In this document: one piece after another, positions 1 through 64,000 of the stretch
Numbering within the stretch: the first letter of the stretch is position 1
Layout of the letters: every line of letters begins with the position of its first letter
NCBI GenBank assembly: GCA_018223185.1
Contig: JAAEYW010000027.1
Coordinates: forward strand, 1-64,000
Direction of reading: 5' to 3'
DNA: 64,000 nt
Origin: Oceanospirillales bacterium
GTDB taxonomy: Bacteria; Pseudomonadota; Gammaproteobacteria; Pseudomonadales; Balneatricaceae
Notes under the pieces: model-generated
Databases searched by the model: none
What the model saw: only the letters and a program-made list of their open reading frames with translations
Told to the model about the DNA's origin: nothing
Position numbers and translations under genes: made by a program

Positions 1-213
1 ACAACAGCTTAACCGGAAAGGCACCACCGCTTCCTAACTATTTCCCCATAACCTGCGAAGAACCTTTTTTTGTGCTTATATACCGTTATTTGTTAACGCA
101 GGCCTTAGTGTAAATCAATAGATTCTCCTCGAAATGGTGATCATTTTTTTGTAATTTGTCTGAATTAAATATGTAATAAAAGGTATTGAAATAATAAAAA
201 GAGATTACGCTAA

Positions 214-1881
214 ATGGCTCTGTCGATCAGTAAACGTCTTACAATCATGGGGGCTGCCCCCATAGTTCTGTTGGCTATCATCCTGTTATTGCTTACGGTT
301 TTTGAAAATAATGAACTGAGACTTGAGCAGCTGGATATCACTAAAAGCAAACTTGTAGAAACTAAGCGTGCTGAGTTGAAATCATTAAATGATATGGCGT
401 TCAGCTCGATTAAGCATATATATGAGGGGGGTGGTTCCCTGCAGGAAGCGTTGCCGATCCTGCGATCGCTTAAATTTGGTAAAAATGGATATTTCTTTGG
501 TTATACCGATAACGGTGATCGGGTGTTTATGGGAAATTCAGATAAGGATCTGGGTAAGAATTTCTCAAATTTACAGGATGCAAACGGTGCTTATCTTATC
601 CAGGAGTTGGTAAAAGCGGGTAAACAGGGAGGTGGTTATGTCAGTTACTATTTTCCTAAGCCGGGTCAGGAGGTAGCGGAAGAAAAACTCTCATATGCCA
701 TCTATCTGGATCGCTGGAATCTGATGATTGGAGCGGGCTTTTATCTTGATGACGTTGATACCATCCTGGCTGATGTGAACGCTGCTTCATTAGAAAGCCT
801 TGATACCCTGATGATCTACTTTGCCCTGGCGAGTGTTGTTCTGGTTGTGCTGGCGATTATCTTCAGTTCCATCGTCAAAGGCACGGTAATGAGGCCGCTG
901 CACAGTATTAATGAGTCAATGAAAGCGTTGTCTTCGGGAGAGGGAGATCTGACGTCCCGTCTTAAGGTGGATGGTGATCATGAGCTGGCGGACCTTGCTC
1001 ATAGTTTTAACCGTTTCATCGATACCCTGCAGAAGATGATCATTGAAGTTGTCGCACTCTCTTCCGGCGTGACTCAGCGCTCCTCTGCGATCAGTAAACA
1101 GATGCTGCAGGTGTCTGATCTGCTACATCAGCAGCAGGTGCAGATTGAGCATTCAGCGTCAGCTATGTCCCAGATGTCTGCAACGGCCCAGGATATTGCT
1201 CACAATACCGCGGAAACAGCTAGCTCTACCAATGAGTCACGGGATAACCTGAATCAGGCTGAAGGAAGCGTGGTTGAACTGACCGGTGCAGTGAAAACGC
1301 TGGCCGAAGATGTGGCGGGCTCTAATCAGGCTATCTCTACACTGGAAAATAACGTGCAGGACATTATCTCGGTGGTTGGTGTTATTCAGGAGATAGCGGA
1401 ACAGACCAACCTGTTAGCGCTTAACGCTGCGATCGAAGCTGCCCGGGCGGGAGAGCAGGGACGAGGGTTTGCCGTTGTAGCAGATGAGGTGCGCACTCTG
1501 GCAACCCGTACTCAGGCGAGTACGTTACAGGTTCATGACAGCATAGAAAAACTTAAACAGGCATCCGGTGATGCGGTCAAAACGATGCAGCACAGCTTTA
1601 AACAGTCGGATCTGGCCGTGACTCAGTCAGAAAAAGGAATGGCAGAACTGTCGAAAGTTTCCGGACACATGGATCTTATTCAGGAGATGTCTGTCGTGAT
1701 TGCCACGGCTGCTGAAGAGCAGAGTCAGGTGTGTGAAAACCTGAATCAGGCTGTTACAGAGATAGCAGGTCATTCGGAGATGTCCTCCCAGATCGCCAGG
1801 GATAATAATCAGGCGGTTCAGGACCTGTCACAGGAAGCTGATAAGCTGCAAAAGCTGGTTGGTCGCTTTAAAGTGGCATAA
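214..1881 (+). CDS. methyl-accepting chemotaxis protein
   Basis: Inner-membrane chemoreceptor that passes a periplasmic ligand signal to CheA/CheW. An N-terminal membrane segment (about residues 11-30) is followed by a periplasmic region with the look of a single Cache domain (about 35-190). A second membrane segment (about 195-222) leads to HAMP (about 220-272) and the long helical signalling domain. The hairpin tip is clear at about 390-430, with [20 protein letters not shown] and [12 protein letters not shown]. There is no C-terminal NWETF-like CheR tether; the protein ends GRFKVA. The gene stands alone and a strong terminator follows it. The ligand cannot be told from sequence. Confidence 0.95.
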
Positions 1882-1904
1882 TCGACTCGGGGATACGTTA
1901 TTTT

Positions 1905-1930
1905 AAAAAGGGGCCTCGGGCCCCTTTTTT
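1905..1930 (+). terminator. intrinsic terminator after the chemoreceptor gene
   Basis: Perfect 6 bp stem GGGGCC/GGCCCC with a 3-nt loop, flanked by an A-run before and a T-run after, 24 bases past the stop codon. Confidence 0.92.
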
Positions 1931-1931
1931 G

Positions 1932-2395
1932 GGTGTGAGTCACCGGGCGGCCTGTTTTGATAAAGTTGAAAAAACGAGTTATCACGACCTGCGTGGCTTA
2001 ATCGTTTATCAGAATAAACAGTAAACAACACAATCACACCTGAATAGTGCCTCAATTAGAAAATTTTCCTGTTTTATCTCTCTGCGTAGAATATCAATCA
2101 ACTTTGTACCACTTTAGGATGACAATAAGCCTAAGGGATTATGACAATTTGCCGCAACGCACAAGATTTTTTCACAGGAATGGGTATAATCATCGACACA
2201 GTTTCTGCCGGAGATGAAAGTTGTTCTGGTGTTATTAAAGCGGGCAACTTATCTATCATGGCTAGCTAGGATAGTTTCAGATTTATCAACGACTTATATC
2301 CTTATTTATTGTATTGATATAAAACTGTCAGGCCACAAGCCCACCACTGAAATTACCTTAGCCTCCATTATTTATAATTGAATGGCGAAGTTAGT
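1932..2395. other. 464 bp gap with no gene recognised
   Basis: AT-rich spacer between the chemoreceptor terminator and mqo. I see no convincing reading frame in it. A small inverted repeat CTATC/GATAG surrounds GGCTAGCTA near 2252-2272. The length leaves room for a regulated mqo promoter, but no specific operator can be assigned. Confidence 0.5.
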
Positions 2396-3892
2396 ATGAC
2401 CTCAAAATCTGTTGATGTACTGCTGGTCGGTGCAGGTGCAATGAGCACTACTCTGGGGGTTCTGCTCAAGCAGCTGGATCCCTCTCTGACAATCACTATG
2501 GTTGAACGCCTGGACCATGTCGCTGAAGAAAGTACCGACGCAATGAATAATGCGGGTACTGGTCATGCAGCCTATTGTGAACTGAATTATACCGCTCAGA
2601 ATGATGATGGCAGCATCAATACCGACAAGGCTTTTGCTATTAACGCCGCGTTTGAGAAAAGCTTACAGTTCTGGTCCTATCTGGTTGAGCAGGGACAACT
2701 TCCCGACCCGCAAAACTTTATCAATACTGTTCCGCACCAGAGTTTTGTTATGGGTGAAGAGAATGTGGCATTCCTGCGTAAGCGGTTTGAAGCGCTGAGT
2801 GCGACTCCTCAGTTTGCTGAGATGGAGTACTCAGATGATCCCGAGGTGTTGCGTCAGTGGATGCCTCTGATCATGAAAAACCGTGACATAGCTGAACCGG
2901 TTGCGGCGACCCGTGTACGTTATGGCTCCGATGTTAACTTCGGTGCTCTGGCCCGCAATATGGTCAAGAGCCTTCAGCAGCAGGATGGTTTTGAACTATT
3001 GCTGAGTCACTCTGTTGACGATATGTCTCAATACAGTAATGGCGACTGGCGGGTTGAGCTGAAGAACGGGCATACAGGTAAAAAAGAGCATATCCGGACT
3101 AAGTTTCTGTTTTTTGGTGCCGGTGGTGGTGCTTTGCCGTTATTGCAGATGTCGGGTATTCCGGAAGGTGACGGATATGGCGGTTTTCCTGTCAGTGGTC
3201 AATGGCTGGTGTGTAAAAAGCCAGAGATTGTTGAACAGCATATGGCAAAAGTGTACGGACAGGCTCCGATCGGTGCGCCTCCTATGTCGGTACCACACCT
3301 CGACAGTCGTATTATTGATGGCAAGCGCGCGCTTCTGTTTGGTCCCTTCGCTGGTTTTACCACTAAGTTCCTGAAAAAGGGTTCTGCGCTGGATATGCCG
3401 CTGAGTATGCGTCTGAACAACCTCAAGCCGATTATGCAGGTCGGTGCCAAAAATATGGATCTGACCCGATACCTGATCAGTGAAGTAATGCAGTCGCATT
3501 CTGACCGGGTGGATTCGTTGCGTCGGTTTTACCCGGAAGCAAAGGATGAAGACTGGGAGCTTTCCTATGCGGGGCAGCGTGTTCAGATCATCAAAAAGAA
3601 TGAAAAGGGTGAGGGTAAGCTGGAGTTTGGTACCGAAGTGATATCGGCAGCGGACAGACGACTGGCGGCATTGCTGGGGGCTTCTCCGGGTGCTTCTACC
3701 GCTACCCCGACCATGATCAATGTGATTGAACGCTGTTTCCCAGAGCGTCTGGCAACGCCCGAGTGGCAGGCAAAAATGAAAGAGATGGTTCCCTCATACG
3801 GACAATCATTGATTGAAGATGGCCAGTTACTTCGCACCGTGCGTAAACGCACACTTGCTACGCTGAAACTTGATCAGGACTATCAGGTCTGA
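2396..3892 (+). CDS. mqo: malate:quinone oxidoreductase
   Basis: FAD-dependent, membrane-associated enzyme oxidising malate to oxaloacetate and passing electrons to quinone in the TCA cycle. The N-terminus has the dinucleotide-binding signature DVLLVGAGAMSTTLGVLL, followed by family landmarks such as MNNAGTGHAAYCELNYT and, near the C-terminus, LLGASPGASTATPTM. The length of about 498 residues is usual for Mqo. The ATG at 2396 is preferred to the in-frame TTG at 2378 because GGCGAAG lies just upstream and homologues start close to the Rossmann motif. It is monocistronic with its own terminator. Confidence 0.96.
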   Translation: MTSKSVDVLLVGAGAMSTTLGVLLKQLDPSLTITMVERLDHVAEESTDAMNNAGTGHAAYCELNYTAQNDDGSINTDKAFAINAAFEKSLQFWSYLVEQGQLPDPQNFINTVPHQSFVMGEENVAFLRKRFEALSATPQFAEMEYSDDPEVLRQWMPLIMKNRDIAEPVAATRVRYGSDVNFGALARNMVKSLQQQDGFELLLSHSVDDMSQYSNGDWRVELKNGHTGKKEHIRTKFLFFGAGGGALPLLQMSGIPEGDGYGGFPVSGQWLVCKKPEIVEQHMAKVYGQAPIGAPPMSVPHLDSRIIDGKRALLFGPFAGFTTKFLKKGSALDMPLSMRLNNLKPIMQVGAKNMDLTRYLISEVMQSHSDRVDSLRRFYPEAKDEDWELSYAGQRVQIIKKNEKGEGKLEFGTEVISAADRRLAALLGASPGASTATPTMINVIERCFPERLATPEWQAKMKEMVPSYGQSLIEDGQLLRTVRKRTLATLKLDQDYQV

Positions 3893-3908
3893 TCTGACCC
3901 GAAGGATA

Positions 3909-3937
3909 AAAAGCCACTCTCCGGAGTGGTTTTTTTA
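3909..3937 (+). terminator. intrinsic terminator after mqo
   Basis: Stem CCACTC/GAGTGG with loop TCCG at 3914-3929, followed by a T7 run. Confidence 0.9.
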
Positions 3938-4038
3938 TTTTCCGAATATGTTTAGCGTTTTTATTATAAGTGTCTTTTTATTAGAAATATCTAATGCAAT
4001 AGATTGTCTCAATGATCATCATCCGATGGAGGTAGTTT

Positions 4039-4302
4039 ATGAAAGTAACGGTGCTGTCAGCAGGACTGCTAAGCTGCATTATCGCAATCACAACGGTTGC
4101 CGCTGAAAAACCTGCAAACGCATCTGCACAAACGAGCCTCGATCTTTATGCATCGCCAGCTGAAGCCCGGGATCTGTTGCAGAAAGATCATTCTACAACA
4201 CTGATGGATGTGCGTGATCCTATTGAGGTTATATTTACCGGCTTTGCCACCCCGACCCGTATCCATGTGCCGCTGATGCTGGCAGAACCAGAAATATTAT
4301 AG
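4039..4302 (+). pseudogene. truncated periplasmic rhodanese-like protein
   Basis: The 87-codon frame starts with a good ribosome site (GGAGG 8 bases before ATG) and a clear signal peptide ending near VAAEKP. The mature part begins like a rhodanese domain: LYASPAEARDLLQKD, then LMDVRDPIEV and a FTGFATP loop. It stops after about 50 residues of the fold, before any catalytic-loop cysteine. Full rhodanese domains have about 100 or more residues, so this is most likely a 3'-truncated gene. A short secreted product remains possible because the start region is intact. Confidence 0.65.
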
Positions 4303-4348
4303 GGGGGCAGTCTGTCTTCACCGGTGCATATAACTCTATACTGTGGGA

Positions 4349-4915
4349 ATGAAAACTCTGCCATTATTTCCACTCCCTGTTGTACTGTTCCCCGGAACCC
4401 TGTTGCCGCTGCAAATCTTCGAATTGCGTTACCGGCGTATGGTTAAAGAGTGCCTGGCCAGTCAGGCACCGCTGGTTATACTTCAGGCCCGCAACGCCTC
4501 TACTCCCGATATTGATTTTTACACTACCGGAACAACGGGCACTATTATCGATTGGCGACCCTTACCCAACCAGATGATCGGTATTGAGCTGAAGGGGGAA
4601 CAGAGGGTCAGGGTATCTGAGATTCAGAAGGAGAGTGATGGATTGTTAGCGGGCGAAGTGGAATATCTTAATTCTACTCTTCTGGCCGGTTCGGAGCAGC
4701 AATCGGTAAGGCTGGCCGAGATTACTGCTCATCTTGCACAGCATCCTCTGTTATCATTCAGCACTGCCCGGATTAATGATGATACGGCTGACACTTTCAG
4801 TTATCAGCTGGCAGCACTGCTGCCCTTTTCAGGCGCAGATAAGCAGCGTTTACTGGAGTTGGATAATCCTGTGGCGCGACTGGAATTGATTTACACTCTT
4901 CTTAAGGAATACTGA
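4349..4915 (+). CDS. Lon N-terminal (LAN/substrate-binding) domain protein
   Basis: Stand-alone version of the N-terminal domain of Lon protease without ATPase or protease parts. It is recognised by LPLFPLPVVLFPGTLLPLQI and FELRYRRMVKECL at the start, then the beta-rich GTTGTIIDW region and a helical tail. About 188 residues is normal for this family, whose function is poorly defined. The ATG at 4349 is preferred over the in-frame GTG at 4343. It overlaps the next gene by one base (TGATG), so the two are translationally coupled. Confidence 0.88.
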   Translation: MKTLPLFPLPVVLFPGTLLPLQIFELRYRRMVKECLASQAPLVILQARNASTPDIDFYTTGTTGTIIDWRPLPNQMIGIELKGEQRVRVSEIQKESDGLLAGEVEYLNSTLLAGSEQQSVRLAEITAHLAQHPLLSFSTARINDDTADTFSYQLAALLPFSGADKQRLLELDNPVARLELIYTLLKEY

Positions 4916-5913
4916 TGCTCGATCTGATTCAAGCGGCGCTGGTTAGTCGCAGCACGTTACTGGAAACACTGCACGCTGAAAACAGTGACTGCTATCGTTT
5001 GTTTCATGGCATCAATGAGGGCGTTCCCGGGCTGACGGTAGACCGCTATGGTCCACAGCTATTAATTCAGACCTTTCATGAACCGGTCAGTCAGGGTGAT
5101 TGCGAGCTGATTCATAGTACGGTTGAAGGCTTTCTCGGTTGCGATCTGAAACTGGTATACAACGATCGCAGCTCGGCAAACTCCCGCCGTAGCGATGATT
5201 ACCGCGTTGATGACTGGGAGGGGGTTGCTCATGAGCTGGGTGTCAGCTATCGGGTAAAAGGAAAACATGAGGGACAGGACCCTTTACTGTTTCTGGATAT
5301 GCGGGCAGGGCGTCGCTGGATACAGAATAATGCCGCAGGTAAGTCTGTTTTGAACCTGTTCTCATACACCTGTGGTGTTGGCGTAGTTGCGGCTGTTGCA
5401 GGTGCCAGCAGGGTATTGAATGTAGACTTCTCTACCCGCTCACTGGATATCGGCCGGGAGAATGCCCGGCTCAACAACCTGAATGATCAGCAGATCGACT
5501 TTTTCCAGAGTGATTTTTTTACCGCAGCCAAGCAGTTGGCAGGTATACCTGTTAAGCAGCGAGTGGGTCGGGGGCGAAAGCCAAAGCCGTTTCCGCGTAT
5601 TCAGGAGGAAACGTTTGATCTGGTGTTCCTGGATCCTCCTCGCTGGGCCAAAAGTGCATTTGGCACAGTGGATCTGATCCGCGATTATCCCAGTGTTCTC
5701 AAACCGGCATTGCTGGCCACAACACCGGGCGGTCAGTTAGTCTGCGCCAACAATGTCGCCAGTGTTGATTATGACGAATGGCTGGCTGTTGTGCTGCGCT
5801 GTGCTGATAAGGCGGGGCGAACGGTAAAGCAGGTGACCCGGCTTGAGCCAGAGAGTGATTTTCCCTCTCCCGATGGCCGGTTTCCACTTAAGTTGTTGTT
5901 GCTACAACTCTGA
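4915..5913 (+). CDS. class I SAM-dependent rRNA methyltransferase, RlmI/RlmK-like
   Basis: Predicted 23S rRNA cytosine-type methyltransferase. An N-terminal accessory domain (RLFHGINEGVPGLTVDRYG, about residues 29-47) precedes the Rossmann methyltransferase fold. The SAM loop is NLFSYTCGVGVVAAVAGA near residue 145, and the acidic/catalytic loop is FLDPPRWAKS near 240. At 332 residues it is shorter than E. coli RlmI (about 396) and appears to lack the N-terminal PUA domain. The start codon overlaps the stop of the Lon-N-domain gene. The target base is not predictable from sequence. Confidence 0.85.
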   Translation: MLDLIQAALVSRSTLLETLHAENSDCYRLFHGINEGVPGLTVDRYGPQLLIQTFHEPVSQGDCELIHSTVEGFLGCDLKLVYNDRSSANSRRSDDYRVDDWEGVAHELGVSYRVKGKHEGQDPLLFLDMRAGRRWIQNNAAGKSVLNLFSYTCGVGVVAAVAGASRVLNVDFSTRSLDIGRENARLNNLNDQQIDFFQSDFFTAAKQLAGIPVKQRVGRGRKPKPFPRIQEETFDLVFLDPPRWAKSAFGTVDLIRDYPSVLKPALLATTPGGQLVCANNVASVDYDEWLAVVLRCADKAGRTVKQVTRLEPESDFPSPDGRFPLKLLLLQL

Positions 5914-6912
5914 AGTGACTAACGTGCTGTAACGGGCCAGCATGGTTTGAAATTCAGCGTTGATCTCCCCTTGTGCGATCAGTCTGTCTGCTTCAGAAAA
6001 GCTGTCGGTATCGATATATGCACTGCGGTTTCGCCCCATATGTTTGGCAAGATAGAGTGCTGCGTCGGCCCGTTTGATTGAATGCTCAATATCACAATCA
6101 TTGCTCAGCTGGGTGATGCCGAATGAAGCCGTAATGGTGATTTTTTCCTGGCAAATTTCCAGTGGCGTTTCAGCCAGTTTATGTCGCACCCGGTCTATGC
6201 TGGTGATTGCTCCGTCCATAGTTATATCGGGCAGTACGAACAGAAACTCTTCTCCACCATAACGGGCGATTGTATCGCTTTGTCTCGTACATGAGTGCAG
6301 CACAGATGCGACCTGAGCGAGTGCATAGTCTCCGATATCATGACCATAGGTGTCATTAATCTTTTTAAAATGATCGATATCAACCAGTGCGATACAGCAG
6401 TGACTGGCTTTATTGCGGGACATCCTGTATTTCTCGTAGGCAAGCACAGCGTTAACACTGCGTCGGTTCATCAGTCCGGTAATTGAATCAAACTGACTGT
6501 TAGTGACTACGCTGAACTCGAACAGGGTAAGCAGTTGAGTGGAAAGTAACTCTTGTGCCTCAATAAGCTGTTTATACACTTTTATATTGACAGGCTGTTG
6601 CGTGTTCAGATCATTGAGAAGCTGGTTTGCGATGTTATGAAAATTTTGATGCTTGGCATCAAGTTCAAAAAAGAAAGCGTGTTGAAAAGTAGGGTTGTCT
6701 AATGTGCTTCGGATCCACTGACCAAAGGGACAGCGGGTATGAGAGCAGGAGCAATAGTCCAGTTCTGAAACAGCTGAGTCCTGTGTTATCAGAGCAAGAT
6801 TGAGGGTATTAAACCAGTGTTGGTGTTGATAGAAAGCAGTACGGATATCTGAGGATAGTCGGACAAACTCTTTCTGACTGATTTTCTCTAACAGGTCGTC
6901 TAATACTGGCAT
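5902..6912 (-). CDS. diguanylate cyclase with N-terminal zinc-binding CZB domain (DgcZ-like)
   Basis: Cytoplasmic c-di-GMP synthase with a probable zinc-sensing input. Residues about 20-110 match a CZB domain: HQHWFNTLN, CPFGQWIR and KHQNFHNIANQLL supply the His/Cys ligands. The GGDEF domain (about 150-310) has DIDHFKKINDTYGHDIGD and an intact GGEEF motif in ARYGGEEF. An RxxD inhibitory site (RQSD) lies exactly five residues upstream of it, so product inhibition is expected. The architecture resembles E. coli DgcZ (YdeH). The gene converges on the methyltransferase gene, overlapping its 3' end by 12 bases. Confidence 0.92.
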   Translation of the reverse strand: MPVLDDLLEKISQKEFVRLSSDIRTAFYQHQHWFNTLNLALITQDSAVSELDYCSCSHTRCPFGQWIRSTLDNPTFQHAFFFELDAKHQNFHNIANQLLNDLNTQQPVNIKVYKQLIEAQELLSTQLLTLFEFSVVTNSQFDSITGLMNRRSVNAVLAYEKYRMSRNKASHCCIALVDIDHFKKINDTYGHDIGDYALAQVASVLHSCTRQSDTIARYGGEEFLFVLPDITMDGAITSIDRVRHKLAETPLEICQEKITITASFGITQLSNDCDIEHSIKRADAALYLAKHMGRNRSAYIDTDSFSEADRLIAQGEINAEFQTMLARYSTLVTSEL

Positions 6913-7015
6913 GGCCAGACCCCGGTTAATTGTTTTTATTTTTCTCTCTTTTCAAGAAGTCTACTCGGTTAAGTTGCTGATTTGAAGCCTATATTACCAA
7001 AGGGTATCGAGTCTT

Positions 7016-7333
7016 TCAGATGCGATGGGCTTCCAGTGTAATCCCGGTGACCAGGGGGCCGAGCAGGACAACCCGGCCGCGGGCGCGATCTTCACCTGTG
7101 GCGGTAAATTCAAACAGGTAGGAGCGCCAGATCCGGATCTTGCCGTTATCATCGCGCTTCAGCCAGAGCCCCCGCAGATAGACGCTCTGGTCCAGTAGTT
7201 GAAGATCCAGATCGCGGCAATGATTGCTGGCCGCCTTGAGTGCGATCTCTTTAACTTTCAGTGACTGCCACCAGTGCAGCAGAAGCAGTACAATCAGAGT
7301 CAGCCAGAACAAGTCTCCCATATCAAGGTACAT
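7016..7333 (-). CDS. DUF3301 domain protein
   Basis: Short protein of about 105 residues with one N-terminal membrane helix (LFWLTLIVLLLLHWWQSL) and a basic cytoplasmic part containing CRDLDLQLLDQSVYLRG, characteristic of DUF3301. Function unknown. The ATG at 7333 overlaps the stop codon of the upstream DMT transporter gene by one base (TGATG on the minus strand), showing co-translation. That start fits the family better than the longer in-frame extension. Confidence 0.82.
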   Translation of the reverse strand: MYLDMGDLFWLTLIVLLLLHWWQSLKVKEIALKAASNHCRDLDLQLLDQSVYLRGLWLKRDDNGKIRIWRSYLFEFTATGEDRARGRVVLLGPLVTGITLEAHRI

Positions 7334-8196
7334 CAGTTTTTCTCCCGTCCTAACCATACCGAGCCGATACCACCACTGATCACCAGTGCTGCGCCAATAA
7401 CTGAGATCATATCAGGAACCTGCTGCCAGAAAAGCCAGCCGAGCAGTCCCGCAAACAGCACACCAAAATAACTGATCGGGGCAATCACTGTTGCTTTGGC
7501 ATAGCTGTAGGCTTTGGTGTAGAGCCACATAGTACACCAGATCGACAGGCTGATAGCGATCATCAGGGGCATACTGATCAGCGGTACCGGTTGCCAGTCG
7601 GCTAATGCCAGTGGCAGGGAGAACAGTGCTGAGAGGCCAAAATAGTAAAAAAGGATACGGTTTGTCGGTTCGGTAAGTGTAAGCACCCGGGTGGTCACGA
7701 TTGAGACTGACAGAAAAATAGCGGACGCAACCGCGACAATATGCCATGGGTTGAAGCGGCTACCTTCGGGTTTAAGCACCAGTGCTATGCCGATAAAGCC
7801 GACGATGACAGGCAACCAGTTCAACGAAGGCATGCGGTATTTTAGCCAGATTAACACCAGTAACGGCACCATTAAGGGTGCTGCATTGCGTAACAATGCG
7901 GCCTCACCCAGCGGGATCTCATTCAGCGCCAGATAGTAAGTATAAAAGCAGAGCCATCCCGAAACTCCACGGACCAGATGTAGCCAGGGCTTCCCGGTCT
8001 TCAGTGTGCTGATACCTTTTCGCCCCAGCCAGGGCAGCATAATCACTGTGCAGATCATATATTGAGCCAGCACAATCTGTTCGATAGAAACAAATCCAGC
8101 AGTATACTTTGTTGCGGCCGCCGCCAGACTCATGACCAGTGTTGTGGCCAGAGCAAATGCGACACCCAGAAGAAGCTTAGAATATTGGCTGGGCAA
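7333..8196 (-). CDS. DMT-superfamily (EamA) transporter
   Basis: Inner-membrane permease of 287 residues with about ten hydrophobic helices in two EamA repeats, the usual drug/metabolite transporter size. Recognisable pieces are SLAAAATKYTAGFVSIEQI near the N-terminus, GEAALLRNAAPLMVPLLVLI at the end of the first repeat, and ISYFGVLFAGLLGWLFW in the second. The substrate is unknown. It is co-transcribed with the overlapping DUF3301 gene and divergent from the DUF599 gene. Confidence 0.88.
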   Translation of the reverse strand: MPSQYSKLLLGVAFALATTLVMSLAAAATKYTAGFVSIEQIVLAQYMICTVIMLPWLGRKGISTLKTGKPWLHLVRGVSGWLCFYTYYLALNEIPLGEAALLRNAAPLMVPLLVLIWLKYRMPSLNWLPVIVGFIGIALVLKPEGSRFNPWHIVAVASAIFLSVSIVTTRVLTLTEPTNRILFYYFGLSALFSLPLALADWQPVPLISMPLMIAISLSIWCTMWLYTKAYSYAKATVIAPISYFGVLFAGLLGWLFWQQVPDMISVIGAALVISGGIGSVWLGREKN

Positions 8197-8256
8197 GGTT
8201 GTCTATCCTGTTGTTTTATTTACAATGACAGTATGTTTTTTATTCCGGGAATACGC

Positions 8257-8967
8257 ATGGAACAGCTGATCGGCTTTCTGCAAACAAACTGGCTTAACTT
8301 GTTGTCTCTGTGCTGGTTTCTGCTCTGTTTTAAGGGATATAACTCTTATACCCGAAAACGCGCCAGAGATACCCATTGTCTGGCCAGTGTAATGCACAAC
8401 TATCGACTCGAATGGATGACCCGGATGCTGCATCGGGACGTTCGCATAGCTGATACGGCGGCTATTGCCAATCTGGAGCGTAGCGTATCATTTTTTGCCT
8501 CATCCACCATGCTTATTTTAGCGGGTCTGATGACAGTGCTGGGGTCAACCGACAAAGCGATAGATGTTATAGGTGATATTCCTTTTGCCACCCATGCAAC
8601 CAAAGCAGAATGGGAACTTAAGCTGCTAGTGCTGATCAGCATATTTGTCTATGCCTTTCTCAAATTCACCTGGAGCCTGCGTCAGTATGGCTTCACCTCT
8701 GTCATGATAGGCGGCGCACCTCAGCCGAATGATGCGTCAGAACCTGAATTGAAATCTCACGCTACACGGTTGGCGATTATGAGTTCAATGGCAGCAAACA
8801 ATTTTAATCTGGGGCTGCGCACCTACTATTTCAGCCTCTCTGTTCTGGCATGGTTTATTAACCCCTGGCTGTTTATGCTGATGACAACCGGCGTGGTTGT
8901 GATTCTCTATCGGCGGGAATTTAATTCCAGCACTCTGCGTCAGCTGGTGATCAGCCGGATGGAATAA
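8257..8967 (+). CDS. DUF599 family membrane protein
   Basis: Membrane protein of about 237 residues with roughly four hydrophobic segments: LLSLCWFLLCFKGYNSYTR, the SSTMLILAGLMTVLG segment, LLVLISIFVYAFLKFTWSLR, and WFINPWLFMLMTTGVVVIL. RKRARDTHCLASVMHNYRLE and the FTWSLRQYGF segment are typical of DUF599. No biochemical role is established. The ATG at 8257, with GGGAA upstream, is favoured over 8233 and much earlier codons that would overlap the divergent transporter gene. Confidence 0.82.
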   Translation: MEQLIGFLQTNWLNLLSLCWFLLCFKGYNSYTRKRARDTHCLASVMHNYRLEWMTRMLHRDVRIADTAAIANLERSVSFFASSTMLILAGLMTVLGSTDKAIDVIGDIPFATHATKAEWELKLLVLISIFVYAFLKFTWSLRQYGFTSVMIGGAPQPNDASEPELKSHATRLAIMSSMAANNFNLGLRTYYFSLSVLAWFINPWLFMLMTTGVVVILYRREFNSSTLRQLVISRME

Positions 8968-9084
8968 TTTGTACGGCATTTCTATTAAAGCCCCTTGAAA
9001 AGGGAGGGGCTGTCCCCATCTTTAGTGTCAGCGGTTTTCGTTTTAACAGTAAATCTTTGTAACAGTAAGATTGGGAATTGATAG

Positions 9085-10992
9085 ATGAGCACAGAAACTC
9101 AGCAGGAAACTCTTGGCTTTCAAACCGAAGTGAAGCAGCTGCTTCACCTGATGATTCATTCTCTGTATTCAAATAAAGAGATCTTTCTTCGGGAGCTGAT
9201 CTCTAACGCTTCCGATGCAGCGGACAAACTGCGGTTTGAAGCACTCTCCAACGATGATCTTTATGAAGGTGATGGTGATCTGCGTATTCGCATCTCGTTT
9301 GATGAGAAAGCCAAAACCATCACTATTGATGATAACGGCATCGGTATGACCCGTCAGGATGTGATTGAGCACCTGGGTACGATTGCTAAGTCCGGCACCT
9401 CTCAGTTTCTCTCTCAACTGAGCGGCGACCAGAAAAAAGACTCTCAGCTGATCGGCCAGTTTGGTGTCGGCTTCTACTCTGCATTTATCGTGGCGAAAGA
9501 GGTGGAAGTGATTACCCGCCGTGCAGGTCAGCCAGCATCTGAAGGTGTGCACTGGGTGTCTCAGGGTGAAGGTGAGTTTACCGTAGGGGGCGTCGAAAAA
9601 GCGCAACGTGGTACAACCATTATTCTGCACCTTAAAGATGAAGAGCTGGAATTTGCTAACAGCTTCCGTCTGCGCAGCCTGGTACGTAAATACTCAGACC
9701 ATATCTCTCTGCCGGTTATCATGGAGAAAGAAGCAGCGCCTGTTGAAGAGGGCGAGGCGCCAGCGGCCCCTGAAGATGAAACGGTAAACTCTGCAACTGC
9801 GCTCTGGACCTGCTCTAAAAGCGACATCAGTGAAGATGAGTACAAAGAGTTCTACAAGCATGTGTCCCATGATTTCCAGGATCCTCTGAAATGGAGCCAT
9901 AACCGGGTCGAGGGGAAGCTGGATTACACCAGTCTTCTGTATGTGCCTGCGCACGCTCCGTATGATTTGTGGAATCGTGACACCCCGCGTGGACTGAAAC
10001 TCTACGTGCAGCGGGTGTTTATTATGGATGAGGCCGATCAGTTCCTGCCGATGTATCTGCGCTTTATTAAAGGTGTGGTGGATACCAATGATCTGTCCCT
10101 GAACGTTTCCCGTGAAATTCTGCAGAAAGATCCGGTGGTTGATAAGCTGAAAACTCAGCTGACTAAACGTGCACTGGATATGCTGGGTAAACTGGCTAAG
10201 AACGATCCAGAGCAATACGCTAAATTCTGGACAGAGTTTGGTGAAGTGCTGAAAGAGGGACCGGCTGAAGATCACGCCAACAAAGATACGATTCTCAAGC
10301 TGCTGCGGTTTGCCTCTACCAATAATGAATCTTCTGAACAGAGTGTATCGCTGGAGGATTATATTTCCCGGATGCAGGAAGGTCAGGAAAAGATCTACTA
10401 TGCGGTAGCTGACAACTACAACACCGCGAAGCACAGCCCGCATCTTGAGATCTTCCGTAAGAAGGGTATCGAAGTTCTGCTGATGTCAGACCGGGTTGAT
10501 GAGTGGCTGATGAGCCAGCTGTTCGACTTCGAGGGTAAATCATTCCAGGATGTCAGCAAGGGTGAGCTGGATCTGGGTGACACCGAGAACGAAGAGGAGA
10601 AGAAGGCTCAGGAAGAGACCGCCAAAGAGTTGCAAGGACTGGTTGAACGCCTCAAAAACAGTCTTGATGCTCAGGTCAGCGAAGTTCGCATTACTCATCG
10701 TCTCACAGACTCTCCTGCCTGTGTGGTTCTGGGAGCCTATGATATGGGTATACAGATGCGTAAGATCATGGAAGCGGCTGGTCAGGCAGTGCCTGAAAGC
10801 AAGCCGGTGTTCGAGATCAATCCTGAGCACCCTCTGATTAGCAAGCTGGACCATGAAACCGATGAAGAGCGTTTCGGTGAGCTGGCACTGGTAGTGTTTG
10901 AGCAGGCACAACTGGCCGCCGGTGGTCAGCTGGATGATCCTGCCGCCTATGTGGGCCGCCTGAACAAGCTGCTGCTTAATCTGATCAGTTAA
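9085..10992 (+). CDS. htpG: molecular chaperone HtpG (Hsp90)
   Basis: Cytosolic ATP-dependent Hsp90 chaperone of 635 residues, full length. The GHKL ATP-binding domain is intact: [25 protein letters not shown] and [14 protein letters not shown]. The middle domain has [19 protein letters not shown] and [10 protein letters not shown], and the C-terminal dimerisation domain [16 protein letters not shown]. As in bacterial HtpG there is no MEEVD tail. It is monocistronic with a strong terminator. I did not identify a sigma-32 promoter with confidence. Confidence 0.98.
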
Positions 10993-11007
10993 TCTGATTG
11001 TGTTACT

Positions 11008-11034
11008 AAAGGCGACCACTGGTCGCCTTTTTTA
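11008..11034 (+). terminator. intrinsic terminator after htpG
   Basis: Perfect 7 bp stem GGCGACC/GGTCGCC with a 3-nt loop at 11011-11027, A-run before and T-run after. Confidence 0.93.
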
Positions 11035-11132
11035 TGTCTGGTACACTGATATAATCGGTTGAATACGCATTAGGAGATGATGCGGCATAACAACAATTAT
11101 ACTAATGGCGCAACGCCCGATCTGGATCTGAA

Positions 11133-12296
11133 ATGAGTGATGATATCGCGAATCTGCGAAAATTTGTGGCCCCGGAAATCGTCTTTGGGGCCGGTGCCAG
11201 AAAAACGGTAGCCAACTTTGCCCGCTCCTTTGGTGCCCGTAAAATTCTGCTGGTCTCTGATCCTGGCGTTCAGGCCGCAGGCTGGGTTACTGAGGTTGCT
11301 CAGGATCTGCAGATGGGCGGTTTTGAGTATGAACTTTTTACCGAGGTCTCCCCGAATCCCCGTGCTGAAGAGGTCATGAAAGGTGCTGCTATCTACACCG
11401 CCCAGGGGTGTAACCTGATAGTGGCCGTGGGCGGAGGTAGTCCGATGGACTGCGCGAAAGGGATCGGCATTGTGGCAACCCATAAGCGCCATATTCTTGA
11501 GTTTGAAGGGGTAGATACCATTGAGGTGGCTATCCCGCCGCTGATTTTTATTCCTACCACCGCTGGCACGTCAGCGGATGTTTCACAGTTTGCCATCATC
11601 TCCGATCAGCAGGAAAAGATGAAAATCTCCATTGTCAGCAAAGCGGTGGTGCCGGATGTTTCCCTGATCGACCCGGAAACAACCGTCACTATGGACCCGT
11701 TTCTGACCGCCTGTACCGGGGTGGATGCACTGGTGCATGCGATTGAAGCGTTTGTTTCCACTGGTTCCGGTCCGCTCACCGATATGCATGCACTGGATGC
11801 GATTAAACTGGTGAACGACAATCTGGTGGCGCTGGTGAAAGACCCCACCGATCTGAAACTGCGGGAGCAGGTGATGCTCGGCAGTATGAAGGCGGGTCTG
11901 GCGTTTTCAAATGCAATCCTGGGCGCTGTTCATGCAATGTCGCATAGTCTGGGGGGCTTTCTTGATCTGCCCCATGGGATGTGTAATGCGATGTTGCTGG
12001 AACACGTGATCGGTTTTAACTTTAAATCCGCGGAAGATAAGTTCCGTGTGGTTGCTGAAACCATGGGAATTGATACCCGGGGGATGGCTAACCAGATGGT
12101 GCATAAACGCTTACAGGAACGGGTGATACAGCTAAAGCATGATGTCGGTCTGGTTGACGGCCTTGCTTCACGGGGCGTTAATCTCAGCGATATACCGGTC
12201 CTCTCAGCCAAGGCGATTCAGGATCCCTGTATTCTGACGAATCCGCGTAAATCCAGTAAGCGGGATGTTGAGGTCGTCTATGAAGAAGCGCTCTGA
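11133..12296 (+). CDS. ercA: iron-containing alcohol dehydrogenase, ErcA-like
   Basis: Group III iron-dependent alcohol dehydrogenase fold of 387 residues. It has FGAGARKTVANFA at the N-terminus, the NAD-binding GGGSPMDCAKGIG, and TTAGTSADVSQFA. Metal-ligand histidines lie in the GAVHAMSHSLGGFLDLPHG region. In pseudomonads ErcA acts with ErcS-family sensor kinases in control of alcohol oxidation rather than as a main catabolic enzyme. That role is inferred here because the next gene, overlapping by 17 bases, is an ErcS/NahK-type hybrid kinase. The ercA symbol rests on this pairing and on overall similarity. Confidence 0.88.
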   Translation: MSDDIANLRKFVAPEIVFGAGARKTVANFARSFGARKILLVSDPGVQAAGWVTEVAQDLQMGGFEYELFTEVSPNPRAEEVMKGAAIYTAQGCNLIVAVGGGSPMDCAKGIGIVATHKRHILEFEGVDTIEVAIPPLIFIPTTAGTSADVSQFAIISDQQEKMKISIVSKAVVPDVSLIDPETTVTMDPFLTACTGVDALVHAIEAFVSTGSGPLTDMHALDAIKLVNDNLVALVKDPTDLKLREQVMLGSMKAGLAFSNAILGAVHAMSHSLGGFLDLPHGMCNAMLLEHVIGFNFKSAEDKFRVVAETMGIDTRGMANQMVHKRLQERVIQLKHDVGLVDGLASRGVNLSDIPVLSAKAIQDPCILTNPRKSSKRDVEVVYEEAL

Positions 12297-14043
12297 GGCT
12301 GAGCATTCTTCCAGTGACAAACTCACTGTAGAGCGTCTGATGGGGTTGGGTGGACAATCGGCCCGTAAGAGTCACTACCCTGAACTGGTTGCGAAGCTTG
12401 AAGAGCTGGAAGAGGAACGAAATCGATATAAGTCGATCTTTGAGCATGCCCAGCATGGTATTTTTCAGGCCCGTCTCGATAGCGGTCTGATTGCTGCGAA
12501 TCCGGCTCTGGCAAGAATTTGTGGCTATACAGACCCGCATCAACTCTGCAGCCGGGTTGATTCATTTGCCAGTGGTCTTTTGTTTGACGCTGAGGAATAC
12601 CCGCTTCTGCTGGAAAAACTGAAGCTGTACGGTAAGTTGTTTGGTTATGAAACGCGGTTGTTACGTCAGGATGGCAGTGCGGTTGATGTATCGTTAAATG
12701 TCCTCTTAAAGGATGATGACCAGGGTAGCCTGATGGAGGCGTTTGTTGCCGATATCACCGAACGTATGAAAGCTCAGGATAAGCTGAAGAAACTCAATGA
12801 AGAGCTTGAACAGCGGGTTGAGGATCGTACCCGTGAACTGGTCTCGCTTAATCAGAAGCTGGTCAGTGAAATCAGTGAGCGCAGTAGCATTGAGCAGGCG
12901 CTTAAAGTTGCCCGGGATGCTGCAGAACAGGCGAATAAGAGTAAAGATAAATACCTGGCGGCTGCCAGTCATGATCTTTTACAGCCCCTGAATGCTGCCC
13001 GGTTACTGGTGTCCACCCTGCAGGAGCGGGAGCTGGCAGAGGAAAATAATCATCTGGTCGAACGGATTCATATAGCACTGGAGGGGGCCGAAGAGCTATT
13101 GAGTGATCTTCTGGACATCTCCCGTCTGGATCAGAATGCGGTACAGCCTGATCTGACCAGTATCCCTCTGAGCTATCTGTTTCGTATGCTGCAGGTGGAG
13201 TTTCAACCGGTGGCAGAGCAACGATCAGTTTTACTGCATGTGCAGAGCAGTGGTCTTAATATTCGAAGTGATGCCCGTTTACTGATGCGTGTGCTGCGTA
13301 ATTTTCTCAGCAACGCCTTTCGTTATACTCCTGCTGGGAAGGTTCTGTTGGGCGCCCGGCGTCGTGGAGCCCATCTTGAGCTACAGGTTTGGGATACCGG
13401 CCCCGGGATACCGGAGGACAAACTTGAAGATATCTTCAGAGAGTTTCAGCAGATCGATCATCAGTATCAGACCGGTCGCAAAGGTGTCGGGCTGGGACTG
13501 GCGATTGTTGAGCGGATTGCCGGAATGCTGGAGCACCCGATCAGCGTCAGCTCGAAACCGGGCAAAGGGACGATGTTCAGTGTATTGGTGCCTATCAGCA
13601 CTGACCCGGTTCAGCCGATGTTGCAACCGCAGCAGATGCCACAGCAGGATCTGAGTGGCCGGCCTGTTCTGGTGATTGATAATGAGCAGGATATTCTGGT
13701 GAGTATGAAGGCATTGCTGGAGCAGTGGGACTGTGAGGTCTGTGTTGCCATCGATCCGGCTGAGGCGATAGAAAACTATCTGAGCAAAGGGGTAGAACCG
13801 CAACTGATTCTGGCGGATTTTCATCTGAATAATAATGCTACAGGTGTCGAAGCGATTGATCAGGTGCGTCAGTATGCCGGTTATGATATTCCCGCCGCTA
13901 TTATTACCGCAGACCGCTCGCCTGAGGGCCGAAAACTGTTTCGTGAACGGCAGCTGCCGGTGCTGAATAAACCGGTTAAACCAGGCAAGCTGCGGGCCTT
14001 AATCAGCCATCTGCTGCATCCGCCCCAGAAAATCGGAGGGTAA
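12280..14043 (+). CDS. NahK/ErcS-family hybrid sensor histidine kinase/response regulator
   Basis: Cytoplasmic hybrid kinase of about 587 residues. Order: N-terminal helix, PAS (about 45-165, FEHAQHGIFQARLDSGLI), coiled coil (LNEELEQRVEDRTRELV), HisKA with phosphoacceptor in AASHDLLQPLNAARLL, then HATPase. The HATPase has N box RNFLSNAFRYTP, DTGPGIP and GVGLGLAIVERI. A C-terminal receiver (about 465-575) has the acidic pair in VIDNEQD, phosphoacceptor Asp in LILADFHL, and Lys in LNKPVKP. The start lies inside the ercA 3' end, indicating coupling. Relatives feed phosphotransfer networks; the partner is not in this window. Confidence 0.92.
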   Translation: MKKRSEAEHSSSDKLTVERLMGLGGQSARKSHYPELVAKLEELEEERNRYKSIFEHAQHGIFQARLDSGLIAANPALARICGYTDPHQLCSRVDSFASGLLFDAEEYPLLLEKLKLYGKLFGYETRLLRQDGSAVDVSLNVLLKDDDQGSLMEAFVADITERMKAQDKLKKLNEELEQRVEDRTRELVSLNQKLVSEISERSSIEQALKVARDAAEQANKSKDKYLAAASHDLLQPLNAARLLVSTLQERELAEENNHLVERIHIALEGAEELLSDLLDISRLDQNAVQPDLTSIPLSYLFRMLQVEFQPVAEQRSVLLHVQSSGLNIRSDARLLMRVLRNFLSNAFRYTPAGKVLLGARRRGAHLELQVWDTGPGIPEDKLEDIFREFQQIDHQYQTGRKGVGLGLAIVERIAGMLEHPISVSSKPGKGTMFSVLVPISTDPVQPMLQPQQMPQQDLSGRPVLVIDNEQDILVSMKALLEQWDCEVCVAIDPAEAIENYLSKGVEPQLILADFHLNNNATGVEAIDQVRQYAGYDIPAAIITADRSPEGRKLFRERQLPVLNKPVKPGKLRALISHLLHPPQKIGG

Positions 14044-14049
14044 CTACAG

Positions 14050-14193
14050 ATGCATAGCGATCAGTTGTAACAGTATCGCGAAGCGCTGAAGCAGGTGTTC
14101 CCGGATTCAGATGTACAGGTGGGGGAAACAGCCTGGTTACCTGCCTCACATTGTGCCTTATTTTATTCCGGTATAGTCTGTACGGTTGACTGA
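14050..14193 (+). pseudogene. short broken reading frame downstream of the hybrid kinase
   Basis: An ATG nine bases after the kinase stop opens a 6-codon frame ending in TAA, and the same frame then continues for 40 further codons to TGA. The continuation reads like protein (QYREALKQVFPDSDVQVGE, then TAWLPASHCALFYSG). One in-frame stop therefore separates a start from a plausible C-terminal part. I do not recognise the family. It could be the decayed third gene of the ercA operon or a chance open frame. Confidence 0.4.
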
Positions 14194-14199
14194 CCGCTT

Positions 14200-15054
14200 T
14201 CACATCGCTATCGCGTTAACCCTGTCCTTAATCTGCATACTGGCACCGGCGACAACCAGACCTATATAGATTAACGCGGGGGCCTCTATCCGGTTAAGGT
14301 CAATCGCTTCTGTCATCTGGCTCAGGGTTGTTTCAACAGCGCGCTGTTCTTTATGAGTGCCATTTTCAACGATCAGTACCGGGTGGCTGGCAGGTAGGCC
14401 TGCCTGAATCAGTTCGGCGCTGATCATCGTGGCTTTGGATACGCCCATATAAAACACCAGGGTTTCGTCGGTTCTTGCCAGATTGCTCCAGTCTATCTTA
14501 CGGGTTTCGCTGAACTGGGCTGTTATTAATCTCAGGCGGGTCGATTTTCCCCGTTCGGTCAGCGGGAACCCGAGACTGGCTGCGCAACCGGAGGCTGCGG
14601 TAATACCCGGCACAATACTGTAGGGGATATTGTCAGAGCGGAGTGCATCCAGCTCCTCACCCAGACGTCCGAATACCAGTGGATCCCCACCTTTAAGACG
14701 CACCACATGCTTGCCTTCCAATGCGAGTCGCACCAGGATGGTGCATATTTCATCCTGACTTGCACTGTGATCGCCCTTGCGTTTACCGACATAGATCAGC
14801 TCAGGCTGCCCTGTTATACCCTCCAGTAACTCGCGGCTGACCAGTGCGTCATACACGATGGTGTCTGCTTCATTGATCAGTCGCCAGGCTTTCAGGGTTA
14901 ATAGTTCAGGGTCTCCGGGGCCTGCGCCAACCAGATCTACCCGCCCCATTGGTGCAGGTCTAGGGCTGCTGTGAAGCTTGAATATCCTGCTACTGATCCC
15001 GTCTCTGTTACCGATCCACTCACGCAGGTAGCGCATATAATCCAGACTTAACAT
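14200..15054 (-). CDS. cobA: uroporphyrinogen-III C-methyltransferase
   Basis: SUMT makes precorrin-2 from uroporphyrinogen III using two SAM molecules, feeding siroheme or cobalamin synthesis. Landmarks are VDLVGAGPGDPELLTLKA (SAM site), DTIVYDALVS, GKRKGDHSASQDEI, HVVRLKGGDPLVFGRLGEE and PGITAASGCAA. The 284 residues exceed the roughly 250-residue core because of a 35-residue N-terminal extension. It stands alone and divergent from a NIT-ANTAR regulator, and an intrinsic terminator lies between its probable promoter and its start. This suggests it supplies siroheme for assimilatory nitrite reductase. Confidence 0.95.
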   Translation of the reverse strand: MLSLDYMRYLREWIGNRDGISSRIFKLHSSPRPAPMGRVDLVGAGPGDPELLTLKAWRLINEADTIVYDALVSRELLEGITGQPELIYVGKRKGDHSASQDEICTILVRLALEGKHVVRLKGGDPLVFGRLGEELDALRSDNIPYSIVPGITAASGCAASLGFPLTERGKSTRLRLITAQFSETRKIDWSNLARTDETLVFYMGVSKATMISAELIQAGLPASHPVLIVENGTHKEQRAVETTLSQMTEAIDLNRIEAPALIYIGLVVAGASMQIKDRVNAIAM

Positions 15055-15079
15055 GTTTATTCACTCCATTCGATGAACC

Positions 15080-15113
15080 AAAAAAAAGCCCAAAGCTCAT
15101 CCGAGCTTTGGGC
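15080..15113 (-). terminator. leader terminator (attenuator) upstream of cobA
   Basis: On the minus strand an 11 bp stem GCCCAAAGCTC/GAGCTTTGGGC with a 4-nt loop is followed by eight T residues, 26 bases before the cobA ATG. No minus-strand gene lies immediately upstream, because nasR is divergent. The terminator therefore sits inside the cobA leader, as expected for antitermination control. Confidence 0.85.
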
Positions 15114-15262
15114 TTCATTACCCGACGAAAACGATTTCGTCATCTGTTGTTTCAAGTGTTAATTGCAAAGAATAAAGCAAGGAATATGCCTGATCTGTTC
15201 AGGCATCACATGCCGACAGGAGTGGCACTGTACTTGCTGTACTTACTAGTCTGGTGCTAGTG
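15114..15262 (-). promoter_or_regulatory. candidate ANTAR antitermination leader of cobA
   Basis: Upstream of the leader terminator the minus strand can fold successive hairpins. One is ACTAG/CTAGT with a 7-nt loop (15245-15261), one ATGCCTGA/TCAGGCAT with a 5-nt loop (15186-15206), and one GACGAAA/TTTCGTC (15124-15141). ANTAR proteins bind paired short hairpins just before a terminator, and the divergent gene encodes a NIT-ANTAR protein. The exact two-hexaloop motif is not proven here. Confidence 0.55.
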
Positions 15263-15297
15263 CATATAACTTAACTGTCAGGTAAACCCTTAAACCG

Positions 15298-16539
15298 ATG
15301 AAAGACACCCGCGTTTCCCCCGAATCTTTTTTTCTGGCTGCCAAACAGTCCGAAATCAACACCATCACTGAACTGAAATCGATGCTCGGATGGGTGACTC
15401 TGATCTGTGAGTTTATCCATCAGCTGCAGCGCGAACGGGGCCTTTCAAACAGGCTGTTAGTGGGGGGGGGCGAAAAAACCAGACAGCAGCGGATTGAACA
15501 GTTGCAACAGACAGACCGGGCCTGGGAAGCAATGAATGATGGGCTGGCGATTGTTCACCAAACAGCAGGTGAATGCACCGTGAGTGCCAAGTTGCTCAAC
15601 CTGATTGCATCTGCTCTACTGGCATTAGAGGGGCTGGAAGCCCTGCGTGCCGATGTTGAGAAAGACCGGTTGCAACCGGTTGACGCAACGGCATGTTACA
15701 GCCGGCTGATCGACAACCTGTTACTGATAGTTTTTGAAGTGGCCGACCATGCCACCGACCCGGATGTGACACAGGGGCTTAGCACGCTGTTTCACTTGAT
15801 TCAGGCGAAGGAACTGGCAGGTCAGGAGAGGGCCTGGACCGTTGTTGGGTTTGCCCGGGGAGGCTTCTCAGACAGACTGTGTCAGCGGCTTGAAAGGGTG
15901 AATCAGCAACAGATTGAAATTTTCAGAGGCTTTCAGCAAACTGCGGGCACCGAACTGATTGCAGCACTGGAAAGGATTGAGAAAAGTGACCTGATAGCCG
16001 ACTTTAAACAGATGAGAGCGCTGAGAGATAAGCTCTGTGATGGTCAACAGGTGAATCCTGAACTGGCCGATACCTGGTATGAGAAAGCCACACTGTATAT
16101 TGACCAGCTGCATGGATTGGAGATCGAGGCAACCAGGCAAATTTTAACACTCTGCGACAACCGGGTGGATCTTGCCAAGCGCAACCGGTCCGTAGCGCAG
16201 GACCAGATAGCGCAACTGACCAGCTTTAAGAACGATTCAGAGGAGCCGCTTGGCAGTGGCTTACTCAATGCGGCTAATCCGTCACACCCGATACAGGCGC
16301 TTATTTTAGAGCAGCGTAAGCAGATTCAGGCGTTAACAACTGATCTGCAACAAGCCAAAGAGGCACTTGAAGCGAGAAAGCTGGTCGAGAGAGCTAAGGC
16401 GATTCTTAAAGAAAACCTGAATCTGGATGATGAGGAGGCCTATCGTACGCTACAGAAAAGCGCGATGGATCAGAACCAGCCGATTCAGCAGATTGCACTG
16501 AAAGTTATTGATGCATTTAAGAAAACGACTCTCCGCTGA
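15298..16539 (+). CDS. nasR: NIT-ANTAR nitrate-responsive antiterminator (NasR-like)
   Basis: Predicted nitrate/nitrite-binding RNA antiterminator of 413 residues. The all-helical NIT domain (about 35-300) includes LICEFIHQLQRERGLSNRLL and the LIQAKELAGQERAWTVVGF segment. The C-terminal ANTAR domain (about 340-405) has the signature LVERAKAILKENLNLDDEEA then RTLQKSAMDQNQPIQQIA. Klebsiella NasR binds nitrate and frees nas-operon transcription at a leader terminator. Here the matching leader is on the divergent cobA side. No nitrate reductase or transporter genes lie in this window. Confidence 0.9.
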   Translation: MKDTRVSPESFFLAAKQSEINTITELKSMLGWVTLICEFIHQLQRERGLSNRLLVGGGEKTRQQRIEQLQQTDRAWEAMNDGLAIVHQTAGECTVSAKLLNLIASALLALEGLEALRADVEKDRLQPVDATACYSRLIDNLLLIVFEVADHATDPDVTQGLSTLFHLIQAKELAGQERAWTVVGFARGGFSDRLCQRLERVNQQQIEIFRGFQQTAGTELIAALERIEKSDLIADFKQMRALRDKLCDGQQVNPELADTWYEKATLYIDQLHGLEIEATRQILTLCDNRVDLAKRNRSVAQDQIAQLTSFKNDSEEPLGSGLLNAANPSHPIQALILEQRKQIQALTTDLQQAKEALEARKLVERAKAILKENLNLDDEEAYRTLQKSAMDQNQPIQQIALKVIDAFKKTTLR

Positions 16540-16697
16540 ACTTGTGTTGCCGGGCTTGTTTTTCCGAGCTTATGTTTTTGAGCTTATCTTTCTTGTATTG
16601 AAATCTGGATCCCAGGCCGCTCAGACAGTCTCATCGGTTGAACGGTCCGGCGTATTTTGTTGCAGCTGAGAGCGCAGTTCTGCCTGATCACTATTCT

Positions 16698-18026
16698 TTA
16701 GCGGATTCCCATCGCTTCCATCAGAAAAATAAACCCGCAGCCCACCGCGATCATCACCAGATTATAGGGGAGCTGATTGCGGATGATCTCTGAGTCCGTC
16801 GCTATAAAGCGGGACTTCATTATAAAGTTCAGGCCGCTGAAGGTGCTGCCGGACATCGCCAGAGCCGTTCCCAGAATGTAGCTGATCGCCATCAGGTTAG
16901 GCGTGGTGGTGATATCCGCCAGCAGACCCGCAAAGATAGCCACTAGTGCCAGTTGATGAATGCCCAGATAAGCAAGACCAACGATCATCATCAGCACCAG
17001 AGAGGCTACTCCGGCATTAGTTTGGGTAAACGGCAGACTGATCAGGCCGGCACCGATGCAGGCTTTAACCCCGGCGGCCAGAACCCCGGCACTCATAAAC
17101 AGGGTGATCTCTGCACGGCTTTCAGAGAGTTTCTCGCTAACATGTTGAGAGACTTTGTTTGCGGATTGGGCGATGCCCGTACGCAGCGTCAGCAGGGCAA
17201 CAGGGACCGCAATAGAGAGCAGAGATACCAGAAACACCGTTGGCAGCTCAGGCTGCTGCCAGCTGAGCAGCAGAATCATCCCGATCAGGACAAAGGGCAT
17301 GGCCAGGGTTTCTCTTTTCAGGGGGTATCCCGCATAGCTTTGCAGAGCGGTGGTTACCCGGAAACGGGCTTCGATGATACTAAGCAACAGGCCGGTGACC
17401 GCAATGGCGATAGAAAAAGGGTAGACCCGGGACAGTTCAACACCGGGAACCTGTTCCAGCACCAGTGGCAAAAGACTGAGAAAGGGAGACCAGAGAACCG
17501 CCATACCAAAGCCCCGGCTGAGCACCAGTTGCGAGAGCTGATCGATGCCCTCCTTTTTTTTAATCTGATCACCGACAACGATGACCGAAGAAAAGTTCGC
17601 CACCGATGAGAACAGGTGCATGCCCAGCAGCGTGGTAATAAAACTGCGGATGCCGGGTTTACTGACATCGCAGCCAACCTGACTGGCCATCCCTATAAAA
17701 CTGATGGCAGTCAGCAGCATCGCCAGTTTCAGGTGCTCGCCGAACAGAGTTTGCAGGGTAATCCCTGACCCCTGGCTCCAGGCCAGGATCGCTGCCGCCA
17801 CACCGGCGGTAAACAGAATAATGATCTGTTTACGCTGTTTCGGTTTAAGACGGGGAGCTTCAATCACGATGTAGAGCCATGCCAGCAGGGTAGCGACTCC
17901 GGCCAGTCCCAGCGGAACGACTATATTCAGCAATGTCAGCAGACACATCGTTAAAACAATTAAACCTGCGATACGCGCGCCAGGCCAGCGGTTGCTTATA
18001 TTTGTGCTGATACTATTGGTTGTCAT
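16698..18026 (-). CDS. polytopic inner-membrane protein, probable transporter
   Basis: Very hydrophobic protein of 442 residues with about eleven or twelve predicted membrane segments, for example ARIAGLIVLTMCLLTLLNIV at the N-terminus and YNLVMIAVGCGFIFLMEAMG at the end. There is a charged central loop near residue 300. I cannot place it in a named family with confidence; the layout is that of an ion-transporter-type permease. It is divergent from hpaH, and a 16 bp operator candidate lies between them. A role in aromatic-acid uptake or a related process is therefore a context-based guess only. Confidence 0.7.
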   Translation of the reverse strand: MTTNSISTNISNRWPGARIAGLIVLTMCLLTLLNIVVPLGLAGVATLLAWLYIVIEAPRLKPKQRKQIIILFTAGVAAAILAWSQGSGITLQTLFGEHLKLAMLLTAISFIGMASQVGCDVSKPGIRSFITTLLGMHLFSSVANFSSVIVVGDQIKKKEGIDQLSQLVLSRGFGMAVLWSPFLSLLPLVLEQVPGVELSRVYPFSIAIAVTGLLLSIIEARFRVTTALQSYAGYPLKRETLAMPFVLIGMILLLSWQQPELPTVFLVSLLSIAVPVALLTLRTGIAQSANKVSQHVSEKLSESRAEITLFMSAGVLAAGVKACIGAGLISLPFTQTNAGVASLVLMMIVGLAYLGIHQLALVAIFAGLLADITTTPNLMAISYILGTALAMSGSTFSGLNFIMKSRFIATDSEIIRNQLPYNLVMIAVGCGFIFLMEAMGIR

Positions 18027-18056
18027 CTGGCGGCCTGTAAATAAAAACTGGAAATT

Positions 18057-18072
18057 ACTTAATATATTAATT
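18057..18072. promoter_or_regulatory. candidate HpaR-type operator between the transporter and hpaH
   Basis: Palindromic 16-mer ACTTAATATATTAATT in the divergent intergenic region. Exactly the same 16 bases occur inverted at 39097-39112 upstream of the LuxR gene, and related sites lie upstream of other genes in the window. Size and symmetry fit a MarR-family dimer site, and an HpaR-like regulator is encoded at 41079-41501. Confidence 0.5.
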
Positions 18073-18161
18073 ATATTATTGGCATATGTTAGCGTTTACC
18101 GGTTGATAGGTAAACGGCTAGGAATGAAAGAACGCTATTTTTAAGCTTCACTTTTTGGGTT

Positions 18162-18178
18162 GCTAGCTCAGCGCTAGC
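18162..18178. repeat. paired GCTAGC palindromes in the hpaH leader
   Basis: Two copies of the 6-base palindrome GCTAGC at 18162-18167 and 18173-18178, just before the hpaH ribosome site (GGACGGAAGG). They could be a hairpin or a binding site; function is unknown. Confidence 0.35.
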
Positions 18179-18196
18179 CAGGACGGAAGGTCAGAT

Positions 18197-19000
18197 ATGT
18201 TAACAGAACAGCAGATTAAAACAGCCGCCGGGAAACTCTATCAGGCAGAGAAGGATCGCATCCAGATTCCTGCGCTGACACTCGAGCATCCCGATATGAC
18301 TATGGATGATGCCTATGCCATCCAGAAAACCTGGGTTGATCAGAAGATCGCCGACGGTGCTAAGGTCAAAGGATATAAAATCGGTCTTACCTCCCGTGCT
18401 ATGCAGATGGCCGTGAATATCGATCAGCCTGATTATGGTGTGTTGCTGGATAATATGTTCTTTGCGGATGGTGCTGAGATCAAAGCATCTGATTTTCTCG
18501 ATCCCCGTATCGAGGTTGAGCTGGCTTTCGTACTTAAAGATCGTCTGGAAGGTGAAGACGTCACCATCTTTGATGTGCTGAATGCGACCGATTATGTAAT
18601 TCCCTCTCTTGAGCTGATCGCCGCCCGTTGTCACCGTACCGACCCTGAAACTGGCTATACCCGCAAAGTGTACGACACTATCTCTGATAACGCGGCGAAT
18701 GGCGGCATCATTCTCGGCGGCCGTCCGATCAAACCGATGGATATGGATCTGCGCTGGGCCGGAGCCTTGCTCTATCTGAACGGCCAGATTGAAGAGACCG
18801 GTATTGCGGCAGGCGTACTGGGTCATCCTGCCAATGGCATCTGCTGGGTATGTAAGCGTTTTGCGCCCCATGGCGTAGCGCTGGAGCCGGGTCAGGTGAT
18901 TCTGGCAGGCTCATTTACCCGTCCGGTGCCAGTCAAGGCGGGTGATACTGTGCACGCGGATTACGGCCCTCTGGGCGGTATCTCTGTGAAGTTTGTATAA
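18197..19000 (+). CDS. hpaH: 2-oxo-hepta-3-ene-1,7-dioate hydratase
   Basis: Hydratase of the homoprotocatechuate meta-cleavage pathway. It adds water to 2-oxohept-3-enedioate to give 4-hydroxy-2-oxoheptanedioate, the substrate of the next gene product. 267 residues, full length. Recognised by [55 protein letters not shown] and the C-terminal [11 protein letters not shown]. First gene of the hpaHIG1G2E(F) cluster, 10 bases before hpaI. Divergent promoter region shared with the transporter gene. Confidence 0.94.
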
Positions 19001-19009
19001 GAGGTGGCT

Positions 19010-19825
19010 ATGGAACTTCCCGTGAATAAATTCAAGCAGGGCCTGAAAGGCGACAAGCCTATGTGGGGCCTGTGGCTGGGCCTGCCTGACTCAAGCTGCG
19101 CGGAGATTGTTGCCGGTGCCGGTTTCGACTGGCTGCTGATCGACAGTGAGCACGCACCGTTTGAACTGGACTCCACTATGCGTCATCTGCAGGCGATTGC
19201 ACCGTACGGTGTGCCTGCCATTGTGCGTCCGGAAGAGGGCAGAACGGCTCTGTTGAAACGGATTCTTGATATTGGTGCGCAGACCGTGCTGGTGCCGATG
19301 TGTGATACCGCAGAGCAGGCGCGAGAACTGGTAAAAGCAGTTAAATACCCGCCACAGGGCGTTCGCGGTCTGGGTAGTTCTCTGGCCCGTGCAGCCAACT
19401 GGAACCGTATTCCCGGTTATCTGCAGAAAGCCAATGATGAGATCTGCCTGATTGTTCAGGCAGAAACAGTGACCGCGATGGCCAACCTTAAAGAGATCGC
19501 TGCGGTTGAAGGTGTGGATGCCGTATTTATCGGGCCCTCTGATCTGTCAGCGTCGATGGGGCATATTGGTAATCCTGATCACCCCGATGTGGTCGCGGCG
19601 ATCGAGAACGGCTTTAAAGTAATCAACGATGCCGGAAAAGCGGCGGGGCTGCTGTGTATTAATCCGGCTAAGGCCCGGCACTATGTTGAAAAAGGTGCCA
19701 AATTTGTCGGTGTTGGTGTGGATACTTTGTTGCTGGGCAATGCTGCGAAACAGCTGGCTGAAAGCTTTGCTTCAGACGTATCAGCCCAGGGGCAGTCTGA
19801 AGTATCACAGTCCAGCGGATATTAA
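19010..19825 (+). CDS. hpaI: 4-hydroxy-2-oxoheptanedioate aldolase
   Basis: Class II, divalent-metal-dependent aldolase splitting 4-hydroxy-2-oxoheptanedioate into pyruvate and succinic semialdehyde. Family marks are GLWLGLPDSSCAEIVAGAGF, LLIDSEHAPFE, GIAPYGVPAIVRP-type sequence and AVFIGPSDLSASMGH. The ATG at 19010 has GAGG six bases upstream; the in-frame GTG at 19004 is less likely. The succinic semialdehyde product links this operon functionally to the gabD-like dehydrogenase at 39432-40895. Confidence 0.94.
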   Translation: MELPVNKFKQGLKGDKPMWGLWLGLPDSSCAEIVAGAGFDWLLIDSEHAPFELDSTMRHLQAIAPYGVPAIVRPEEGRTALLKRILDIGAQTVLVPMCDTAEQARELVKAVKYPPQGVRGLGSSLARAANWNRIPGYLQKANDEICLIVQAETVTAMANLKEIAAVEGVDAVFIGPSDLSASMGHIGNPDHPDVVAAIENGFKVINDAGKAAGLLCINPAKARHYVEKGAKFVGVGVDTLLLGNAAKQLAESFASDVSAQGQSEVSQSSGY

Positions 19826-19854
19826 TTTCAGGTACAAGTTTAGGTACAAATTCA

Positions 19855-20508
19855 ATGAGTATTAATCCAATTGTAAAAGGTAAGTTAGTCTGTGTTGCGC
19901 TGAACGACTCTGAGCAGTTCAACGCGATGCAGGCCCGGTTCGCAGAGGCGCCTTATAACGGTGCTCCAAAACAGCCGGTTCTGTATTTTAAGCCCCATAA
20001 CACCTGGAGCACCGATGGCGCCGTCGTTGAGTGGGCGCAGGTCGACGGATCACCCGCAGAACAGATGGTTGTTGGTGCCTCTCTGGCAGTTGTGTTTGGT
20101 AAAGAGTGCTGCCGTGTCAGCGAAGCTGAGGCACTGGACTATGTTAAGGGTTACACCCTGGTTCATGACTTCTCTCTGGTAGAGCAGAACTACTACCGCC
20201 CTGATATCAAAGGCAAGTGTCTGGATACCTCTGCGCCAATCGGTGCTGCAGTTGTGCCTGTTGCCGATCCTCAGTCACTGACCGTTGTCACCTCGGTTAA
20301 CGGCACGGTGGTCAGCGAAATGCCGGTCTCACAGCTGGTGCGTGGCGTGGCTGAACTGATCAGCACTATCTCCTACATCATGACGCTGCAGCCGGGTGAT
20401 GTGATTGCGGTTGGTTTCCCGGGCCAGCGGGCGCCGGTTGCTCAGGGTGACAAAGTCCGCTCTGTCATCGATGGCGTTACCGAACTCAACAACACACTTG
20501 GCCAATAA
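19855..20508 (+). CDS. hpaG1: HpaG N-terminal-type subunit (isomerase/decarboxylase)
   Basis: FAH-fold protein of 217 residues corresponding to the N-terminal half of E. coli HpaG, which decarboxylates 5-oxo-pent-3-ene-1,2,5-tricarboxylate. Visible marks are PVLYFKPHNTWS, YVKGYTLVHDFSLVEQNYYR, CLDTSAPIGAAVVP and LQPGDVIAVGFPGQ. In this genome the two HpaG halves are separate genes 14 bases apart, as in many non-enteric bacteria. Which half carries which activity is inferred from family naming. Confidence 0.9.
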   Translation: MSINPIVKGKLVCVALNDSEQFNAMQARFAEAPYNGAPKQPVLYFKPHNTWSTDGAVVEWAQVDGSPAEQMVVGASLAVVFGKECCRVSEAEALDYVKGYTLVHDFSLVEQNYYRPDIKGKCLDTSAPIGAAVVPVADPQSLTVVTSVNGTVVSEMPVSQLVRGVAELISTISYIMTLQPGDVIAVGFPGQRAPVAQGDKVRSVIDGVTELNNTLGQ

Positions 20509-20522
20509 GGAGATCATTCAGA

Positions 20523-21308
20523 ATGAAACACGCACGCGTACTTTTTAATGGCTCTGAACTGGATGTCACCGTTGAGGACTCTTTTTCTGAGACCGGCCTG
20601 CTGAAATCTAAAACCGATGGACAGCTGATCAATGAAGCCGATGTCACCTGGCTGTGCCCGGTTAAAGAGCCCGGCACTATTTTCGCGCTGGGTCTGAACT
20701 ATGCCGATCACGCCGCTGAGCTGGCGTTTGAACCACCGAAAGAGCCACTGGTCTTTATCAAGGGTGCAAACACCCTGACCGGTCACAAACAGAATGCTTA
20801 CCGTCCGGATAATATCGAGTTTCAGCACTATGAGTGTGAGCTGGTGGCGGTAATCGGTAAAGAGGGCAAGAACATCGCCCGTGAAGATGCGATGGATTAC
20901 ATCGCCGGTTACACCGTGTGTAACGACTTTGCGATCCGTGACTATCTGGAAAACTACTACCGTCCGAATCTGCGGGTTAAGAGTCGCGATTCACTCTGCC
21001 CGATCGGTCCGTGGCTGATCGACAAAGAGGACGTCGGTGATATTTCTAATCTGAAGCTGACCACCCATGTGAATGGTGAGCTGACTCAGGAAGGCACCAC
21101 CGCTGACATCATCTTTGATGTACCGTTTCTGGTGGAATACCTGAGTAAAATTATGACCCTGAAACCGGGCGATATGATCGCCACCGGCACCCCTAAAGGT
21201 CTGAAAGATATGCAGCCTGGCGACACGGTTGTCTGTGAAATTGAAAAAGTAGGCGCTCTGACCACGTACATCGTGTCCGAGCAAGTGTTCTACGGCGATA
21301 AGTATTGA
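20523..21308 (+). CDS. hpaG2: HpaG C-terminal-type subunit (isomerase/decarboxylase)
   Basis: FAH-fold protein of 261 residues, the C-terminal half equivalent of HpaG. Key segments are FALGLNYADHAAELAFEPPK, PLVFIKGANTLTG, HYECELVAVIGKEGKNI, the metal-site region VCNDFAIRDYLENYYRPN, and LKPGDMIATGTPKGL. The ribosome site AAGGAG lies about 11 bases before the ATG. Works with hpaG1 in the homoprotocatechuate pathway. Confidence 0.92.
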   Translation: MKHARVLFNGSELDVTVEDSFSETGLLKSKTDGQLINEADVTWLCPVKEPGTIFALGLNYADHAAELAFEPPKEPLVFIKGANTLTGHKQNAYRPDNIEFQHYECELVAVIGKEGKNIAREDAMDYIAGYTVCNDFAIRDYLENYYRPNLRVKSRDSLCPIGPWLIDKEDVGDISNLKLTTHVNGELTQEGTTADIIFDVPFLVEYLSKIMTLKPGDMIATGTPKGLKDMQPGDTVVCEIEKVGALTTYIVSEQVFYGDKY

Positions 21309-21319
21309 GGTATAGATTG

Positions 21320-22840
21320 ATGAGTGCACAACTACAGGAAAATATTGGTAAAGCGGAAGCTTATCTGGCACGTTTTAAAGAGAACACTCTGGGCCATTAC
21401 ATCAATGGTGAATGGACTCTGGGCAGCGGTGAAACCTTTGACAACACGACGCCCTTTGATCAGAGCTTTCTGGGTAAAGTGGCTGCGGCAACAGAAGACG
21501 ATGTAAACGCGGCCTGTGAAGCAGCGGCAGCGGCAGCGGCTGGCTGGGCGGCGACGCCGGGTGCTGAGCGGCGCAAGATTCTTCACCGTCTGGGTGACGA
21601 ACTGGAGAAGCGTGCTGAAGAGATCGCTATGGTCGAGTCTATGGACTGTGGTCAGCCGCTGCGCTTTATGCGTCAGGCGGCGGTGCGTGGTGCGGCTAAC
21701 TTCCGTTTCTTTGCCGATCAGGCACCTGAGGCGCGCAACGGTCTCTCTCTGCACCAGGCTGAGCACACTAACTTCACCGTGCGCAGCCCGCTCGGTCCGG
21801 TAGCCGTGATCACCCCATGGAACACGCCATTCATGCTGTCCACCTGGAAGATTGCTCCAGCCCTGGCCGCAGGCTGCACCGTGGTACATAAGCCTGCTGA
21901 GCTGAGCCCGCTAACGGCCTCTATTCTGGCTGAGTGTGCCGAAGCGGCCGGTCTGCCAAAAGGTGTGTGGAACATGGTGAATGGTTTCGGTACCGTGGCC
22001 GGCAAAGCGCTGACACAACATCCGGCGATTAAAGCGGTGGCTCTGGTGGGCGATTCTGCTACCGGTAAGCTGATTCAGGCTCAGACGGCACAAACCCTGA
22101 AGCGTCTGCACCTGGAACTGGGTGGTAAGAACCCGGTTATCGTCTTTGATGATGCCGACTTTGATCGTGCCCTGGATGCTGTTGTGTTCATGATTTACAG
22201 CCTTAACGGTCAGCGCTGCACCAGCTCCAGCCGTCTGCTGATTCAGAGCGGTATCAAGGACAAGTTCCTGGCCGCACTGAAAGCCCGGGTTGCGAACATC
22301 AAAGTGGGTCATCCGCTTGACCCTGAAACAGAGGTTGGCCCTCTGGTTCATACCGGTCATTATGACAAGGTCACCAGCTATTTTGAGATCGCCAGGCAGG
22401 ATGGTGCCACCATCGCTGTCGGCGGTAAGTCACTGCGCGATGAGATGGGGCCGGGTAACTTCGTCACTCCAACCCTGTTTGTCGATGCGAAGAACGATAT
22501 GCGTATCGCTCAGGAAGAGATCTTTGGCCCGGTACTGACCGCTATCGAATTCGAAACTGAAGAAGATGCGATCAAACTGGCTAACGAGACGGTATACGGT
22601 CTGGCCGGTTATATCTGGACCAGCAATACCGGTCGTGCGATGCGCATGGCACATGCGGTAGAAGCAGGTATGTTGTGGGTTAACTCCGAAAACAACCGTA
22701 ACCTGCCTTCACCTTTCGGTGGTGTTAAGATGTCCGGTATTGGCCGTGACGGCGGTGACTGGAGCTTTGACTTCTACATGGAAACCAAGAACGTGTGTAT
22801 TGCGCATGATACGCATAAGGTGCCTGTTCTCGGTCGCTAA
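21320..22840 (+). CDS. hpaE: 5-carboxymethyl-2-hydroxymuconate semialdehyde dehydrogenase
   Basis: NAD-dependent aldehyde dehydrogenase oxidising the ring-cleavage product of homoprotocatechuate. Landmarks are PLGPVAVITPWNTPFMLSTW, RLHLELGGKNPVIVFDDADF with the catalytic Glu, catalytic Cys in NGQRCTSSSRLL, and EEIFGPVLTAIEF. About 506 residues, normal for HpaE. The ATG at 21320 has AGG upstream and removes a five-residue extension. It normally acts right after HpaD, which is missing from this cluster. The stop is followed at once by a repeat-rich gap. Confidence 0.93.
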   Translation: MSAQLQENIGKAEAYLARFKENTLGHYINGEWTLGSGETFDNTTPFDQSFLGKVAAATEDDVNAACEAAAAAAAGWAATPGAERRKILHRLGDELEKRAEEIAMVESMDCGQPLRFMRQAAVRGAANFRFFADQAPEARNGLSLHQAEHTNFTVRSPLGPVAVITPWNTPFMLSTWKIAPALAAGCTVVHKPAELSPLTASILAECAEAAGLPKGVWNMVNGFGTVAGKALTQHPAIKAVALVGDSATGKLIQAQTAQTLKRLHLELGGKNPVIVFDDADFDRALDAVVFMIYSLNGQRCTSSSRLLIQSGIKDKFLAALKARVANIKVGHPLDPETEVGPLVHTGHYDKVTSYFEIARQDGATIAVGGKSLRDEMGPGNFVTPTLFVDAKNDMRIAQEEIFGPVLTAIEFETEEDAIKLANETVYGLAGYIWTSNTGRAMRMAHAVEAGMLWVNSENNRNLPSPFGGVKMSGIGRDGGDWSFDFYMETKNVCIAHDTHKVPVLGR

Positions 22841-22885
22841 AGCTATTGCGTTTGGCTATACGGCGTTAAAAACTGGCTCAGAATG
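22841..22885. repeat. 45 bp repeat, copy 1, in the hpaE-hpaF gap
   Basis: Begins right after the hpaE stop and includes TACGGCGTTAAAA and CTGGCTCAGA. A second copy with about six mismatches lies at 23016-23060. Copy 1 is also the left arm of a long imperfect palindrome (22862-22934) closed by GCCAGTTTTT and containing the perfect 12-mer CTACAGCTGTAG at 22891-22902. Confidence 0.8.
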
Positions 22886-23015
22886 CTCACCTACAGCTGT
22901 AGGCTCCGCTTCTTCGCCAGTTTTTACTGACGCCCTAAAGGGCCAATCGAAGATTGTTGTCTTCGCTTCGCTCCGGCTGCCTGGTCTAGCCTGCACTCAT
23001 AACGCTTTAGTACTA

Positions 23016-23060
23016 AGCTACTGCGTTTGATCATACGGCGTTAAAAGCTGGCTCAGAGTG
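23016..23060. repeat. 45 bp repeat, copy 2, in the hpaE-hpaF gap
   Basis: Direct copy of 22841-22885 differing at about six positions. Its right part, AGCTGGCTCAGA then TGCCAGCTT, forms a shorter hairpin. Together with copy 1 it occupies the place where hpaD lies in the E. coli gene order. Confidence 0.75.
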
Positions 23061-23132
23061 ATCTATGCCAGCTTATCGCTTTAAGGTCTGAGCGCGAAAC
23101 GCTTAGATGTATAGATTAACAGAGGAAAGCTT

Positions 23133-23522
23133 ATGCCTCATTTTATTATGGAATACTCAGCCAATCTGGATGATGATCTGGATATCCCTGCGCTGTTTGA
23201 AAAGCTCAATGCCACCGCAATTGCCACCGGGGTTTTCCCTATCGGCGGTATACGCAGCCGGGCGGTTCGTTGCGAATTTTTCCGGGTAGGCGAGGGTGAT
23301 CCCGACAATACTTTTGTGCACCTGACCGCAAAAGTGGGCTCCGGACGTGAGCCGGAAGTGCTGAAAGCGGCTTCAGATAAAATATTTGAAACCTTCAGCG
23401 AGTGCCTCAAACCGATCTTTGATCGTCGCTGGATGAGTGCCGGATTTGAGATGATCGAACTGCACCCGGAACGCAACTACCGGATGAACAACATCCATAA
23501 GAAGCTGGCAGACAAAGCATGA
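23133..23522 (+). CDS. hpaF: 5-carboxymethyl-2-hydroxymuconate delta-isomerase
   Basis: Tautomerase-superfamily (4-OT/CHMI-like) enzyme of 129 residues that isomerises 5-carboxymethyl-2-hydroxymuconate in homoprotocatechuate breakdown. The N-terminal Met is followed by Pro (MPHFIMEYSANL), and that proline is the catalytic base in this superfamily. Other segments are GVFPIGGIRSRAVRCEFFRV and FVHLTAKVGSGREPEV. It has a good ribosome site (AGAGGAAAG) and is 290 bp from hpaE, so it may rely on its own or a read-through promoter. Confidence 0.92.
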   Translation: MPHFIMEYSANLDDDLDIPALFEKLNATAIATGVFPIGGIRSRAVRCEFFRVGEGDPDNTFVHLTAKVGSGREPEVLKAASDKIFETFSECLKPIFDRRWMSAGFEMIELHPERNYRMNNIHKKLADKA

Positions 23523-23572
23523 TCACTCTCAGTATTCAGTGATAATCAGTAGCGCTTGTTAAACCTGCTCTA

Positions 23573-23656
23573 CCTCCGTGCGTTCTGTGTCCTCTGTGGT
23601 AAAATGCTCTTCAGCTTTTCTAAAGCAAAGGCCACCACAGAGGGCACCGAGAGCAC
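23573..23656. repeat. large imperfect inverted repeat with CTCTGTGG arms
   Basis: The left arm at 23573-23600 includes GTCCTCTGTGGT and the right arm at 23634-23656 includes ACCACAGAGGGCAC. The arms can pair over about 25 bases around a 33-base loop. Similar CCACAGAGGRCAC-type palindromes are common intergenic repeats in marine gammaproteobacteria, from general knowledge and not checked here. Could act as the hpaF terminator. Confidence 0.7.
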
Positions 23657-23744
23657 TTAGCCCTCTTAATCTGGTGCAAAGCTGCTAGGATTTTTACATT
23701 AATTATTCAGCCAGTTTTCTTAGCCTGTCATTGTCAAAACAAGT

Positions 23745-23790
23745 TTGTAACAAACAGATGTTGAGGCTCTCTTATCCTTTACTCCGTGCC
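23745..23790. repeat. GTAACAAAC...CTCTCTTA repeat, left copy
   Basis: Shares GTAACAAAC, TTGAG, CTCTCTTA and ACTCCG in the same order with 24518-24562. The two diverged copies flank the broken ZIP transporter gene. No function known. Confidence 0.45.
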
Positions 23791-23979
23791 GATAGGACTT
23801 TAGATCGCGGTGAGACGCCGCTCCTTGTATATTTATCCTTTTGTGAACGGCTAACAAACAGGCGACGACTCTGCTGAGGCATCTCTCAACTCTTTAACAC
23901 GCAGGCCAGGCCGTTTGTTGCTTAGCTATTCACTCAGCCCTTTACTCCGATGTCGGCTGCTCCGTGGCTTTTTGCCCAT

Positions 23980-24398
23980 CGCTACGCCATGATTATACGC
24001 GCGGTGCGACACACGATCTGGGTGGGCTGGTCGCTGTCGGTTCGCCCCTTTCTCTGTTGCTGGCGATTTTTAATCGGGCTTCAGAATCTACCGGAAGGCT
24101 TTAACTGCTACCGAGAACTAAAAATTCCGGTACCAAAGAATCCCTGTTTATTATGCTGTTGCTGGTTCCGTTAGGGCCGGTTGCAGGGTTGTGTGGCGAT
24201 TACTTTCTTTCAGGGCACGAAGAGATATTAGGCGCCATCATGTTATTTGCGTCAGGGGGAATTATTTATCTTATCTTTCAGGATATAGCACCGCAATCCA
24301 GGCTGGAGGAGCATTGGGCACCTCCAATAGGAGCCGTTTTGGGGTTCTGTCTGGCTCTCTTTAGTGAAATGCTGGTAAATACTGCCTACCACATATGA
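23980..24398 (+). pseudogene. broken ZIP-family metal transporter gene
   Basis: Three frames must be joined. The first reads DLGGLVAVGSPLSLLLAIF (about 24017-24073). A second frame carries the ZIP hallmark FLIGLQNLPEGFNCYRELK (about 24068-24126). The third, from 24153, gives LLLVPLGPVAGLCGDYFLSG and IIYLIFQDIAPQSRLEEHWA to the stop at 24398. At least two frameshifts and a missing N-terminal half mean no functional zinc/iron permease can be made. The region up to about 23980 may hold further decayed sequence. Confidence 0.82.
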
Positions 24399-24698
24399 GC
24401 TGCCTCGGGGTTAATAGATAATAAGGCTGTTAGCTTGCCTCGCAGCGGCCAGAGTATTTTAATCAGCCTGCGATTTGTCTTCGTCAGCCATTTTCGTCCA
24501 TCATGATCTTTTTGCCAAAAGAGAGGTGTAACAAACCCAGATTGAGACTCTCTTACTCCGAGCCCGGCCGATCTTCTATGGTCTGGTAAACTTCCTGTTA
24601 GACCTTCAGCTTGCTTCACGGCCATTCAGGATGGTGCAAACCGTCCCCGTGCCTTCAGATCTTGCCTTATTGCCCCGGCCGAGGGCTCACGGGGGGAC
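24399..24698. other. 300 bp gap holding the right flanking repeat
   Basis: Between the ZIP relic and the convergent PuuD-like gene. Contains the second GTAACAAAC repeat copy at about 24518-24562. I see no gene; base composition looks like decayed intergenic sequence. Confidence 0.5.
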
Positions 24699-25361
24699 TT
24701 AAAATGCCTCCAGAATGGAATACAACACCAGCGTCAGCAGCAGGCTGCAGCTGAGAACACCCTTGACGCTGGCCAGCGGACCTGTTTTCCCCCAGAGCGC
24801 ATTTGCCTGCAACGCCAGGATAACCACAATGGCGATTACCATTGCTGTGCTGCTGGCCCCGCTCGCCAGGGTATAGGCGCCGTCAGCCGCCATGCCAGCG
24901 GGCAGGTGGGTGGATGCGCCCATGAAAAACAGCATCGGCGCGGAAAACAGCGTATTGGTCCGTGATGCCAGTCCGGCAGCGGCCCCTGCAGACGCCGCAT
25001 CTGCCGCGCCGGCAATGACCTTTTTCTGGTTTGGCCAGATGATCAGCCATACGTTGAGAAACATGAGGGTGCCGAGTAACGCGCCGGTATAAATGTACAG
25101 GTTGGCAGCGGCGGCTTTGAAAAACAGCAGCACCAGACCGCTGAGGAAGGTGAACATCGCGGCCCAGCGGAACCACCACAATGCGCGGGGTGCGAGTTTT
25201 TGTAACACATCCGCTTTGGCATCGGGGTCGGCTACCTTGAAATACTCGGTTTGTACGAAGTTGAAGTAATACAGCAAACCGACCCAGGTGACGCCGAAAA
25301 GAAAATGTCCCCAGCGGAACAGATATTCAAGTCCTGATGCACTTAAGAGTGAAATATCCAT
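24699..25361 (-). CDS. urate hydroxylase PuuD-like membrane protein
   Basis: Integral membrane protein of 220 residues with about six helices. It matches the N-terminal (Urate_ox_N/DUF989) domain: LEYLFRWGHFLFGVTWVGLL, LYYFNFVQTEYFK, LAPRALWWFRWAAMFTFLSG and LNVWLIIWPNQKKVI. Classical PuuD carries a C-terminal cytochrome c domain that passes electrons from urate oxidation, and this protein ends before any CxxCH. Many bacteria have such short forms not linked to purine genes, and none are nearby here. Urate oxidation is therefore doubtful. Confidence 0.78.
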   Translation of the reverse strand: MDISLLSASGLEYLFRWGHFLFGVTWVGLLYYFNFVQTEYFKVADPDAKADVLQKLAPRALWWFRWAAMFTFLSGLVLLFFKAAAANLYIYTGALLGTLMFLNVWLIIWPNQKKVIAGAADAASAGAAAGLASRTNTLFSAPMLFFMGASTHLPAGMAADGAYTLASGASSTAMVIAIVVILALQANALWGKTGPLASVKGVLSCSLLLTLVLYSILEAF

Positions 25362-25622
25362 TGAATATTCCTCATTGCTATTAGTGATGATTAGAGTATA
25401 GCCAAACTGGCATATTAATTATGCCGCAGGCTCTCCCTACTGGGGACTTTATTGTGCTATCGCTCCCGGGCAGGCATTGGGGGCTGTATCTCCGGCTGCC
25501 AATATGCGCGGCTCTCTGCAATAAATGCTGACTGAATGCGGGTTATAACATTTACCTGCAGCGGCCCTATGATCGACAGGCTACGCTAATCACGTGGGAT
25601 ATTGGTGGGCCGTGTGTGTGGT

Positions 25623-26831
25623 TTAATCAGGAATAAATTCGTCATCAGCACGCGTTAGCGTTAATGCAGCGGTATCAGCGACCGCTGTTCTGGACGGTAA
25701 AACGCACTGGAGCTGAGTTACTACGTCTGCTGCTGTGAGTCGATAGCCTGTTAGCTTTCCCCCCAGTATTGAGAGAAAACGCGGATTTTTCGGGTCATTG
25801 CTAGAAATAACCGTTTCCCGTGGCCGGTTAAAGGGTGAAGAGGACGATTGGGGCAGTACGCGCAGTCCTGCCCAGGCATCCAGTACCGTAGCGTCATGAC
25901 CGGGAAAATAGTGCTGATAAATCGTTTGCAGGTAATCGATGGATGCCTGCGAGGGCATGAGGTGATCAGGGTCGCCAAGATAGGGTGTCTCGGTTGTACC
26001 AATCAGAGTGCGCGCTCCCCAGGGCAGGATAAAAACACCGCGCCGGTCTGAGGGCGATTCGACATAATAGGCGTCAGTCAGGCCTGCTTCCGGGCATTCA
26101 ATATGGGTTCCTTCAATACACTCAAAGGGATAGTCAGGCAGTGGTGGTGTGGTTCTGTTCGCCATATTGATACCCCAGGCCCCCATTGCATTGACAATGG
26201 CCAGGCATTTTATACTTTTCTCTACATCTCCGACTCGGTATCTGACCCTGCAATGGTCGTCAAATATGTCTGCCGAGGTAAACGTGGCGGGGCAGCACAG
26301 TTTGGCACCGAGTTGCCGGGCAGACTGCATGACCGCCCGGGTCAGAGCGGTATCGTCTGTCTGTGCATCCGAATAGGAGAACACCGCCTTCAACCCCCGG
26401 GTCTGTAATCCGGGCAGGCGGTCCCAGTCAGATCTCGACAGGCGGGACGATGACGGTGCTTTAGTCGAACCGGTTAGCAGATCATAGGCCCATAAACCGA
26501 GGCGAATAGTCAGAGGCTGTCTGGATGAGTTTTCATAGAGGGGAATGTAGAAGGTTTTACGTTGAATCAGATCCGGTGCCAGTTTAAGCAGTAACTCCCG
26601 TTCCTTCAGATTTTTGCGCACCAGATGGATCTGTCCGCTTTCGAGATAACGTAATCCACCATGAATTAATTTGGTTGAACGGGAAGAGGTGCCTGCTGCC
26701 AGCGCTGTTTTTTCCAGTAACCGCACCCGATAACCCGCCGCAGCTGCCGCCTGCGCCACGCCAACACCATGGATACCTCCGCCGAGTACAATCAGTTCAG
26801 TCTCTTCCATACAATATTCCGGTGAGGTCAT
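25623..26831 (-). CDS. FAD-dependent glycerol-3-phosphate dehydrogenase-like oxidoreductase
   Basis: DAO-fold FAD enzyme related to GlpD. It has the nucleotide-binding LIVLGGGIHGVGVAQAAAAA, the GlpD-type STKLIHGGLRYLESGQ, FYIPLYENSSRQPLTIRLGL, IVNAMGAWG, and the C-terminal FAD contact SILGGKLTGYRLTA. At 402 residues it lacks the roughly 100-residue C-terminal domain of GlpD. It may be a distinct short subfamily or a shortened enzyme. No glpK or glpF lies nearby. An alternative start is the ATG at 26810. Confidence 0.82.
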   Translation of the reverse strand: MTSPEYCMEETELIVLGGGIHGVGVAQAAAAAGYRVRLLEKTALAAGTSSRSTKLIHGGLRYLESGQIHLVRKNLKERELLLKLAPDLIQRKTFYIPLYENSSRQPLTIRLGLWAYDLLTGSTKAPSSSRLSRSDWDRLPGLQTRGLKAVFSYSDAQTDDTALTRAVMQSARQLGAKLCCPATFTSADIFDDHCRVRYRVGDVEKSIKCLAIVNAMGAWGINMANRTTPPLPDYPFECIEGTHIECPEAGLTDAYYVESPSDRRGVFILPWGARTLIGTTETPYLGDPDHLMPSQASIDYLQTIYQHYFPGHDATVLDAWAGLRVLPQSSSSPFNRPRETVISSNDPKNPRFLSILGGKLTGYRLTAADVVTQLQCVLPSRTAVADTAALTLTRADDEFIPD

Positions 26832-26984
26832 TGGTTTAAATACAGCGAACGGTCTGATCGACAGGCAAACTACACAACTGTGTTCTGTTTGGGACTCGCT
26901 TTATTCAATGAGTATAACCATACCTGGCCGGGTAAGGACTATTAAGTGCGCAGCAACGCTGACATGAAGACCGGAAAGACGGGT

Positions 26985-27383
26985 GATGCCGGTCGGAATC
27001 GCTGCAATAAAAGGTGCTTGTCGCCTGATTAGTTGTTTCAGCCGGCTGAATACAGGTATCACTTCCTTTGTTGCCCGGCTGAAAGAGCTGGCGAAGATTC
27101 CCGGAGATAAGCCGATTGATCTGTTTCATCCAATCGGGATTACGATCAGGCTGCCATCGATAAGCTTAGCGCAGATGCGGCAGGTGTTGCTTTGCATCTG
27201 CTGGTGAGTGGTAAAGATGGCCGGCTGGATTGCGACCGGATCTGTACTGCTGTGCCGGACTGGGCCGCCGCCAGTATCTGGTTTTGCGGGCCCGAGGAGT
27301 TCGGGCGCTCTATGTGTAAAGCGTTTCAGGCTCGGGTGGTACCGGCCAGACATTTCCATCAGGAACTGTTTCAGATGCGTTGA
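26985..27383 (+). pseudogene. relic of a ferredoxin/ferric-type NAD(P)H reductase
   Basis: The first frame reads NTGITSFVARLKELAK (degraded form of a GGIGITPFxxRL NAD-binding motif), then DLFHP. After a frame change near 27128 the reading continues RDYDQAAIDKLSADAAGV and LHLLVSGKDGRLDCDRI. It ends with the reductase tail IWFCGPEEFGRSMCKAF and HFHQELFQMR before the stop at 27383. The N-terminal FAD and membrane parts are absent. It is therefore a 5'-deleted, frameshifted remnant of an FNR-superfamily reductase. Confidence 0.75.
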
Positions 27384-27399
27384 CCGGTCAGAGGATCGT

Positions 27400-29199
27400 C
27401 TAATCCAGACCCGCAGCGAATCCGCTGCTTTTCAGATCTTCGATAACCTTCGGGTCACTGGGATGGTGATCCGAATTCTCAAAACTCATCGTCCGGTTGC
27501 GGCCATCTCTTTTCGCCTGATATAAGGCGTAATCAGCCGCTTCAAACAGCTCGTTTTCATGGTTGAAACGGGTGTCTGAGGTTGTAGCGTAACCAATACT
27601 AACGGTTAAGCCAAAACCGTTTGCTGTGTCTGTTTGAATCTGGTGCCGTACTCTTTCGGCAATAACAGCGGCCTCTGTTGTGGAGGTGTTTGGCAGAATC
27701 AGCACAAACTCTTCACCGCCATACCGGCACGGAGTAAAAGGCTTTCTGATGGTGCTTTTCAGAATCTTAGCTACGGCCAGCAGGGCTTTATCCCCTTCGC
27801 TATGCCCATGCGTGTCATTAAACTGCTTGAAGTGATCGATATCAATAACGGTAAGTGTCAGAGGCTGACCGGTTTTCTGTGCTTTTTGCATCTCCAGGCT
27901 AATCTGTTGATTAAAGTACCGACGGTTATGCAGCTGGGTAAGGGCATCATAAAAGGATTGCTGTTTGAGTTCATTCAGGCGGCTGGCAACCGCAAGACTC
28001 AACAGTATCATCTCAATCAGTGAACCCACCTGAAACGCATTTTGCGTCCAGAAATTATGGGGTGCCAGACCGAATGATTTCAGCATGTAAGCAAACACTG
28101 CAATCAGCAGCGCAGAAAATGCTGTCAGATAATAGCGGGCCGGTTTGGAACCTTCGATAAATGTAATAATGGCCATTATTAAAAAATGCCCACAGACGAT
28201 AATTGTCAGTATTGCCAGGGGGATAATCATGGTGTGATAGCTTACGAAGGGGGATATCACCAGGCATACCAGTGACAGCCATTCAAGCAGCGAGGCAAAC
28301 AGGTCCGACCGGCGGGCCAGTTGAGCTGTGGAGAGGATTGATCGGGTGAAACGTAATCCCCACAGTAATGAAAGCGACAGCAGAAATAGTAGGCTCTGAT
28401 TTGCAAGCCAGGTATTTTCGGGCCAGAGATATTGAAAGCTGAGGCCGTTGTGTACCGACATATAAAGACCGTAACTCAGCACATAGAGCAGGTAGTATGC
28501 GAAGGTTTTTTCCCTGACGGTCACAAACATAATCAGGTTATATATGATGAGTACAATGAACCCGCCGTAATAAATGCCCAGTGACAGGTACTCTTTGCCG
28601 ACCAGGTCTATGAGGTTCTTCTCACTGTGGGCGAATAAGCCAATGTTCATCGATCCTTGTGTTTCAAATCTGATATATATATCGCTTGTGCCGGAAGGCG
28701 CCAGTGTGACAGGAAACAGAAATGAGCGGTGATCAATCGGGCGGTTATGGAACGGTTGTTTATCCCCGGTAGTAATGTGTTGCCACTGAGCATTCTGATC
28801 CTGATACCAGAAATCAATCAGGTCGATCAGAGGATAATCCTGGCGAATTGTTAGCTGTTGAATCGCATTCTGTGCATTATGCAGCTGCAGCTTTACCCAC
28901 CAGGTGGACTCGGTAAAGCCAAAATTAGGTGAGCGGTTGCCCACGGCCTGAAAGTCAACTGGGTCTTTAACACTACTGATCTGTTCAAAACTTAAACTGC
29001 CGGATTTGTCTTCCAGTAAACCCATATAGGGAATAAGGTCGAGACGCTCCAGAGTTGGTGTTATCTTTGCCGGGGCCGGATATCCGGTATCAGCGTACAG
29101 GCGGCTGTTTAGAAGCAGGCCAGAACTGATCAGACAGACACAGACCAGTAGTGTCGTTATGTGAATGCGCCGATAGGTGCGCTTGAGGTGTGCCATCAT
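27400..29199 (-). CDS. diguanylate cyclase with 7TMR-DISM sensor
   Basis: Membrane c-di-GMP synthase of 599 residues. After a signal segment it has a periplasmic 7TMR-DISMED2 domain (about 45-185, FTESTWWVKLQLHN then LPLIDLIDFWYQ-like sequence). Seven membrane helices follow (about 195-400). The GGDEF domain (about 430-585) has DIDHFKQFNDTHGHSEGD and an intact GGEEF in CRYGGEEFVLILPN. The RxxD inhibitory site is not preserved: RKPF occupies its position, so product inhibition is probably lost. It converges on the reductase relic and is divergent from the HD-domain gene. Confidence 0.92.
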   Translation of the reverse strand: MMAHLKRTYRRIHITTLLVCVCLISSGLLLNSRLYADTGYPAPAKITPTLERLDLIPYMGLLEDKSGSLSFEQISSVKDPVDFQAVGNRSPNFGFTESTWWVKLQLHNAQNAIQQLTIRQDYPLIDLIDFWYQDQNAQWQHITTGDKQPFHNRPIDHRSFLFPVTLAPSGTSDIYIRFETQGSMNIGLFAHSEKNLIDLVGKEYLSLGIYYGGFIVLIIYNLIMFVTVREKTFAYYLLYVLSYGLYMSVHNGLSFQYLWPENTWLANQSLLFLLSLSLLWGLRFTRSILSTAQLARRSDLFASLLEWLSLVCLVISPFVSYHTMIIPLAILTIIVCGHFLIMAIITFIEGSKPARYYLTAFSALLIAVFAYMLKSFGLAPHNFWTQNAFQVGSLIEMILLSLAVASRLNELKQQSFYDALTQLHNRRYFNQQISLEMQKAQKTGQPLTLTVIDIDHFKQFNDTHGHSEGDKALLAVAKILKSTIRKPFTPCRYGGEEFVLILPNTSTTEAAVIAERVRHQIQTDTANGFGLTVSIGYATTSDTRFNHENELFEAADYALYQAKRDGRNRTMSFENSDHHPSDPKVIEDLKSSGFAAGLD

Positions 29200-29557
29200 A
29201 ATAAATTATCTCTGACTCATCATGATCTAAAAAGTATGCGATAAATGTATGCTGAGATTAACACTGAAAACAGGACCGGGTTTATGCCCTGTATCGCAGT
29301 TTGGGGATGTAAGTGAGAAATGCTATAGCACTCGCTCTGTAATTAAAAGTAAGTATCTGATTTATATGTTGTTATACATCGACTCGTGGGTGAATGCTGC
29401 AAAAAGTAAAATGCATGTGGGGGAGAGGTGGATGACCCTGAGTCCTTAAGTGTTGAGGGTATACGACTATTGATTTCCGTATACTTATTGCGATTATGTC
29501 ATGAGATAAATTAGTCTATTATCATATGTCGGAACCTATCTTTCTCAGGAGAGCACT
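29200..29557. other. 358 bp gap with no gene recognised
   Basis: Divergent region between the 7TMR-DISM cyclase and the tandem-HD gene. A 66-codon plus-strand frame at 29249-29449 has no ribosome site, hydrophobic pattern or family resemblance and is not called. Probably holds the promoters of both flanking genes. Confidence 0.5.
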
Positions 29558-30832
29558 ATGGACCAGTCACCTGATTTAAACATTGATTTACGTCAGATGG
29601 TGATAGCGATTGAAACCGCGGTATCGCTTGTGGGGATGAACGATACTAATCACGGTAAGCGAGTCGGTTATATTGCCAGCCAGATCGGCAGCGAGTTGGG
29701 CTTTAGTGATTTAGATTTACAATATGTATTCGAATTAGGGTTGCTCCACGACTGTGGTGTTTCGACAGAACAGATGCATTCCAGCCTGGTGAATCATTTT
29801 GACTGGGTGGATGCACATGTACATTGCAACATTGGATATCAGCTTCTGAGGTCCTTCGAGCCTTTATCTAAATTCGCGATTCCTATTCTTTATCACCATA
29901 CCCCCTGGACTGAGTTATCTGATAAGAATATCAGTGTTCAGGATGCACGGATGGCCAATTTAATCTTCCTCTCCGATCGGATTGATGTACTTTCGGCGTC
30001 TCATTACGAGTCGGATATACTGTTGGCAAAGGATGCGATTGTGCAGTCCATTACGGGCTATTCCGGCAGCTATTTTGCGCCTGAGCTGGTAGAGGCCTTT
30101 CAGCGAATTGAACAGACAGAGGCGTTCTGGATTGCGCTTGAGGATCGTCATATCACCCGGTATACATGGGATATGGGACATATATCCAGTCATCAGCCGC
30201 TGACTCTGGGGCAAATTAAACAACTTTCGCTCATCATGTCATATATCGTCGATCAGAAGAGTCCCTTTACTGCGCAACATTCCGTAAGGGTCGCTGATGT
30301 TGCCAGATTTATAGCCAGTTCCTATGGCCTGTCTCCTGCGCAATGTGACAAGGTTGAGATTGCCGGGTTGCTCCATGATCTGGGTAAGCTGCATACACCC
30401 GATGATATTCTGGATAAGCCAGGAGCATTGAATAGTACTGAGCGCGCGATAATGAACCAGCATAGTTATGAAACCTATGAGATCCTGCGCCATATTGAGG
30501 GCTTGGGAGAGGTGGCCCGTTGGGCTGCTTTTCACCATGAGGGGGTTAATGGGGCAGGCTATCCCTTTCATCCTAAAGAGCGTGACTTAAGTACTGAAGC
30601 CAGAATTATTGCGGTGGCGGATATCTTTCAGGCGCTTGTTCAGGACCGGCCTTACCGCGACGGCATGAAGCTGGAGCAGGTACTGGAGATTATTAATGAA
30701 CTCAGTGATACCGGGAAGCTGGATAAAGAGGTTACGGTATTAGTTAACCGGCTGGCTGATCAGTGCTACGAAATCGCCAAAGGTACAGACCCAAACAACA
30801 ATCAGGCTTACCTGAACCTGTTTGCTGATTAA
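29558..30832 (+). CDS. tandem HD-domain phosphohydrolase, HD-GYP-like
   Basis: Predicted c-di-GMP phosphodiesterase of 424 residues with two HD modules. The first (about 10-200) has NHGKRVGYIASQIG, GLLHDCGVS and YHHTPW. The second (about 225-400) has QHSVRVADVARFIA, GLLHDLGKLHTPDDILDKPG, and the HD-GYP-type HHEGVNGAGYPF. No membrane or receiver domain is visible, so it is cytosolic. It lies beside a diguanylate cyclase transcribed away from it, which suggests opposing local control of c-di-GMP. AGGAGAG just before the ATG supports the start. Confidence 0.88.
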   Translation: MDQSPDLNIDLRQMVIAIETAVSLVGMNDTNHGKRVGYIASQIGSELGFSDLDLQYVFELGLLHDCGVSTEQMHSSLVNHFDWVDAHVHCNIGYQLLRSFEPLSKFAIPILYHHTPWTELSDKNISVQDARMANLIFLSDRIDVLSASHYESDILLAKDAIVQSITGYSGSYFAPELVEAFQRIEQTEAFWIALEDRHITRYTWDMGHISSHQPLTLGQIKQLSLIMSYIVDQKSPFTAQHSVRVADVARFIASSYGLSPAQCDKVEIAGLLHDLGKLHTPDDILDKPGALNSTERAIMNQHSYETYEILRHIEGLGEVARWAAFHHEGVNGAGYPFHPKERDLSTEARIIAVADIFQALVQDRPYRDGMKLEQVLEIINELSDTGKLDKEVTVLVNRLADQCYEIAKGTDPNNNQAYLNLFAD

Positions 30833-31186
30833 TCGCTGGTCTGATGCGGGTGTTGGCGTTTAATCTAGGGTTCTATCAAAGTTCTATACGTTGAATTGAC
30901 TGAGTTTATGACAGCGTTAGTCCTATGTGGATAATTTAGCAGTACATTTTTTTACAGTGTTTATGGCTTTTCTTTTTTTGCGATAAAAAGTCGTGTCCCC
31001 TTTGATGGGACTCATGTTGGCGGTGATCGGTGTACAGATGCTGATAATGGGAATCCGTGGCGCTATAGCGGGCTGAATAGTGTGAGCCCGGTTAAGTATC
31101 TGGTCGGCGTTTACCCCATTTTTCACTCGCCCGGCCTAAGATTACAGACAGTTTGATACGCCTGCCATTCAGAGAGATACAACCCG
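30833..31186. other. 354 bp gap holding a MarC-like relic
   Basis: Spacer between the HD gene and the DASS symporter gene. Apart from the MarC-like tail described separately it contains T-rich sequence near 30945-30985 and no gene that I can support. Confidence 0.5.
31002..31076 (+). pseudogene. C-terminal relic resembling a MarC-family membrane protein
   Basis: A frame of about 24 codons reads LMGLMLAVIGVQMLIMGIRG then AIAG and a stop. This closely resembles the last helix of MarC-family proteins. An in-frame TAA 18 bases upstream of the TTG at 31002 and T-rich sequence before it show nothing else of the gene remains. Short length makes the family call tentative. Confidence 0.45.
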
Positions 31187-32734
31187 ATGACCAACGACGA
31201 CAAGAGCGTCCATGATCATGACGAAGATTTTCTATCCCCCGAAGACCTTGGTGACCCTGCTAATACGGATGGGGCAAAACCGGCCGGAATACCAATAACC
31301 GGGCTGAGACTTGCCGGACTGCTGGGAGGACCAGTTGTTGCAACGTTTATTCTGCTGACAACCGCACCTGCAGGAATGCCCCCTGAGGCCTGGCGCCTGG
31401 TGGCCATGGCTTCGTGGATGGTGATCTGGTGGTTGAGTGAGGCGGTGGCTATCCCGGCGACGGCTCTCTTGCCGATCGTGCTGATGCCGTTGTTTCAGAT
31501 TGACAAGATTAAGCCTGTCGCTGCCAATTACGCACATCCGCTGATCTTCCTGTTTCTCGGAGGCTTTCTGCTGGCGGCAGCGATGCAGCATGTCGGTTTA
31601 CACCGCCGTATTGCGTTGCAGATTGTCAGCCGGGTGGGCACCTCGCCATCGAGGATTATTCTGGGCTTTATGCTGGCTACCGCTTTTCTGTCAATGTGGA
31701 TCTCCAACACAGCCACAACCATCATGATGTTTGCTGTGGGCCTGTCGGTGATCAATTTTGTCGCTCAACAAACAGATGATAAGCGGATAGTACGTAATTT
31801 TGGTGTCGCACTGATGCTGTCGATAGCCTACAGTGCTTCGATTGGCGGTGTTGGCACTCTGATCGGCACACCGCCGAATGCGCTACTGGCGAGCTTTCTG
31901 CAGAGCAATTACAACATCAGGATCAGCTTTTTTAACTGGATGTTGTTGGGAGTGCCGGTAGTTGCCATTATGTTGCCGATCACCTGGTTGTTGCTGACAC
32001 GAGTACTGTTTCCTTCTCATCAGATCGCTATCAAAGACCCGGGTGTTGTGGTGCAGCGTGAGCTGGCGGGACTGGGTATTATGAGCCGGGGTGAAAAACT
32101 GGTCGCCATTGTCTTTCTCAGTGCTGCACTTGGCTGGATTTTCCGCAAATTTATTGTTGATCTGACCGGGTTGCCTCTGGATGACACCATGATTGCGCTG
32201 CTGGCTGCACTGGTGTTGTTTGCGGTGCCTGTTTCCCGTGTAAAAGGCGAGTTTGCCCTGAATTGGGAGGCTGCACGTAACGTGCCCTGGGGTGTACTGC
32301 TGTTGTTTGGCGGAGGTCTGGCGCTGGCGGGTGGTTTTAAAGGGACCGGTCTGGCCGAGTGGATTGGTAATGCCGTTGCCGGGTTCGATGTCAGTACTCT
32401 GGCGCTGATATTGCTGGTGACCGTTGCCATCGTTTATCTCACCGAGATCACCTCTAATACCGCGTCAACTGCAACCTTCCTGCCGATACTGGCTGCAGTA
32501 GCCGTAGGCCTTGGGCTTGACCCGGTGGTGCTCTGTGTGCCGGTGGCCCTTGGGGCCTCAATGGCATTTATGATGCCAGTGGCCACGCCGCCCAATGCGA
32601 TCGTGTTCTCTTACGAACGTATGACGCTACGGGATATGGTGCGTGCCGGTTTTCTGCTCAACCTGGTGGCTATCGGCGTGGCTTTCGGGCTTTTTATCCT
32701 GCTGGCAAAGTGGGTCTTCGGCGTCAGCATCTGA
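31187..32734 (+). CDS. SLC13/DASS-family sodium:anion symporter
   Basis: Inner-membrane divalent-anion/sodium symporter (dicarboxylates or sulfate) of 515 residues with about twelve helices. Diagnostic segments are WWLSEAVAIPATALLPIVLM, SMWISNTATTIMMFAVGLSV (first SNT motif), GGVGTLIGTPPNALLASFL, YLTEITSNTASTATFLPILA (second SNT motif) and MPVATPPNAIVFSY. A soluble acidic N-terminal tail of about 40 residues is present. Likely C4-dicarboxylate uptake, but the anion is not decided by sequence. Monocistronic. Confidence 0.92.
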   Translation: MTNDDKSVHDHDEDFLSPEDLGDPANTDGAKPAGIPITGLRLAGLLGGPVVATFILLTTAPAGMPPEAWRLVAMASWMVIWWLSEAVAIPATALLPIVLMPLFQIDKIKPVAANYAHPLIFLFLGGFLLAAAMQHVGLHRRIALQIVSRVGTSPSRIILGFMLATAFLSMWISNTATTIMMFAVGLSVINFVAQQTDDKRIVRNFGVALMLSIAYSASIGGVGTLIGTPPNALLASFLQSNYNIRISFFNWMLLGVPVVAIMLPITWLLLTRVLFPSHQIAIKDPGVVVQRELAGLGIMSRGEKLVAIVFLSAALGWIFRKFIVDLTGLPLDDTMIALLAALVLFAVPVSRVKGEFALNWEAARNVPWGVLLLFGGGLALAGGFKGTGLAEWIGNAVAGFDVSTLALILLVTVAIVYLTEITSNTASTATFLPILAAVAVGLGLDPVVLCVPVALGASMAFMMPVATPPNAIVFSYERMTLRDMVRAGFLLNLVAIGVAFGLFILLAKWVFGVSI

Positions 32735-32952
32735 TTCTTTTTTCCGGTTTGCGTTACCCGCAGGCCGAGTTTTTTCTATGTTTAGCACCGGCATTTCCCT
32801 GTCGTATCCAGAACGCTGAGGCTTGCTGATGGTATAGTGCTGAGCTAAAGTTGAATATCTGGTTATCTGCGCCAACTCAGCCTTACCTGCTCTGTGGTGC
32901 TTTATTCAGCGAAGCTGTTTTTCTTCTCCTGCAAATGGAATGCGCACTGATT

Positions 32953-33285
32953 ATGTTCGAACTCAAAACTATCGCGCTCTTTATGATAACCGCTGTTGCT
33001 GAGATTATAGGCTGCTATCTGCCATATCTCTGGCTTAAACAGGATAAGAGTGTCTGGCTGCTGATTCCTGCAGCAATCAGTCTGGCACTGTTTGCCTGGC
33101 TATTATCGCTTCATCCAACCGCTGCGGGACGAGTGTATGCCGCCTACGGCGGTGTCTATGTCTTTGTCGCGTTGCTCTGGTTGTGGCTGGTGGATGGCAT
33201 CCGACCAACCACATGGGATATGGTTGGAGCGCTGGTCGCGCTGGCTGGTATGGCGATTATTATGTTCGCTCCTAAAACGGTGTAG
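32953..33285 (+). CDS. YnfA family small membrane protein
   Basis: UPF0060/YnfA protein of about 110 residues with four membrane helices. Seen in [59 protein letters not shown] and [19 protein letters not shown]. Its fold resembles small multidrug resistance transporters, and the function is not established. The ATG at 32953 matches the family start; longer in-frame extensions are not conserved-looking. Confidence 0.92.
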
Positions 33286-33312
33286 CGGATTATCTACAGG
33301 GAGGAATTGAGG

Positions 33313-34029
33313 TTGAAAAACAGTAAAGCTGGCTGGATATTTTTAGGACTCTGCCTTTTTTTTGGCATGAGTAGTCTGGGCTATTTGCTCGGCGATGCGG
33401 CGATCAGATTCAAAGAATATGAGCGCACAGTGACGGTAAAAGGGTTATCTGAGCGGGAGTATAAAGCGGATATTGTTATCTGGCCGATTCAGTTTACGGC
33501 GGCAGGTAATGACCTGGCTGATATGTATCGCTCTATTGATCGTAGTACTGAAAAGATCCGTGCCTTTATTAAAAGCGCCGGCATTCCGGACTCTGAGATC
33601 TCTTTCTCATCTCCCGCCATTACCGACAAACTGGCTCAGCAATATGGAGATCAGTCACGGGCAGAGTTTCGCTATACCGCGTCGCAGATCGTGACCGTTT
33701 ATTCCGGCGATATTGATACCGTCCGAACGTTGATGGGCAAACTGTCCGAACTTGGAAAGCAGGGGATTGTGTTTAGCGGCGGTAACTATCAGGCTCAGAC
33801 GGAATATATTTTTTCCCGGTTGAATGAGGTTAAACCCGGAATGATTGAAGAGGCCACACGGGCGGCGCGCGAAGTGGCGGAAAAATTTGCCGCAGACTCT
33901 GAAAGCCGTTTAGGTAAAATACGCTCCGCGTCACAGGGGCAGTTCAGTATCAGCGAAAGAGATAAGAATAACCCTCATATTAAGAAGGTCCGGGTCGTAT
34001 CAACAGTGGCTTACTATCTGTCGGATTAA
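33313..34029 (+). CDS. SIMPL domain (DUF541) protein, membrane-anchored
   Basis: Periplasmic SIMPL-domain protein of about 238 residues with one N-terminal signal anchor (AGWIFLGLCLFFGMSSLGYL). The domain shows TVKGLSEREYKADIVIWPI, IRAFIKSAGIPDSEISFSSP and ATRAAREVAEKFAADSES. Family members in E. coli (YggE) are linked to oxidative stress, with unclear mechanism. The start is probably TTG at 33313, eight bases after GGAGG, since the TTG at 33307 is too close to that site. Confidence 0.87.
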   Translation: MKNSKAGWIFLGLCLFFGMSSLGYLLGDAAIRFKEYERTVTVKGLSEREYKADIVIWPIQFTAAGNDLADMYRSIDRSTEKIRAFIKSAGIPDSEISFSSPAITDKLAQQYGDQSRAEFRYTASQIVTVYSGDIDTVRTLMGKLSELGKQGIVFSGGNYQAQTEYIFSRLNEVKPGMIEEATRAAREVAEKFAADSESRLGKIRSASQGQFSISERDKNNPHIKKVRVVSTVAYYLSD

Positions 34030-34084
34030 ACTGCTCAGCGTTTACTGAGAGAGTTATCCGCTGTGAACTGAAACAGGGTGGTCT

Positions 34085-34468
34085 ATGCTGTCAGGAATTC
34101 ATCATATCGCAATCATCTGTTCTGATTATCAACAGTCGAAACATTTTTATGTCTCAATTCTGGGTTTAGAGGTGATTGCAGAAAATTACCGGGTTGAAAA
34201 AGACTCCTATAAGCTTGATCTGAAATTGCCTGATGGCGGTCAGATTGAGCTCTTTTCTTTCCCGGACCGCCCGGCAAGGCCCAGTTATCCTGAAGCCCAG
34301 GGGCTGCGGCATCTGGCTTTTTCCGTACGCTCCATTGCTGAGGCTGTGAACTGCCTGAAGGCGCATGGAATCGATACTGAGCCGGTTCGAATAGATCAGT
34401 ATACCGGCAGGCAGTTTACATTTTTCAGTGATCCGGATGATCTGCCACTGGAACTGTATGAGCTTTAG
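34085..34468 (+). CDS. VOC-family glyoxalase-like protein (YaeR/GloA2 type)
   Basis: Small metal-binding vicinal oxygen chelate protein of 127 residues. It begins LSGIHHIAIICSDYQQSKHF with a ligand His and continues FYVSILGLEVIAENYR, GGQIELFSFPDRPARPSYPE, GLRHLAFSVRSI and DPDDLPLELYEL with the last ligand Glu. The PARPSYPEAQGLRHLAF segment is typical of the YaeR subgroup. The substrate is unknown. Confidence 0.9.
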   Translation: MLSGIHHIAIICSDYQQSKHFYVSILGLEVIAENYRVEKDSYKLDLKLPDGGQIELFSFPDRPARPSYPEAQGLRHLAFSVRSIAEAVNCLKAHGIDTEPVRIDQYTGRQFTFFSDPDDLPLELYEL

Positions 34469-34513
34469 TTTATGCGCTTTAGTTTATGAGCCTTAATTAA
34501 GAGGGATCTCTAT

Positions 34514-34822
34514 ATGCTGGAACTGCGTCCAAACTGCGAGTGTTGCGATAAAGATCTGCCGCCTGATTCAGCTGAGGCCTGTATCTGCAGTTATGAATGT
34601 ACCTTTTGTCGCGACTGTGTTGATCATCAGCTGAACAATGTTTGTCCCAACTGCGGGGGTGGTTTTAGCCCTAGGCCGGTCCGGCCCGCTAAGGTGTACC
34701 GGGAAGGTGTGGGTTTACAATACCACCCGGCCTCAACCGTGCGTGTTCACACTGAGTTCAGTGCTGCCGAGCTGAGAGAGTTCAGCGATTCAATCAAAGC
34801 GATCAACGCTGAAAACAGATAA
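34514..34822 (+). CDS. DUF1272 domain protein
   Basis: Small cysteine-rich protein of 102 residues. The N-terminal part has eight cysteines in a zinc-ribbon-like layout: LRPNCECCDKDLPPDSAEAC, CSYECTFCRDC and NVCPNCGGGF, which define DUF1272. Likely binds zinc; role unknown. The C-terminal 35 residues are not part of the family core. It sits in a same-direction run of small stress-type genes with the VOC and DinB genes. Confidence 0.9.
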   Translation: MLELRPNCECCDKDLPPDSAEACICSYECTFCRDCVDHQLNNVCPNCGGGFSPRPVRPAKVYREGVGLQYHPASTVRVHTEFSAAELREFSDSIKAINAENR

Positions 34823-34853
34823 CTTAACATTCGAAAAGGGAGAGGGTGGTGTA

Positions 34854-35402
34854 ATGGATCTCAGAGCGCATTTCATACTGATGGCGGACTACAATATACG
34901 CATGAATGGTCAGGTGTATGATGCCTGCGCCAGACTGGATGCGGACAGGTTAAGTGAAGACAGTGGTGCGTTTTTTGGTTCAGTGCTGGGTACCCTTAAC
35001 CATATTCTGGTGGGAGACCTGCTGTGGTTAGCGCGGTTTGCGTCACATTCAGACCGCTATCATGCTCTGGCTAACCTCAGCACATTGCCAAAGCCGCAAG
35101 CGCTGGATGAGATTATCTATGCCGATCTGCTATCGCTTGTTAGCGCCCGTACAACCATAGATACCATAATCAGACGGTGGTTGTCTGAAGAGGTAACTGC
35201 AGATGATTTCAATTGCACGCTGGTCTATGCCAATTCGAAAGGGGTGGTCAGCGAACGGGATTTTGGCGAGTTAGTGTGCCATTTTTTCAATCATCAGACC
35301 CATCACCGGGGGCAGGCATCTGCGTTGTTGTCTCAGCACGGTATCGATGTGGGTATAACGGATCTGTTAATTGATATACCCGATCATCTTAACCATTCCT
35401 GA
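34854..35402 (+). CDS. DinB family four-helix-bundle protein
   Basis: Predicted metal-binding DinB/YfiT-like protein of 182 residues. Three metal-ligand histidines are suggested by GTLNHILVGDLLWLARF in the first half and FFNHQTHHRGQASALL near residue 150. Some DinB-fold proteins are thiol-dependent transferases, but nothing here indicates a substrate. The ATG has GGGAGAGG upstream. Confidence 0.9.
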   Translation: MDLRAHFILMADYNIRMNGQVYDACARLDADRLSEDSGAFFGSVLGTLNHILVGDLLWLARFASHSDRYHALANLSTLPKPQALDEIIYADLLSLVSARTTIDTIIRRWLSEEVTADDFNCTLVYANSKGVVSERDFGELVCHFFNHQTHHRGQASALLSQHGIDVGITDLLIDIPDHLNHS

Positions 35403-35497
35403 TAGGGAAAGGGGTGCCGCCCCTATCCACTGTTTGGCTGCGCTCAGGCTGCAGTCACTGCGGTGCCTGGATCGGTGATCCTTTGATGTGAGTCGCT

Positions 35498-36694
35498 TTA
35501 TTCACTCTGGCTGCCTCTGATGGCACAGACCAATGCCAGCAGTGCCAGACCTACCAGGACGACCGGCAGCATGTTGATGCTGATACCGATCAGAAGAGGG
35601 GTTATCTGTGCCACGAGTGAACCGATGGTCAGTTGCATGAAACCCAGCATGCCGGTTGCTGTGGCAACGGCTCCTGAGGTGGATGACACGGCTGCAGCCT
35701 GGGCATTGGGCTGAATCAGACCGCGGCCGAACGTAAACACGGCCATCGGCATAAACAGTGCAGTAAAACTGAGAGGTTGCAGGGTAAACAATGCCAGCAT
35801 TAGCACTGCTGCGCTGCCCGATATGACGCAGCCAACCAGCATCATCCGTCGGGTGCCGGCGGCCGATGAGATTTTTCCGGCCACCAGGCTGCCCAGCCAG
35901 AATCCTCCGGCAACCATCAGAAACCAGTTACCATAATCTGCCGAGTTACCCTTGAGTATGGCATCGACGATAAAGGGAGAACTGTTCATAAAGACAAAGA
36001 AACCGGAGGCAACCATTGTGGCTGACAAGGCACAATAGATATAGCTGCGGGAGGAGAGCACTGTTTTATAACGGCTGAAACTACTGAGCAGGCTACCGGT
36101 GTCTTTTTTGTGGCCGGCGGTTTCCGGTAAGCGGAACAGTGCACCGAGCCAGACAATGCTGCCCAGCACCATTGAAACCCAGAAGACCGATTGCCAGCCG
36201 ACCACCAGGTTAAGATAGCCGCCAATGGTGGGGGCCACTGCCTGAGCGGTCGCGATCCCCATGGTGATATACCCCAGCATACCGGCAGCTTTATCCTTAC
36301 CGTGCTGATCGAGGATAATACTGCGGGCCAGCAGCATACCTGTGCAGCCCCCGGCCGCCTGAAGAATACGCGCCAGCAAGAGGTGCCAGGCTTCGAAGGC
36401 GAAAATACCGATCAGACCACCCAGAATATGCAGCAGGAAGCCCCAGAAAAAAACCGGACGGCGACCATAACGGTCAGCCAGAGGGCCGCTGATCAGTTGT
36501 CCGATCGCCAGTGTCAGCAGGTAAAACGTATAACCGAGCTGAATCGTAAAAGGGGTGGTGTTGAACTGTTCAGCCAGCACCGGCATGACGGGCGCATACA
36601 CATTCAGTGCTACAGGGCTTGCGATCGCCATACCGGCTAGCAGAGCGATTGGGGTTTTTATCTGAACAGGAGTGCTATTGCAGGATGTTGGCAT
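35498..36694 (-). CDS. Bcr/CflA-type MFS drug efflux transporter
   Basis: Twelve-helix major facilitator protein of 398 residues. It shows LYVYAPVMPV-type sequence at helix 1, the MFS loop signature GPLADRYGRRPVFFWGFLLH between helices 2 and 3, and RILQAAGGCTGMLLARSIIL in helix 4, typical of Bcr/CflA drug:proton antiporters. It follows the class III aminotransferase gene on the same strand, with a hairpin and an operator-like palindrome between them. Confidence 0.9.
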   Translation of the reverse strand: MPTSCNSTPVQIKTPIALLAGMAIASPVALNVYAPVMPVLAEQFNTTPFTIQLGYTFYLLTLAIGQLISGPLADRYGRRPVFFWGFLLHILGGLIGIFAFEAWHLLLARILQAAGGCTGMLLARSIILDQHGKDKAAGMLGYITMGIATAQAVAPTIGGYLNLVVGWQSVFWVSMVLGSIVWLGALFRLPETAGHKKDTGSLLSSFSRYKTVLSSRSYIYCALSATMVASGFFVFMNSSPFIVDAILKGNSADYGNWFLMVAGGFWLGSLVAGKISSAAGTRRMMLVGCVISGSAAVLMLALFTLQPLSFTALFMPMAVFTFGRGLIQPNAQAAAVSSTSGAVATATGMLGFMQLTIGSLVAQITPLLIGISINMLPVVLVGLALLALVCAIRGSQSE

Positions 36695-36712
36695 AATCTG
36701 TAACTAAAAAGT

Positions 36713-36728
36713 ACTTAATAAGTTAACA
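36713..36728. promoter_or_regulatory. operator-like site upstream of the MFS gene
   Basis: ACTTAATAAGTTAACA, 12 of 16 identical to the hpaH-upstream site, 19 bases before the MFS start codon. Possible member of the same operator family; weaker than the two identical sites. Confidence 0.35.
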
Positions 36729-36746
36729 GAATACCTGAGGAAAGAT

Positions 36747-36773
36747 GGGACCGCCAGTGATACTGGTGGTCCC
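36747..36773 (-). terminator. hairpin downstream of the class III aminotransferase
   Basis: 12 bp stem GGGACCGCCAGT/ACTGGTGGTCCC with one wobble pair. It has no good T-run on the minus strand, so termination may be partial. Confidence 0.5.
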
Positions 36774-36799
36774 GGGGGAACGGTCAATATTGGGTGTGA

Positions 36800-38140
36800 T
36801 TAACGGTCGACTTCGGTGAAGCCTTGCAATAGCGCAGCAACCATCTTATCAACTTCCTCTGTGCCAATTGTCAGTGGTGGGGAGATGATAATTTTGGTAC
36901 CAACCGGACGGGCAATAACACCTTCACGCAGGGCGACTGCGGCGATCTGATTGGCAAAGCCGCTCAGTGGATCGACCGGGGTACGGGATTTCTTGTCGGT
37001 TACCAGGTCAATCGCAACCATAAGACCTTTACCACGCACTTCGCCCACGGATGGAAAGTCGCCGAGAGAACTCTGCAGTTTGGTTAACAGATCGGCACCC
37101 TGTACCGCAGCGTTACCTGGCAAGTCTTCATCCTGAACAATCTTCAAAGACGCCAGCGCAGCAGCACAAGCAACAGGGTGACCTGAGTAGGTGTAACCGT
37201 GCATCACTGCACCACTGAAGTTTTCGCAGCTCTCAATACCTTGAGCGACACGCTCGTTAATAACGGTCGCACCCAGCGGGATATAACCGGAGTTGATACC
37301 TTTAGCGAAACACTGAATATCGGCGGCAACACCCCAGCCCCGGACACCAAACATGCTGCCGGAACGACCAAAGCCGGTCACGACTTCATCGGCAATCAGC
37401 AGAACACCGTATTTATCGCAGACTTCACGAATCAGCGGCCAGTAGTTAGCCGGAGGAACGATGACGCCACCGGCACCCTGGACAGGCTCAGCGATAAAGG
37501 CGGCAACGGTTTCAGGCCCCTGGAAGATAATCTCAGCTTCCAGCTGCTTAGCGCACAGCTGACCCAGCTCTTCAGGATCTTCACAGTTCCACGGGTTACG
37601 GTACAGCCATGGCGCATCGATATGGACACAACCTGGCAGCACCGGTTCGTAATTGGTACGGAATACGGTGTTACCATTGACGGAGGCTCCGCCGAAGTGA
37701 ACGCCGTGGTAGCCTTGTTTCAGCGAGATAAACTTATAGCGTTGTGCCTGGCCTACGGCTTTCCAGTACTGACGGGAAATTTTCAGTGCAGTCTCGACCG
37801 CATCAGAGCCACCGGAGCTGAACATAACCCGCGCCATGCCTTCAGGCTTGGTCATCTCAATGATCAGATCAGACAGCTCTTTTACACGAGGATGTGTGAC
37901 ACCGTCAAAGATCTGGAAATATTCCAGTTCATCCAGCTGAGCTTTAATCGCGTCTTTAACTTCAGTACGGTTATGTCCGACGTTAACGTTCCACAAGCCG
38001 CCAACACCGTCAACCAGCCACTGACCTTCGCGATTCTGAACGTAGTTGCCGTCACCTTTGACAATTTCAAGAGTGCTGTGTGAACCTGGAACGCCCGGAT
38101 GTGCCATCGGGTGCCATAACGTTTTTGATTTTTCACTCAT
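36800..38140 (-). CDS. class III (omega) aminotransferase
   Basis: PLP enzyme of 446 residues that moves an amino group from an omega-amino acid or diamine to a keto acid. Landmarks are KTLWHPMAHPG, FSSGGSDAVETALKISRQYW, AEPVQGAGGVIVPP, LLIADEVVTGFGRSG and the PLP lysine in CFAKGINSGYIPLGA. The gabD-like dehydrogenase 1.3 kb away, separated by a LuxR regulator, would oxidise the semialdehyde product. This suggests catabolism of GABA, beta-alanine or a related compound; the substrate is inferred from context only. Confidence 0.9.
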   Translation of the reverse strand: MSEKSKTLWHPMAHPGVPGSHSTLEIVKGDGNYVQNREGQWLVDGVGGLWNVNVGHNRTEVKDAIKAQLDELEYFQIFDGVTHPRVKELSDLIIEMTKPEGMARVMFSSGGSDAVETALKISRQYWKAVGQAQRYKFISLKQGYHGVHFGGASVNGNTVFRTNYEPVLPGCVHIDAPWLYRNPWNCEDPEELGQLCAKQLEAEIIFQGPETVAAFIAEPVQGAGGVIVPPANYWPLIREVCDKYGVLLIADEVVTGFGRSGSMFGVRGWGVAADIQCFAKGINSGYIPLGATVINERVAQGIESCENFSGAVMHGYTYSGHPVACAAALASLKIVQDEDLPGNAAVQGADLLTKLQSSLGDFPSVGEVRGKGLMVAIDLVTDKKSRTPVDPLSGFANQIAAVALREGVIARPVGTKIIISPPLTIGTEEVDKMVAALLQGFTEVDR

Positions 38141-38324
38141 AACATAACTCCGGATGCTTCTTTCATTAATTCCGTAGCGATACAGGGGAGTGTGCTGAAC
38201 GCTTCAGCAGTGCTACGGGCTTGAGTTAAGTATGAATGGATCTGTTGAACAGGGTATCAACCAGAAGGTTGATAAAGGGGGTGTTTGTTACCGCTCAGCT
38301 CATCCCTGAGACTGAAGATTTCGA

Positions 38325-39035
38325 TCAGTGCTGGTTATACAGTTGAGAGGTTATTTCAGCTTTACTGTTAACCCCTGTTTTGCAAAAGATATGCTGCAGG
38401 TGTGTTTTTACCGTTGCCAGACTGCAATCAAGACCTGCGGCGATGGTTTTGTTGGGTAGACCCTGACTGACCAGCTCGACCACCATGCGCTCTTTCGGTG
38501 TGAGCTGAAACTGGTCACAAAAATTTTCAAACTGGTTGTGTTTTGGCGCATCCAGACTCTGTTCCAGTGAAAACTGCATAAACTGATGCAGTTGCTGGGC
38601 TTTACGAATATCTTCACTGCGCATCTCAGGTTGTTGTTTTGAGATGAACAGGGCAAAGCCCGCAATCAGTTTGTTATCAACCCGTAAAAACAACTCAACA
38701 ATATCCTGTACCCCCCAGGGCGAGATAAAGTCTCGGTAGTAGGGGTGGTTATAACGCTCCTGGCTGTTCACCAGATCGTTCATTTTGACCACAGTGATGC
38801 CCGTTTGCTCAACAAACTGGGTAGGGTGCAGCGGATCCACCTTATAGAAGGTATCCATATACTGGCGGTGCATTGCTGGCTGAAGCTGCCATGTTTTATA
38901 GCAGATAGGTTTTCTCTGATTATCGACCAGATAGGTGACAGCCTTGGAGACATTGAGAACCCCCGTCAGGAGCGACAGGCATTCATCCTGAAAACTGTAC
39001 AGACCAGCAGGGTAAATATTATTGTTTGTTTTCAT
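38325..39035 (-). CDS. LuxR-family transcriptional regulator
   Basis: About 236 residues. The N-terminal region (about 1-160) is a probable ligand-binding domain resembling autoinducer-domain regulators but without clear signal-binding residues. The C-terminal GerE helix-turn-helix reads LTPKERMVVELVSQGLPNKT and AAGLDCSLATVKTHLQHIF. The ATG at 39035 has AGGAGA eight bases before it, better than the upstream in-frame start. It lies between the aminotransferase and the dehydrogenase and probably controls them. A 38 bp palindrome sits 51 bases upstream. Confidence 0.88.
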   Translation of the reverse strand: MKTNNNIYPAGLYSFQDECLSLLTGVLNVSKAVTYLVDNQRKPICYKTWQLQPAMHRQYMDTFYKVDPLHPTQFVEQTGITVVKMNDLVNSQERYNHPYYRDFISPWGVQDIVELFLRVDNKLIAGFALFISKQQPEMRSEDIRKAQQLHQFMQFSLEQSLDAPKHNQFENFCDQFQLTPKERMVVELVSQGLPNKTIAAGLDCSLATVKTHLQHIFCKTGVNSKAEITSQLYNQH

Positions 39036-39085
39036 TCGCGGATCTCCTGATTTCAAACCAAGAGATTCAGAATACGTCAACTTTC

Positions 39086-39123
39086 CGCCAAAAACAAATT
39101 AATATATTAAGTTGTTTTTGGCG
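39086..39123. promoter_or_regulatory. 38 bp near-perfect palindrome upstream of the LuxR gene
   Basis: Each arm is 19 bases starting CGCCAAAAACAA, with one mismatch between arms. The centre is TTAATATATTAA. The 16 bases 39097-39112, read on the minus strand, are identical to the hpaH-upstream site 18057-18072. The length could hold two stacked dimers (outer CGCCAAAAAC arms and inner AT-rich core). Confidence 0.75.
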
Positions 39124-39141
39124 GGCGGTTGATACCGCATT

Positions 39142-39348
39142 GTGCTTATTAGTCTGGGCGCCCCTACTGATATTGCCCATGCGATGTTGTTTCTGGCTTC
39201 AGAGCAGGCTGCATATATTACCGGCCAGACAATTACGGTGGATGGCGGTTCAACGTTACCGGAAAGTCCCGTGCTGATGGAGCAGTTTTACCGTTCAAAA
39301 GTATCGCAGCTAGATGGCAGCTTGAGTCAGGAAAATATAAAAACTTAA
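39142..39348 (+). pseudogene. C-terminal relic of a short-chain dehydrogenase (SDR)
   Basis: The frame matches only the last third of a classical SDR: APTDIAHAMLFLASEQAAYI then TGQTITVDGGSTLPESPV, the conserved C-terminal block after the catalytic Tyr-Lys. The Rossmann GxxxGxG part and catalytic residues are missing. The DNA before it is the LuxR promoter region. A deletion has therefore joined an SDR tail to this place. Confidence 0.85.
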
Positions 39349-39358
39349 CATGTTAAGT
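39343..39358. promoter_or_regulatory. perfect 16 bp palindrome upstream of the gabD-like gene
   Basis: ACTTAACATGTTAAGT, fully symmetric, 74 bases before the dehydrogenase ATG and overlapping the SDR relic stop. It shares the ACTTAA...TTAA half-site pattern with the hpaH and LuxR upstream sites. Confidence 0.5.
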
Positions 39359-39431
39359 AGTGTTGTGTATTATAACAAGAAAATTGATTCCAACGGGGCT
39401 CAGCTGCCCGACAACGTTAAAAGAGATAGCT

Positions 39432-40895
39432 ATGAAATTAGAACTGAAAGATTCCTCGTTGCTGAAGACTCAGGCGTTTATAGATGGGCAGTGGACCAAT
39501 GGTGATGAGAATGAATCCTTTGCCGTATTGAACCCGGCTACCGGTGAGGTTATTGCTAAAGTGGCCAGCGTTGGTCAGCCTGAAACGGCCCGAGCCATTG
39601 CTGCAGCCGACGCCGCTATGGTTGAGTGGAAAGCACTGCCCGCGGGTCAGCGTTCAGAGATTCTGGAGCGCTGGCACGCACTTATTCTTGAGAATATCGA
39701 TGATCTGGCGTCGATCATGACCGTAGAGCAGGGTAAGCCGGTATTCGAATCCAAAGGCGAGGTGCTGTACGGCGCATCTTATCTGAAGTGGTTTGCTGAA
39801 GAGGGGAAGCGGATCTACGGCGATGTTCTGCCTTCCGCCAGTGACCGTCGTAGCATCGTGATAAAGCAGCCGGTCGGGGTTGTTGCAGCCATCACTCCCT
39901 GGAATTTCCCCAACGCGATGATTACCCGTAAGGCCGCGCCGGCACTGGCTGCTGGTTGCGCAATCGTCCTGAAACCTGCTGCTGAGACGCCGCTGTCGGC
40001 ACTGGCGCTGGCAGAGTTGGCAAATCGTGCCGGTTTGCCTGCAGGTCTGTTCAGCGTGCTGCCCAGTGCTAACTCTTCCACAGTGGGTGGTGAGATGACC
40101 TCTAACCCGGTGGTAAAAAAACTGACCTTTACCGGCTCCACCCCGGTGGGCAAGCTGTTGATGAAGCAGTGCGCCGATACCGTTAAACGTACCTCTATGG
40201 AGCTCGGTGGTAATGCTCCGGTGATTATCTTTGATGATGCGGATCTGGATCTGGCAGTCAAAGGCGCGCTGGTGTCTAAATATCGTAACTCCGGACAGAC
40301 TTGTATCTGTGCTAACCGGCTGCTGGTGCAGGAGGGGATCTATGATGCCTTCGTTGAAAAGTTTGCTGCGGCGGTAAAAGAGTTCCGTCTGGGGTATGGC
40401 TTTGATTCAGAGACAACCCACGGTCCTGTTGTATCTCAAAAAGCGCTGGGCGATATTGATAATATTGTTCAGAATGCTGTTAAGCAGGGGGCCCATGTGA
40501 TAACCGGCGGTAAGCCGTCAGAACTGGGTAACTGCTTCTATGAGCCAACGGTGCTGACGAATGTAAATGACAGCATGAGTATCTTTTCTGAAGAGATTTT
40601 TGGCCCGGTTGCGCCGGTGTTTAAGTTCAGCACCGAAGAGCAGGCGATCTCGATGGCGAATGATACCGAGTTTGGTTTGGCAGCGTATGTGTATACCGAA
40701 AATGTTGGCCGTATCTGGCGTGTGTCTGAAGGGATTGAATATGGCATGGTTGGGGTAAATGAAACGGCCATCAGTTCTGAGGTCATCCCATTCGGCGGTG
40801 TTAAAGAGTCGGGTCAGGGGCGTGAAGGTTCAAAGTACGGACTGGATGATTATCTGGAAACGAAATACATCTGTATCGGTGGGCTGCAGCGCTGA
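39432..40895 (+). CDS. gabD: NAD(P)-dependent succinate-semialdehyde dehydrogenase-like
   Basis: Aldehyde dehydrogenase of 487 residues. Signatures are GVVAAITPWNFPNAMITRKA, KLTFTGSTPVGKLLM, catalytic Glu in MELGGNAPVIIFDDADLD, catalytic Cys in SGQTCICANRLL, and FGGVKESGQGREGSKYGLDD, all typical of GabD. It would turn succinic semialdehyde into succinate. Possible sources are the neighbouring omega-aminotransferase and also HpaI of the hpa operon. The ATG at 39432 fits the family start. A terminator follows. Confidence 0.9.
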   Translation: MKLELKDSSLLKTQAFIDGQWTNGDENESFAVLNPATGEVIAKVASVGQPETARAIAAADAAMVEWKALPAGQRSEILERWHALILENIDDLASIMTVEQGKPVFESKGEVLYGASYLKWFAEEGKRIYGDVLPSASDRRSIVIKQPVGVVAAITPWNFPNAMITRKAAPALAAGCAIVLKPAAETPLSALALAELANRAGLPAGLFSVLPSANSSTVGGEMTSNPVVKKLTFTGSTPVGKLLMKQCADTVKRTSMELGGNAPVIIFDDADLDLAVKGALVSKYRNSGQTCICANRLLVQEGIYDAFVEKFAAAVKEFRLGYGFDSETTHGPVVSQKALGDIDNIVQNAVKQGAHVITGGKPSELGNCFYEPTVLTNVNDSMSIFSEEIFGPVAPVFKFSTEEQAISMANDTEFGLAAYVYTENVGRIWRVSEGIEYGMVGVNETAISSEVIPFGGVKESGQGREGSKYGLDDYLETKYICIGGLQR

Positions 40896-40936
40896 TGAGG
40901 TTGTCTTAATAGCGTTGCGTTGATTCTGTTGCTGAG

Positions 40937-40958
40937 GTGGCGCGTGCGCCACTTTTTA
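40937..40958 (+). terminator. intrinsic terminator after gabD
   Basis: Perfect 7 bp stem GTGGCGC/GCGCCAC with a 2-nt apex, followed by TTTTT. Confidence 0.85.
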
Positions 40959-40969
40959 GTAAGACTTTT

Positions 40970-41050
40970 TCTAAGTAGCGCTTTTTCAGCACGGCTTTGC
41001 TATAGCGCTTTTTAGTAGAGCTTTCTAGTCGTGCTTTGCAGCAGAGCCTG
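40970..41050. repeat. short degenerate tandem repeats
   Basis: Repeated pieces such as TAGCGCTTTTT (two copies about 29 bases apart) and GTGCTTTGC/ACGGCTTTGC form a low-complexity tract between gabD and hpaR. Function unknown. Confidence 0.45.
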
Positions 41051-41078
41051 TTCAGGCCAGAATCAGTCTTCTGGCTGT

Positions 41079-41501
41079 TCAGGTTTCAAGCTCAGTCAGA
41101 TCCTTGAGTAACCGTGTTAGCTGCTCAAGCTTTTCCTCACCGTACCGTTCGGTAAACGCTTTATAACGCGATTCAACATCCGGGCTGAGGCGCTGAAACA
41201 GGCCCAGGGCTTTGTCTGTCAGACTTAACAATGTGCGACGCTGATCCTCTTCTGACTTTTTGCGTTTGATATAGCCCTGTTGTTCAAGACGTTTGATTAT
41301 CCCTGTCAGGCTTGGGCTGAGGATACAGCAGTGCTCAGCCAGCTGTTTTGATTCAAGTTCCTCATAGGCTTTGAGTGCCCGGAGAACGCGCCATTGCTGT
41401 TCAGTAATGTTGTTTTCCTGAAGCAGTGGCCGAAAAAAAGCCATTGTTGCTTCACGGGCTTTGAGGAGTTGCAGTGGCAGTGAGTCTTCAAATTTACGCA
41501 T
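41079..41501 (-). CDS. hpaR: HpaR-like MarR-family regulator
   Basis: MarR winged-helix repressor of 140 residues. The N-terminal LPLQLLKAREATMAFFRPLL and NNITEQQWRVLRALKAYEEL match the homoprotocatechuate regulator HpaR closely. The recognition region is CILSPSLTGIIKRLEQQG and the wing follows in RKKSEEDQRRTLLSL. In E. coli HpaR represses the hpa meta-cleavage operon and responds to pathway aromatics. Here it is 18 kb from that operon, next to gabD. Candidate operators lie upstream of hpaH and of hpaR itself. Confidence 0.87.
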   Translation of the reverse strand: MRKFEDSLPLQLLKAREATMAFFRPLLQENNITEQQWRVLRALKAYEELESKQLAEHCCILSPSLTGIIKRLEQQGYIKRKKSEEDQRRTLLSLTDKALGLFQRLSPDVESRYKAFTERYGEEKLEQLTRLLKDLTELET

Positions 41502-41508
41502 ATCAGAT

Positions 41509-41533
41509 TCTTAATATCTAAACTATTATAGTT
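41509..41533. promoter_or_regulatory. candidate autoregulatory operator of hpaR
   Basis: TCTTAATATCTAAACT (41509-41524) matches 12 of 16 bases of the hpaH-upstream site and overlaps the perfect palindrome AACTATTATAGTT (41521-41533), just before the hpaR start. Autoregulation is usual for MarR proteins. Confidence 0.4.
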
Positions 41534-41590
41534 ATTCTTACGATTCGGGGGTGTGGATGCAAATGTTTTTTCAGAAAGTGTCGATGTCGC

Positions 41591-42433
41591 TCACTTCTGC
41601 CATTTGAGATATCCATGGGTCAACAGTGTTGCTATTACAAGAGCACCACCTTCAAGTGCTGCCCGGCTGGGTTCTTCATGAATAAATAGCCATACCAGCA
41701 GAGGACCGCAGGCCGTTTCCAATAGCATCAGCATACCCACTTCTGCGGCTGAAATCCGTGTGGGCCCCAGGGTAATCAGTACAAAAGCAACGGGCACCAC
41801 TATAACACACAATAACAACATCCAGCCCCAGTCTGCACCAGACAGTGCCAGAGGCGAGGCGTTGAAAAAGCTGATCAGGCTTACGAGAAGTCCCGCAGAA
41901 ATCAGCGAAGGCGTCATATCCCGATGTTTTACCGAGCGGTCATTTACAAATTTGGCTGCCAGCATAATGCCACAAAAGAATGCCATCAGATCACCTGTCA
42001 GGTTCGGGCTGGACCAGGAGTCTTTCATTACCCAGCCGATGCCCAGCATAGAGATCGCGATTGCGATCCAGGTGATCGGCGCTGAGCGCTCACCAATAAA
42101 CAGGCGGGCAATAATGGCTGCAAACAGGGGCTGGGCACTGATGATAACCAGAACATTCGCCACCGACGTGTGATGAATTGCAGAGACAAACAGTATTGAA
42201 CTCATGCTGAATAACAGCGTTGAACGGATGTTGGCCCAGTCGCTATAAAACAGCGGTTTTCCCGGATAGCGATAGCGACACCAGAGTGCCACCATCAGAC
42301 TCATCAGCAGTCCGCGCCAGAACAGCAGGCTGAAAGACTCTACCTGAATCAGCCTGATCAATAGTGCATCAAAACTCAATACCAGCACACCCAGTGAGGT
42401 TAGCAGGAATCCTTTCAGGTATTCAGTATTCAT
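41591..42433 (-). CDS. DMT-superfamily (EamA) transporter
   Basis: Ten-helix permease of about 280 residues with two EamA repeats. Visible segments are GFLLTSLGVLVLSFDALLIR, SLLFWRGLLMSLMVALWCRY, ANVLVIISAQPLFAAIIARL (first repeat end) and AAEVGMLMLLETACGPLLVW (second repeat). The ATG at 42433 is preferred because the 19 codons before it are not hydrophobic or family-like. Substrate unknown. Confidence 0.86.
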   Translation of the reverse strand: MNTEYLKGFLLTSLGVLVLSFDALLIRLIQVESFSLLFWRGLLMSLMVALWCRYRYPGKPLFYSDWANIRSTLLFSMSSILFVSAIHHTSVANVLVIISAQPLFAAIIARLFIGERSAPITWIAIAISMLGIGWVMKDSWSSPNLTGDLMAFFCGIMLAAKFVNDRSVKHRDMTPSLISAGLLVSLISFFNASPLALSGADWGWMLLLCVIVVPVAFVLITLGPTRISAAEVGMLMLLETACGPLLVWLFIHEEPSRAALEGGALVIATLLTHGYLKWQK

Positions 42434-42606
42434 CAAAATCCTTGAGTGAACTATGGTTGTGTTTGGCTGGCAAAAGACAAGGTCAGGCATTGTAGCGATA
42501 TTAAGAATAAAGTTCAGCGTTGCCTGATGAAAAAACAGTACTGAAGTACCATAGAGCTTCCGCTCCAGCCTCCTAAACTTGTAGGATAATAGTCAGGAAC
42601 GCTGTG

Positions 42607-43170
42607 ATGAAAAAATTATCTGCCGGATTCGCGCTCTTTGTTGCTTTGTGTTTTCCCATGATGCCTGCCGGTGCAGCCGGATTGAGTGAAGGGACCAGGC
42701 AGATCTATCTGCAACAGAAAGATGGGGCTGAGCAGTCTATAGGTGAGCTGGTGTTTAGTGCCGCTCAGCATGACCAGTTCAGTTATAAAGTCACCCTGAA
42801 CCATCATCTGTTTAAAGATTATTTCCTCTCAATGAAAGAGATGAAATGTCTTGAGGGGCCTGAACTCTGGTGTTTTATCCCTTACCCCTATGAACAGCCC
42901 AGAACAGTGAGTGCCGAAGATTTCAGATGGCTGGAGCATGATTTGCTGTTTATGTTTAAGAAACCGGAAGCCTTTGGTGCGAATTTCTGGAACGGGATCT
43001 ATTACAAAATGGAACAGACGGAAAAGGGGATTCGCGGCACCGCACATGCACTTGATCTGAATCTGCTGGCATCCCCCCCTGACGATCTGAGTCAGCCACC
43101 GGTGGGTGAATTTGATATAGACAGCGCCGACCTGGAAAAACGCTGGTTGCCTTTTATAGAGATACGCTAA
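42607..43170 (+). CDS. secreted protein of unknown function
   Basis: About 187 residues beginning with a signal peptide (KLSAGFALFVALCFPMMPAG, cleavage near AGAAG). The mature part is about 165 residues with two cysteines (MKCLEGPELWCFIPYPYEQP). No family is recognised. Two adjacent ATGs at 42604 and 42607 are possible starts. It lies 63 bases before rlmF on the same strand. It is probably periplasmic. Confidence 0.75.
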   Translation: MKKLSAGFALFVALCFPMMPAGAAGLSEGTRQIYLQQKDGAEQSIGELVFSAAQHDQFSYKVTLNHHLFKDYFLSMKEMKCLEGPELWCFIPYPYEQPRTVSAEDFRWLEHDLLFMFKKPEAFGANFWNGIYYKMEQTEKGIRGTAHALDLNLLASPPDDLSQPPVGEFDIDSADLEKRWLPFIEIR

Positions 43171-43233
43171 CCGCTCTTTTTCTGCCTGACTAGGATACAA
43201 TACCTGCAATTAAACGCAGAGTTATGTCAGGTT

Positions 43234-44202
43234 ATGGTTAAAGCGCAGCATCGTGAAAGGAAACAGTCGACCCGGTTACATCCCGAGAATCCACATCAGG
43301 GACGTTATGACTTCGACAGGCTCTGCCAGCTTTATGCAGACCTCAGGCCTTATGTCTCAGTTAACCGGTTTGGCAGTCAGACAATTGACTTTCACGACCC
43401 CGAAGCGGTTAAGGCCCTGAATAAAGCGTTGCTAATGCAGAGTTATGGCATCAGTTTCTGGGATATTCCACCCGGATATCTGTGTCCGCCCATTCCGGGA
43501 CGCGCGGATTATATTCACCACCTGTCAGATCTGTTGGCCAGCAATAATGCCGGTGTAGTGCCAAGAGGCCGGAAAATAAAAGGGCTGGATATCGGTGTAG
43601 GCGCTAACTGTATCTACCCTATTATCGGGTGTCGCACCTATGGCTGGCAGTTTGTCGGCACTGATATCGATCCGGTGGCAGTCGATACTGCGAATCTGAT
43701 TGCTGCAGCAAACCCCACCCTCAAAGGGCAGATCCAGTGTCGCTTGCAAGCGGACAGTGGCAATATTTTCAGGGGGGGGATACATCCGGCAGACCGCTTT
43801 GATTTCACTCTTTGTAACCCTCCCTTTCATAGCTCAGCACAGGAAGCGGAAGCCAGCAGCCTGCGGAAATTGCGTAACCTGGGAAAATCCACTGATACAG
43901 TAAAACTCAACTTTGGTGGACAGAGTAATGAGTTGTGGTGTGACGGAGGTGAACTGGCTTTTCTGAAGCGAATGGTTTCACAGAGCCGTGCATTTTCTCA
44001 GCAATGTTATCTGTTCAGCGCTCTGGTCTCGAAACATGAAAATATTATTCAGCTGAAGCGGGCATTAAAAAAGGTCGGTGCACGGCGGGTAATCGTCGTG
44101 AATATGTCACAGGGGATGAAAGTCAGTCGTCTGTTAGCCTGGACGTTTCTGTCCGAGTCTGAACAGTCGTCATGGCGAGAACGCCACTGGAGCGATAACT
44201 AA
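43234..44202 (+). CDS. rlmF: 23S rRNA (adenine1618-N6)-methyltransferase
   Basis: Methylates N6 of A1618 in 23S rRNA. 322 residues, close to E. coli RlmF (308). Landmarks are HPENPHQGRYDFDRLC, FWDIPPGYLCPPIPGRADYI, SAM-binding LDIGVGANCIYPIIG, GTDIDPVAVDTA and the catalytic NPPFHSSAQEA motif. GGQSNELWCDGGELAFLKRM is also family-specific. There are alternative close starts, but the first ATG is acceptable. Confidence 0.96.
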   Translation: MVKAQHRERKQSTRLHPENPHQGRYDFDRLCQLYADLRPYVSVNRFGSQTIDFHDPEAVKALNKALLMQSYGISFWDIPPGYLCPPIPGRADYIHHLSDLLASNNAGVVPRGRKIKGLDIGVGANCIYPIIGCRTYGWQFVGTDIDPVAVDTANLIAAANPTLKGQIQCRLQADSGNIFRGGIHPADRFDFTLCNPPFHSSAQEAEASSLRKLRNLGKSTDTVKLNFGGQSNELWCDGGELAFLKRMVSQSRAFSQQCYLFSALVSKHENIIQLKRALKKVGARRVIVVNMSQGMKVSRLLAWTFLSESEQSSWRERHWSDN

Positions 44203-44296
44203 ATTTTCTCGAACCAGTGTGCTCGCCAGATTATCGGGTTTAGTGATAGCGCCTCTCAGACAGTTAACTCTCAGGCGCTTGAACTGAGCTCTGAGT

Positions 44297-44521
44297 TTAG
44301 TGCTTGTGTCGCTGAAGAAGTTTAGCGGTGTTTTCTAGTTCCTCAAGATAACTCATCAGATCCTCTGTGAGTATATCGGGATGAGCGTTAAGAAGATTTC
44401 TGAGTGTTTCTAAGGGTGAAGGTGAACCTTGCTGTATATTGTTGATGATTGCTAAAAGCAGCGAGGTAAGCACCTCGAGGCTTTTTACGCGTGACTCCAG
44501 GTTGTATCCATCCATATTCAA
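44297..44521 (-). CDS. small protein of unknown function
   Basis: 74 residues, helical and leucine-rich: NLESRVKSLEVLTSLLLAII then LMSYLEELENTAKLL. No family recognised. AGGGGGGAT before the ATG gives an acceptable ribosome site. Codon use and composition look coding. Might form a coiled-coil dimer. Confidence 0.55.
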   Translation of the reverse strand: MNMDGYNLESRVKSLEVLTSLLLAIINNIQQGSPSPLETLRNLLNAHPDILTEDLMSYLEELENTAKLLQRHKH

Positions 44522-44663
44522 TCCCCCCTAGGATTGTCATAAAAAATGGCAACAACCGTTCATGTAAGTTGCCTCTTGACGTATGAGTAAAGTTTAGTCA
44601 AAAATCACCGGCTGTGAAGTGTAAATCATAAGATGTTTTCATGTGTCGTTTAGCTGCATTACT

Positions 44664-46097
44664 CTATGCATGTGGCAGCAGTGTTTGTGCCATCATCTCT
44701 TTGCTAAGTTGCCCCAATGTTGTGATCGCTTTTTCCAGTGCCGGATTGGAACTGTTTACACAACAGATCCTCATAAAGTTGCGGTATTTCCCTGAGGCAG
44801 AGAACAGTGTGCCGGGGGCGATGCTGATGCCCTGAGCTTTTGCGCGTATGTTCAGTTCATTAGAGTCGACGTGCTCCGGCAACTCCACCCATAAAAGATA
44901 GCCGCCCTGGGGATAGCTGATGCGGGTGCCTTCCGGCATTTCCCGCTTTAACCAGCCGATCACAGCATCACGGTCACGCAGATAGTCGCGGCGAACCCGG
45001 CGCAGATGTTTTTCGTAATAGCCCTGCGCGATGAATTCGGCCACCGCCATCTGAGTCAGTTTGGGGGTTGAAAGGCTGGAGAGGTATTTGACCATCATGA
45101 TATGTTCCCGATAACGACCGGGGGCGATCCAGCCGACCCGGATACCAGGCGCGATCGACTTGGAAAATGAGGAGCAGAGGATTACTCGTCCCTGGGTATC
45201 GAACGATTTTATTGTTCTTGGCCGGGGCAGGGTGTAACTCAGATCGCCGTATACATCATCTTCAATCAACGGCACATCGTAGCGGTTGAGCAGTTCAAGC
45301 AGGCGCAGTTTATTCTTGTCCGGCATCGAATAACCGAGCGGGTTATTGTTTGTCGGTGTCAGCAGGCAGGCTTTAATAGGCCACTGTTCAAACGCCATCT
45401 CCAGTGCTTCAAGGGAGATACCCGTTTCGGGATGCGTGGGAATTTCCAGTGCTTTCACGCCGTTAATTTTAATCGCCTGTACCGAACCAAAAAAACTGGG
45501 AGAATCCACCACAACAATATCGCCAGGTTCTGTTACCGCTCTCAGGCTGCAGGACAATGCTTCCTGGCAGCCTGACGTGATGATGATCTCTTCAGGGTGA
45601 ACACGACAACCTGAGTCGACCATTACCCGGGCGATCTGATGACGCAGCAGATCAGAGCCTGCTGCATGTTCATAATCGAGTACATGACTGTCAGCACTGC
45701 GGCTGAGTTCAGCCATGAGTCGTGTTAACGGTTTCAGCGTAGAGGCGTTAGTGTCCGGCAGTGCCAGACTCAGTTTGGTGGTTTCATGACTGCCGTATTC
45801 ATTGATCATATGTTGCAATTTTTGCCACTGAGCAACCACCAGAGGTTGTGGTGCCGGGTTGCTGGTGGCCGGGAGCTCTGGCGGAGCCTGACGCAGCAGT
45901 ACGTAATAGCCCGACTTGGGACGAGACTCAATGACGCCATCATCTATGAGCAGGCCATAGGCTTCCTGGACTGTCGAGATACTGACTCCGTGTTCCTGAC
46001 TTAACCCCCGTACTGAGGGCAGTTTATCTCCCTCATGGTAATAACCAAGATCGATCCGGTCTTTCAGCGTTGTGGCAACCTGTTCATACAGTTTCAT
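44664..46097 (-). CDS. MocR-type GntR/aminotransferase transcriptional regulator
   Basis: 477-residue regulator with an N-terminal GntR winged helix (about 1-75, GDKLPSVRGLSQEHGVSIST then VQEAYGLLIDDGVIESRPKS). It is joined to a fold-type I aminotransferase domain with PLP lysine in CSSFSKSIAPGIRVGWI and the PLP-contact segment TPTNNNPLGYSMP. MocR proteins sense PLP or aminated ligands and usually control a divergent gene; the divergent gene here encodes a DUF1127 protein. Repeated ACAGAT half-sites lie between them. Confidence 0.93.
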   Translation of the reverse strand: MKLYEQVATTLKDRIDLGYYHEGDKLPSVRGLSQEHGVSISTVQEAYGLLIDDGVIESRPKSGYYVLLRQAPPELPATSNPAPQPLVVAQWQKLQHMINEYGSHETTKLSLALPDTNASTLKPLTRLMAELSRSADSHVLDYEHAAGSDLLRHQIARVMVDSGCRVHPEEIIITSGCQEALSCSLRAVTEPGDIVVVDSPSFFGSVQAIKINGVKALEIPTHPETGISLEALEMAFEQWPIKACLLTPTNNNPLGYSMPDKNKLRLLELLNRYDVPLIEDDVYGDLSYTLPRPRTIKSFDTQGRVILCSSFSKSIAPGIRVGWIAPGRYREHIMMVKYLSSLSTPKLTQMAVAEFIAQGYYEKHLRRVRRDYLRDRDAVIGWLKREMPEGTRISYPQGGYLLWVELPEHVDSNELNIRAKAQGISIAPGTLFSASGKYRNFMRICCVNSSNPALEKAITTLGQLSKEMMAQTLLPHA

Positions 46098-46125
46098 TGA
46101 AATGGTCTCGTGTAGTGTATAAAGC

Positions 46126-46182
46126 AGTACAGATTTTTATATTCAAACCAATACAGATAATGAGTTTCAATATCTGTGTTGG
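46126..46182. promoter_or_regulatory. ATACAGAT half-site array, candidate MocR operator
   Basis: AGTACAGAT (46126-46134) and AATACAGAT (46150-46158) are direct repeats 24 bases apart. An inverted third copy ATCTGTGTT is at 46172-46180. The last two lie in a 12 bp dyad, CCAATACAGATA against TATCTGTGTTGG. Direct repeats plus an inverted copy are typical of MocR-family operators. Confidence 0.6.
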
Positions 46183-46261
46183 TGTGTTTTTTTTATTTTT
46201 GAATCTGTAATGGTATCAGATATATCCATAAACTGAAGCCCTATTATGGAGGGTTTCTAAA

Positions 46262-46519
46262 ATGTCTACGATTCTTATACGGTTGAAACAATACCAGAAA
46301 GCTTACTACAGCAGGCGTTTGCTCAGACAACTTGATGATCGGGCGCTTAAAGATATAGGCGTAACCCGTTCTGAGGCGCTGAGGGAGGCTCGCCGTCCTT
46401 TCTGGGATAGCAACGCTGACGCACTGAATCTGGAGAATGGATCTGTTCTGAGCGCTTACAGTGTTATTTCATTGATGTTTGTTGCCGGACTGGGGCTGAC
46501 CTTTTATCTGAGTTTTTAA
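46262..46519 (+). CDS. DUF1127 domain protein
   Basis: Small protein of 85 residues. The DUF1127 motif is RRLLRQLDDRALKDIGVTRS followed by EALREARRPFW. A C-terminal hydrophobic helix (VISLMFVAGLGLTFYLSF) suggests membrane attachment, unlike the shorter cytosolic DUF1127 proteins. Some alphaproteobacterial DUF1127 proteins affect RNA and phosphate metabolism; the role here is unknown. GGAGG upstream supports the start. Divergent from the MocR regulator. Confidence 0.88.
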   Translation: MSTILIRLKQYQKAYYSRRLLRQLDDRALKDIGVTRSEALREARRPFWDSNADALNLENGSVLSAYSVISLMFVAGLGLTFYLSF

Positions 46520-46605
46520 TGGTTTAAAGGCCAATAGACTGGCAGAGCACCCCAAAACAGTCCTATGCTAAAAAGACATTATAAAAATAAGATTTGGAGG
46601 TGCCT

Positions 46606-47214
46606 GTGTTTCAGGAATTTTATCCTTTACGTTTGCAGGACAATAGCGAAGTTGAACATCTGCTCACCCCTGAGGTGAATCAGCAACCGGTCACCCTGCG
46701 TAGCCCTGCCAGCGAAGTCATGACCGATTTCAGCCAGACAGAACCGATTACTGTGACTGAAGGAGTGTCAGTAGACGATGCTCTTGAGCGAATGAAAAGC
46801 CAGCATGTGCGAATGCTGTTTGTCATTACCCTGGCAGGCAAATTCGTAGGTGTGATCAGTGCACAGGATATTGCCGGCAGCAAAGTGATTGTTTATATGC
46901 AGAATCACGGCGTAACCCGGAATGAGGTGGCGGTAGGGCATATTATGCTGCATAAACAGTTTCTGCGGTCACTGACCTTTGATCAGGTTCGTCATTCCAG
47001 AATCGGCGATATCATGCTGACTCTGAAAAACTCCGGGGATCAGCACCTGCTGGTTGTTGATGAAACAGAGCTGGGGATAAGACGCGTCAGGGGTATTATT
47101 TCTGCCAGCGATATCTCCCGTAAACTCAAGGTTGGATTTGAGATAATGTACGAGGCAAAGTCCTTCGCTGAGATAGAAAAAATTATAACGCAGGGCGGCG
47201 AAATGGTTGTTTGA
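46606..47214 (+). CDS. CBS domain pair protein
   Basis: About 203 residues. Two CBS motifs follow an N-terminal tail: EVMTDFSQTEPITVTEGVSV to FVGVISAQDIAGS (about 40-95), then VGHIMLHKQFLRSLTF to VRGIISASDISRKLKVG (about 110-180). CBS pairs bind adenosyl ligands. No catalytic domain is attached, so it is a stand-alone sensor of unknown target. GTG at 46606 is favoured because GGAGG lies at 46595-46599; TTG at 46594 overlaps that site. Confidence 0.87.
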   Translation: MFQEFYPLRLQDNSEVEHLLTPEVNQQPVTLRSPASEVMTDFSQTEPITVTEGVSVDDALERMKSQHVRMLFVITLAGKFVGVISAQDIAGSKVIVYMQNHGVTRNEVAVGHIMLHKQFLRSLTFDQVRHSRIGDIMLTLKNSGDQHLLVVDETELGIRRVRGIISASDISRKLKVGFEIMYEAKSFAEIEKIITQGGEMVV

Positions 47215-47356
47215 TTATAAGCGTGAAATATATTTTCATCTGTTTAAAAATTCACTTTACAGAGGAGACGTTTAAACTATACTGCGCGTTTTCTAATGGA
47301 GCTAACCCTCCTCTTTTCCGCCGGAGACACCGGCAGGAGTACAGGTAAAAATAGTG

Positions 47357-48514
47357 ATGAAACTTCCGGATCATATCTCTGCTGAAAAATGGGCTCGCCT
47401 TAAAAAAGCTGCTGATCAGTATCAGACTCCGTTCCAATTGATTGACCTGCAAACCGTTGCAGAAAAATATCAGGAACTGAAGAGCGGATTTGACTTTGCT
47501 TCTATCTACTACGCCGTTAAAGCGAATCCACATCCTCAGATTGTGGGTCTGCTTGCGGATCTGGGTTCAAGCTTTGATATCGCTTCCATCTATGAGCTGG
47601 ATCAGGTGCTGTCGCACAATGTAACACCTGACCGGATTAGTTACGGGAATACGATTAAGAAGCGTGAAGATATTCGCTATTTTTATGAAAAGGGTGTGCG
47701 CCTGTTTGCCACCGACTCAGAAGCCGATCTCGAAAATATCGCTGAATACGCTCCGGGTTCACGGATCTATATTCGTATCCAGACCGAAGGTGCAGAGGGC
47801 GCAGACTGGCCACTTTCCCGTAAGTTTGGTTGTAACCCTGATATGGCGCTGGATCTGGCTATTCTGGCTAAAAAACTGGGTCTGGAACCTTATGGAATCT
47901 CGTTCCATGTGGGCTCACAACAGCGTCTTATTGATGTCTGGGATGCGGCTATTGCCAAGGTGAAGGTTATCTTTGAACGGCTTCGCAGCGAGTGCGGTAT
48001 TGAGCTGCGTATGATCAACATGGGCGGCGGATTTCCGGCACAATATCTGACCAAAGCGAACGATTTCTCAGTGTACTGTGAAGAGATAACCCGTTATCTG
48101 ATGGAAGACTTTGGTGATAACCCGCCACTGATTATTCTTGAACCGGGACGCTCTTTGGTGGGGGACAGCGGTTTGCTGGTCAGTGAGGTTGTGCTGATCT
48201 CACGCAAGTCTCATACCGCTCTGAATCGATGGGTTTACACCGATGTGGGCCTGTTTAATGGTCTGATCGAAACGCTGGGCGAGGCGATTAAGTTTCCGCT
48301 TGAAACGGAACGTGAGGGTGAGGGTGAAGAGGTTGTGCTGGCCGGACCGACCTGTGACAGCATGGATATTATGTACGAAAACTATAAGTATGAGCTGCCG
48401 CTTTCATTAGAGATCGGCGACCGGCTTTACTGGTTTTCAACCGGGGCTTATACAACCAGTTACAGCTCGGTTGAATTCAACGGTTTCCCTCCGCTCAAGT
48501 GCTACTGCATCTGA
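47357..48514 (+). CDS. type III PLP-dependent ornithine/lysine decarboxylase
   Basis: Alanine-racemase-fold decarboxylase of about 385 residues, probably making putrescine or cadaverine. PLP lysine is in YYAVKANPHPQIVGLLADLG, the glycine loop in INMGGGFPAQY, the phosphate contact in ILEPGRSLVGDSG, and the catalytic Cys of the second subunit in GPTCDSMDIM. The GPTCDSMD form and short length match the bacterial eukaryotic-like ODC group. Substrate preference is not settled by sequence. A terminator follows. Confidence 0.92.
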   Translation: MKLPDHISAEKWARLKKAADQYQTPFQLIDLQTVAEKYQELKSGFDFASIYYAVKANPHPQIVGLLADLGSSFDIASIYELDQVLSHNVTPDRISYGNTIKKREDIRYFYEKGVRLFATDSEADLENIAEYAPGSRIYIRIQTEGAEGADWPLSRKFGCNPDMALDLAILAKKLGLEPYGISFHVGSQQRLIDVWDAAIAKVKVIFERLRSECGIELRMINMGGGFPAQYLTKANDFSVYCEEITRYLMEDFGDNPPLIILEPGRSLVGDSGLLVSEVVLISRKSHTALNRWVYTDVGLFNGLIETLGEAIKFPLETEREGEGEEVVLAGPTCDSMDIMYENYKYELPLSLEIGDRLYWFSTGAYTTSYSSVEFNGFPPLKCYCI

Positions 48515-48526
48515 TCATCAACTTTC

Positions 48527-48554
48527 AGAAACCCGCTTCGGCGGGTTTTTTTTC
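48527..48554 (+). terminator. intrinsic terminator after the decarboxylase gene
   Basis: Stem ACCCGC/GCGGGT with TTCG tetraloop at 48531-48546, followed by eight T residues. Confidence 0.95.
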
Positions 48555-48658
48555 ATTTAAAATTAATTTATCTACACAGAATGGTAACGGCTCCTTCTGA
48601 TAGATCTGCAGCCTGTGTTATAAGTGAAGCTTAACACCTTTCTGTCATGGAGTTACGA

Positions 48659-49564
48659 ATGAAAAATGCCAATCTTCTTCAATCCCGAATTGATGCGCTG
48701 CTCAATGTCCTGTCTGAAGATGTGCTGATCCTGAGCCAGCAAGGCACCATCATTTTTTCCTCACATAACGAATCACCAATCCCGTGGGGAGGGGCTGATG
48801 AACTGGCAGGTAAAAATCTGTATGACCTATTTCCCGAAGATATCGCTTCGATGTTGCAGGGGATGGTTGATAAGTCTCTGAGCCTGAATCAGCTTATGGT
48901 CAACGAGGTTTTGTTTGATCCGACAGAGATCGTTCACCTGCAACAGAAGGGTATGGTTGAATCCTGCTGGGTTGAGGTGCGTATGGCACCCTCTGCCGGT
49001 GATGAACCCAGTGTGGTTTGCCGGATAGAAGATATCAGTCGGCGCAAAATGGTCCAGCGCGACACCTCTCACATACAAAGAGATCTGCTCACCGGTATGT
49101 ACAATCGCAGGGCGCTTATGCCTGTGCTTGCTCAATCCATCGCTCAGGCACTTCGCTATGACTGGATCTGTAGTCTGATGCTGATTAATGTTGATAGCCT
49201 GAGACTGATTAATGAACAGCGGGGCTGGGATGTGGGAGATCAGATTCTTAAGCGTCTGGCAGAGTCACTCAACAGTCTCAAACGCACTGCAGATTTTCTT
49301 GCCCGTGTTGGCGAAGATGGTTTTGCCATACTGCTGCCTGAAACCAATGCTGAACAGGGTATCCTGGCGGCTAAGCGGGTACGCAGTATGGTGTCTGATC
49401 TGTCGGCTCCGCATTCGGGTACCGATATTCATTTTACTGTCAGTATTGGTGTCGCCACGCTATCAGGGGAGGAGGACAGCGCTGAATCAATGTATAGCCG
49501 GGCAGAGGCTTGCCTGCAGCTTTCTAAACAGCAGGGCGGAAACCGTATAAGCGGCAGTGAGTGA
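48659..49564 (+). CDS. PAS-GGDEF protein with degenerate active site and intact I-site
   Basis: Cytosolic protein of about 301 residues with a PAS domain (about 5-130, DVLILSQQGTIIFSSHNE) and a GGDEF-fold domain (about 145-300). The catalytic motif is GEDGF (LARVGEDGFAILLPE) instead of GGDEF, so cyclase activity is unlikely. The RxxD inhibitory site is kept as RTAD exactly five residues upstream. Such proteins can act as c-di-GMP receptors. The ATG at 48659 has GGAG eight bases upstream. Confidence 0.88.
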   Translation: MKNANLLQSRIDALLNVLSEDVLILSQQGTIIFSSHNESPIPWGGADELAGKNLYDLFPEDIASMLQGMVDKSLSLNQLMVNEVLFDPTEIVHLQQKGMVESCWVEVRMAPSAGDEPSVVCRIEDISRRKMVQRDTSHIQRDLLTGMYNRRALMPVLAQSIAQALRYDWICSLMLINVDSLRLINEQRGWDVGDQILKRLAESLNSLKRTADFLARVGEDGFAILLPETNAEQGILAAKRVRSMVSDLSAPHSGTDIHFTVSIGVATLSGEEDSAESMYSRAEACLQLSKQQGGNRISGSE

Positions 49565-49887
49565 TTCTGTTCGTTTCGGATCCGGGCTATTAAACCGTTT
49601 TATTCAGCTCAGCGGAGTGTGTTAAAGCAGTGTTCAGCTACCGCTGGTGTTCTATTGCATGTTAATTCAGGTGATAGCCCTGCAAGAACAGGATTGGCTG
49701 TAATCTTCCCTGTTCTGCACTTTTATTATTGATTAGTGCATACCGGCAATACCCGTGAAAGAAAGCCGGATAAAGAAAGCTTGATAAAGAACGATCCATA
49801 AAAAAGCAGCCCCTGACGCGGCTGCTTTTTTGCGATTATACGACACAGGTGGCTCACTAAGTACTTAGCTCAACCACCTTTATCAAC
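49565..49887. other. 323 bp gap with two hairpins and no gene
   Basis: Between the convergent PAS-GGDEF gene and hisC. Holds an AGAACAGG/CCTGTTCT hairpin near 49684-49719 and the shared terminator at 49799-49831. No coding region recognised. Confidence 0.6.
49799..49831. terminator. bidirectional intrinsic terminator downstream of hisC
   Basis: Stem GCAGCC/GGCTGC (49806-49811 and 49820-49825) with an A-run on one side and a T-run on the other. Works for hisC on the minus strand and possibly for the convergent GGDEF gene. Confidence 0.9.
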
Positions 49888-50949
49888 TCAGATCTGCGGA
49901 TGTTGTTTCAGGGTTTCAATCAGGGTCTGCATCTCTGCAGATGTGCCGATGGTGATACGCAGAAAGTTCTCGATGCCGGGCTTGCTGAAGTGTCTCACCA
50001 ACAGGTTATTGCTGCGCAGGTACTGCATCAGCTCAGCGCCACTGATCGATTTATGGCTGGTGAAGACAAAGTTAGTTTTAGACGGGATGACCCTGAATCC
50101 CATCTGCTCCAGCTGAGCTGTCGTCCATTCCCGGCAATCGATGATCTTCTGGTTGGTTTCATTAAAGTATTCAACATCTTCGAGGGCGGCTACTGCTCCC
50201 ACAATCGCCAGACTATCCAATGGATAGGAGTTAAAAGAGTTTTTCACTCGCTCCAGCCCGGCAATCAGGTCCTCATGTCCCAGTGCAAAACCGATGCGCA
50301 GGCCTGCCAGGCTGCGTGATTTAGAGAAGGTCTGAATCACCAGTACATTGTCATAGTTGTGGATCAGCTCGACGGCTGAGCTGCCGCCAAAATCGATATA
50401 GGCTTCATCAACGATAACCAGCGATTCACTGTTTTTTTGCAGTAGTGTTTCGATCGCGTCAAGTGCTGTCTGACGCCCGGTAGGCGCATTTGGGTTGGCG
50501 AAGATGATACCGCCATTAGGCTGATCGTAATCGGCGAAATTAATTTCAAAATCTTCGGTCAGTGGAATCTGGCGATATTTGATATCGTACAGATTGCAGT
50601 AGACATCGTAGAAGCTGTAAGTCGTTTCCGGTAACAGCAGCGGCTTGTCCTGACGGAAGAACGCCATAAATGCCAGCGCCAGAACTTCATCCGAGCCGTT
50701 GCCGACAAAGATATTGCTGTATTGCAGCTGAAAATGATTCGCCAGAGACTGTTTCAGCGCCGTGGCATCGGGGTCACAGTAGAGGCGTAAACGGTCTTTG
50801 GGGTAGTTGTTAATCGCCTCAGCAACCCTGGGAGAGGGGGGATAAGGGTTTTCATTGGTATTCAGTTTAATCAGGTTATCAACCTTTGGCTGCTCACCCG
50901 GAACATAAGGTGTCAGCTGGCTGATGGCCGGGCTCCAGTATTTACTCAT
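49888..50949 (-). CDS. hisC: histidinol-phosphate aminotransferase
   Basis: Class I/II PLP aminotransferase converting imidazole acetol phosphate to histidinol phosphate. 353 residues. Landmarks are LTPYVPGEQPKVDNLIKLNT, NENPYPPSPRV, FVGNGSDEVLALAFMAF, IIFANPNAPTGRQT, DEAYIDFGG and PLP lysine in IQTFSKSRSLAGLRIGFALG. The gene stands alone rather than in a his operon, common for one of several hisC copies. The last minus-strand feature upstream is the tandem sRNA-like pair. Confidence 0.95.
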   Translation of the reverse strand: MSKYWSPAISQLTPYVPGEQPKVDNLIKLNTNENPYPPSPRVAEAINNYPKDRLRLYCDPDATALKQSLANHFQLQYSNIFVGNGSDEVLALAFMAFFRQDKPLLLPETTYSFYDVYCNLYDIKYRQIPLTEDFEINFADYDQPNGGIIFANPNAPTGRQTALDAIETLLQKNSESLVIVDEAYIDFGGSSAVELIHNYDNVLVIQTFSKSRSLAGLRIGFALGHEDLIAGLERVKNSFNSYPLDSLAIVGAVAALEDVEYFNETNQKIIDCREWTTAQLEQMGFRVIPSKTNFVFTSHKSISGAELMQYLRSNNLLVRHFSKPGIENFLRITIGTSAEMQTLIETLKQHPQI

Positions 50950-51099
50950 GATGGATCGCGTGTCGCTATAATAAGGAGTTTGCAGAAAGTGCGCCGTAGG
51001 GATGGAACAGTTCTTCCCGGGCGGCAGCTGTTGGGCTTAGCATATCAAATAGCGACTCATCCTCGCTATACCTATCGGTGTGCGATAAAAGAATGACAT

Positions 51100-51170
51100 A
51101 AAAAAACAGCCCGGAGGGAAGGGGGCCACCGGGCTGTTCGGGTCTTACTTATTACGTTGATGTAAATATA
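51100..51170 (-). ncRNA. candidate small RNA, unit A of a tandem pair
   Basis: On the minus strand the unit ends in an intrinsic terminator, stem CAGCCCGG/CCGGGCTG (51107-51114 with 51129-51136) followed by seven T residues. The 14-nt loop holds CCCCCTTCCCT and with the stem base gives CCTTCCCTCC. The 5' part (TACATCAACGTA, AAGACC) is shared with unit B 160 bases upstream. The stem differs from unit B by a compensatory A-T to T-A swap. Not yet shown to be transcribed. A plain terminator is the alternative. Confidence 0.55.
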
Positions 51171-51261
51171 TAGATAGCAAAAATCTGAGAAAGTTCAGCT
51201 AAAACTATTTTTTAATATGATCGTAGTGAGTGGGTGCCGTGAGAGTGAAATGCTGGCCTAT

Positions 51262-51330
51262 AAAAAACTGCCCGGAGGGAAGGGGATCCCCCGGGCAGTT
51301 TCGGTCTTGCATAGTACGTTGATGTATAAA
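51262..51330 (-). ncRNA. candidate small RNA, unit B of a tandem pair
   Basis: Paralogue of unit A. Stem CTGCCCGG/CCGGGCAG (51268-51275 with 51291-51298), then a T6 run on the minus strand. The loop contains CCCCTTCCCT. The upstream shared block ACATCAACGTA is at about 51315-51325. Sequences further 5' (CTGAAC, and the AT-rich TTTATACA box) resemble a promoter and are partly shared with unit A (TAGCTGAAC in both). Confidence 0.55.
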
Positions 51331-51505
51331 TTTAGAGACGTCTGTTCAGCTAAAGTTCATAAAAAAATTAATTTTTTTTGTGTTTTTTTAAGAATAATTT
51401 AACCTTTTGTTTTTAAAGTAATTATTTTATGAAATTAAGCCTGAAGCTACCCGGGGATGGTGTTTGTCGGGGGTGGGATACGCCCTCTGATCTAATATTT
51501 CCGGA

Positions 51506-51940
51506 TTAAGCGACAGAGTGATCGTAACGGCCGACAAACATGGCAGTAACGTTATCCATAGTTGATATATGATTAACCAGCCAGTGGCACAGCGTTGTTT
51601 TGAGGAAGTCATCAAGCAGATCAGTATTCTGATTTTTCTGCCACTGCAACAGTATCTGAGCGAGTTCCTCCAGTACCCGTTCATGCTCACCTTTATGACA
51701 CTCATAAGCGGGAAAATTCACCCGTACCATCTCGGCTTCTTCGTGAGCAAAATGATTCTTACTGTGTGCATAGATCTCTTTTAGCAGGGGTTCTATCTGC
51801 TGCTGTGACTCTCTATCTCCTTTATGCGTCTGCTGGATAAGCTGATCCAGTTGGTTTATCTGTTCGGCCGCAGCTGCGTGGTCGTGGTTCATAAAGTCGA
51901 GCCCTACCACCGGAATCTGTTCACGTTTTAACAGTGTCAT
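51506..51940 (-). CDS. bacteriohemerythrin
   Basis: Four-helix di-iron oxygen-binding protein of about 144 residues. Ligands are in VGLDFMNHDHAAAAEQINQL (His), HSKNHFAHEEAEM (HxxxH...E), the YECHKGEHERVL segment, and CHWLVNHISTMD (HxxxxD). Likely an oxygen sensor, store or carrier. The ATG at 51940 with GAGGAG upstream is better than the in-frame ATG at 51955. Confidence 0.93.
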   Translation of the reverse strand: MTLLKREQIPVVGLDFMNHDHAAAAEQINQLDQLIQQTHKGDRESQQQIEPLLKEIYAHSKNHFAHEEAEMVRVNFPAYECHKGEHERVLEELAQILLQWQKNQNTDLLDDFLKTTLCHWLVNHISTMDNVTAMFVGRYDHSVA

Positions 51941-51955
51941 CTGATTTCTCCTCAA

Positions 51956-52557
51956 TAATGGTTGGTTCCGATATTACGCTAAGCGGATTATTGCTCCTTG
52001 TCTGATATCAAGAATCCCATGACTGGAAAGATTGAAATTTATTTTCAATTTTATGATTACAGAAGGTTAGCAAGCATTTAACCGGCTTGCGGAACAGGAG
52101 CGTAATTCTCTGAATGCTGAATAAAACGGTAAGAGAGGCGAGCGTGATCGCTACGGGGGTTACACGTTGTCGTTTTCTGAAGTCTGACAGCAACGGTCTG
52201 AGTGTGGGACTTGATTTTGCCGCAACGGCCCGACTTGCAACAGACGCTGCCGCGGCAGATACTTGAAACAGGATCTGCCTGACTGCAGCAGAATCTGTTT
52301 TGCACCATGCCACAGTCCTTATTCAGCTTAGCCAGATATCAGGGCGACTACCGACTGAGCCCGTCCGGACGAGCGTTGTGGTGACTTCCTGCATGCGCAG
52401 GGATTGATTGCGATATGCGATATGGTTGCAGGGTAAGCGCACAGAATCAGACGCTCAGGTTCCGGACAGAACAATGCTGTTGCTGGCTGACCCTTGTGTG
52501 CAATTTGAAATAAAGCTGAAACCAGAGAGTTAAGGCAAACAATGGAAATCTGTCTGA
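51956..52557. other. 602 bp gap with only doubtful small frames
   Basis: Between hemerythrin and hypA. A plus-strand frame of 50 codons starts near 52117 and a Cys-rich minus-strand frame of 76 codons lies at 52078-52308. Neither resembles a known family, and they overlap each other. The segment 52320-52540 might be a decayed gene. I make no call. Confidence 0.4.
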
Positions 52558-52899
52558 ATGCATGAGATGTCGATCTGCGAAGGGATCATTCAGGTGTTGG
52601 AAGAGCAGGCCGTCAGTCAACAGTACCAGCGGGTTAAAACGATCTGGCTGGAAATTGGACCGTTGGCAATGGTTGAGACCGATGCGTTACGTTTTTGTTT
52701 TGAGGCAGTAACCCGTCACACCCTTGCCAAGGGAGCCCGGTTAGAAATAATTGAATTACCGGGGCAGGCGTTGTGTCTGCAGTGTGCTAAACCCGTCAGT
52801 ATTACAACGCGCTTCGACGTCTGTAGTGAGTGCGGCAGTTATCAGCTGCAGGTTACTCAGGGTGAAGAACTAAGAATAAAAGAGTTAGAGGTGGAATAG
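52558..52899 (+). CDS. hypA: hydrogenase nickel incorporation protein HypA
   Basis: Nickel metallochaperone of 113 residues for [NiFe]-hydrogenase (or urease) maturation. The nickel site is the N-terminal [17 protein letters not shown], with His2 essential in the family. The zinc site is two CxxC pairs in [10 protein letters not shown] and DVCSECGSY. It lies three bases from hypB. No hydrogenase structural gene or other hyp gene is in the window. Confidence 0.95.
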
Positions 52900-52901
52900 C
52901 C

Positions 52902-53825
52902 ATGTGTACAGTTTGCGGGTGCAGTGAAGGTGAGGTTTCGATTGAGGGGCATCATCACCATCACGGGCGTCACAGTCACAGTTCAGAGAACGCTGCTCAG
53001 AGTGCAGATAACAGTTCCGGGCAGAATCATAGTGAAACCCTCTTAGTTACCGGGGGGAACAACCTCCATTTCGGTCAGGGCGCTGCTCATGCCCATGCAC
53101 CGGGTCTCAGTCAGAGCCGTATGGTTCAGATCGAACAAGACATTCTTGGCAAAAATGATCACTATGCCGGGCAAAACCGGCAACGTTTTGAGGCGATGAA
53201 TCTGTTTGCACTCAATCTGGTATCCAGCCCTGGATCTGGCAAAACATCACTGCTGACGGCGAGTATTGAACATATTAAAGGTCGCTGTCCCGTTGCTGTG
53301 ATTGAAGGGGATCAGCAGACCGCCAACGATGCTGATCGCATACGTGAAACTGGTGTTGAGGCGGTACAGGTGAATACCGGAAAAGGCTGCCATCTGGATG
53401 CTCATATGGTGGGTCATGCGATGGATCGCTTTGCTGACCTGTCCGGTGGCATTCTGTTTATTGAGAATGTTGGAAATCTGGTTTGTCCGGCCGCATTTGA
53501 TCTGGGTGAAGCTCATAAAGTTGCCATCCTGTCAGTCACTGAAGGGGAAGATAAACCGCTGAAATACCCCGATATGTTCTATGCCGCCGATCTGATGTTG
53601 CTGAATAAGACTGACCTGCTTCCCTATCTGGATTTTGATGTTGATAAGTGTATCGCTGCAGCTAAACAGGTCAATCCCGATATCGAGGTGATTCAGCTCT
53701 CAGCACGTTCTGGAGAGGGAATGAGTGACTGGCTGAACTGGATAGAGCAGCACCGGGCCGCCCGAATCCGTCAAAGGATTGAACAGCTTAACCGTCAGGT
53801 CTGTGTGCTACAGGAAATGCTATGA
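52902..53825 (+). CDS. hypB: hydrogenase nickel incorporation GTPase HypB
   Basis: SIMIBI-class GTPase of 307 residues that drives nickel transfer with HypA. It has the N-terminal high-affinity nickel motif [11 protein letters not shown], a histidine-rich stretch ([12 protein letters not shown]), P-loop [13 protein letters not shown], switch [13 protein letters not shown], the metal site segment [15 protein letters not shown] and NKTDLLPYL for guanine recognition. Complete. Downstream, an overlapping ATGA starts a frame of only four codons. Confidence 0.96.
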
Positions 53826-54057
53826 GCAGCACCTGAATCAACACGTGATTTGATTGTCAGGATACTCATGCGAGCCACTCTTCATTCAGATAACAACTAT
53901 ATCGTTGAGGTTCATTGTAACGCCTGATATAGAAGGGATTTATCTTTCTTTGCTATATGACTTTATGGCATGACTTTGCGTAATGGTTTTGCTGAATGAG
54001 GGCGCGAATGCATTACTTTGATATGACTGAATAAAGGCAAAAAGGAAAGTGGCAGGT
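53826..54057. other. gap after hypB where a third hyp gene appears lost
   Basis: The hypB stop overlaps an ATG that opens ATG AGC AGC ACC TGA, so any coupled third gene would end at once. The rest of the gap shows no recognisable gene. Confidence 0.4.
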
Positions 54058-54086
54058 AAAAAAAAGCCCTGCATTAGCAGGGCTTT
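54058..54086 (-). terminator. intrinsic terminator of phasin gene 1
   Basis: Stem AGCCCTGC/GCAGGGCT with ATTA loop, followed on the minus strand by eight T residues. Confidence 0.93.
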
Positions 54087-54105
54087 AAAGGGAACTAAGT
54101 GATAT

Positions 54106-54411
54106 TTACTTAGCTAATTTAGATACTTCAGCCATAGCTTCTTCACTTGCTGATTTAGCCAGTTCAGTGAAGGCTTCGCCCTGTGCTTTCAGCAGTTCGA
54201 ACAGAGTAGTGTTGGCTTCAACGTTGAATTTAACAACGTCTTCAGGCGTTTTCAGATCTTTCGCTTTTTCAGCTTCAGTCTTGAAGAACGCAGCCAGGTC
54301 TTCACCGGCTTTTTTCTGCAGTTCAACAGACTTAGTGATAGTCGCAGCCTGCATCTCCATCAGAGATTTTACAGATTCGAAAGACTTGGTGAAATCGATT
54401 GAGTTGGTCAT
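54106..54411 (-). CDS. phasin family protein, copy 1
   Basis: Polyhydroxyalkanoate granule-surface protein of 101 residues. Amphipathic helices with FTKSFESVKSLMEMQAATIT, VELQKKAGEDLAAFFKTEAE and LLKAQGEAFTELAKSASEEA match the phasin family. The ATG at 54411 aligns with copy 2; the longer in-frame start would include promoter-proximal operator sequence. It has its own promoter, two dyad operators and terminator. It is a diverged duplicate of the gene at 54605-54913. Confidence 0.93.
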   Translation of the reverse strand: MTNSIDFTKSFESVKSLMEMQAATITKSVELQKKAGEDLAAFFKTEAEKAKDLKTPEDVVKFNVEANTTLFELLKAQGEAFTELAKSASEEAMAEVSKLAK

Positions 54412-54431
54412 GGTAGTTCTCCAGTAATTTA

Positions 54432-54447
54432 TGTTGCAGTGCACAAT
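54432..54447. promoter_or_regulatory. downstream operator of phasin gene 1
   Basis: TTGCAGTGCACAA, an imperfect dyad just after the -10 box, around the predicted transcription start. Same TGCACAA half-site as the other three phasin operators. Confidence 0.6.
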
Positions 54448-54454
54448 GAAGTCT

Positions 54455-54482
54455 ATTGTAGGGAAGTTGGTGATTAAGTCAA
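54455..54482 (-). promoter_or_regulatory. sigma-70 promoter of phasin gene 1
   Basis: Minus strand TTGACT (54482-54477), 16-base spacer, TACAAT (54460-54455). Flanked on both sides by TGCACA dyads. Confidence 0.8.
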
Positions 54483-54490
54483 ATCTTTTT

Positions 54491-54505
54491 TTGTGCAGTG
54501 CACAA
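54491..54505. promoter_or_regulatory. upstream operator of phasin gene 1
   Basis: Perfect odd palindrome TTGTGCAGTGCACAA (7+1+7), eight bases upstream of the -35 box. Candidate PhaR-type repressor site. Confidence 0.75.
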
Positions 54506-54554
54506 AAATATTTTCACGCCACTTCCTGCCTGATCAACTGATCTGTTCAGGTAT

Positions 54555-54585
54555 AAAAAAACCCGGTAGTTTTCACTACCGGGTT
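54555..54585 (-). terminator. intrinsic terminator of phasin gene 2
   Basis: Perfect 11 bp stem AACCCGGTAGT/ACTACCGGGTT with TTTC loop, followed by a T-run on the minus strand. Confidence 0.94.
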
Positions 54586-54604
54586 CTCAGAAGAAGACTC
54601 GCTA

Positions 54605-54913
54605 TTAGCTAGCCAGTTTCTTGATTTCTGCCATAGTCTCTTCGCCAGACGCTTTAGCCAGCTCGGTGAAGGCTTCGCCCTGTGCTTTCAGCAGTTCGTA
54701 AAGAGCTTTGTTGGATTCTACATTGAACTTAACAAACTCTTCAGGAGTCTTCAGTTCTTTCGCTTTCTCAGCTTCAGCTTTGAAGAAAGCAGCCAGGTCT
54801 TCAGCAGACTTCTTCTGTAGTTCAACTGTTTTAGTGATTGTTGAGGTTTGCAGGCCCATCAGTGTCTGAGCAGATTCGAAAGGCTTTTTGAAATCAAAAG
54901 TAGTGTTGATCAT
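54605..54913 (-). CDS. phasin family protein, copy 2
   Basis: Phasin of 102 residues, clearly paralogous to copy 1: FKKPFESAQTLMGLQTSTIT, VELQKKSAEDLAAFFKAEAE, KELKTPEEFVKFNVESNKAL and LLKAQGEAFTELAKASGEET. It would coat PHA granules. Both copies are transcribed separately from similar promoters, so they may be expressed to different levels or have different partners. No PHA synthase or PhaR gene is in this window. Confidence 0.94.
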   Translation of the reverse strand: MINTTFDFKKPFESAQTLMGLQTSTITKTVELQKKSAEDLAAFFKAEAEKAKELKTPEEFVKFNVESNKALYELLKAQGEAFTELAKASGEETMAEIKKLAS

Positions 54914-54933
54914 AGTAGTCTCCGTTAGATTAT

Positions 54934-54949
54934 GATGCGGTGCACAATA
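54934..54949. promoter_or_regulatory. downstream operator of phasin gene 2
   Basis: GATGCGGTGCACAATA, imperfect dyad with TGCACAAT half-site after the -10 box, placed as in phasin gene 1. Confidence 0.55.
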
Positions 54950-54955
54950 AAAACT

Positions 54956-54983
54956 ATTTTAGTTAAAAATAATACATGGTCAA
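54956..54983 (-). promoter_or_regulatory. sigma-70 promoter of phasin gene 2
   Basis: Minus strand TTGACC (54983-54978), 16-base spacer, TAAAAT (54961-54956). Same geometry as the phasin gene 1 promoter. Confidence 0.78.
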
Positions 54984-54986
54984 GCG

Positions 54987-55005
54987 TTTTGTGCGGCGCA
55001 CAAAA
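54987..55005. promoter_or_regulatory. upstream operator of phasin gene 2
   Basis: Dyad TTTTGTGC GGC GCACAAAA, perfect 8 bp arms around three bases, just upstream of -35. Confidence 0.75.
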
Positions 55006-55153
55006 CAAATTTATTGCTTGCAGATTAGCAGCAGAAGATGACGGTTCGGTGACAGGAGAAAAACAGCAGGGTGAACGTTTTGCCCTGCTGTTTCTCCTGT
55101 GGGCAGAGTTAACGGCAGGGCGGGCTTTATGCAAAGGGGGCATCGCCTGAAGA

Positions 55154-56221
55154 TTAGTTACTCAGGTCGAGAGCCTGTTTAAGCTGTTCTATGACCTTGG
55201 TTGACAGCCGGTTGATTCGTATAGAATTGGTTTGCGGATCAAACTCAATTTCACTGTTACTGTTTACATGGCCAAGTGAGCGCCGGGAAAAATCCAGCTG
55301 CCAGTTGTCCATTTTTGCTTTCACCTGTGTGTAAGCGTTGATGGTACTGGTATGGGGCTGAAACTCCTGACTCACCTGATAGTTATCGGAGTTGGCGAAC
55401 TTGCTGAAGCTGCCCGTCGCCTGTTGTGCCTGTTCAGGCGGTATATGGCTGTCAAAGATCTTTTCAACATCGGGGAGATAGGCTGACTGCTTATCATCTC
55501 TTTGACGGGAAAGGTAGCTGACGACGTCCTCAACAATCTCTTCCTGTTTATCCTGTAGCTGATAGTGACGGCAAAAATCTTCACTCGCCTTTATCAGGTC
55601 TGAAGTTGATTTCTTTGCAGGGACAACATCGGTGCAGCCCAGGGCGTTGGAAAAGTAGTGGGTAATATCCCCTTTACGCCGGGTGCCGATAAAACTCAGA
55701 TAGCTGTCGCTACCCTCTTTGTAGGTGGTGATATTGATCTTGGCTGCCTGATGCAGTTTTTCCAGGTCGACTTCGATCACTTTGGTGGGATTTAGCTCCT
55801 GATCAAAGGCAACGCCTGTTTTATCACCGACCAAACCGATCAGCAGATAATCAAAGACATCAGATGAGTAGTAGATAAAGATGACATAGCCCCCGGTGGC
55901 GGCGCGCGCAGAGGGCTGCTGAAGGGAGGCTGCCAGTTGAGCCAGAGCCTGATCGCACAGGGTCAGAAAGGTTTTTTCGTCCGGTGTATTATCGATAAAC
56001 TTTTTAAATCCGGAGATAAACGGGTAGCCCTCACTGTTCTCCTCATTAAAGGAACCGTGGGTCAGTGCAGCACGACGGCCATAAGCGGACACCAGAGCAT
56101 TAAACAGTTGCTGTGCCATCGGATTTGTAACATCGATAGGGCCGCCCTTTTCACTGATGGTTGCAACGCTGTCGTCGGCTTCTTTTATCAGTTCACGGAT
56201 GGCTAAAAATTTAAGATCCAT
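55154..56221 (-). CDS. yejK: nucleoid-associated protein YejK/NdpA
   Basis: Nucleoid-associated protein of 355 residues (E. coli YejK 335). It shows PMAQQLFNALVSAYGRRAAL near the N-terminus, GYVIFIYYSSDVFDYLLIGL in the central part and SFIGTRRKGDITHYFSNALG followed by GCTD. These match the NdpA family of spermidine-nucleoid-associated proteins with 37 kDa subunit. Monocistronic; precise role in chromosome organisation is not settled. Confidence 0.93.
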   Translation of the reverse strand: MDLKFLAIRELIKEADDSVATISEKGGPIDVTNPMAQQLFNALVSAYGRRAALTHGSFNEENSEGYPFISGFKKFIDNTPDEKTFLTLCDQALAQLAASLQQPSARAATGGYVIFIYYSSDVFDYLLIGLVGDKTGVAFDQELNPTKVIEVDLEKLHQAAKINITTYKEGSDSYLSFIGTRRKGDITHYFSNALGCTDVVPAKKSTSDLIKASEDFCRHYQLQDKQEEIVEDVVSYLSRQRDDKQSAYLPDVEKIFDSHIPPEQAQQATGSFSKFANSDNYQVSQEFQPHTSTINAYTQVKAKMDNWQLDFSRRSLGHVNSNSEIEFDPQTNSIRINRLSTKVIEQLKQALDLSN

Positions 56222-56336
56222 TGAGGTAGTTTCCGATGTTTTTAAGGTGCTGGTAAACCCGGGAGTTTATTGGGTAACTTATTCCAGGGGTGGCTAATTC
56301 CAGAGGCGGGTAAGTGTAGCGTATTGACTGGTGTGG

Positions 56337-56597
56337 TCAAATGTAAGGCGCTGTTTCGCTCTCCATCCGGGCGAGTGTGATGAGTGCCTGGTGCCTGTTT
56401 TCACCGCAATGTTCCTCATCTGCCTGAAATGCGCGACACAGCGATGGATAGCCAGCACTGTTCCAGAGCGTGCAGTTAAAAGATTTATCCAGATTGACGC
56501 AGGGAACACCCGCAGGTTTTCCGTTCGGCATATTGGGAATGGGAGTGCTTATCTGAGGAGCGATACAGCAGGCTCCGCAGCCGGGACGACACTTCAT
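56337..56597 (-). CDS. YkgJ-family cysteine cluster protein
   Basis: Small metal-binding protein of 86 residues. Eight cysteines: KCRPGCGACCIAPQISTPIP, the VPCVNLD segment, FNCTLW and SLCRAFQADEEHCGENR give the CxxxCxxCC...C...C...C pattern of YkgJ-like proteins, thought to bind zinc or iron-sulfur. Function unknown. Divergent from the YaeQ gene. Confidence 0.88.
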   Translation of the reverse strand: MKCRPGCGACCIAPQISTPIPNMPNGKPAGVPCVNLDKSFNCTLWNSAGYPSLCRAFQADEEHCGENRHQALITLARMESETAPYI

Positions 56598-56676
56598 ATA
56601 GCGATATTATCCTGTTAGTAAAGCGTTATAATAGCGCATCAGAGCAGATAAATGCCCCCATAAAAGGTTTAATTCT

Positions 56677-57210
56677 ATGGCGCTTAAGCCAACCATCTAT
56701 AAAGTTGAACTTCAGTTAAGCGATACTGATCGCCATTGTTATGAAACCTGTAACCTGACCCTGGCTCAGCACCCCTCCGAAACGCTCCAGCGGATGATGG
56801 TGCGGGTGCTTGTATATGGCATAAATTATCATCAGGATCTGGGGTTTACCCGGGGATTGTCCAGCACAGATGAGCCGGAACTCTGGCAGGTTGGTCCTGA
56901 TGGCGTGGTTGAACACTGGATTGAACTGGGGCAGGCATCGCCCGAGCGGTTGCGTAAAGCTGTCAGCCGGGCACCTAAAATTTCGCTGTATGCCTATGGC
57001 CGGGAAGTTGATACCTGGTGGGACAAACAGGGCAAAGCGATTACTGATCTGCCAAAGGTGAAGGCCTGGCGTTTTCATGATAGTGATGTCGCCCGGCTGG
57101 AAGATTTTGTCAGCCGTACTATGCAACTATCCCTGACTATCAGCGACGGGGAATTGTTCCTCAGTGATAATACTAACCATCTGAGTTTACGGGTCAGCGC
57201 TTTAGACTGA
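56677..57210 (+). CDS. yaeQ: YaeQ family protein
   Basis: 177-residue YaeQ protein with a PD-(D/E)xK nuclease-like fold. Landmarks are KPTIYKVELQLSDTDRHCYE, AQHPSETLQRMMVRVLVY, DEPELWQVGPDGVVEHWIEL and WDKQGKAITDLPKVKAWRF. E. coli YaeQ was once proposed to substitute for RfaH-type regulation; biochemical role is open. Monocistronic. Confidence 0.94.
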   Translation: MALKPTIYKVELQLSDTDRHCYETCNLTLAQHPSETLQRMMVRVLVYGINYHQDLGFTRGLSSTDEPELWQVGPDGVVEHWIELGQASPERLRKAVSRAPKISLYAYGREVDTWWDKQGKAITDLPKVKAWRFHDSDVARLEDFVSRTMQLSLTISDGELFLSDNTNHLSLRVSALD

Positions 57211-57481
57211 GTCTGAGTTTTAACGCTGATGTGTTCAGTAAAAAGGGTATGAGGATCCGGGCCCGACTGCAAGGGTAAGGTTCTGCTGGAAAGAACCTGG
57301 TGTCGGTAAGAGAGAAGGGCCCGGATGAGATTCAGTGTATACTGTTTTAATCCGGGTGCAATTTATCCGGATAAACTGGATTTGAGAATCTGCCCAAACT
57401 GAGTAACGAAATCGCCATGCATGCCCTGCTGCATTGCATTTTCACACTGTGTCCTGATCTGAGTGATGTGCAGTTGCTGGC

Positions 57482-58288
57482 TTAGCGTCCTTTGCTCATG
57501 TCCTCAATCATCTGCATCTCCCGCGCTGAAAAACCGGCCTTTAATCTTATTTCGTGATTGAACGGGCCTTTAAGCGGGCCTTTCATATACTTCCAAAGCA
57601 GATCAATAAAGGTTTTATCAGGATCCAGCTGCCGCTGCTGGCACTGGTAGTGGTACCAGCGGGTTCCGGAACTGACATGGCCGATCTCTTCATTGGCGAT
57701 CATTGTGAGTATATCGACCATTTTCTTGTCACCCAGCTGGTTAAACCGCTGGATCGTTTTTGGCACTACATCCAGAGCTCTCGCCTCAAACACCCGGTGT
57801 ACGATCCCCATTCTTTCCAGCATATCGTCTGCGGTGTCGACTGCCATACCCCAGAGTTCACCATGAGCTTTGAAGCTGCCATAGTCATAACCCATCTCCC
57901 TGAGCCGTCCGCGCAGTGCGATAAAGTGGTTAGCCTCCTCTCCTGCACACTGCATCCAGTCGGCGTAAAATTCCTCTGGCATTCCCCGGTAACGGTAGAC
58001 TGAATCCAGTGCCAGATTGACGGCAGTGAGTTCTATATGGGCGAGAGCATGGATCAGAGCCGCACGACCTTCCTCTTTGCCAAACTTGCGTTTATTGACT
58101 TCAGAAGGTGCGACAATCTCCGGCATATCCGGCTGACCCGGGTGGTTCAGCAGCTCCGGCTCGTCACCCTCAAGCCATTCCAGTTCACCCGCATTCCAGC
58201 GGCTCACTGTTTGTCGGGTCAGTTCGATCTTCAGATCAGGATCTGCTGTCAGGAAAGCTTGTTTTGTGTGTGCGTATAGGTTTTGCAC
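57482..58288 (-). CDS. DUF455 ferritin-like protein
   Basis: 268-residue ferritin-like helical bundle. Possible di-iron ligands occur in ALIHALAHIELTAVNLALDS (H..AHIE), CAGEEANHFIALRGRLREMG (EE..H) and MIANEEIGHVSSGTRWYHYQ (EE..H), the DUF455 signature spacing. Some relatives are compared with tRNA-hydroxylase MiaE, but the substrate is unknown. Start at the first ATG. Confidence 0.88.
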   Translation of the reverse strand: MQNLYAHTKQAFLTADPDLKIELTRQTVSRWNAGELEWLEGDEPELLNHPGQPDMPEIVAPSEVNKRKFGKEEGRAALIHALAHIELTAVNLALDSVYRYRGMPEEFYADWMQCAGEEANHFIALRGRLREMGYDYGSFKAHGELWGMAVDTADDMLERMGIVHRVFEARALDVVPKTIQRFNQLGDKKMVDILTMIANEEIGHVSSGTRWYHYQCQQRQLDPDKTFIDLLWKYMKGPLKGPFNHEIRLKAGFSAREMQMIEDMSKGR

Positions 58289-58387
58289 TTAAATTACCGT
58301 CTGGCTGATATAAACGGGTGCAATTGTACCTTCTGCTGGCTTTGCAGTGGAGAAAAAACCGCTTATTCATGATCTGAGCAGTCATGA

Positions 58388-58807
58388 CTACCAGTCACGA
58401 TAGTACCGGTGATGGCGAAAGCTTCGATTGTCATGGCGTCGATGATGACGGTTGATGATTCTCCGTTGCTGAAAGCCATGCTTTGAATAGTATTGGTGTT
58501 TCGGTTCAACAGAGTGGCTTTGGTATCTCCCGGAGTAAACTCTGTTCGGGTAGGATCTGAAGTGCGCGTCTGCACTATATTTTTCAGATCGGTAATGCCC
58601 TGACTGTTGATAGCCGGAATGGCCGTAATAGCGATTTGTATAAAGGTAACCACTGAGATGACGGTCACTGATATAGAGCCGCACACTGCCCATGTCGATA
58701 GTGATTCCCCCGTGGATACGAATATCGCTATCAGCATAACTGCTCAGGGGCAGGGCGAGCAGCGACAGGGAGAGTAACAGCGCCGGTAATTTATTTAAGC
58801 TGCACAT
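58388..58807 (-). CDS. secreted basic Tyr/His/Arg-rich protein
   Basis: 139 residues with a strong signal peptide (LPALLLSLSLLALPLSSYAD) and a low-complexity mature chain rich in Tyr, His, Arg and Ser, for example HYRSEKYSADAHFRSYPNR and the tail HHRRHDNRSFRHHRYYRDW. No family assigned. It could be a metal-binding or surface-adhesive periplasmic protein. AGAGG before the ATG supports the start. Confidence 0.72.
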   Translation of the reverse strand: MCSLNKLPALLLSLSLLALPLSSYADSDIRIHGGITIDMGSVRLYISDRHLSGYLYTNRYYGHSGYQQSGHYRSEKYSADAHFRSYPNRVYSGRYQSHSVEPKHQYYSKHGFQQRRIINRHHRRHDNRSFRHHRYYRDW

Positions 58808-59013
58808 AATTTAACCTCTTTTACAGTTAAATTTTAGTGCACTAAATAGCCATCAGAGCTGAAAGCCGGGCTATTTTAGCGGATGATTTTTCAGCATAAA
58901 TATCAGCCTGATTAAGCTCTTATACAGCTTTCAGGTTTTCGGATATCTGTTTTTTTGACATCTCAGATACTCTGGCGGGTATCTGAGATAGTCATTTACT
59001 GGGCAGTACAGTG

Positions 59014-59985
59014 TTAAATTTCAGGCACAAAACGGGCAGGCCAGCTGCCGCGAAAGGCTGCAAAAATCAGCCGTCTGAGTTTGTACCAGTAGGTTCCGAA
59101 CAGAACAATAAATATGCCAAATCCAATGAAGATCATTAATGGCAGGTTGCTGCTGTCAAGAATATTGCTGCTGACGACTTTAAATATTGCGTAGAGCGCA
59201 TATGAAAGACTCGACACCAGCATCGCCCGGCGGTCAACGAAGAGCGCGGTCAGGAGAAATAGTATGAAAAATAGTAACAGTACAATTTCCCGGTTGGTAC
59301 CTGCATCCAGAACGCCGGCATCACTGAATAACAGGGTGGTCATCATACCATGCACAATCAGTGGGGATGCCAATAGATGAAGCCAGAAGCCGCAATCACT
59401 GGCACGCAGTTGCCGTTTACGGTCCCGCGCATCAAAACTCATTGCCACCAGAAAAACGGTTAATCCAAGGGCGCTGAACACTAATTGGTGTCTTAGGATA
59501 TCAACACCAATGCTGCTGATCACTGCCGCCACAAGGCCTGCGGCGACAGGCAGCAGGCTGAACGGCATTCGGTAGCGCAGGTAAAACAGGAACGAGCAGC
59601 CGCTGAGTGTCAGAAACTGCAGGGTTGCTGTTTCAAACTGAGAGATCCCCAGTGCTTTACTCAGGAAATAGAGCGTCGATATCAGGATGGCGATACCCGG
59701 CAGTGCCAGTCGACGAATGCGTACCAGCCATTCAGCAGCACCAAGGAACAGTGCTGCGGGCAACAGCCACTGGAGCTGACTCAGATTCAGTGCTGCGACC
59801 GAAAAGGTGACAAACAGAACGCCTAAGGTGATAAAAATATCGCCAAAGTTGCGAATGAAGCGAAGTTGCTCTTCGCCGGCTGACTCATCGCTATTTTCTG
59901 CTGAACTGAATGTAATCAGTTCCTGAAGTTGTGCATGGGAGATGATACCGCGCTGAGCCGCTCTCTCCAGGGTTTCTCTGTCCAC
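59014..59985 (-). CDS. DUF2157 family membrane protein
   Basis: 323-residue integral membrane protein. A soluble N-terminal segment (DRETLERAAQRGIISHAQLQ) is followed by about nine or ten helices such as ITLGVLFVTFSVAALNL and LLFFILFLLTALFVDRRAML. The N-terminal motif and layout match DUF2157. Function unknown. Possibly the first gene of its own unit. Confidence 0.82.
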   Translation of the reverse strand: MDRETLERAAQRGIISHAQLQELITFSSAENSDESAGEEQLRFIRNFGDIFITLGVLFVTFSVAALNLSQLQWLLPAALFLGAAEWLVRIRRLALPGIAILISTLYFLSKALGISQFETATLQFLTLSGCSFLFYLRYRMPFSLLPVAAGLVAAVISSIGVDILRHQLVFSALGLTVFLVAMSFDARDRKRQLRASDCGFWLHLLASPLIVHGMMTTLLFSDAGVLDAGTNREIVLLLFFILFLLTALFVDRRAMLVSSLSYALYAIFKVVSSNILDSSNLPLMIFIGFGIFIVLFGTYWYKLRRLIFAAFRGSWPARFVPEI

Positions 59986-60061
59986 TGTGCCTCCGTACGT
60001 AAAATGGCATAGCTTAGCGCTATTTTGTTACCGGGGTAAGGGGAAGGAAGGTAGCAGAGAC

Positions 60062-60550
60062 TTAGCGGCGTCGAATGCCAATTTTACGGCCTATATTCGC
60101 TGGCGTTGTCAGCTCAGACTGCAGCTTAGCCATTGCATTAATCTGTTCGGCCACTTCGGGCGGAAACTCACAACTACTGCGGCTGTTAAGGTCAACACAC
60201 ATCGCCATCTGTTCCAGAGTGGAGGCAAGGTATTCAATGCCCTGTTCAGTATAGGCATACATTTCGAAGTAGAGGTGCAGGCGTTTGTTGTCGTGGTCGA
60301 TCAGTTGGCAGCGAATCTCAACAGGCTGATCCAGAACGACTTCGTTGTTATAGGTAATGTGGTTTTCAAGCACCATCCAGGATATCCCGGTTTTTTCAGT
60401 TACCGCTTCACTCAGCCCCAGCTGACTCACAAGCTCGACGCCCGCAAGATCGAAAATCAGAACATAATAGGCAACATTCATATGATTGTTGTAATCAAGC
60501 CACTCCGGTTTGATTCGGGTGCGCAAGATAATCGGGGCTCTTGTATTCAT
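60062..60550 (-). CDS. hot-dog-fold acyl-CoA thioesterase
   Basis: 4HBT-type thioesterase of 162 residues. The core is IKPEWLDYNNHMNVAYYVLI with the catalytic-type DYNNHMN segment, then ENHITYNNEVVLDQPVEIRC and LHLYFEMYAYTEQGIEYLAS. Related proteins include betaine/carnitine-pathway thioesterases; no such genes lie nearby, so the acyl group is unknown. It follows the 67-residue Oxidored-like gene, spaced by 11 bases, on the same strand. Confidence 0.88.
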   Translation of the reverse strand: MNTRAPIILRTRIKPEWLDYNNHMNVAYYVLIFDLAGVELVSQLGLSEAVTEKTGISWMVLENHITYNNEVVLDQPVEIRCQLIDHDNKRLHLYFEMYAYTEQGIEYLASTLEQMAMCVDLNSRSSCEFPPEVAEQINAMAKLQSELTTPANIGRKIGIRRR

Positions 60551-60561
60551 GGGGCAGGTTC

Positions 60562-60765
60562 CTATTCGCTTTGTTCAGTTTGCGTGGCTTTGTCTGCAGC
60601 CTCTCTGATCGCTTTCTGTTCAGCGTTCCAGATGTTCAGCTCTTCATAATAGGTATCCCAGACGCAGGGGGAACACTCGCTTTCACAGCATTCATAGTCG
60701 GCGGGCGGTGTGGGCTTTTCCCGGGTCATAACGGTGACCTGTTGTGTGGGGTTGTCTTGGCTCAT
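60562..60765 (-). CDS. oxidoreductase-like domain small protein
   Basis: 67 residues carrying the short Oxidored-like (PF09791 type) motif KPTPPADYECCESECSPC followed by VWDTYYEEL. This cysteine cluster is found in small bacterial proteins and mitochondrial OXLD1; it may bind a metal. Function unknown. Upstream partner of the thioesterase gene. Confidence 0.85.
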   Translation of the reverse strand: MSQDNPTQQVTVMTREKPTPPADYECCESECSPCVWDTYYEELNIWNAEQKAIREAADKATQTEQSE

Positions 60766-60932
60766 AATGATTTATGGTTTTCTGGTTGCTTTTGGTTAAT
60801 CCTGACTATTTTACTATGTTTATCGTGTTACGCCCATCCAACAGAGGTTGTAAGTCACTTTTAGACTATATGTCAGCGGTGCTTTCTGCGACAATAAGCG
60901 CCCCCGAAATAAGTTGTCTCGCTGATATCCCC

Positions 60933-63188
60933 ATGAAAAAAACCGCTCCTGATCTGTTTTCTTACCCCCGTTACTGGGCTGAATGCTTTGGTGTCGCTCC
61001 CTTTTTGCCGACCACCCGCAAGGAGATGGACCAGCTTGGCTGGGACAGCTGCGATATCATCATTGTGACCGGCGATGCCTATGTCGATCACCCCAGCTTT
61101 GGCATGGCGGTAATGGGTCGCTTGCTTGAAGCTCAGGGGTTCCGTGTAGGCATTATTGCTCAGCCGGACTGGCGTAGCGCAGATGACTTTATGGCGCTGG
61201 GTAAGCCTAATCTCTATTTTGGTGTTACCGCCGGGAATATGGATTCGATGATCAACCGCTATACGGCGGATCTGCGTTTGCGTCATGATGATGCTTATAC
61301 GGCAGGCGGAAAGGGCGGAAAACGGCCGGACCGGGCCGTAATTGTCTATAGTCAGCGTTGTAAAGAGGCCTGGAGTGATGTGCCGGTTGTTTTGGGTGGA
61401 ATTGAGGCCAGTCTGCGCCGTATCGCTCAATATGATTACTGGAGCAATAAGGTACGTCGTTCGGTGCTGATGGACGCCACCGCGGATATCCTGTTATACG
61501 GTAATGCAGAGCGGGCAATTGTTGAGTTAAGTCATGGGCTTGCTGCCGGTAAGAGTGTTGATGATCTCTGGGATCTGCGGGGGACAGTGCATATTCGCCA
61601 GCGACCACCGGCAGGGTTTGTTGAACTGGATTCAACCCGTATAGACTGGCCTGGCAATATCGATAAACTGCCAAACCCTTATGACTTTGGTGACGACCAG
61701 AATGGCGTGGATAAACTGATTGATCCTACGACTAAGCGCTGCGGTGCTGATCGTTCGGCAACAGTTATCAATGAGCAAGCCGCTGATGATGTTGCACCGA
61801 TTCGCATTATTCCAATGCCGCTCAAACGTAAAGAAAAGCTGAACCCTGAAACAACGTATATCCGACTGCCATCATTTGATAAGGTAGCGAAAGATTCTGC
61901 CCTGTACGCTCACGCGTCACGGGTATTGCATCAGGAATCAAACCCTCATAATGCCCGTGCACTGATACAGAAACACGGCAATCGCGAGATCTGGGTTAAT
62001 CCGCCTCCGATTCCCCTGGAAACAGAGGAGATGGATGGTGTATTCGGGTTGCCCTATCAGCGGATTCCACACCCGGCCTATGGAAAAGAGAAGATCCCTG
62101 CATACGATATGATCCGCTTTTCGATCAATATCATGCGTGGTTGTTTTGGCGGTTGTACCTTCTGTTCTATCACCGAGCATGAGGGGCGGATTATTCAGAG
62201 CCGCTCCCATGAGTCAATTCTGCAGGAGATGGCTGAAATCAGGGATAAAGTGCCCGGCTTTACCGGTTCTATATCCGATCTGGGTGGTCCCACCTCGAAT
62301 ATGTATTTCCTCAACTGTAACGATGATGAGATACAGTCCAACTGCAGAAAGCTTTCCTGTGTCTATCCGACTATCTGTAAGAATCTGGATACCGATCATA
62401 GCCGCACGACAGAGTTGTATCGTAAAGCCCGGAAAATGGAAGGGATCCACAATATCGCCATCGCTTCCGGTCTGCGCTATGACCTGGCAGTAAAAGATCC
62501 TGAGTATGTGCGTGAGCTGGTGACCTATCATGTCGGCGGTTATCTGAAAATCGCTCCGGAGCATAGTGAACAGAATACTCTGAGTAAGATGATGAAGCCG
62601 GGTATGGATACCTACTATGACTTTAAAAAGATGTTTGACCGGTTCTCTCAGGAAGCGGGTAAAAAGCAATATCTGATCCCTTATTTTATAGCGGCTCATC
62701 CGGGGTGCGAAGATGAGGATATGCTGAATCTGTCACTGTGGCTGAAACAGAATGACGTTAAGGTCGATCAGGTACAGAATTTTTATCCATCGCCAATGTC
62801 GCTAGCGACAGCGATGTATCACTCAGAGAAAAACCCGCTTAAGCAGATTACCTATAAGAGTGAAACGCTGTATATCCCACGGGATAAGGATCAGCGCAAA
62901 GCTCATAAGACTCTGCTGCGCTATCATGATCCTGAAAACTGGCCGGCGTTGCGTATCAAACTGAAAGAGATGGGGCGTGAGGATCTGATCGGCACCCGTC
63001 CTGGGCAGCTTGTCACCCCGGAAGAGGAGTTTAAACGACGGGAGAATAGCAGGGGGGCGGTTAAGCCGGTTGAGCGCTCACGGGCAGCTGTCAGGCCCGT
63101 AGTGAAGGGAAAAAAAAGCGCCGCTTCACGCCCTGCCAAAAAACGTAAAGGTGCAGGGGGAAGCAGCGTTAAAAAACAGCAGCGCTGA
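60933..63188 (+). CDS. YgiQ family radical SAM protein
   Basis: Large radical SAM enzyme of about 751 residues. The N-terminal cobalamin-binding-like region includes [20 protein letters not shown] and [20 protein letters not shown]. The 4Fe-4S site is [19 protein letters not shown] (CxxxCxxC). Downstream are [18 protein letters not shown] and [14 protein letters not shown]. The lysine-rich tail ([19 protein letters not shown]) may bind nucleic acid. Substrate unknown. The ATG at 60933 fits the family; earlier in-frame starts add unrelated residues. Confidence 0.94.
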
Positions 63189-63219
63189 TCGCTACTGCCG
63201 GGGCGGGTGAACCTTAAAT

Positions 63220-63414
63220 TCAGAACAATTCGTAAGATTCGGTGATGCGACGTTTCAGCGAACGTTCTTCCATATAATCTTCAATCATCTGACGTTTGCG
63301 GCTTTTACGCCCGCCCTTTTTTTGCCGTTCAGGCTCGGGAGTTTTGAAAAAGTCGTTGTCCATCTCATCAAGGGCTTCAGTTGACAGGTCGTCCAGACGA
63401 ATTTTGCTGCTCAT
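63220..63414 (-). CDS. PA3496-family small protein, copy 1
   Basis: 64 residues, acidic N-terminus and basic C-terminus RKSRKRQMIEDYMEERSLKR followed by RITESYELF. The C-terminal R..IEx..Ex..LxR pattern is that of PA3496-like small proteins, proposed to relate to envelope integrity. Shares this tail with the gene at 63682-63867. Confidence 0.75.
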   Translation of the reverse strand: MSSKIRLDDLSTEALDEMDNDFFKTPEPERQKKGGRKSRKRQMIEDYMEERSLKRRITESYELF

Positions 63415-63658
63415 AGATACTTACCAGGTTTGTGTTTTTTTGATGGGTAAATAAAACCCTTTGTGGATGACGATAGGGTGACGTATCTATTAAGCTTTCA
63501 TAACAGAAATGTTGCGGCGGGACTGATGCAAGATTAAATCGGGATTGGAGCGAGAGTTGTGGTGGTTATCATGGTTGAGCGTAATGTCGTAAGCGTACTG
63601 ATAACATCGGCTTCAGATATTAGTATGGGCTGGCATATCATTAAAGTATTGAGACACT

Positions 63659-63681
63659 AAAAAGGGCAGCGGATGCTGCCC
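63659..63681 (-). terminator. intrinsic terminator after PA3496-like copy 2
   Basis: Stem GGGCAGC/GCTGCCC immediately after the stop codon, followed on the minus strand by TTTTT. Confidence 0.88.
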
Positions 63682-63867
63682 TTAATCGTCGTAAAACTCG
63701 CGAAGCTCCCGTTCCAGCCGGCGTTGTTCCATTAGTAGTTCTATCCGTTTTCTTTTCTCCGCATCACAGCAATACTTTTTTTCTTTTGCATCAATCTCAA
63801 TATCATCATCTTCCCAGTCATCTGCTAGATCGAGAAGTTCAGTGTCTTTCTTTTCTTTCTCTGTCAT
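63682..63867 (-). CDS. PA3496-family small protein, copy 2
   Basis: About 61 residues: acidic stretch ADDWEDDDIEIDAKE, then KRKRIELLMEQRRLERELRE and a FYDD tail. The tail aligns with copy 1 0.3 kb away. The ATG at 63867 has GGAG seven bases before it; an in-frame ATG at 63888 lacks a ribosome site. Role unknown beyond the family. Confidence 0.75.
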   Translation of the reverse strand: MTEKEKKDTELLDLADDWEDDDIEIDAKEKKYCCDAEKRKRIELLMEQRRLERELREFYDD

Positions 63868-64000
63868 GGCTCCGCTCTTCACATGCAAATTGGCATCAGA
63901 TATCTCTTATCAAAATTAACCAATAATGATGAATTACATGATCAAACCCGCTTGCCCTGCTGGTTCGCGTCTATCCAGATTATGGGACAAGATACGCAGG

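Follow-up and report, generated by a model that had tools for sequence, protein, structure and literature searches.

Tandem Units Between a Hemerythrin-Domain Gene and hisC

Two short sibling units lie in tandem on the minus strand of the DNA analysed here (a stretch of 64,000 nucleotides, called the window), in the interval between a hemerythrin-domain gene and a hisC-like aminotransferase gene (Table 1). The name hisC is the one that we presume from the protein family, and the open reading frame of the hemerythrin-domain gene is listed from a TTG at 51955, with an ATG at 51940. Both 64-nt units are enclosed in a 77-nt direct repeat with 73% identity, and their starts are spaced by 162 nt. 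The first-pass annotation of this DNA had proposed two tandem minus-strand sibling small RNAs (sRNAs) with a shared 5′ block and an AAGACC segment, and the repeat agrees with that description. Each unit opens with ACATCAACGTA, which is common to both together with AAGACC, continues with about 24 mostly unpaired nucleotides and closes with a strong hairpin and a T run.

Table 1. Positions of the units, their predicted elements and the neighboring genes in the window
Feature	Position	Strand	Detail
hisC-like aminotransferase gene, downstream of the units	49888..50949	minus	Pfam Aminotran_1_2
Unit 2, predicted 64-nt sRNA	51163-51100	minus	ACATCAAC to end of T7 run
Unit 2 terminator hairpin	51107..51136	minus	CCCCTTC at 51124-51118
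Predicted sigma-E type promoter, unit 2	51171..51197	minus	TGAACTTT 51197-51190, N15, TCTA 51174-51171
Unit 1, predicted 64-nt sRNA	51325-51262	minus	ACATCAAC to end of T6 run
Unit 1 terminator hairpin	51268..51298	minus	CCCCTTC at 51285-51279
5′ end ACATCAAC of unit 1	51318..51325	minus	predicted single-stranded
Predicted sigma-E type promoter, unit 1	51333..51359	minus	TGAACTTT 51359-51352, N15, TCTA 51336-51333
Hemerythrin-domain gene, upstream of the units	51506..51940	minus	Pfam Hemerythrin

An Rfam scan of the window returned no family at the gathering cut-off, in keeping with the earlier remark that no described family with this sequence was known. Among the six weak matches (up to E 5), the best is the greA leader (26.8 bits, cut-off 60), and MicC is present (18.6 bits, cut-off 90). 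MicA and RybB, which we take to be covered by Rfam models, are absent among these six. An ATG frame from position 14 stays open throughout 6 of 14 units, is stopped at the second codon in two and is absent in the other six. Because this frame varies among the units, they are unlikely to code for a peptide.

Between unit 2 and hisC, a block at 51010-51075 on the minus strand (TATAGCGAGGATGAGTCGCTATTTGATATGCTAAG) carries an interrupted inverted repeat and is recognisable in several Amphritea loci; it is perhaps the hisC promoter or operator. Elsewhere in the window, two adjacent and similar short proteins are encoded at 54106-54444 and 54605-54913 (minus strand), likely by tandem duplication, and we presume from their appearance that they are phasins.

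Terminator Hairpins and Their Loops

The 8-bp terminator stems and T6-7 tails described earlier are present in both units. In unit 1, the stem CTGCCCGG/CCGGGCAG (51298-51291 with 51275-51268) is followed by T6, and in unit 2, CAGCCCGG/CCGGGCTG (51136-51129 with 51114-51107) is followed by T7. Folding gives each unit a single hairpin with a single loop motif; the z-scores, for two cuts each, are -5.7 and -5.2 in unit 1 and -3.7 and -5.2 in unit 2. When 18 units were aligned, 95.6% of the hairpin cells were paired, and the covariation score was reached by none of 500 shuffled and none of 6 slid versions. The stem swap that had been taken as a sign of selection on RNA structure holds in this wider set: the pair is U-A in 17 of the 18 units and A-U in unit 2 of the window alone, and two further stem pairs are changed on both sides, giving three such pairs in total.

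The loop itself had to be redrawn. The first-pass annotation gave CCTTCCCTCC as its core; the consensus fold places CCUCC in the stem and leaves ANCCCCUUC as the loop, which contains CCCCUUC. In single folds the loop is UCCCCU in unit 1, where CCCCU is exposed and the last UC is tied up, and CCCCCUUC in unit 2.

A Promoter Motif of the Sigma-E Type

Upstream of both units the same layout is found in register, TGAACTT-N16-TCTA-N7-ACATCAAC. Its core, TGAACTTT-N15-TCTA, has two matches in the window against 0.01 expected. Among the 18 aligned units, TGAACTTT and TCTA are invariant and fixed in spacing, and TGAACTTT-N15-TCT-N8-ACATCAAC matches exactly in each of the 20 units that the RNA model described below detected. 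Three divergent units have one mismatch to the promoter/5′ pattern; since they were found through this pattern, these three of the 23 units do not test the presence of the promoter. The upstream box TAGCTGAAC previously suggested as a shared promoter is a different element and does not fit this role: its start lies 27 nt (unit 1) or 38 nt (unit 2) upstream of ACATC, a difference in register of 11 nt. The link to sigma-E was missed by the first-pass annotation. A simple sigma-70 scan of 50000-52500 returned no promoter (mean of 3.5 in shuffles). For comparison, the rybB and micA promoters of Salmonella have GGAACTTTT as -35 and GTCAAA as -10 elements (PMC1804206, in excerpt, as are all sources cited here by PMC number).

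A like element stands upstream of rpoE. In all 15 genomes with rpoE over the family cut-off, GAACTT (13 genomes) or GAACTA (2 genomes), followed by N16 and TC(T/A)T, lies at a distance of 136-150 nt before the rpoE start; the pattern is a loose one of our own choosing, and that start was picked by script. In the source genome, rpoE, a gene with RseA/RseB domains and rseC follow in a row, and hfq is present. The exact form GAACTT-N16-TCTNA occurs there at 6 sites versus 13 in a reversed-pattern control, so there is no enrichment over the whole genome; unit 2, which has TCTAT, does not fit this form and is missing from the six. Intergenic DNA holds three of these sites, which stand before unit 1, rpoE and dsbB. 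The last one (L098:1501-1527, GAACTT-N16-TCTGA) ends 37 nt before the dsbB gene, and dsbB may be another envelope gene targeted by sigma-E.

Conservation Within Amphritea and Spread Outside the Genus

The genus of the source genome was taken as Amphritea. Matches to the units were found in 11 of 57 genomes searched, the source genome included, and all 11 belong to this genus. When named genomes were scanned with a pattern, 13 stretches came up: 10 belong to Amphritea records, and none of the other three has the C-rich hairpin. The search of relatives with a covariance model, advised at the outset, did yield further copies. The model of the RNA part was built from the 18 aligned units, which had been picked by the 5′-end motif, and detected 20 units, distributed over 11 of the 17 genus genomes; two of these units, the long second ones of G015 and G011, were outside the model alignment. 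The window's own units, both of which were in the model, score 88.2 bits (unit 1, 51261-51325) and 84.5 bits (unit 2, 51100-51163). The promoter/5′-end pattern added three genomes (G001, G003 and G012). In total, 23 units occur in 14 of the 17 genomes, with two copies in nine and one copy in five, and no unit was found in G002, G004 and G013 (completeness 78, 93 and 75%). A record of Amphritea pacifica (L072), outside the 17 genomes and all counts, has two units, both with CCCCTTC.

The units have a fixed neighbor on their downstream side. In all 13 relatives with units, hisC is downstream and on the same strand as the units, as in the window; hemerythrin is beside the units in 6 of the 13 (loci of about 1.5 kb on each side). 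Identity was counted for seven of the nine two-copy genomes, with G015 and G011 (two units each) left out. Mean pairwise identity is 84% and 77% for the promoters, and 87% and 84% for the RNAs. The spacer between the units is 51% identical versus 47% for a shuffled spacer, and the flanks reach 54% (130 bases upstream) and 58% (100 bases downstream). Since promoter and RNA identity is far above that of the spacer, this comparison of sequences indicates that the object of selection is the whole unit rather than a hemerythrin terminator. In a tree, the unit 1 copies of seven genomes group together with support of 94/98, slightly short of what the tool requires for a sure fork; the unit 2 copies form no resolved group. 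The grouping of unit 1 copies suggests that the duplication predates the split of those seven genomes.

Conservation of the RNA is highest at the 5′ end: ACATCAAC does not vary among the 18 aligned units (for whose selection this very motif was used) and is retained in all 23. In the second units of G015 and G011 (L009 and L010), about 20 nt of extra sequence sits between the 5′ end and the hairpin, giving 84 nt up to where the matched stem and T's end.

Outside the genus, the RNA model was run under stricter filters, which lose weak matches. Among 116 family genomes it matched in 12, with nothing convincing in the 99 outside the genus, and among 390 genomes drawn from the order it gave one match, the source genome. 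The sole match outside the genus, in G111, is a bare terminator that has neither promoter nor 5′ end and was discarded. Four genomes of other genera match the promoter/5′ pattern at two mismatches (5 places), versus two genomes in a reversed control, and none of the five places has a C-rich terminator hairpin after the pattern; these were likewise set aside.

A Conserved Porin as the Predicted Target

Outer-membrane protein mRNAs are lowered by sigma-E-dependent sRNAs of other bacteria (PMC1804206; PMC11005410), and because of such repression elsewhere, porins were examined first. The read-out covered 30 of the 64 porin matches of the genus, and some more later. One conserved porin is found in all 14 sRNA-bearing genomes, with the leader GTTAAATATT(G/A)AAGGGGAAA; TT(G/A)AAGGGGAAA precedes it in 14 of 14. 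Just before its start codon stands GAAGGGG, the complement of the loop CCCCUUC. The earlier idea that a pyrimidine loop can pair with a ribosome-binding site therefore survives in the form CCCCUUC/GAAGGGG, with the loop core corrected as above.

The fit was compared with that to other genes of the source genome, using 301 gene starts picked by a simple script. The loop of unit 1 pairs better with the porin site than with any of the 301 sampled starts, a count of zero that bears a multiple-test cost, as porins were looked at first and 6 of the genome's 7 porin matches were tested. No such fit to the loop was seen for the other five porins tested there. For the unit 2 loop, 9 of the 301 starts equal or beat the porin pairing, and over all 23 units, 0-20 of 301 own-genome genes fit as well as the porin site. 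Shuffled loops of the same composition were as good in 1-13 of 500 cases for 22 of the 23 units and in 42 of 500 for the remaining one. In the predicted leader structure, the porin site is 91-98% unpaired. At the genome level, GAAGGGG-N2-12-ATG occurs at 77 places versus 47 in the control, mostly inside longer frames or before short ones; at four of these loci a frame of at least 50 codons starts from the ATG and no frame of at least 100 codons runs through the site, and the porin is one of the four.

The porin leader is nearly invariant over the 14 genomes (L124:1438-1480, ACTACTAGTA(C/T)GTTAAATATT(G/A)AAGGGGAAA), more than a Shine-Dalgarno sequence needs, and it may hold other regulatory sites.

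In three genomes (G001, G003 and G012) the promoter, ACATCAACG and GCAAGACC are retained and the hairpin is different. It has a stem of 17 or 18 pairs and a C-rich loop, CUUCCCCU, which is complementary to AGGGGAA at the same porin site; these divergent units have no clear U-tract after the hairpin, and their 3′ end is uncertain. The porin site of this clade reads AAAGGGGAAA, so to speak facing the loop UUCCCCU. The loop/site pairs are thus CCCCUUC/GAAGGGG in one clade and UUCCCCU/AGGGGAA in the other. The first clade's loop gives -10.1 kcal/mol on the divergent clade's porin versus -13.1 kcal/mol on its own; the divergent clade's loop fits the porins of both clades equally, at -11.9 kcal/mol. 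With different hairpins and porin-matching loops, the two clades make a natural test of co-change between an sRNA and its target.

From the units, their promoter motif, structure, conservation and complementarity, all of them read in sequence, we infer how the locus may work. It probably encodes sibling sRNAs of about 64 nt that are sigma-E-dependent and act in trans, each from its own promoter to its own intrinsic terminator, and that repress a porin through the loop. Under envelope stress, sigma-E (RpoE) would transcribe both RNAs. In the cell, the C-rich terminator loop CCCCUUC would pair with GAAGGGG before the start codon of the conserved general porin, probably with the help of Hfq, and this pairing would block ribosome binding. 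Lowered porin synthesis would close the usual sigma-E feedback loop. The 5′ end ACAUCAAC, single-stranded by prediction, is likely a second seed, directed at other targets. If true, the non-coding arm of the envelope stress response would reach into Amphritea, a marine genus, through RNAs that have no match among Rfam families, and these would be another case of sigma-E sRNAs of different sequences that converge on the same kind of target.

Other Readings of the Locus

The terminator loop need not be the working part. The 5′ end ACAUCAAC could instead be the working seed of a sigma-E sibling pair with other targets, the fit of loop and porin being a by-product of a C-rich loop that meets a G-rich Shine-Dalgarno sequence. 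The known sigma-E sRNAs MicA and RybB act by 5′ seeds, and ACATCAAC is retained in every unit even where the hairpin has been replaced. Against this account, which we think unlikely though deserving of attention, stand the shuffled loops, which so seldom equal the real one, and the outcome of the search for 5′-end targets. In the source genome, the one 10-nt pattern complementary to the 5′ end, ACGTTGATGT, occurs at 13 places (two of them the units themselves) versus 8 in the control, with no convincing start-codon site among the 13 and no clear 5′-end target. Toward the porin leader the 5′ end pairs in an ordinary manner, with 68 and 115 of 301 genes as good. Two particular matches were rejected: a 9-nt match of unit 1 with the leader (AACGUACUA/UAGUACGUU) is possible in only 5 of 23 units, and only 4 of 14 genomes (G005, G001, G003 and G012) have a perfect CAUCAAC/GUUGAUG match at the porin start. 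A fuller version of the loop-based account would have the terminator loop as main seed at the porin Shine-Dalgarno sequence, its motif kept or re-made when the hairpin was replaced, the 5′ end serving separate targets, and the pair being a genus-specific sigma-E pair; this combination we put forward tentatively, as possible rather than probable.

Other doubts concern what drives the units and whether they are separate transcripts. Another extracytoplasmic sigma factor, or an activator at a direct repeat, might take the place of RpoE, as one further, weaker sigma-factor match exists in the source genome and several unit promoters carry CTGAAC twice, 11 nt apart; the repeat is missing in some units (e.g., G014 unit 1 and G006 unit 1), in which TGAACTT and TCTA are retained as in all others, and together with the rpoE element this makes such a driver rather improbable. 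The constant position upstream of hisC on its strand, in the window and in all relatives with units, would suit a leader or attenuator in which tandem terminators control read-through into the histidine gene. This has little probability in our judgement: a promoter-like element precedes each unit at fixed spacing, genomes carry one or two copies, no ATG frame is conserved among the units, and the block described above separates unit 2 from hisC. As for plain tandem terminators of the hemerythrin gene, which the units do follow on the same strand in the window, the first-pass annotation had named conservation limited to the hairpin as the finding that would speak for them. What is conserved is the promoter and the 5′ end along with the hairpin, and in three genomes without it, and hemerythrin was seen beside the units, within about 1.5 kb on each side, in fewer than half of the relatives; we give this explanation almost no credence. 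The sigma-E-dependent, loop-acting sRNA pair is the reading retained in the comparison below.

Comparison With Known sRNAs

In a literature search, no publication on an sRNA in Amphritea was found, nor anything combining sigmaE, porin, sRNA and Oceanospirillales, nor anything on an RpoE-dependent sRNA that uses a C-rich terminator hairpin loop on a porin mRNA, and the papers listed by a broader search make no mention of Amphritea. MicA and RybB of enterobacteria pair through their 5′ end. As is proposed for the Amphritea units, both are short RNAs encoded between genes (about 70 and 80 nt), are driven by sigma-E promoters and reduce the mRNAs of outer-membrane proteins (PMC1804206). The Amphritea units differ in having no Rfam match at the cut-off, in being tandem siblings beside hisC, and in that the terminator loop provides their best target match. 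FoxI and FoxJ of Fusobacterium are two sigma-E-controlled sRNAs with a common porin target and negative feedback (PMC11005410). FoxJ is about 156 nt long and from another organism (PMC11005410), and it is set apart here by description.

The first-pass annotation had likened the units to tandem CU-rich families. With NmsRA and NmsRB of Neisseria, the likeness extends no further than the layout and the predicted pairing with ribosome-binding sites. These two sRNAs lie in tandem, are nearly the same in structure (70% identity) and contain UC-rich regions that are complements of Shine-Dalgarno sequences; they have three stem-loops, two anti-Shine-Dalgarno segments and citric-acid-cycle enzymes as targets (PMC5362039), whereas the Amphritea units have one hairpin, one loop motif, a sigma-E type promoter and a predicted porin target. 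The alpha-r14 or cuckoo RNAs of alphaproteobacteria share pyrimidine-rich hairpin loops able to pair with ribosome-binding sites, and have several hairpins with the same CCUCCUCCC loop (PMC10746234, PMC3927594). Membership in such families does not hold, as the Amphritea units have one hairpin each and lack CCUCCUCCC; the sole CCTCCTCCC match in the window is at 49467-49475. Because the motif is absent from them, the units are, by sequence, not cuckoo RNAs.

OxyS of E. coli is, to our knowledge, not under sigma-E. Its contact with fhlA resembles the proposed one in that stem-loops of sRNA and target kiss and the contact at the leader hides the ribosome-binding site; OxyS has two kissing sites (PMC2946933), and one is supported for the Amphritea units. 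By analogy, the Amphritea units are like MicA and RybB in anatomy and like OxyS on fhlA in the loop, but by sequence they belong to no Rfam family at the cut-off.
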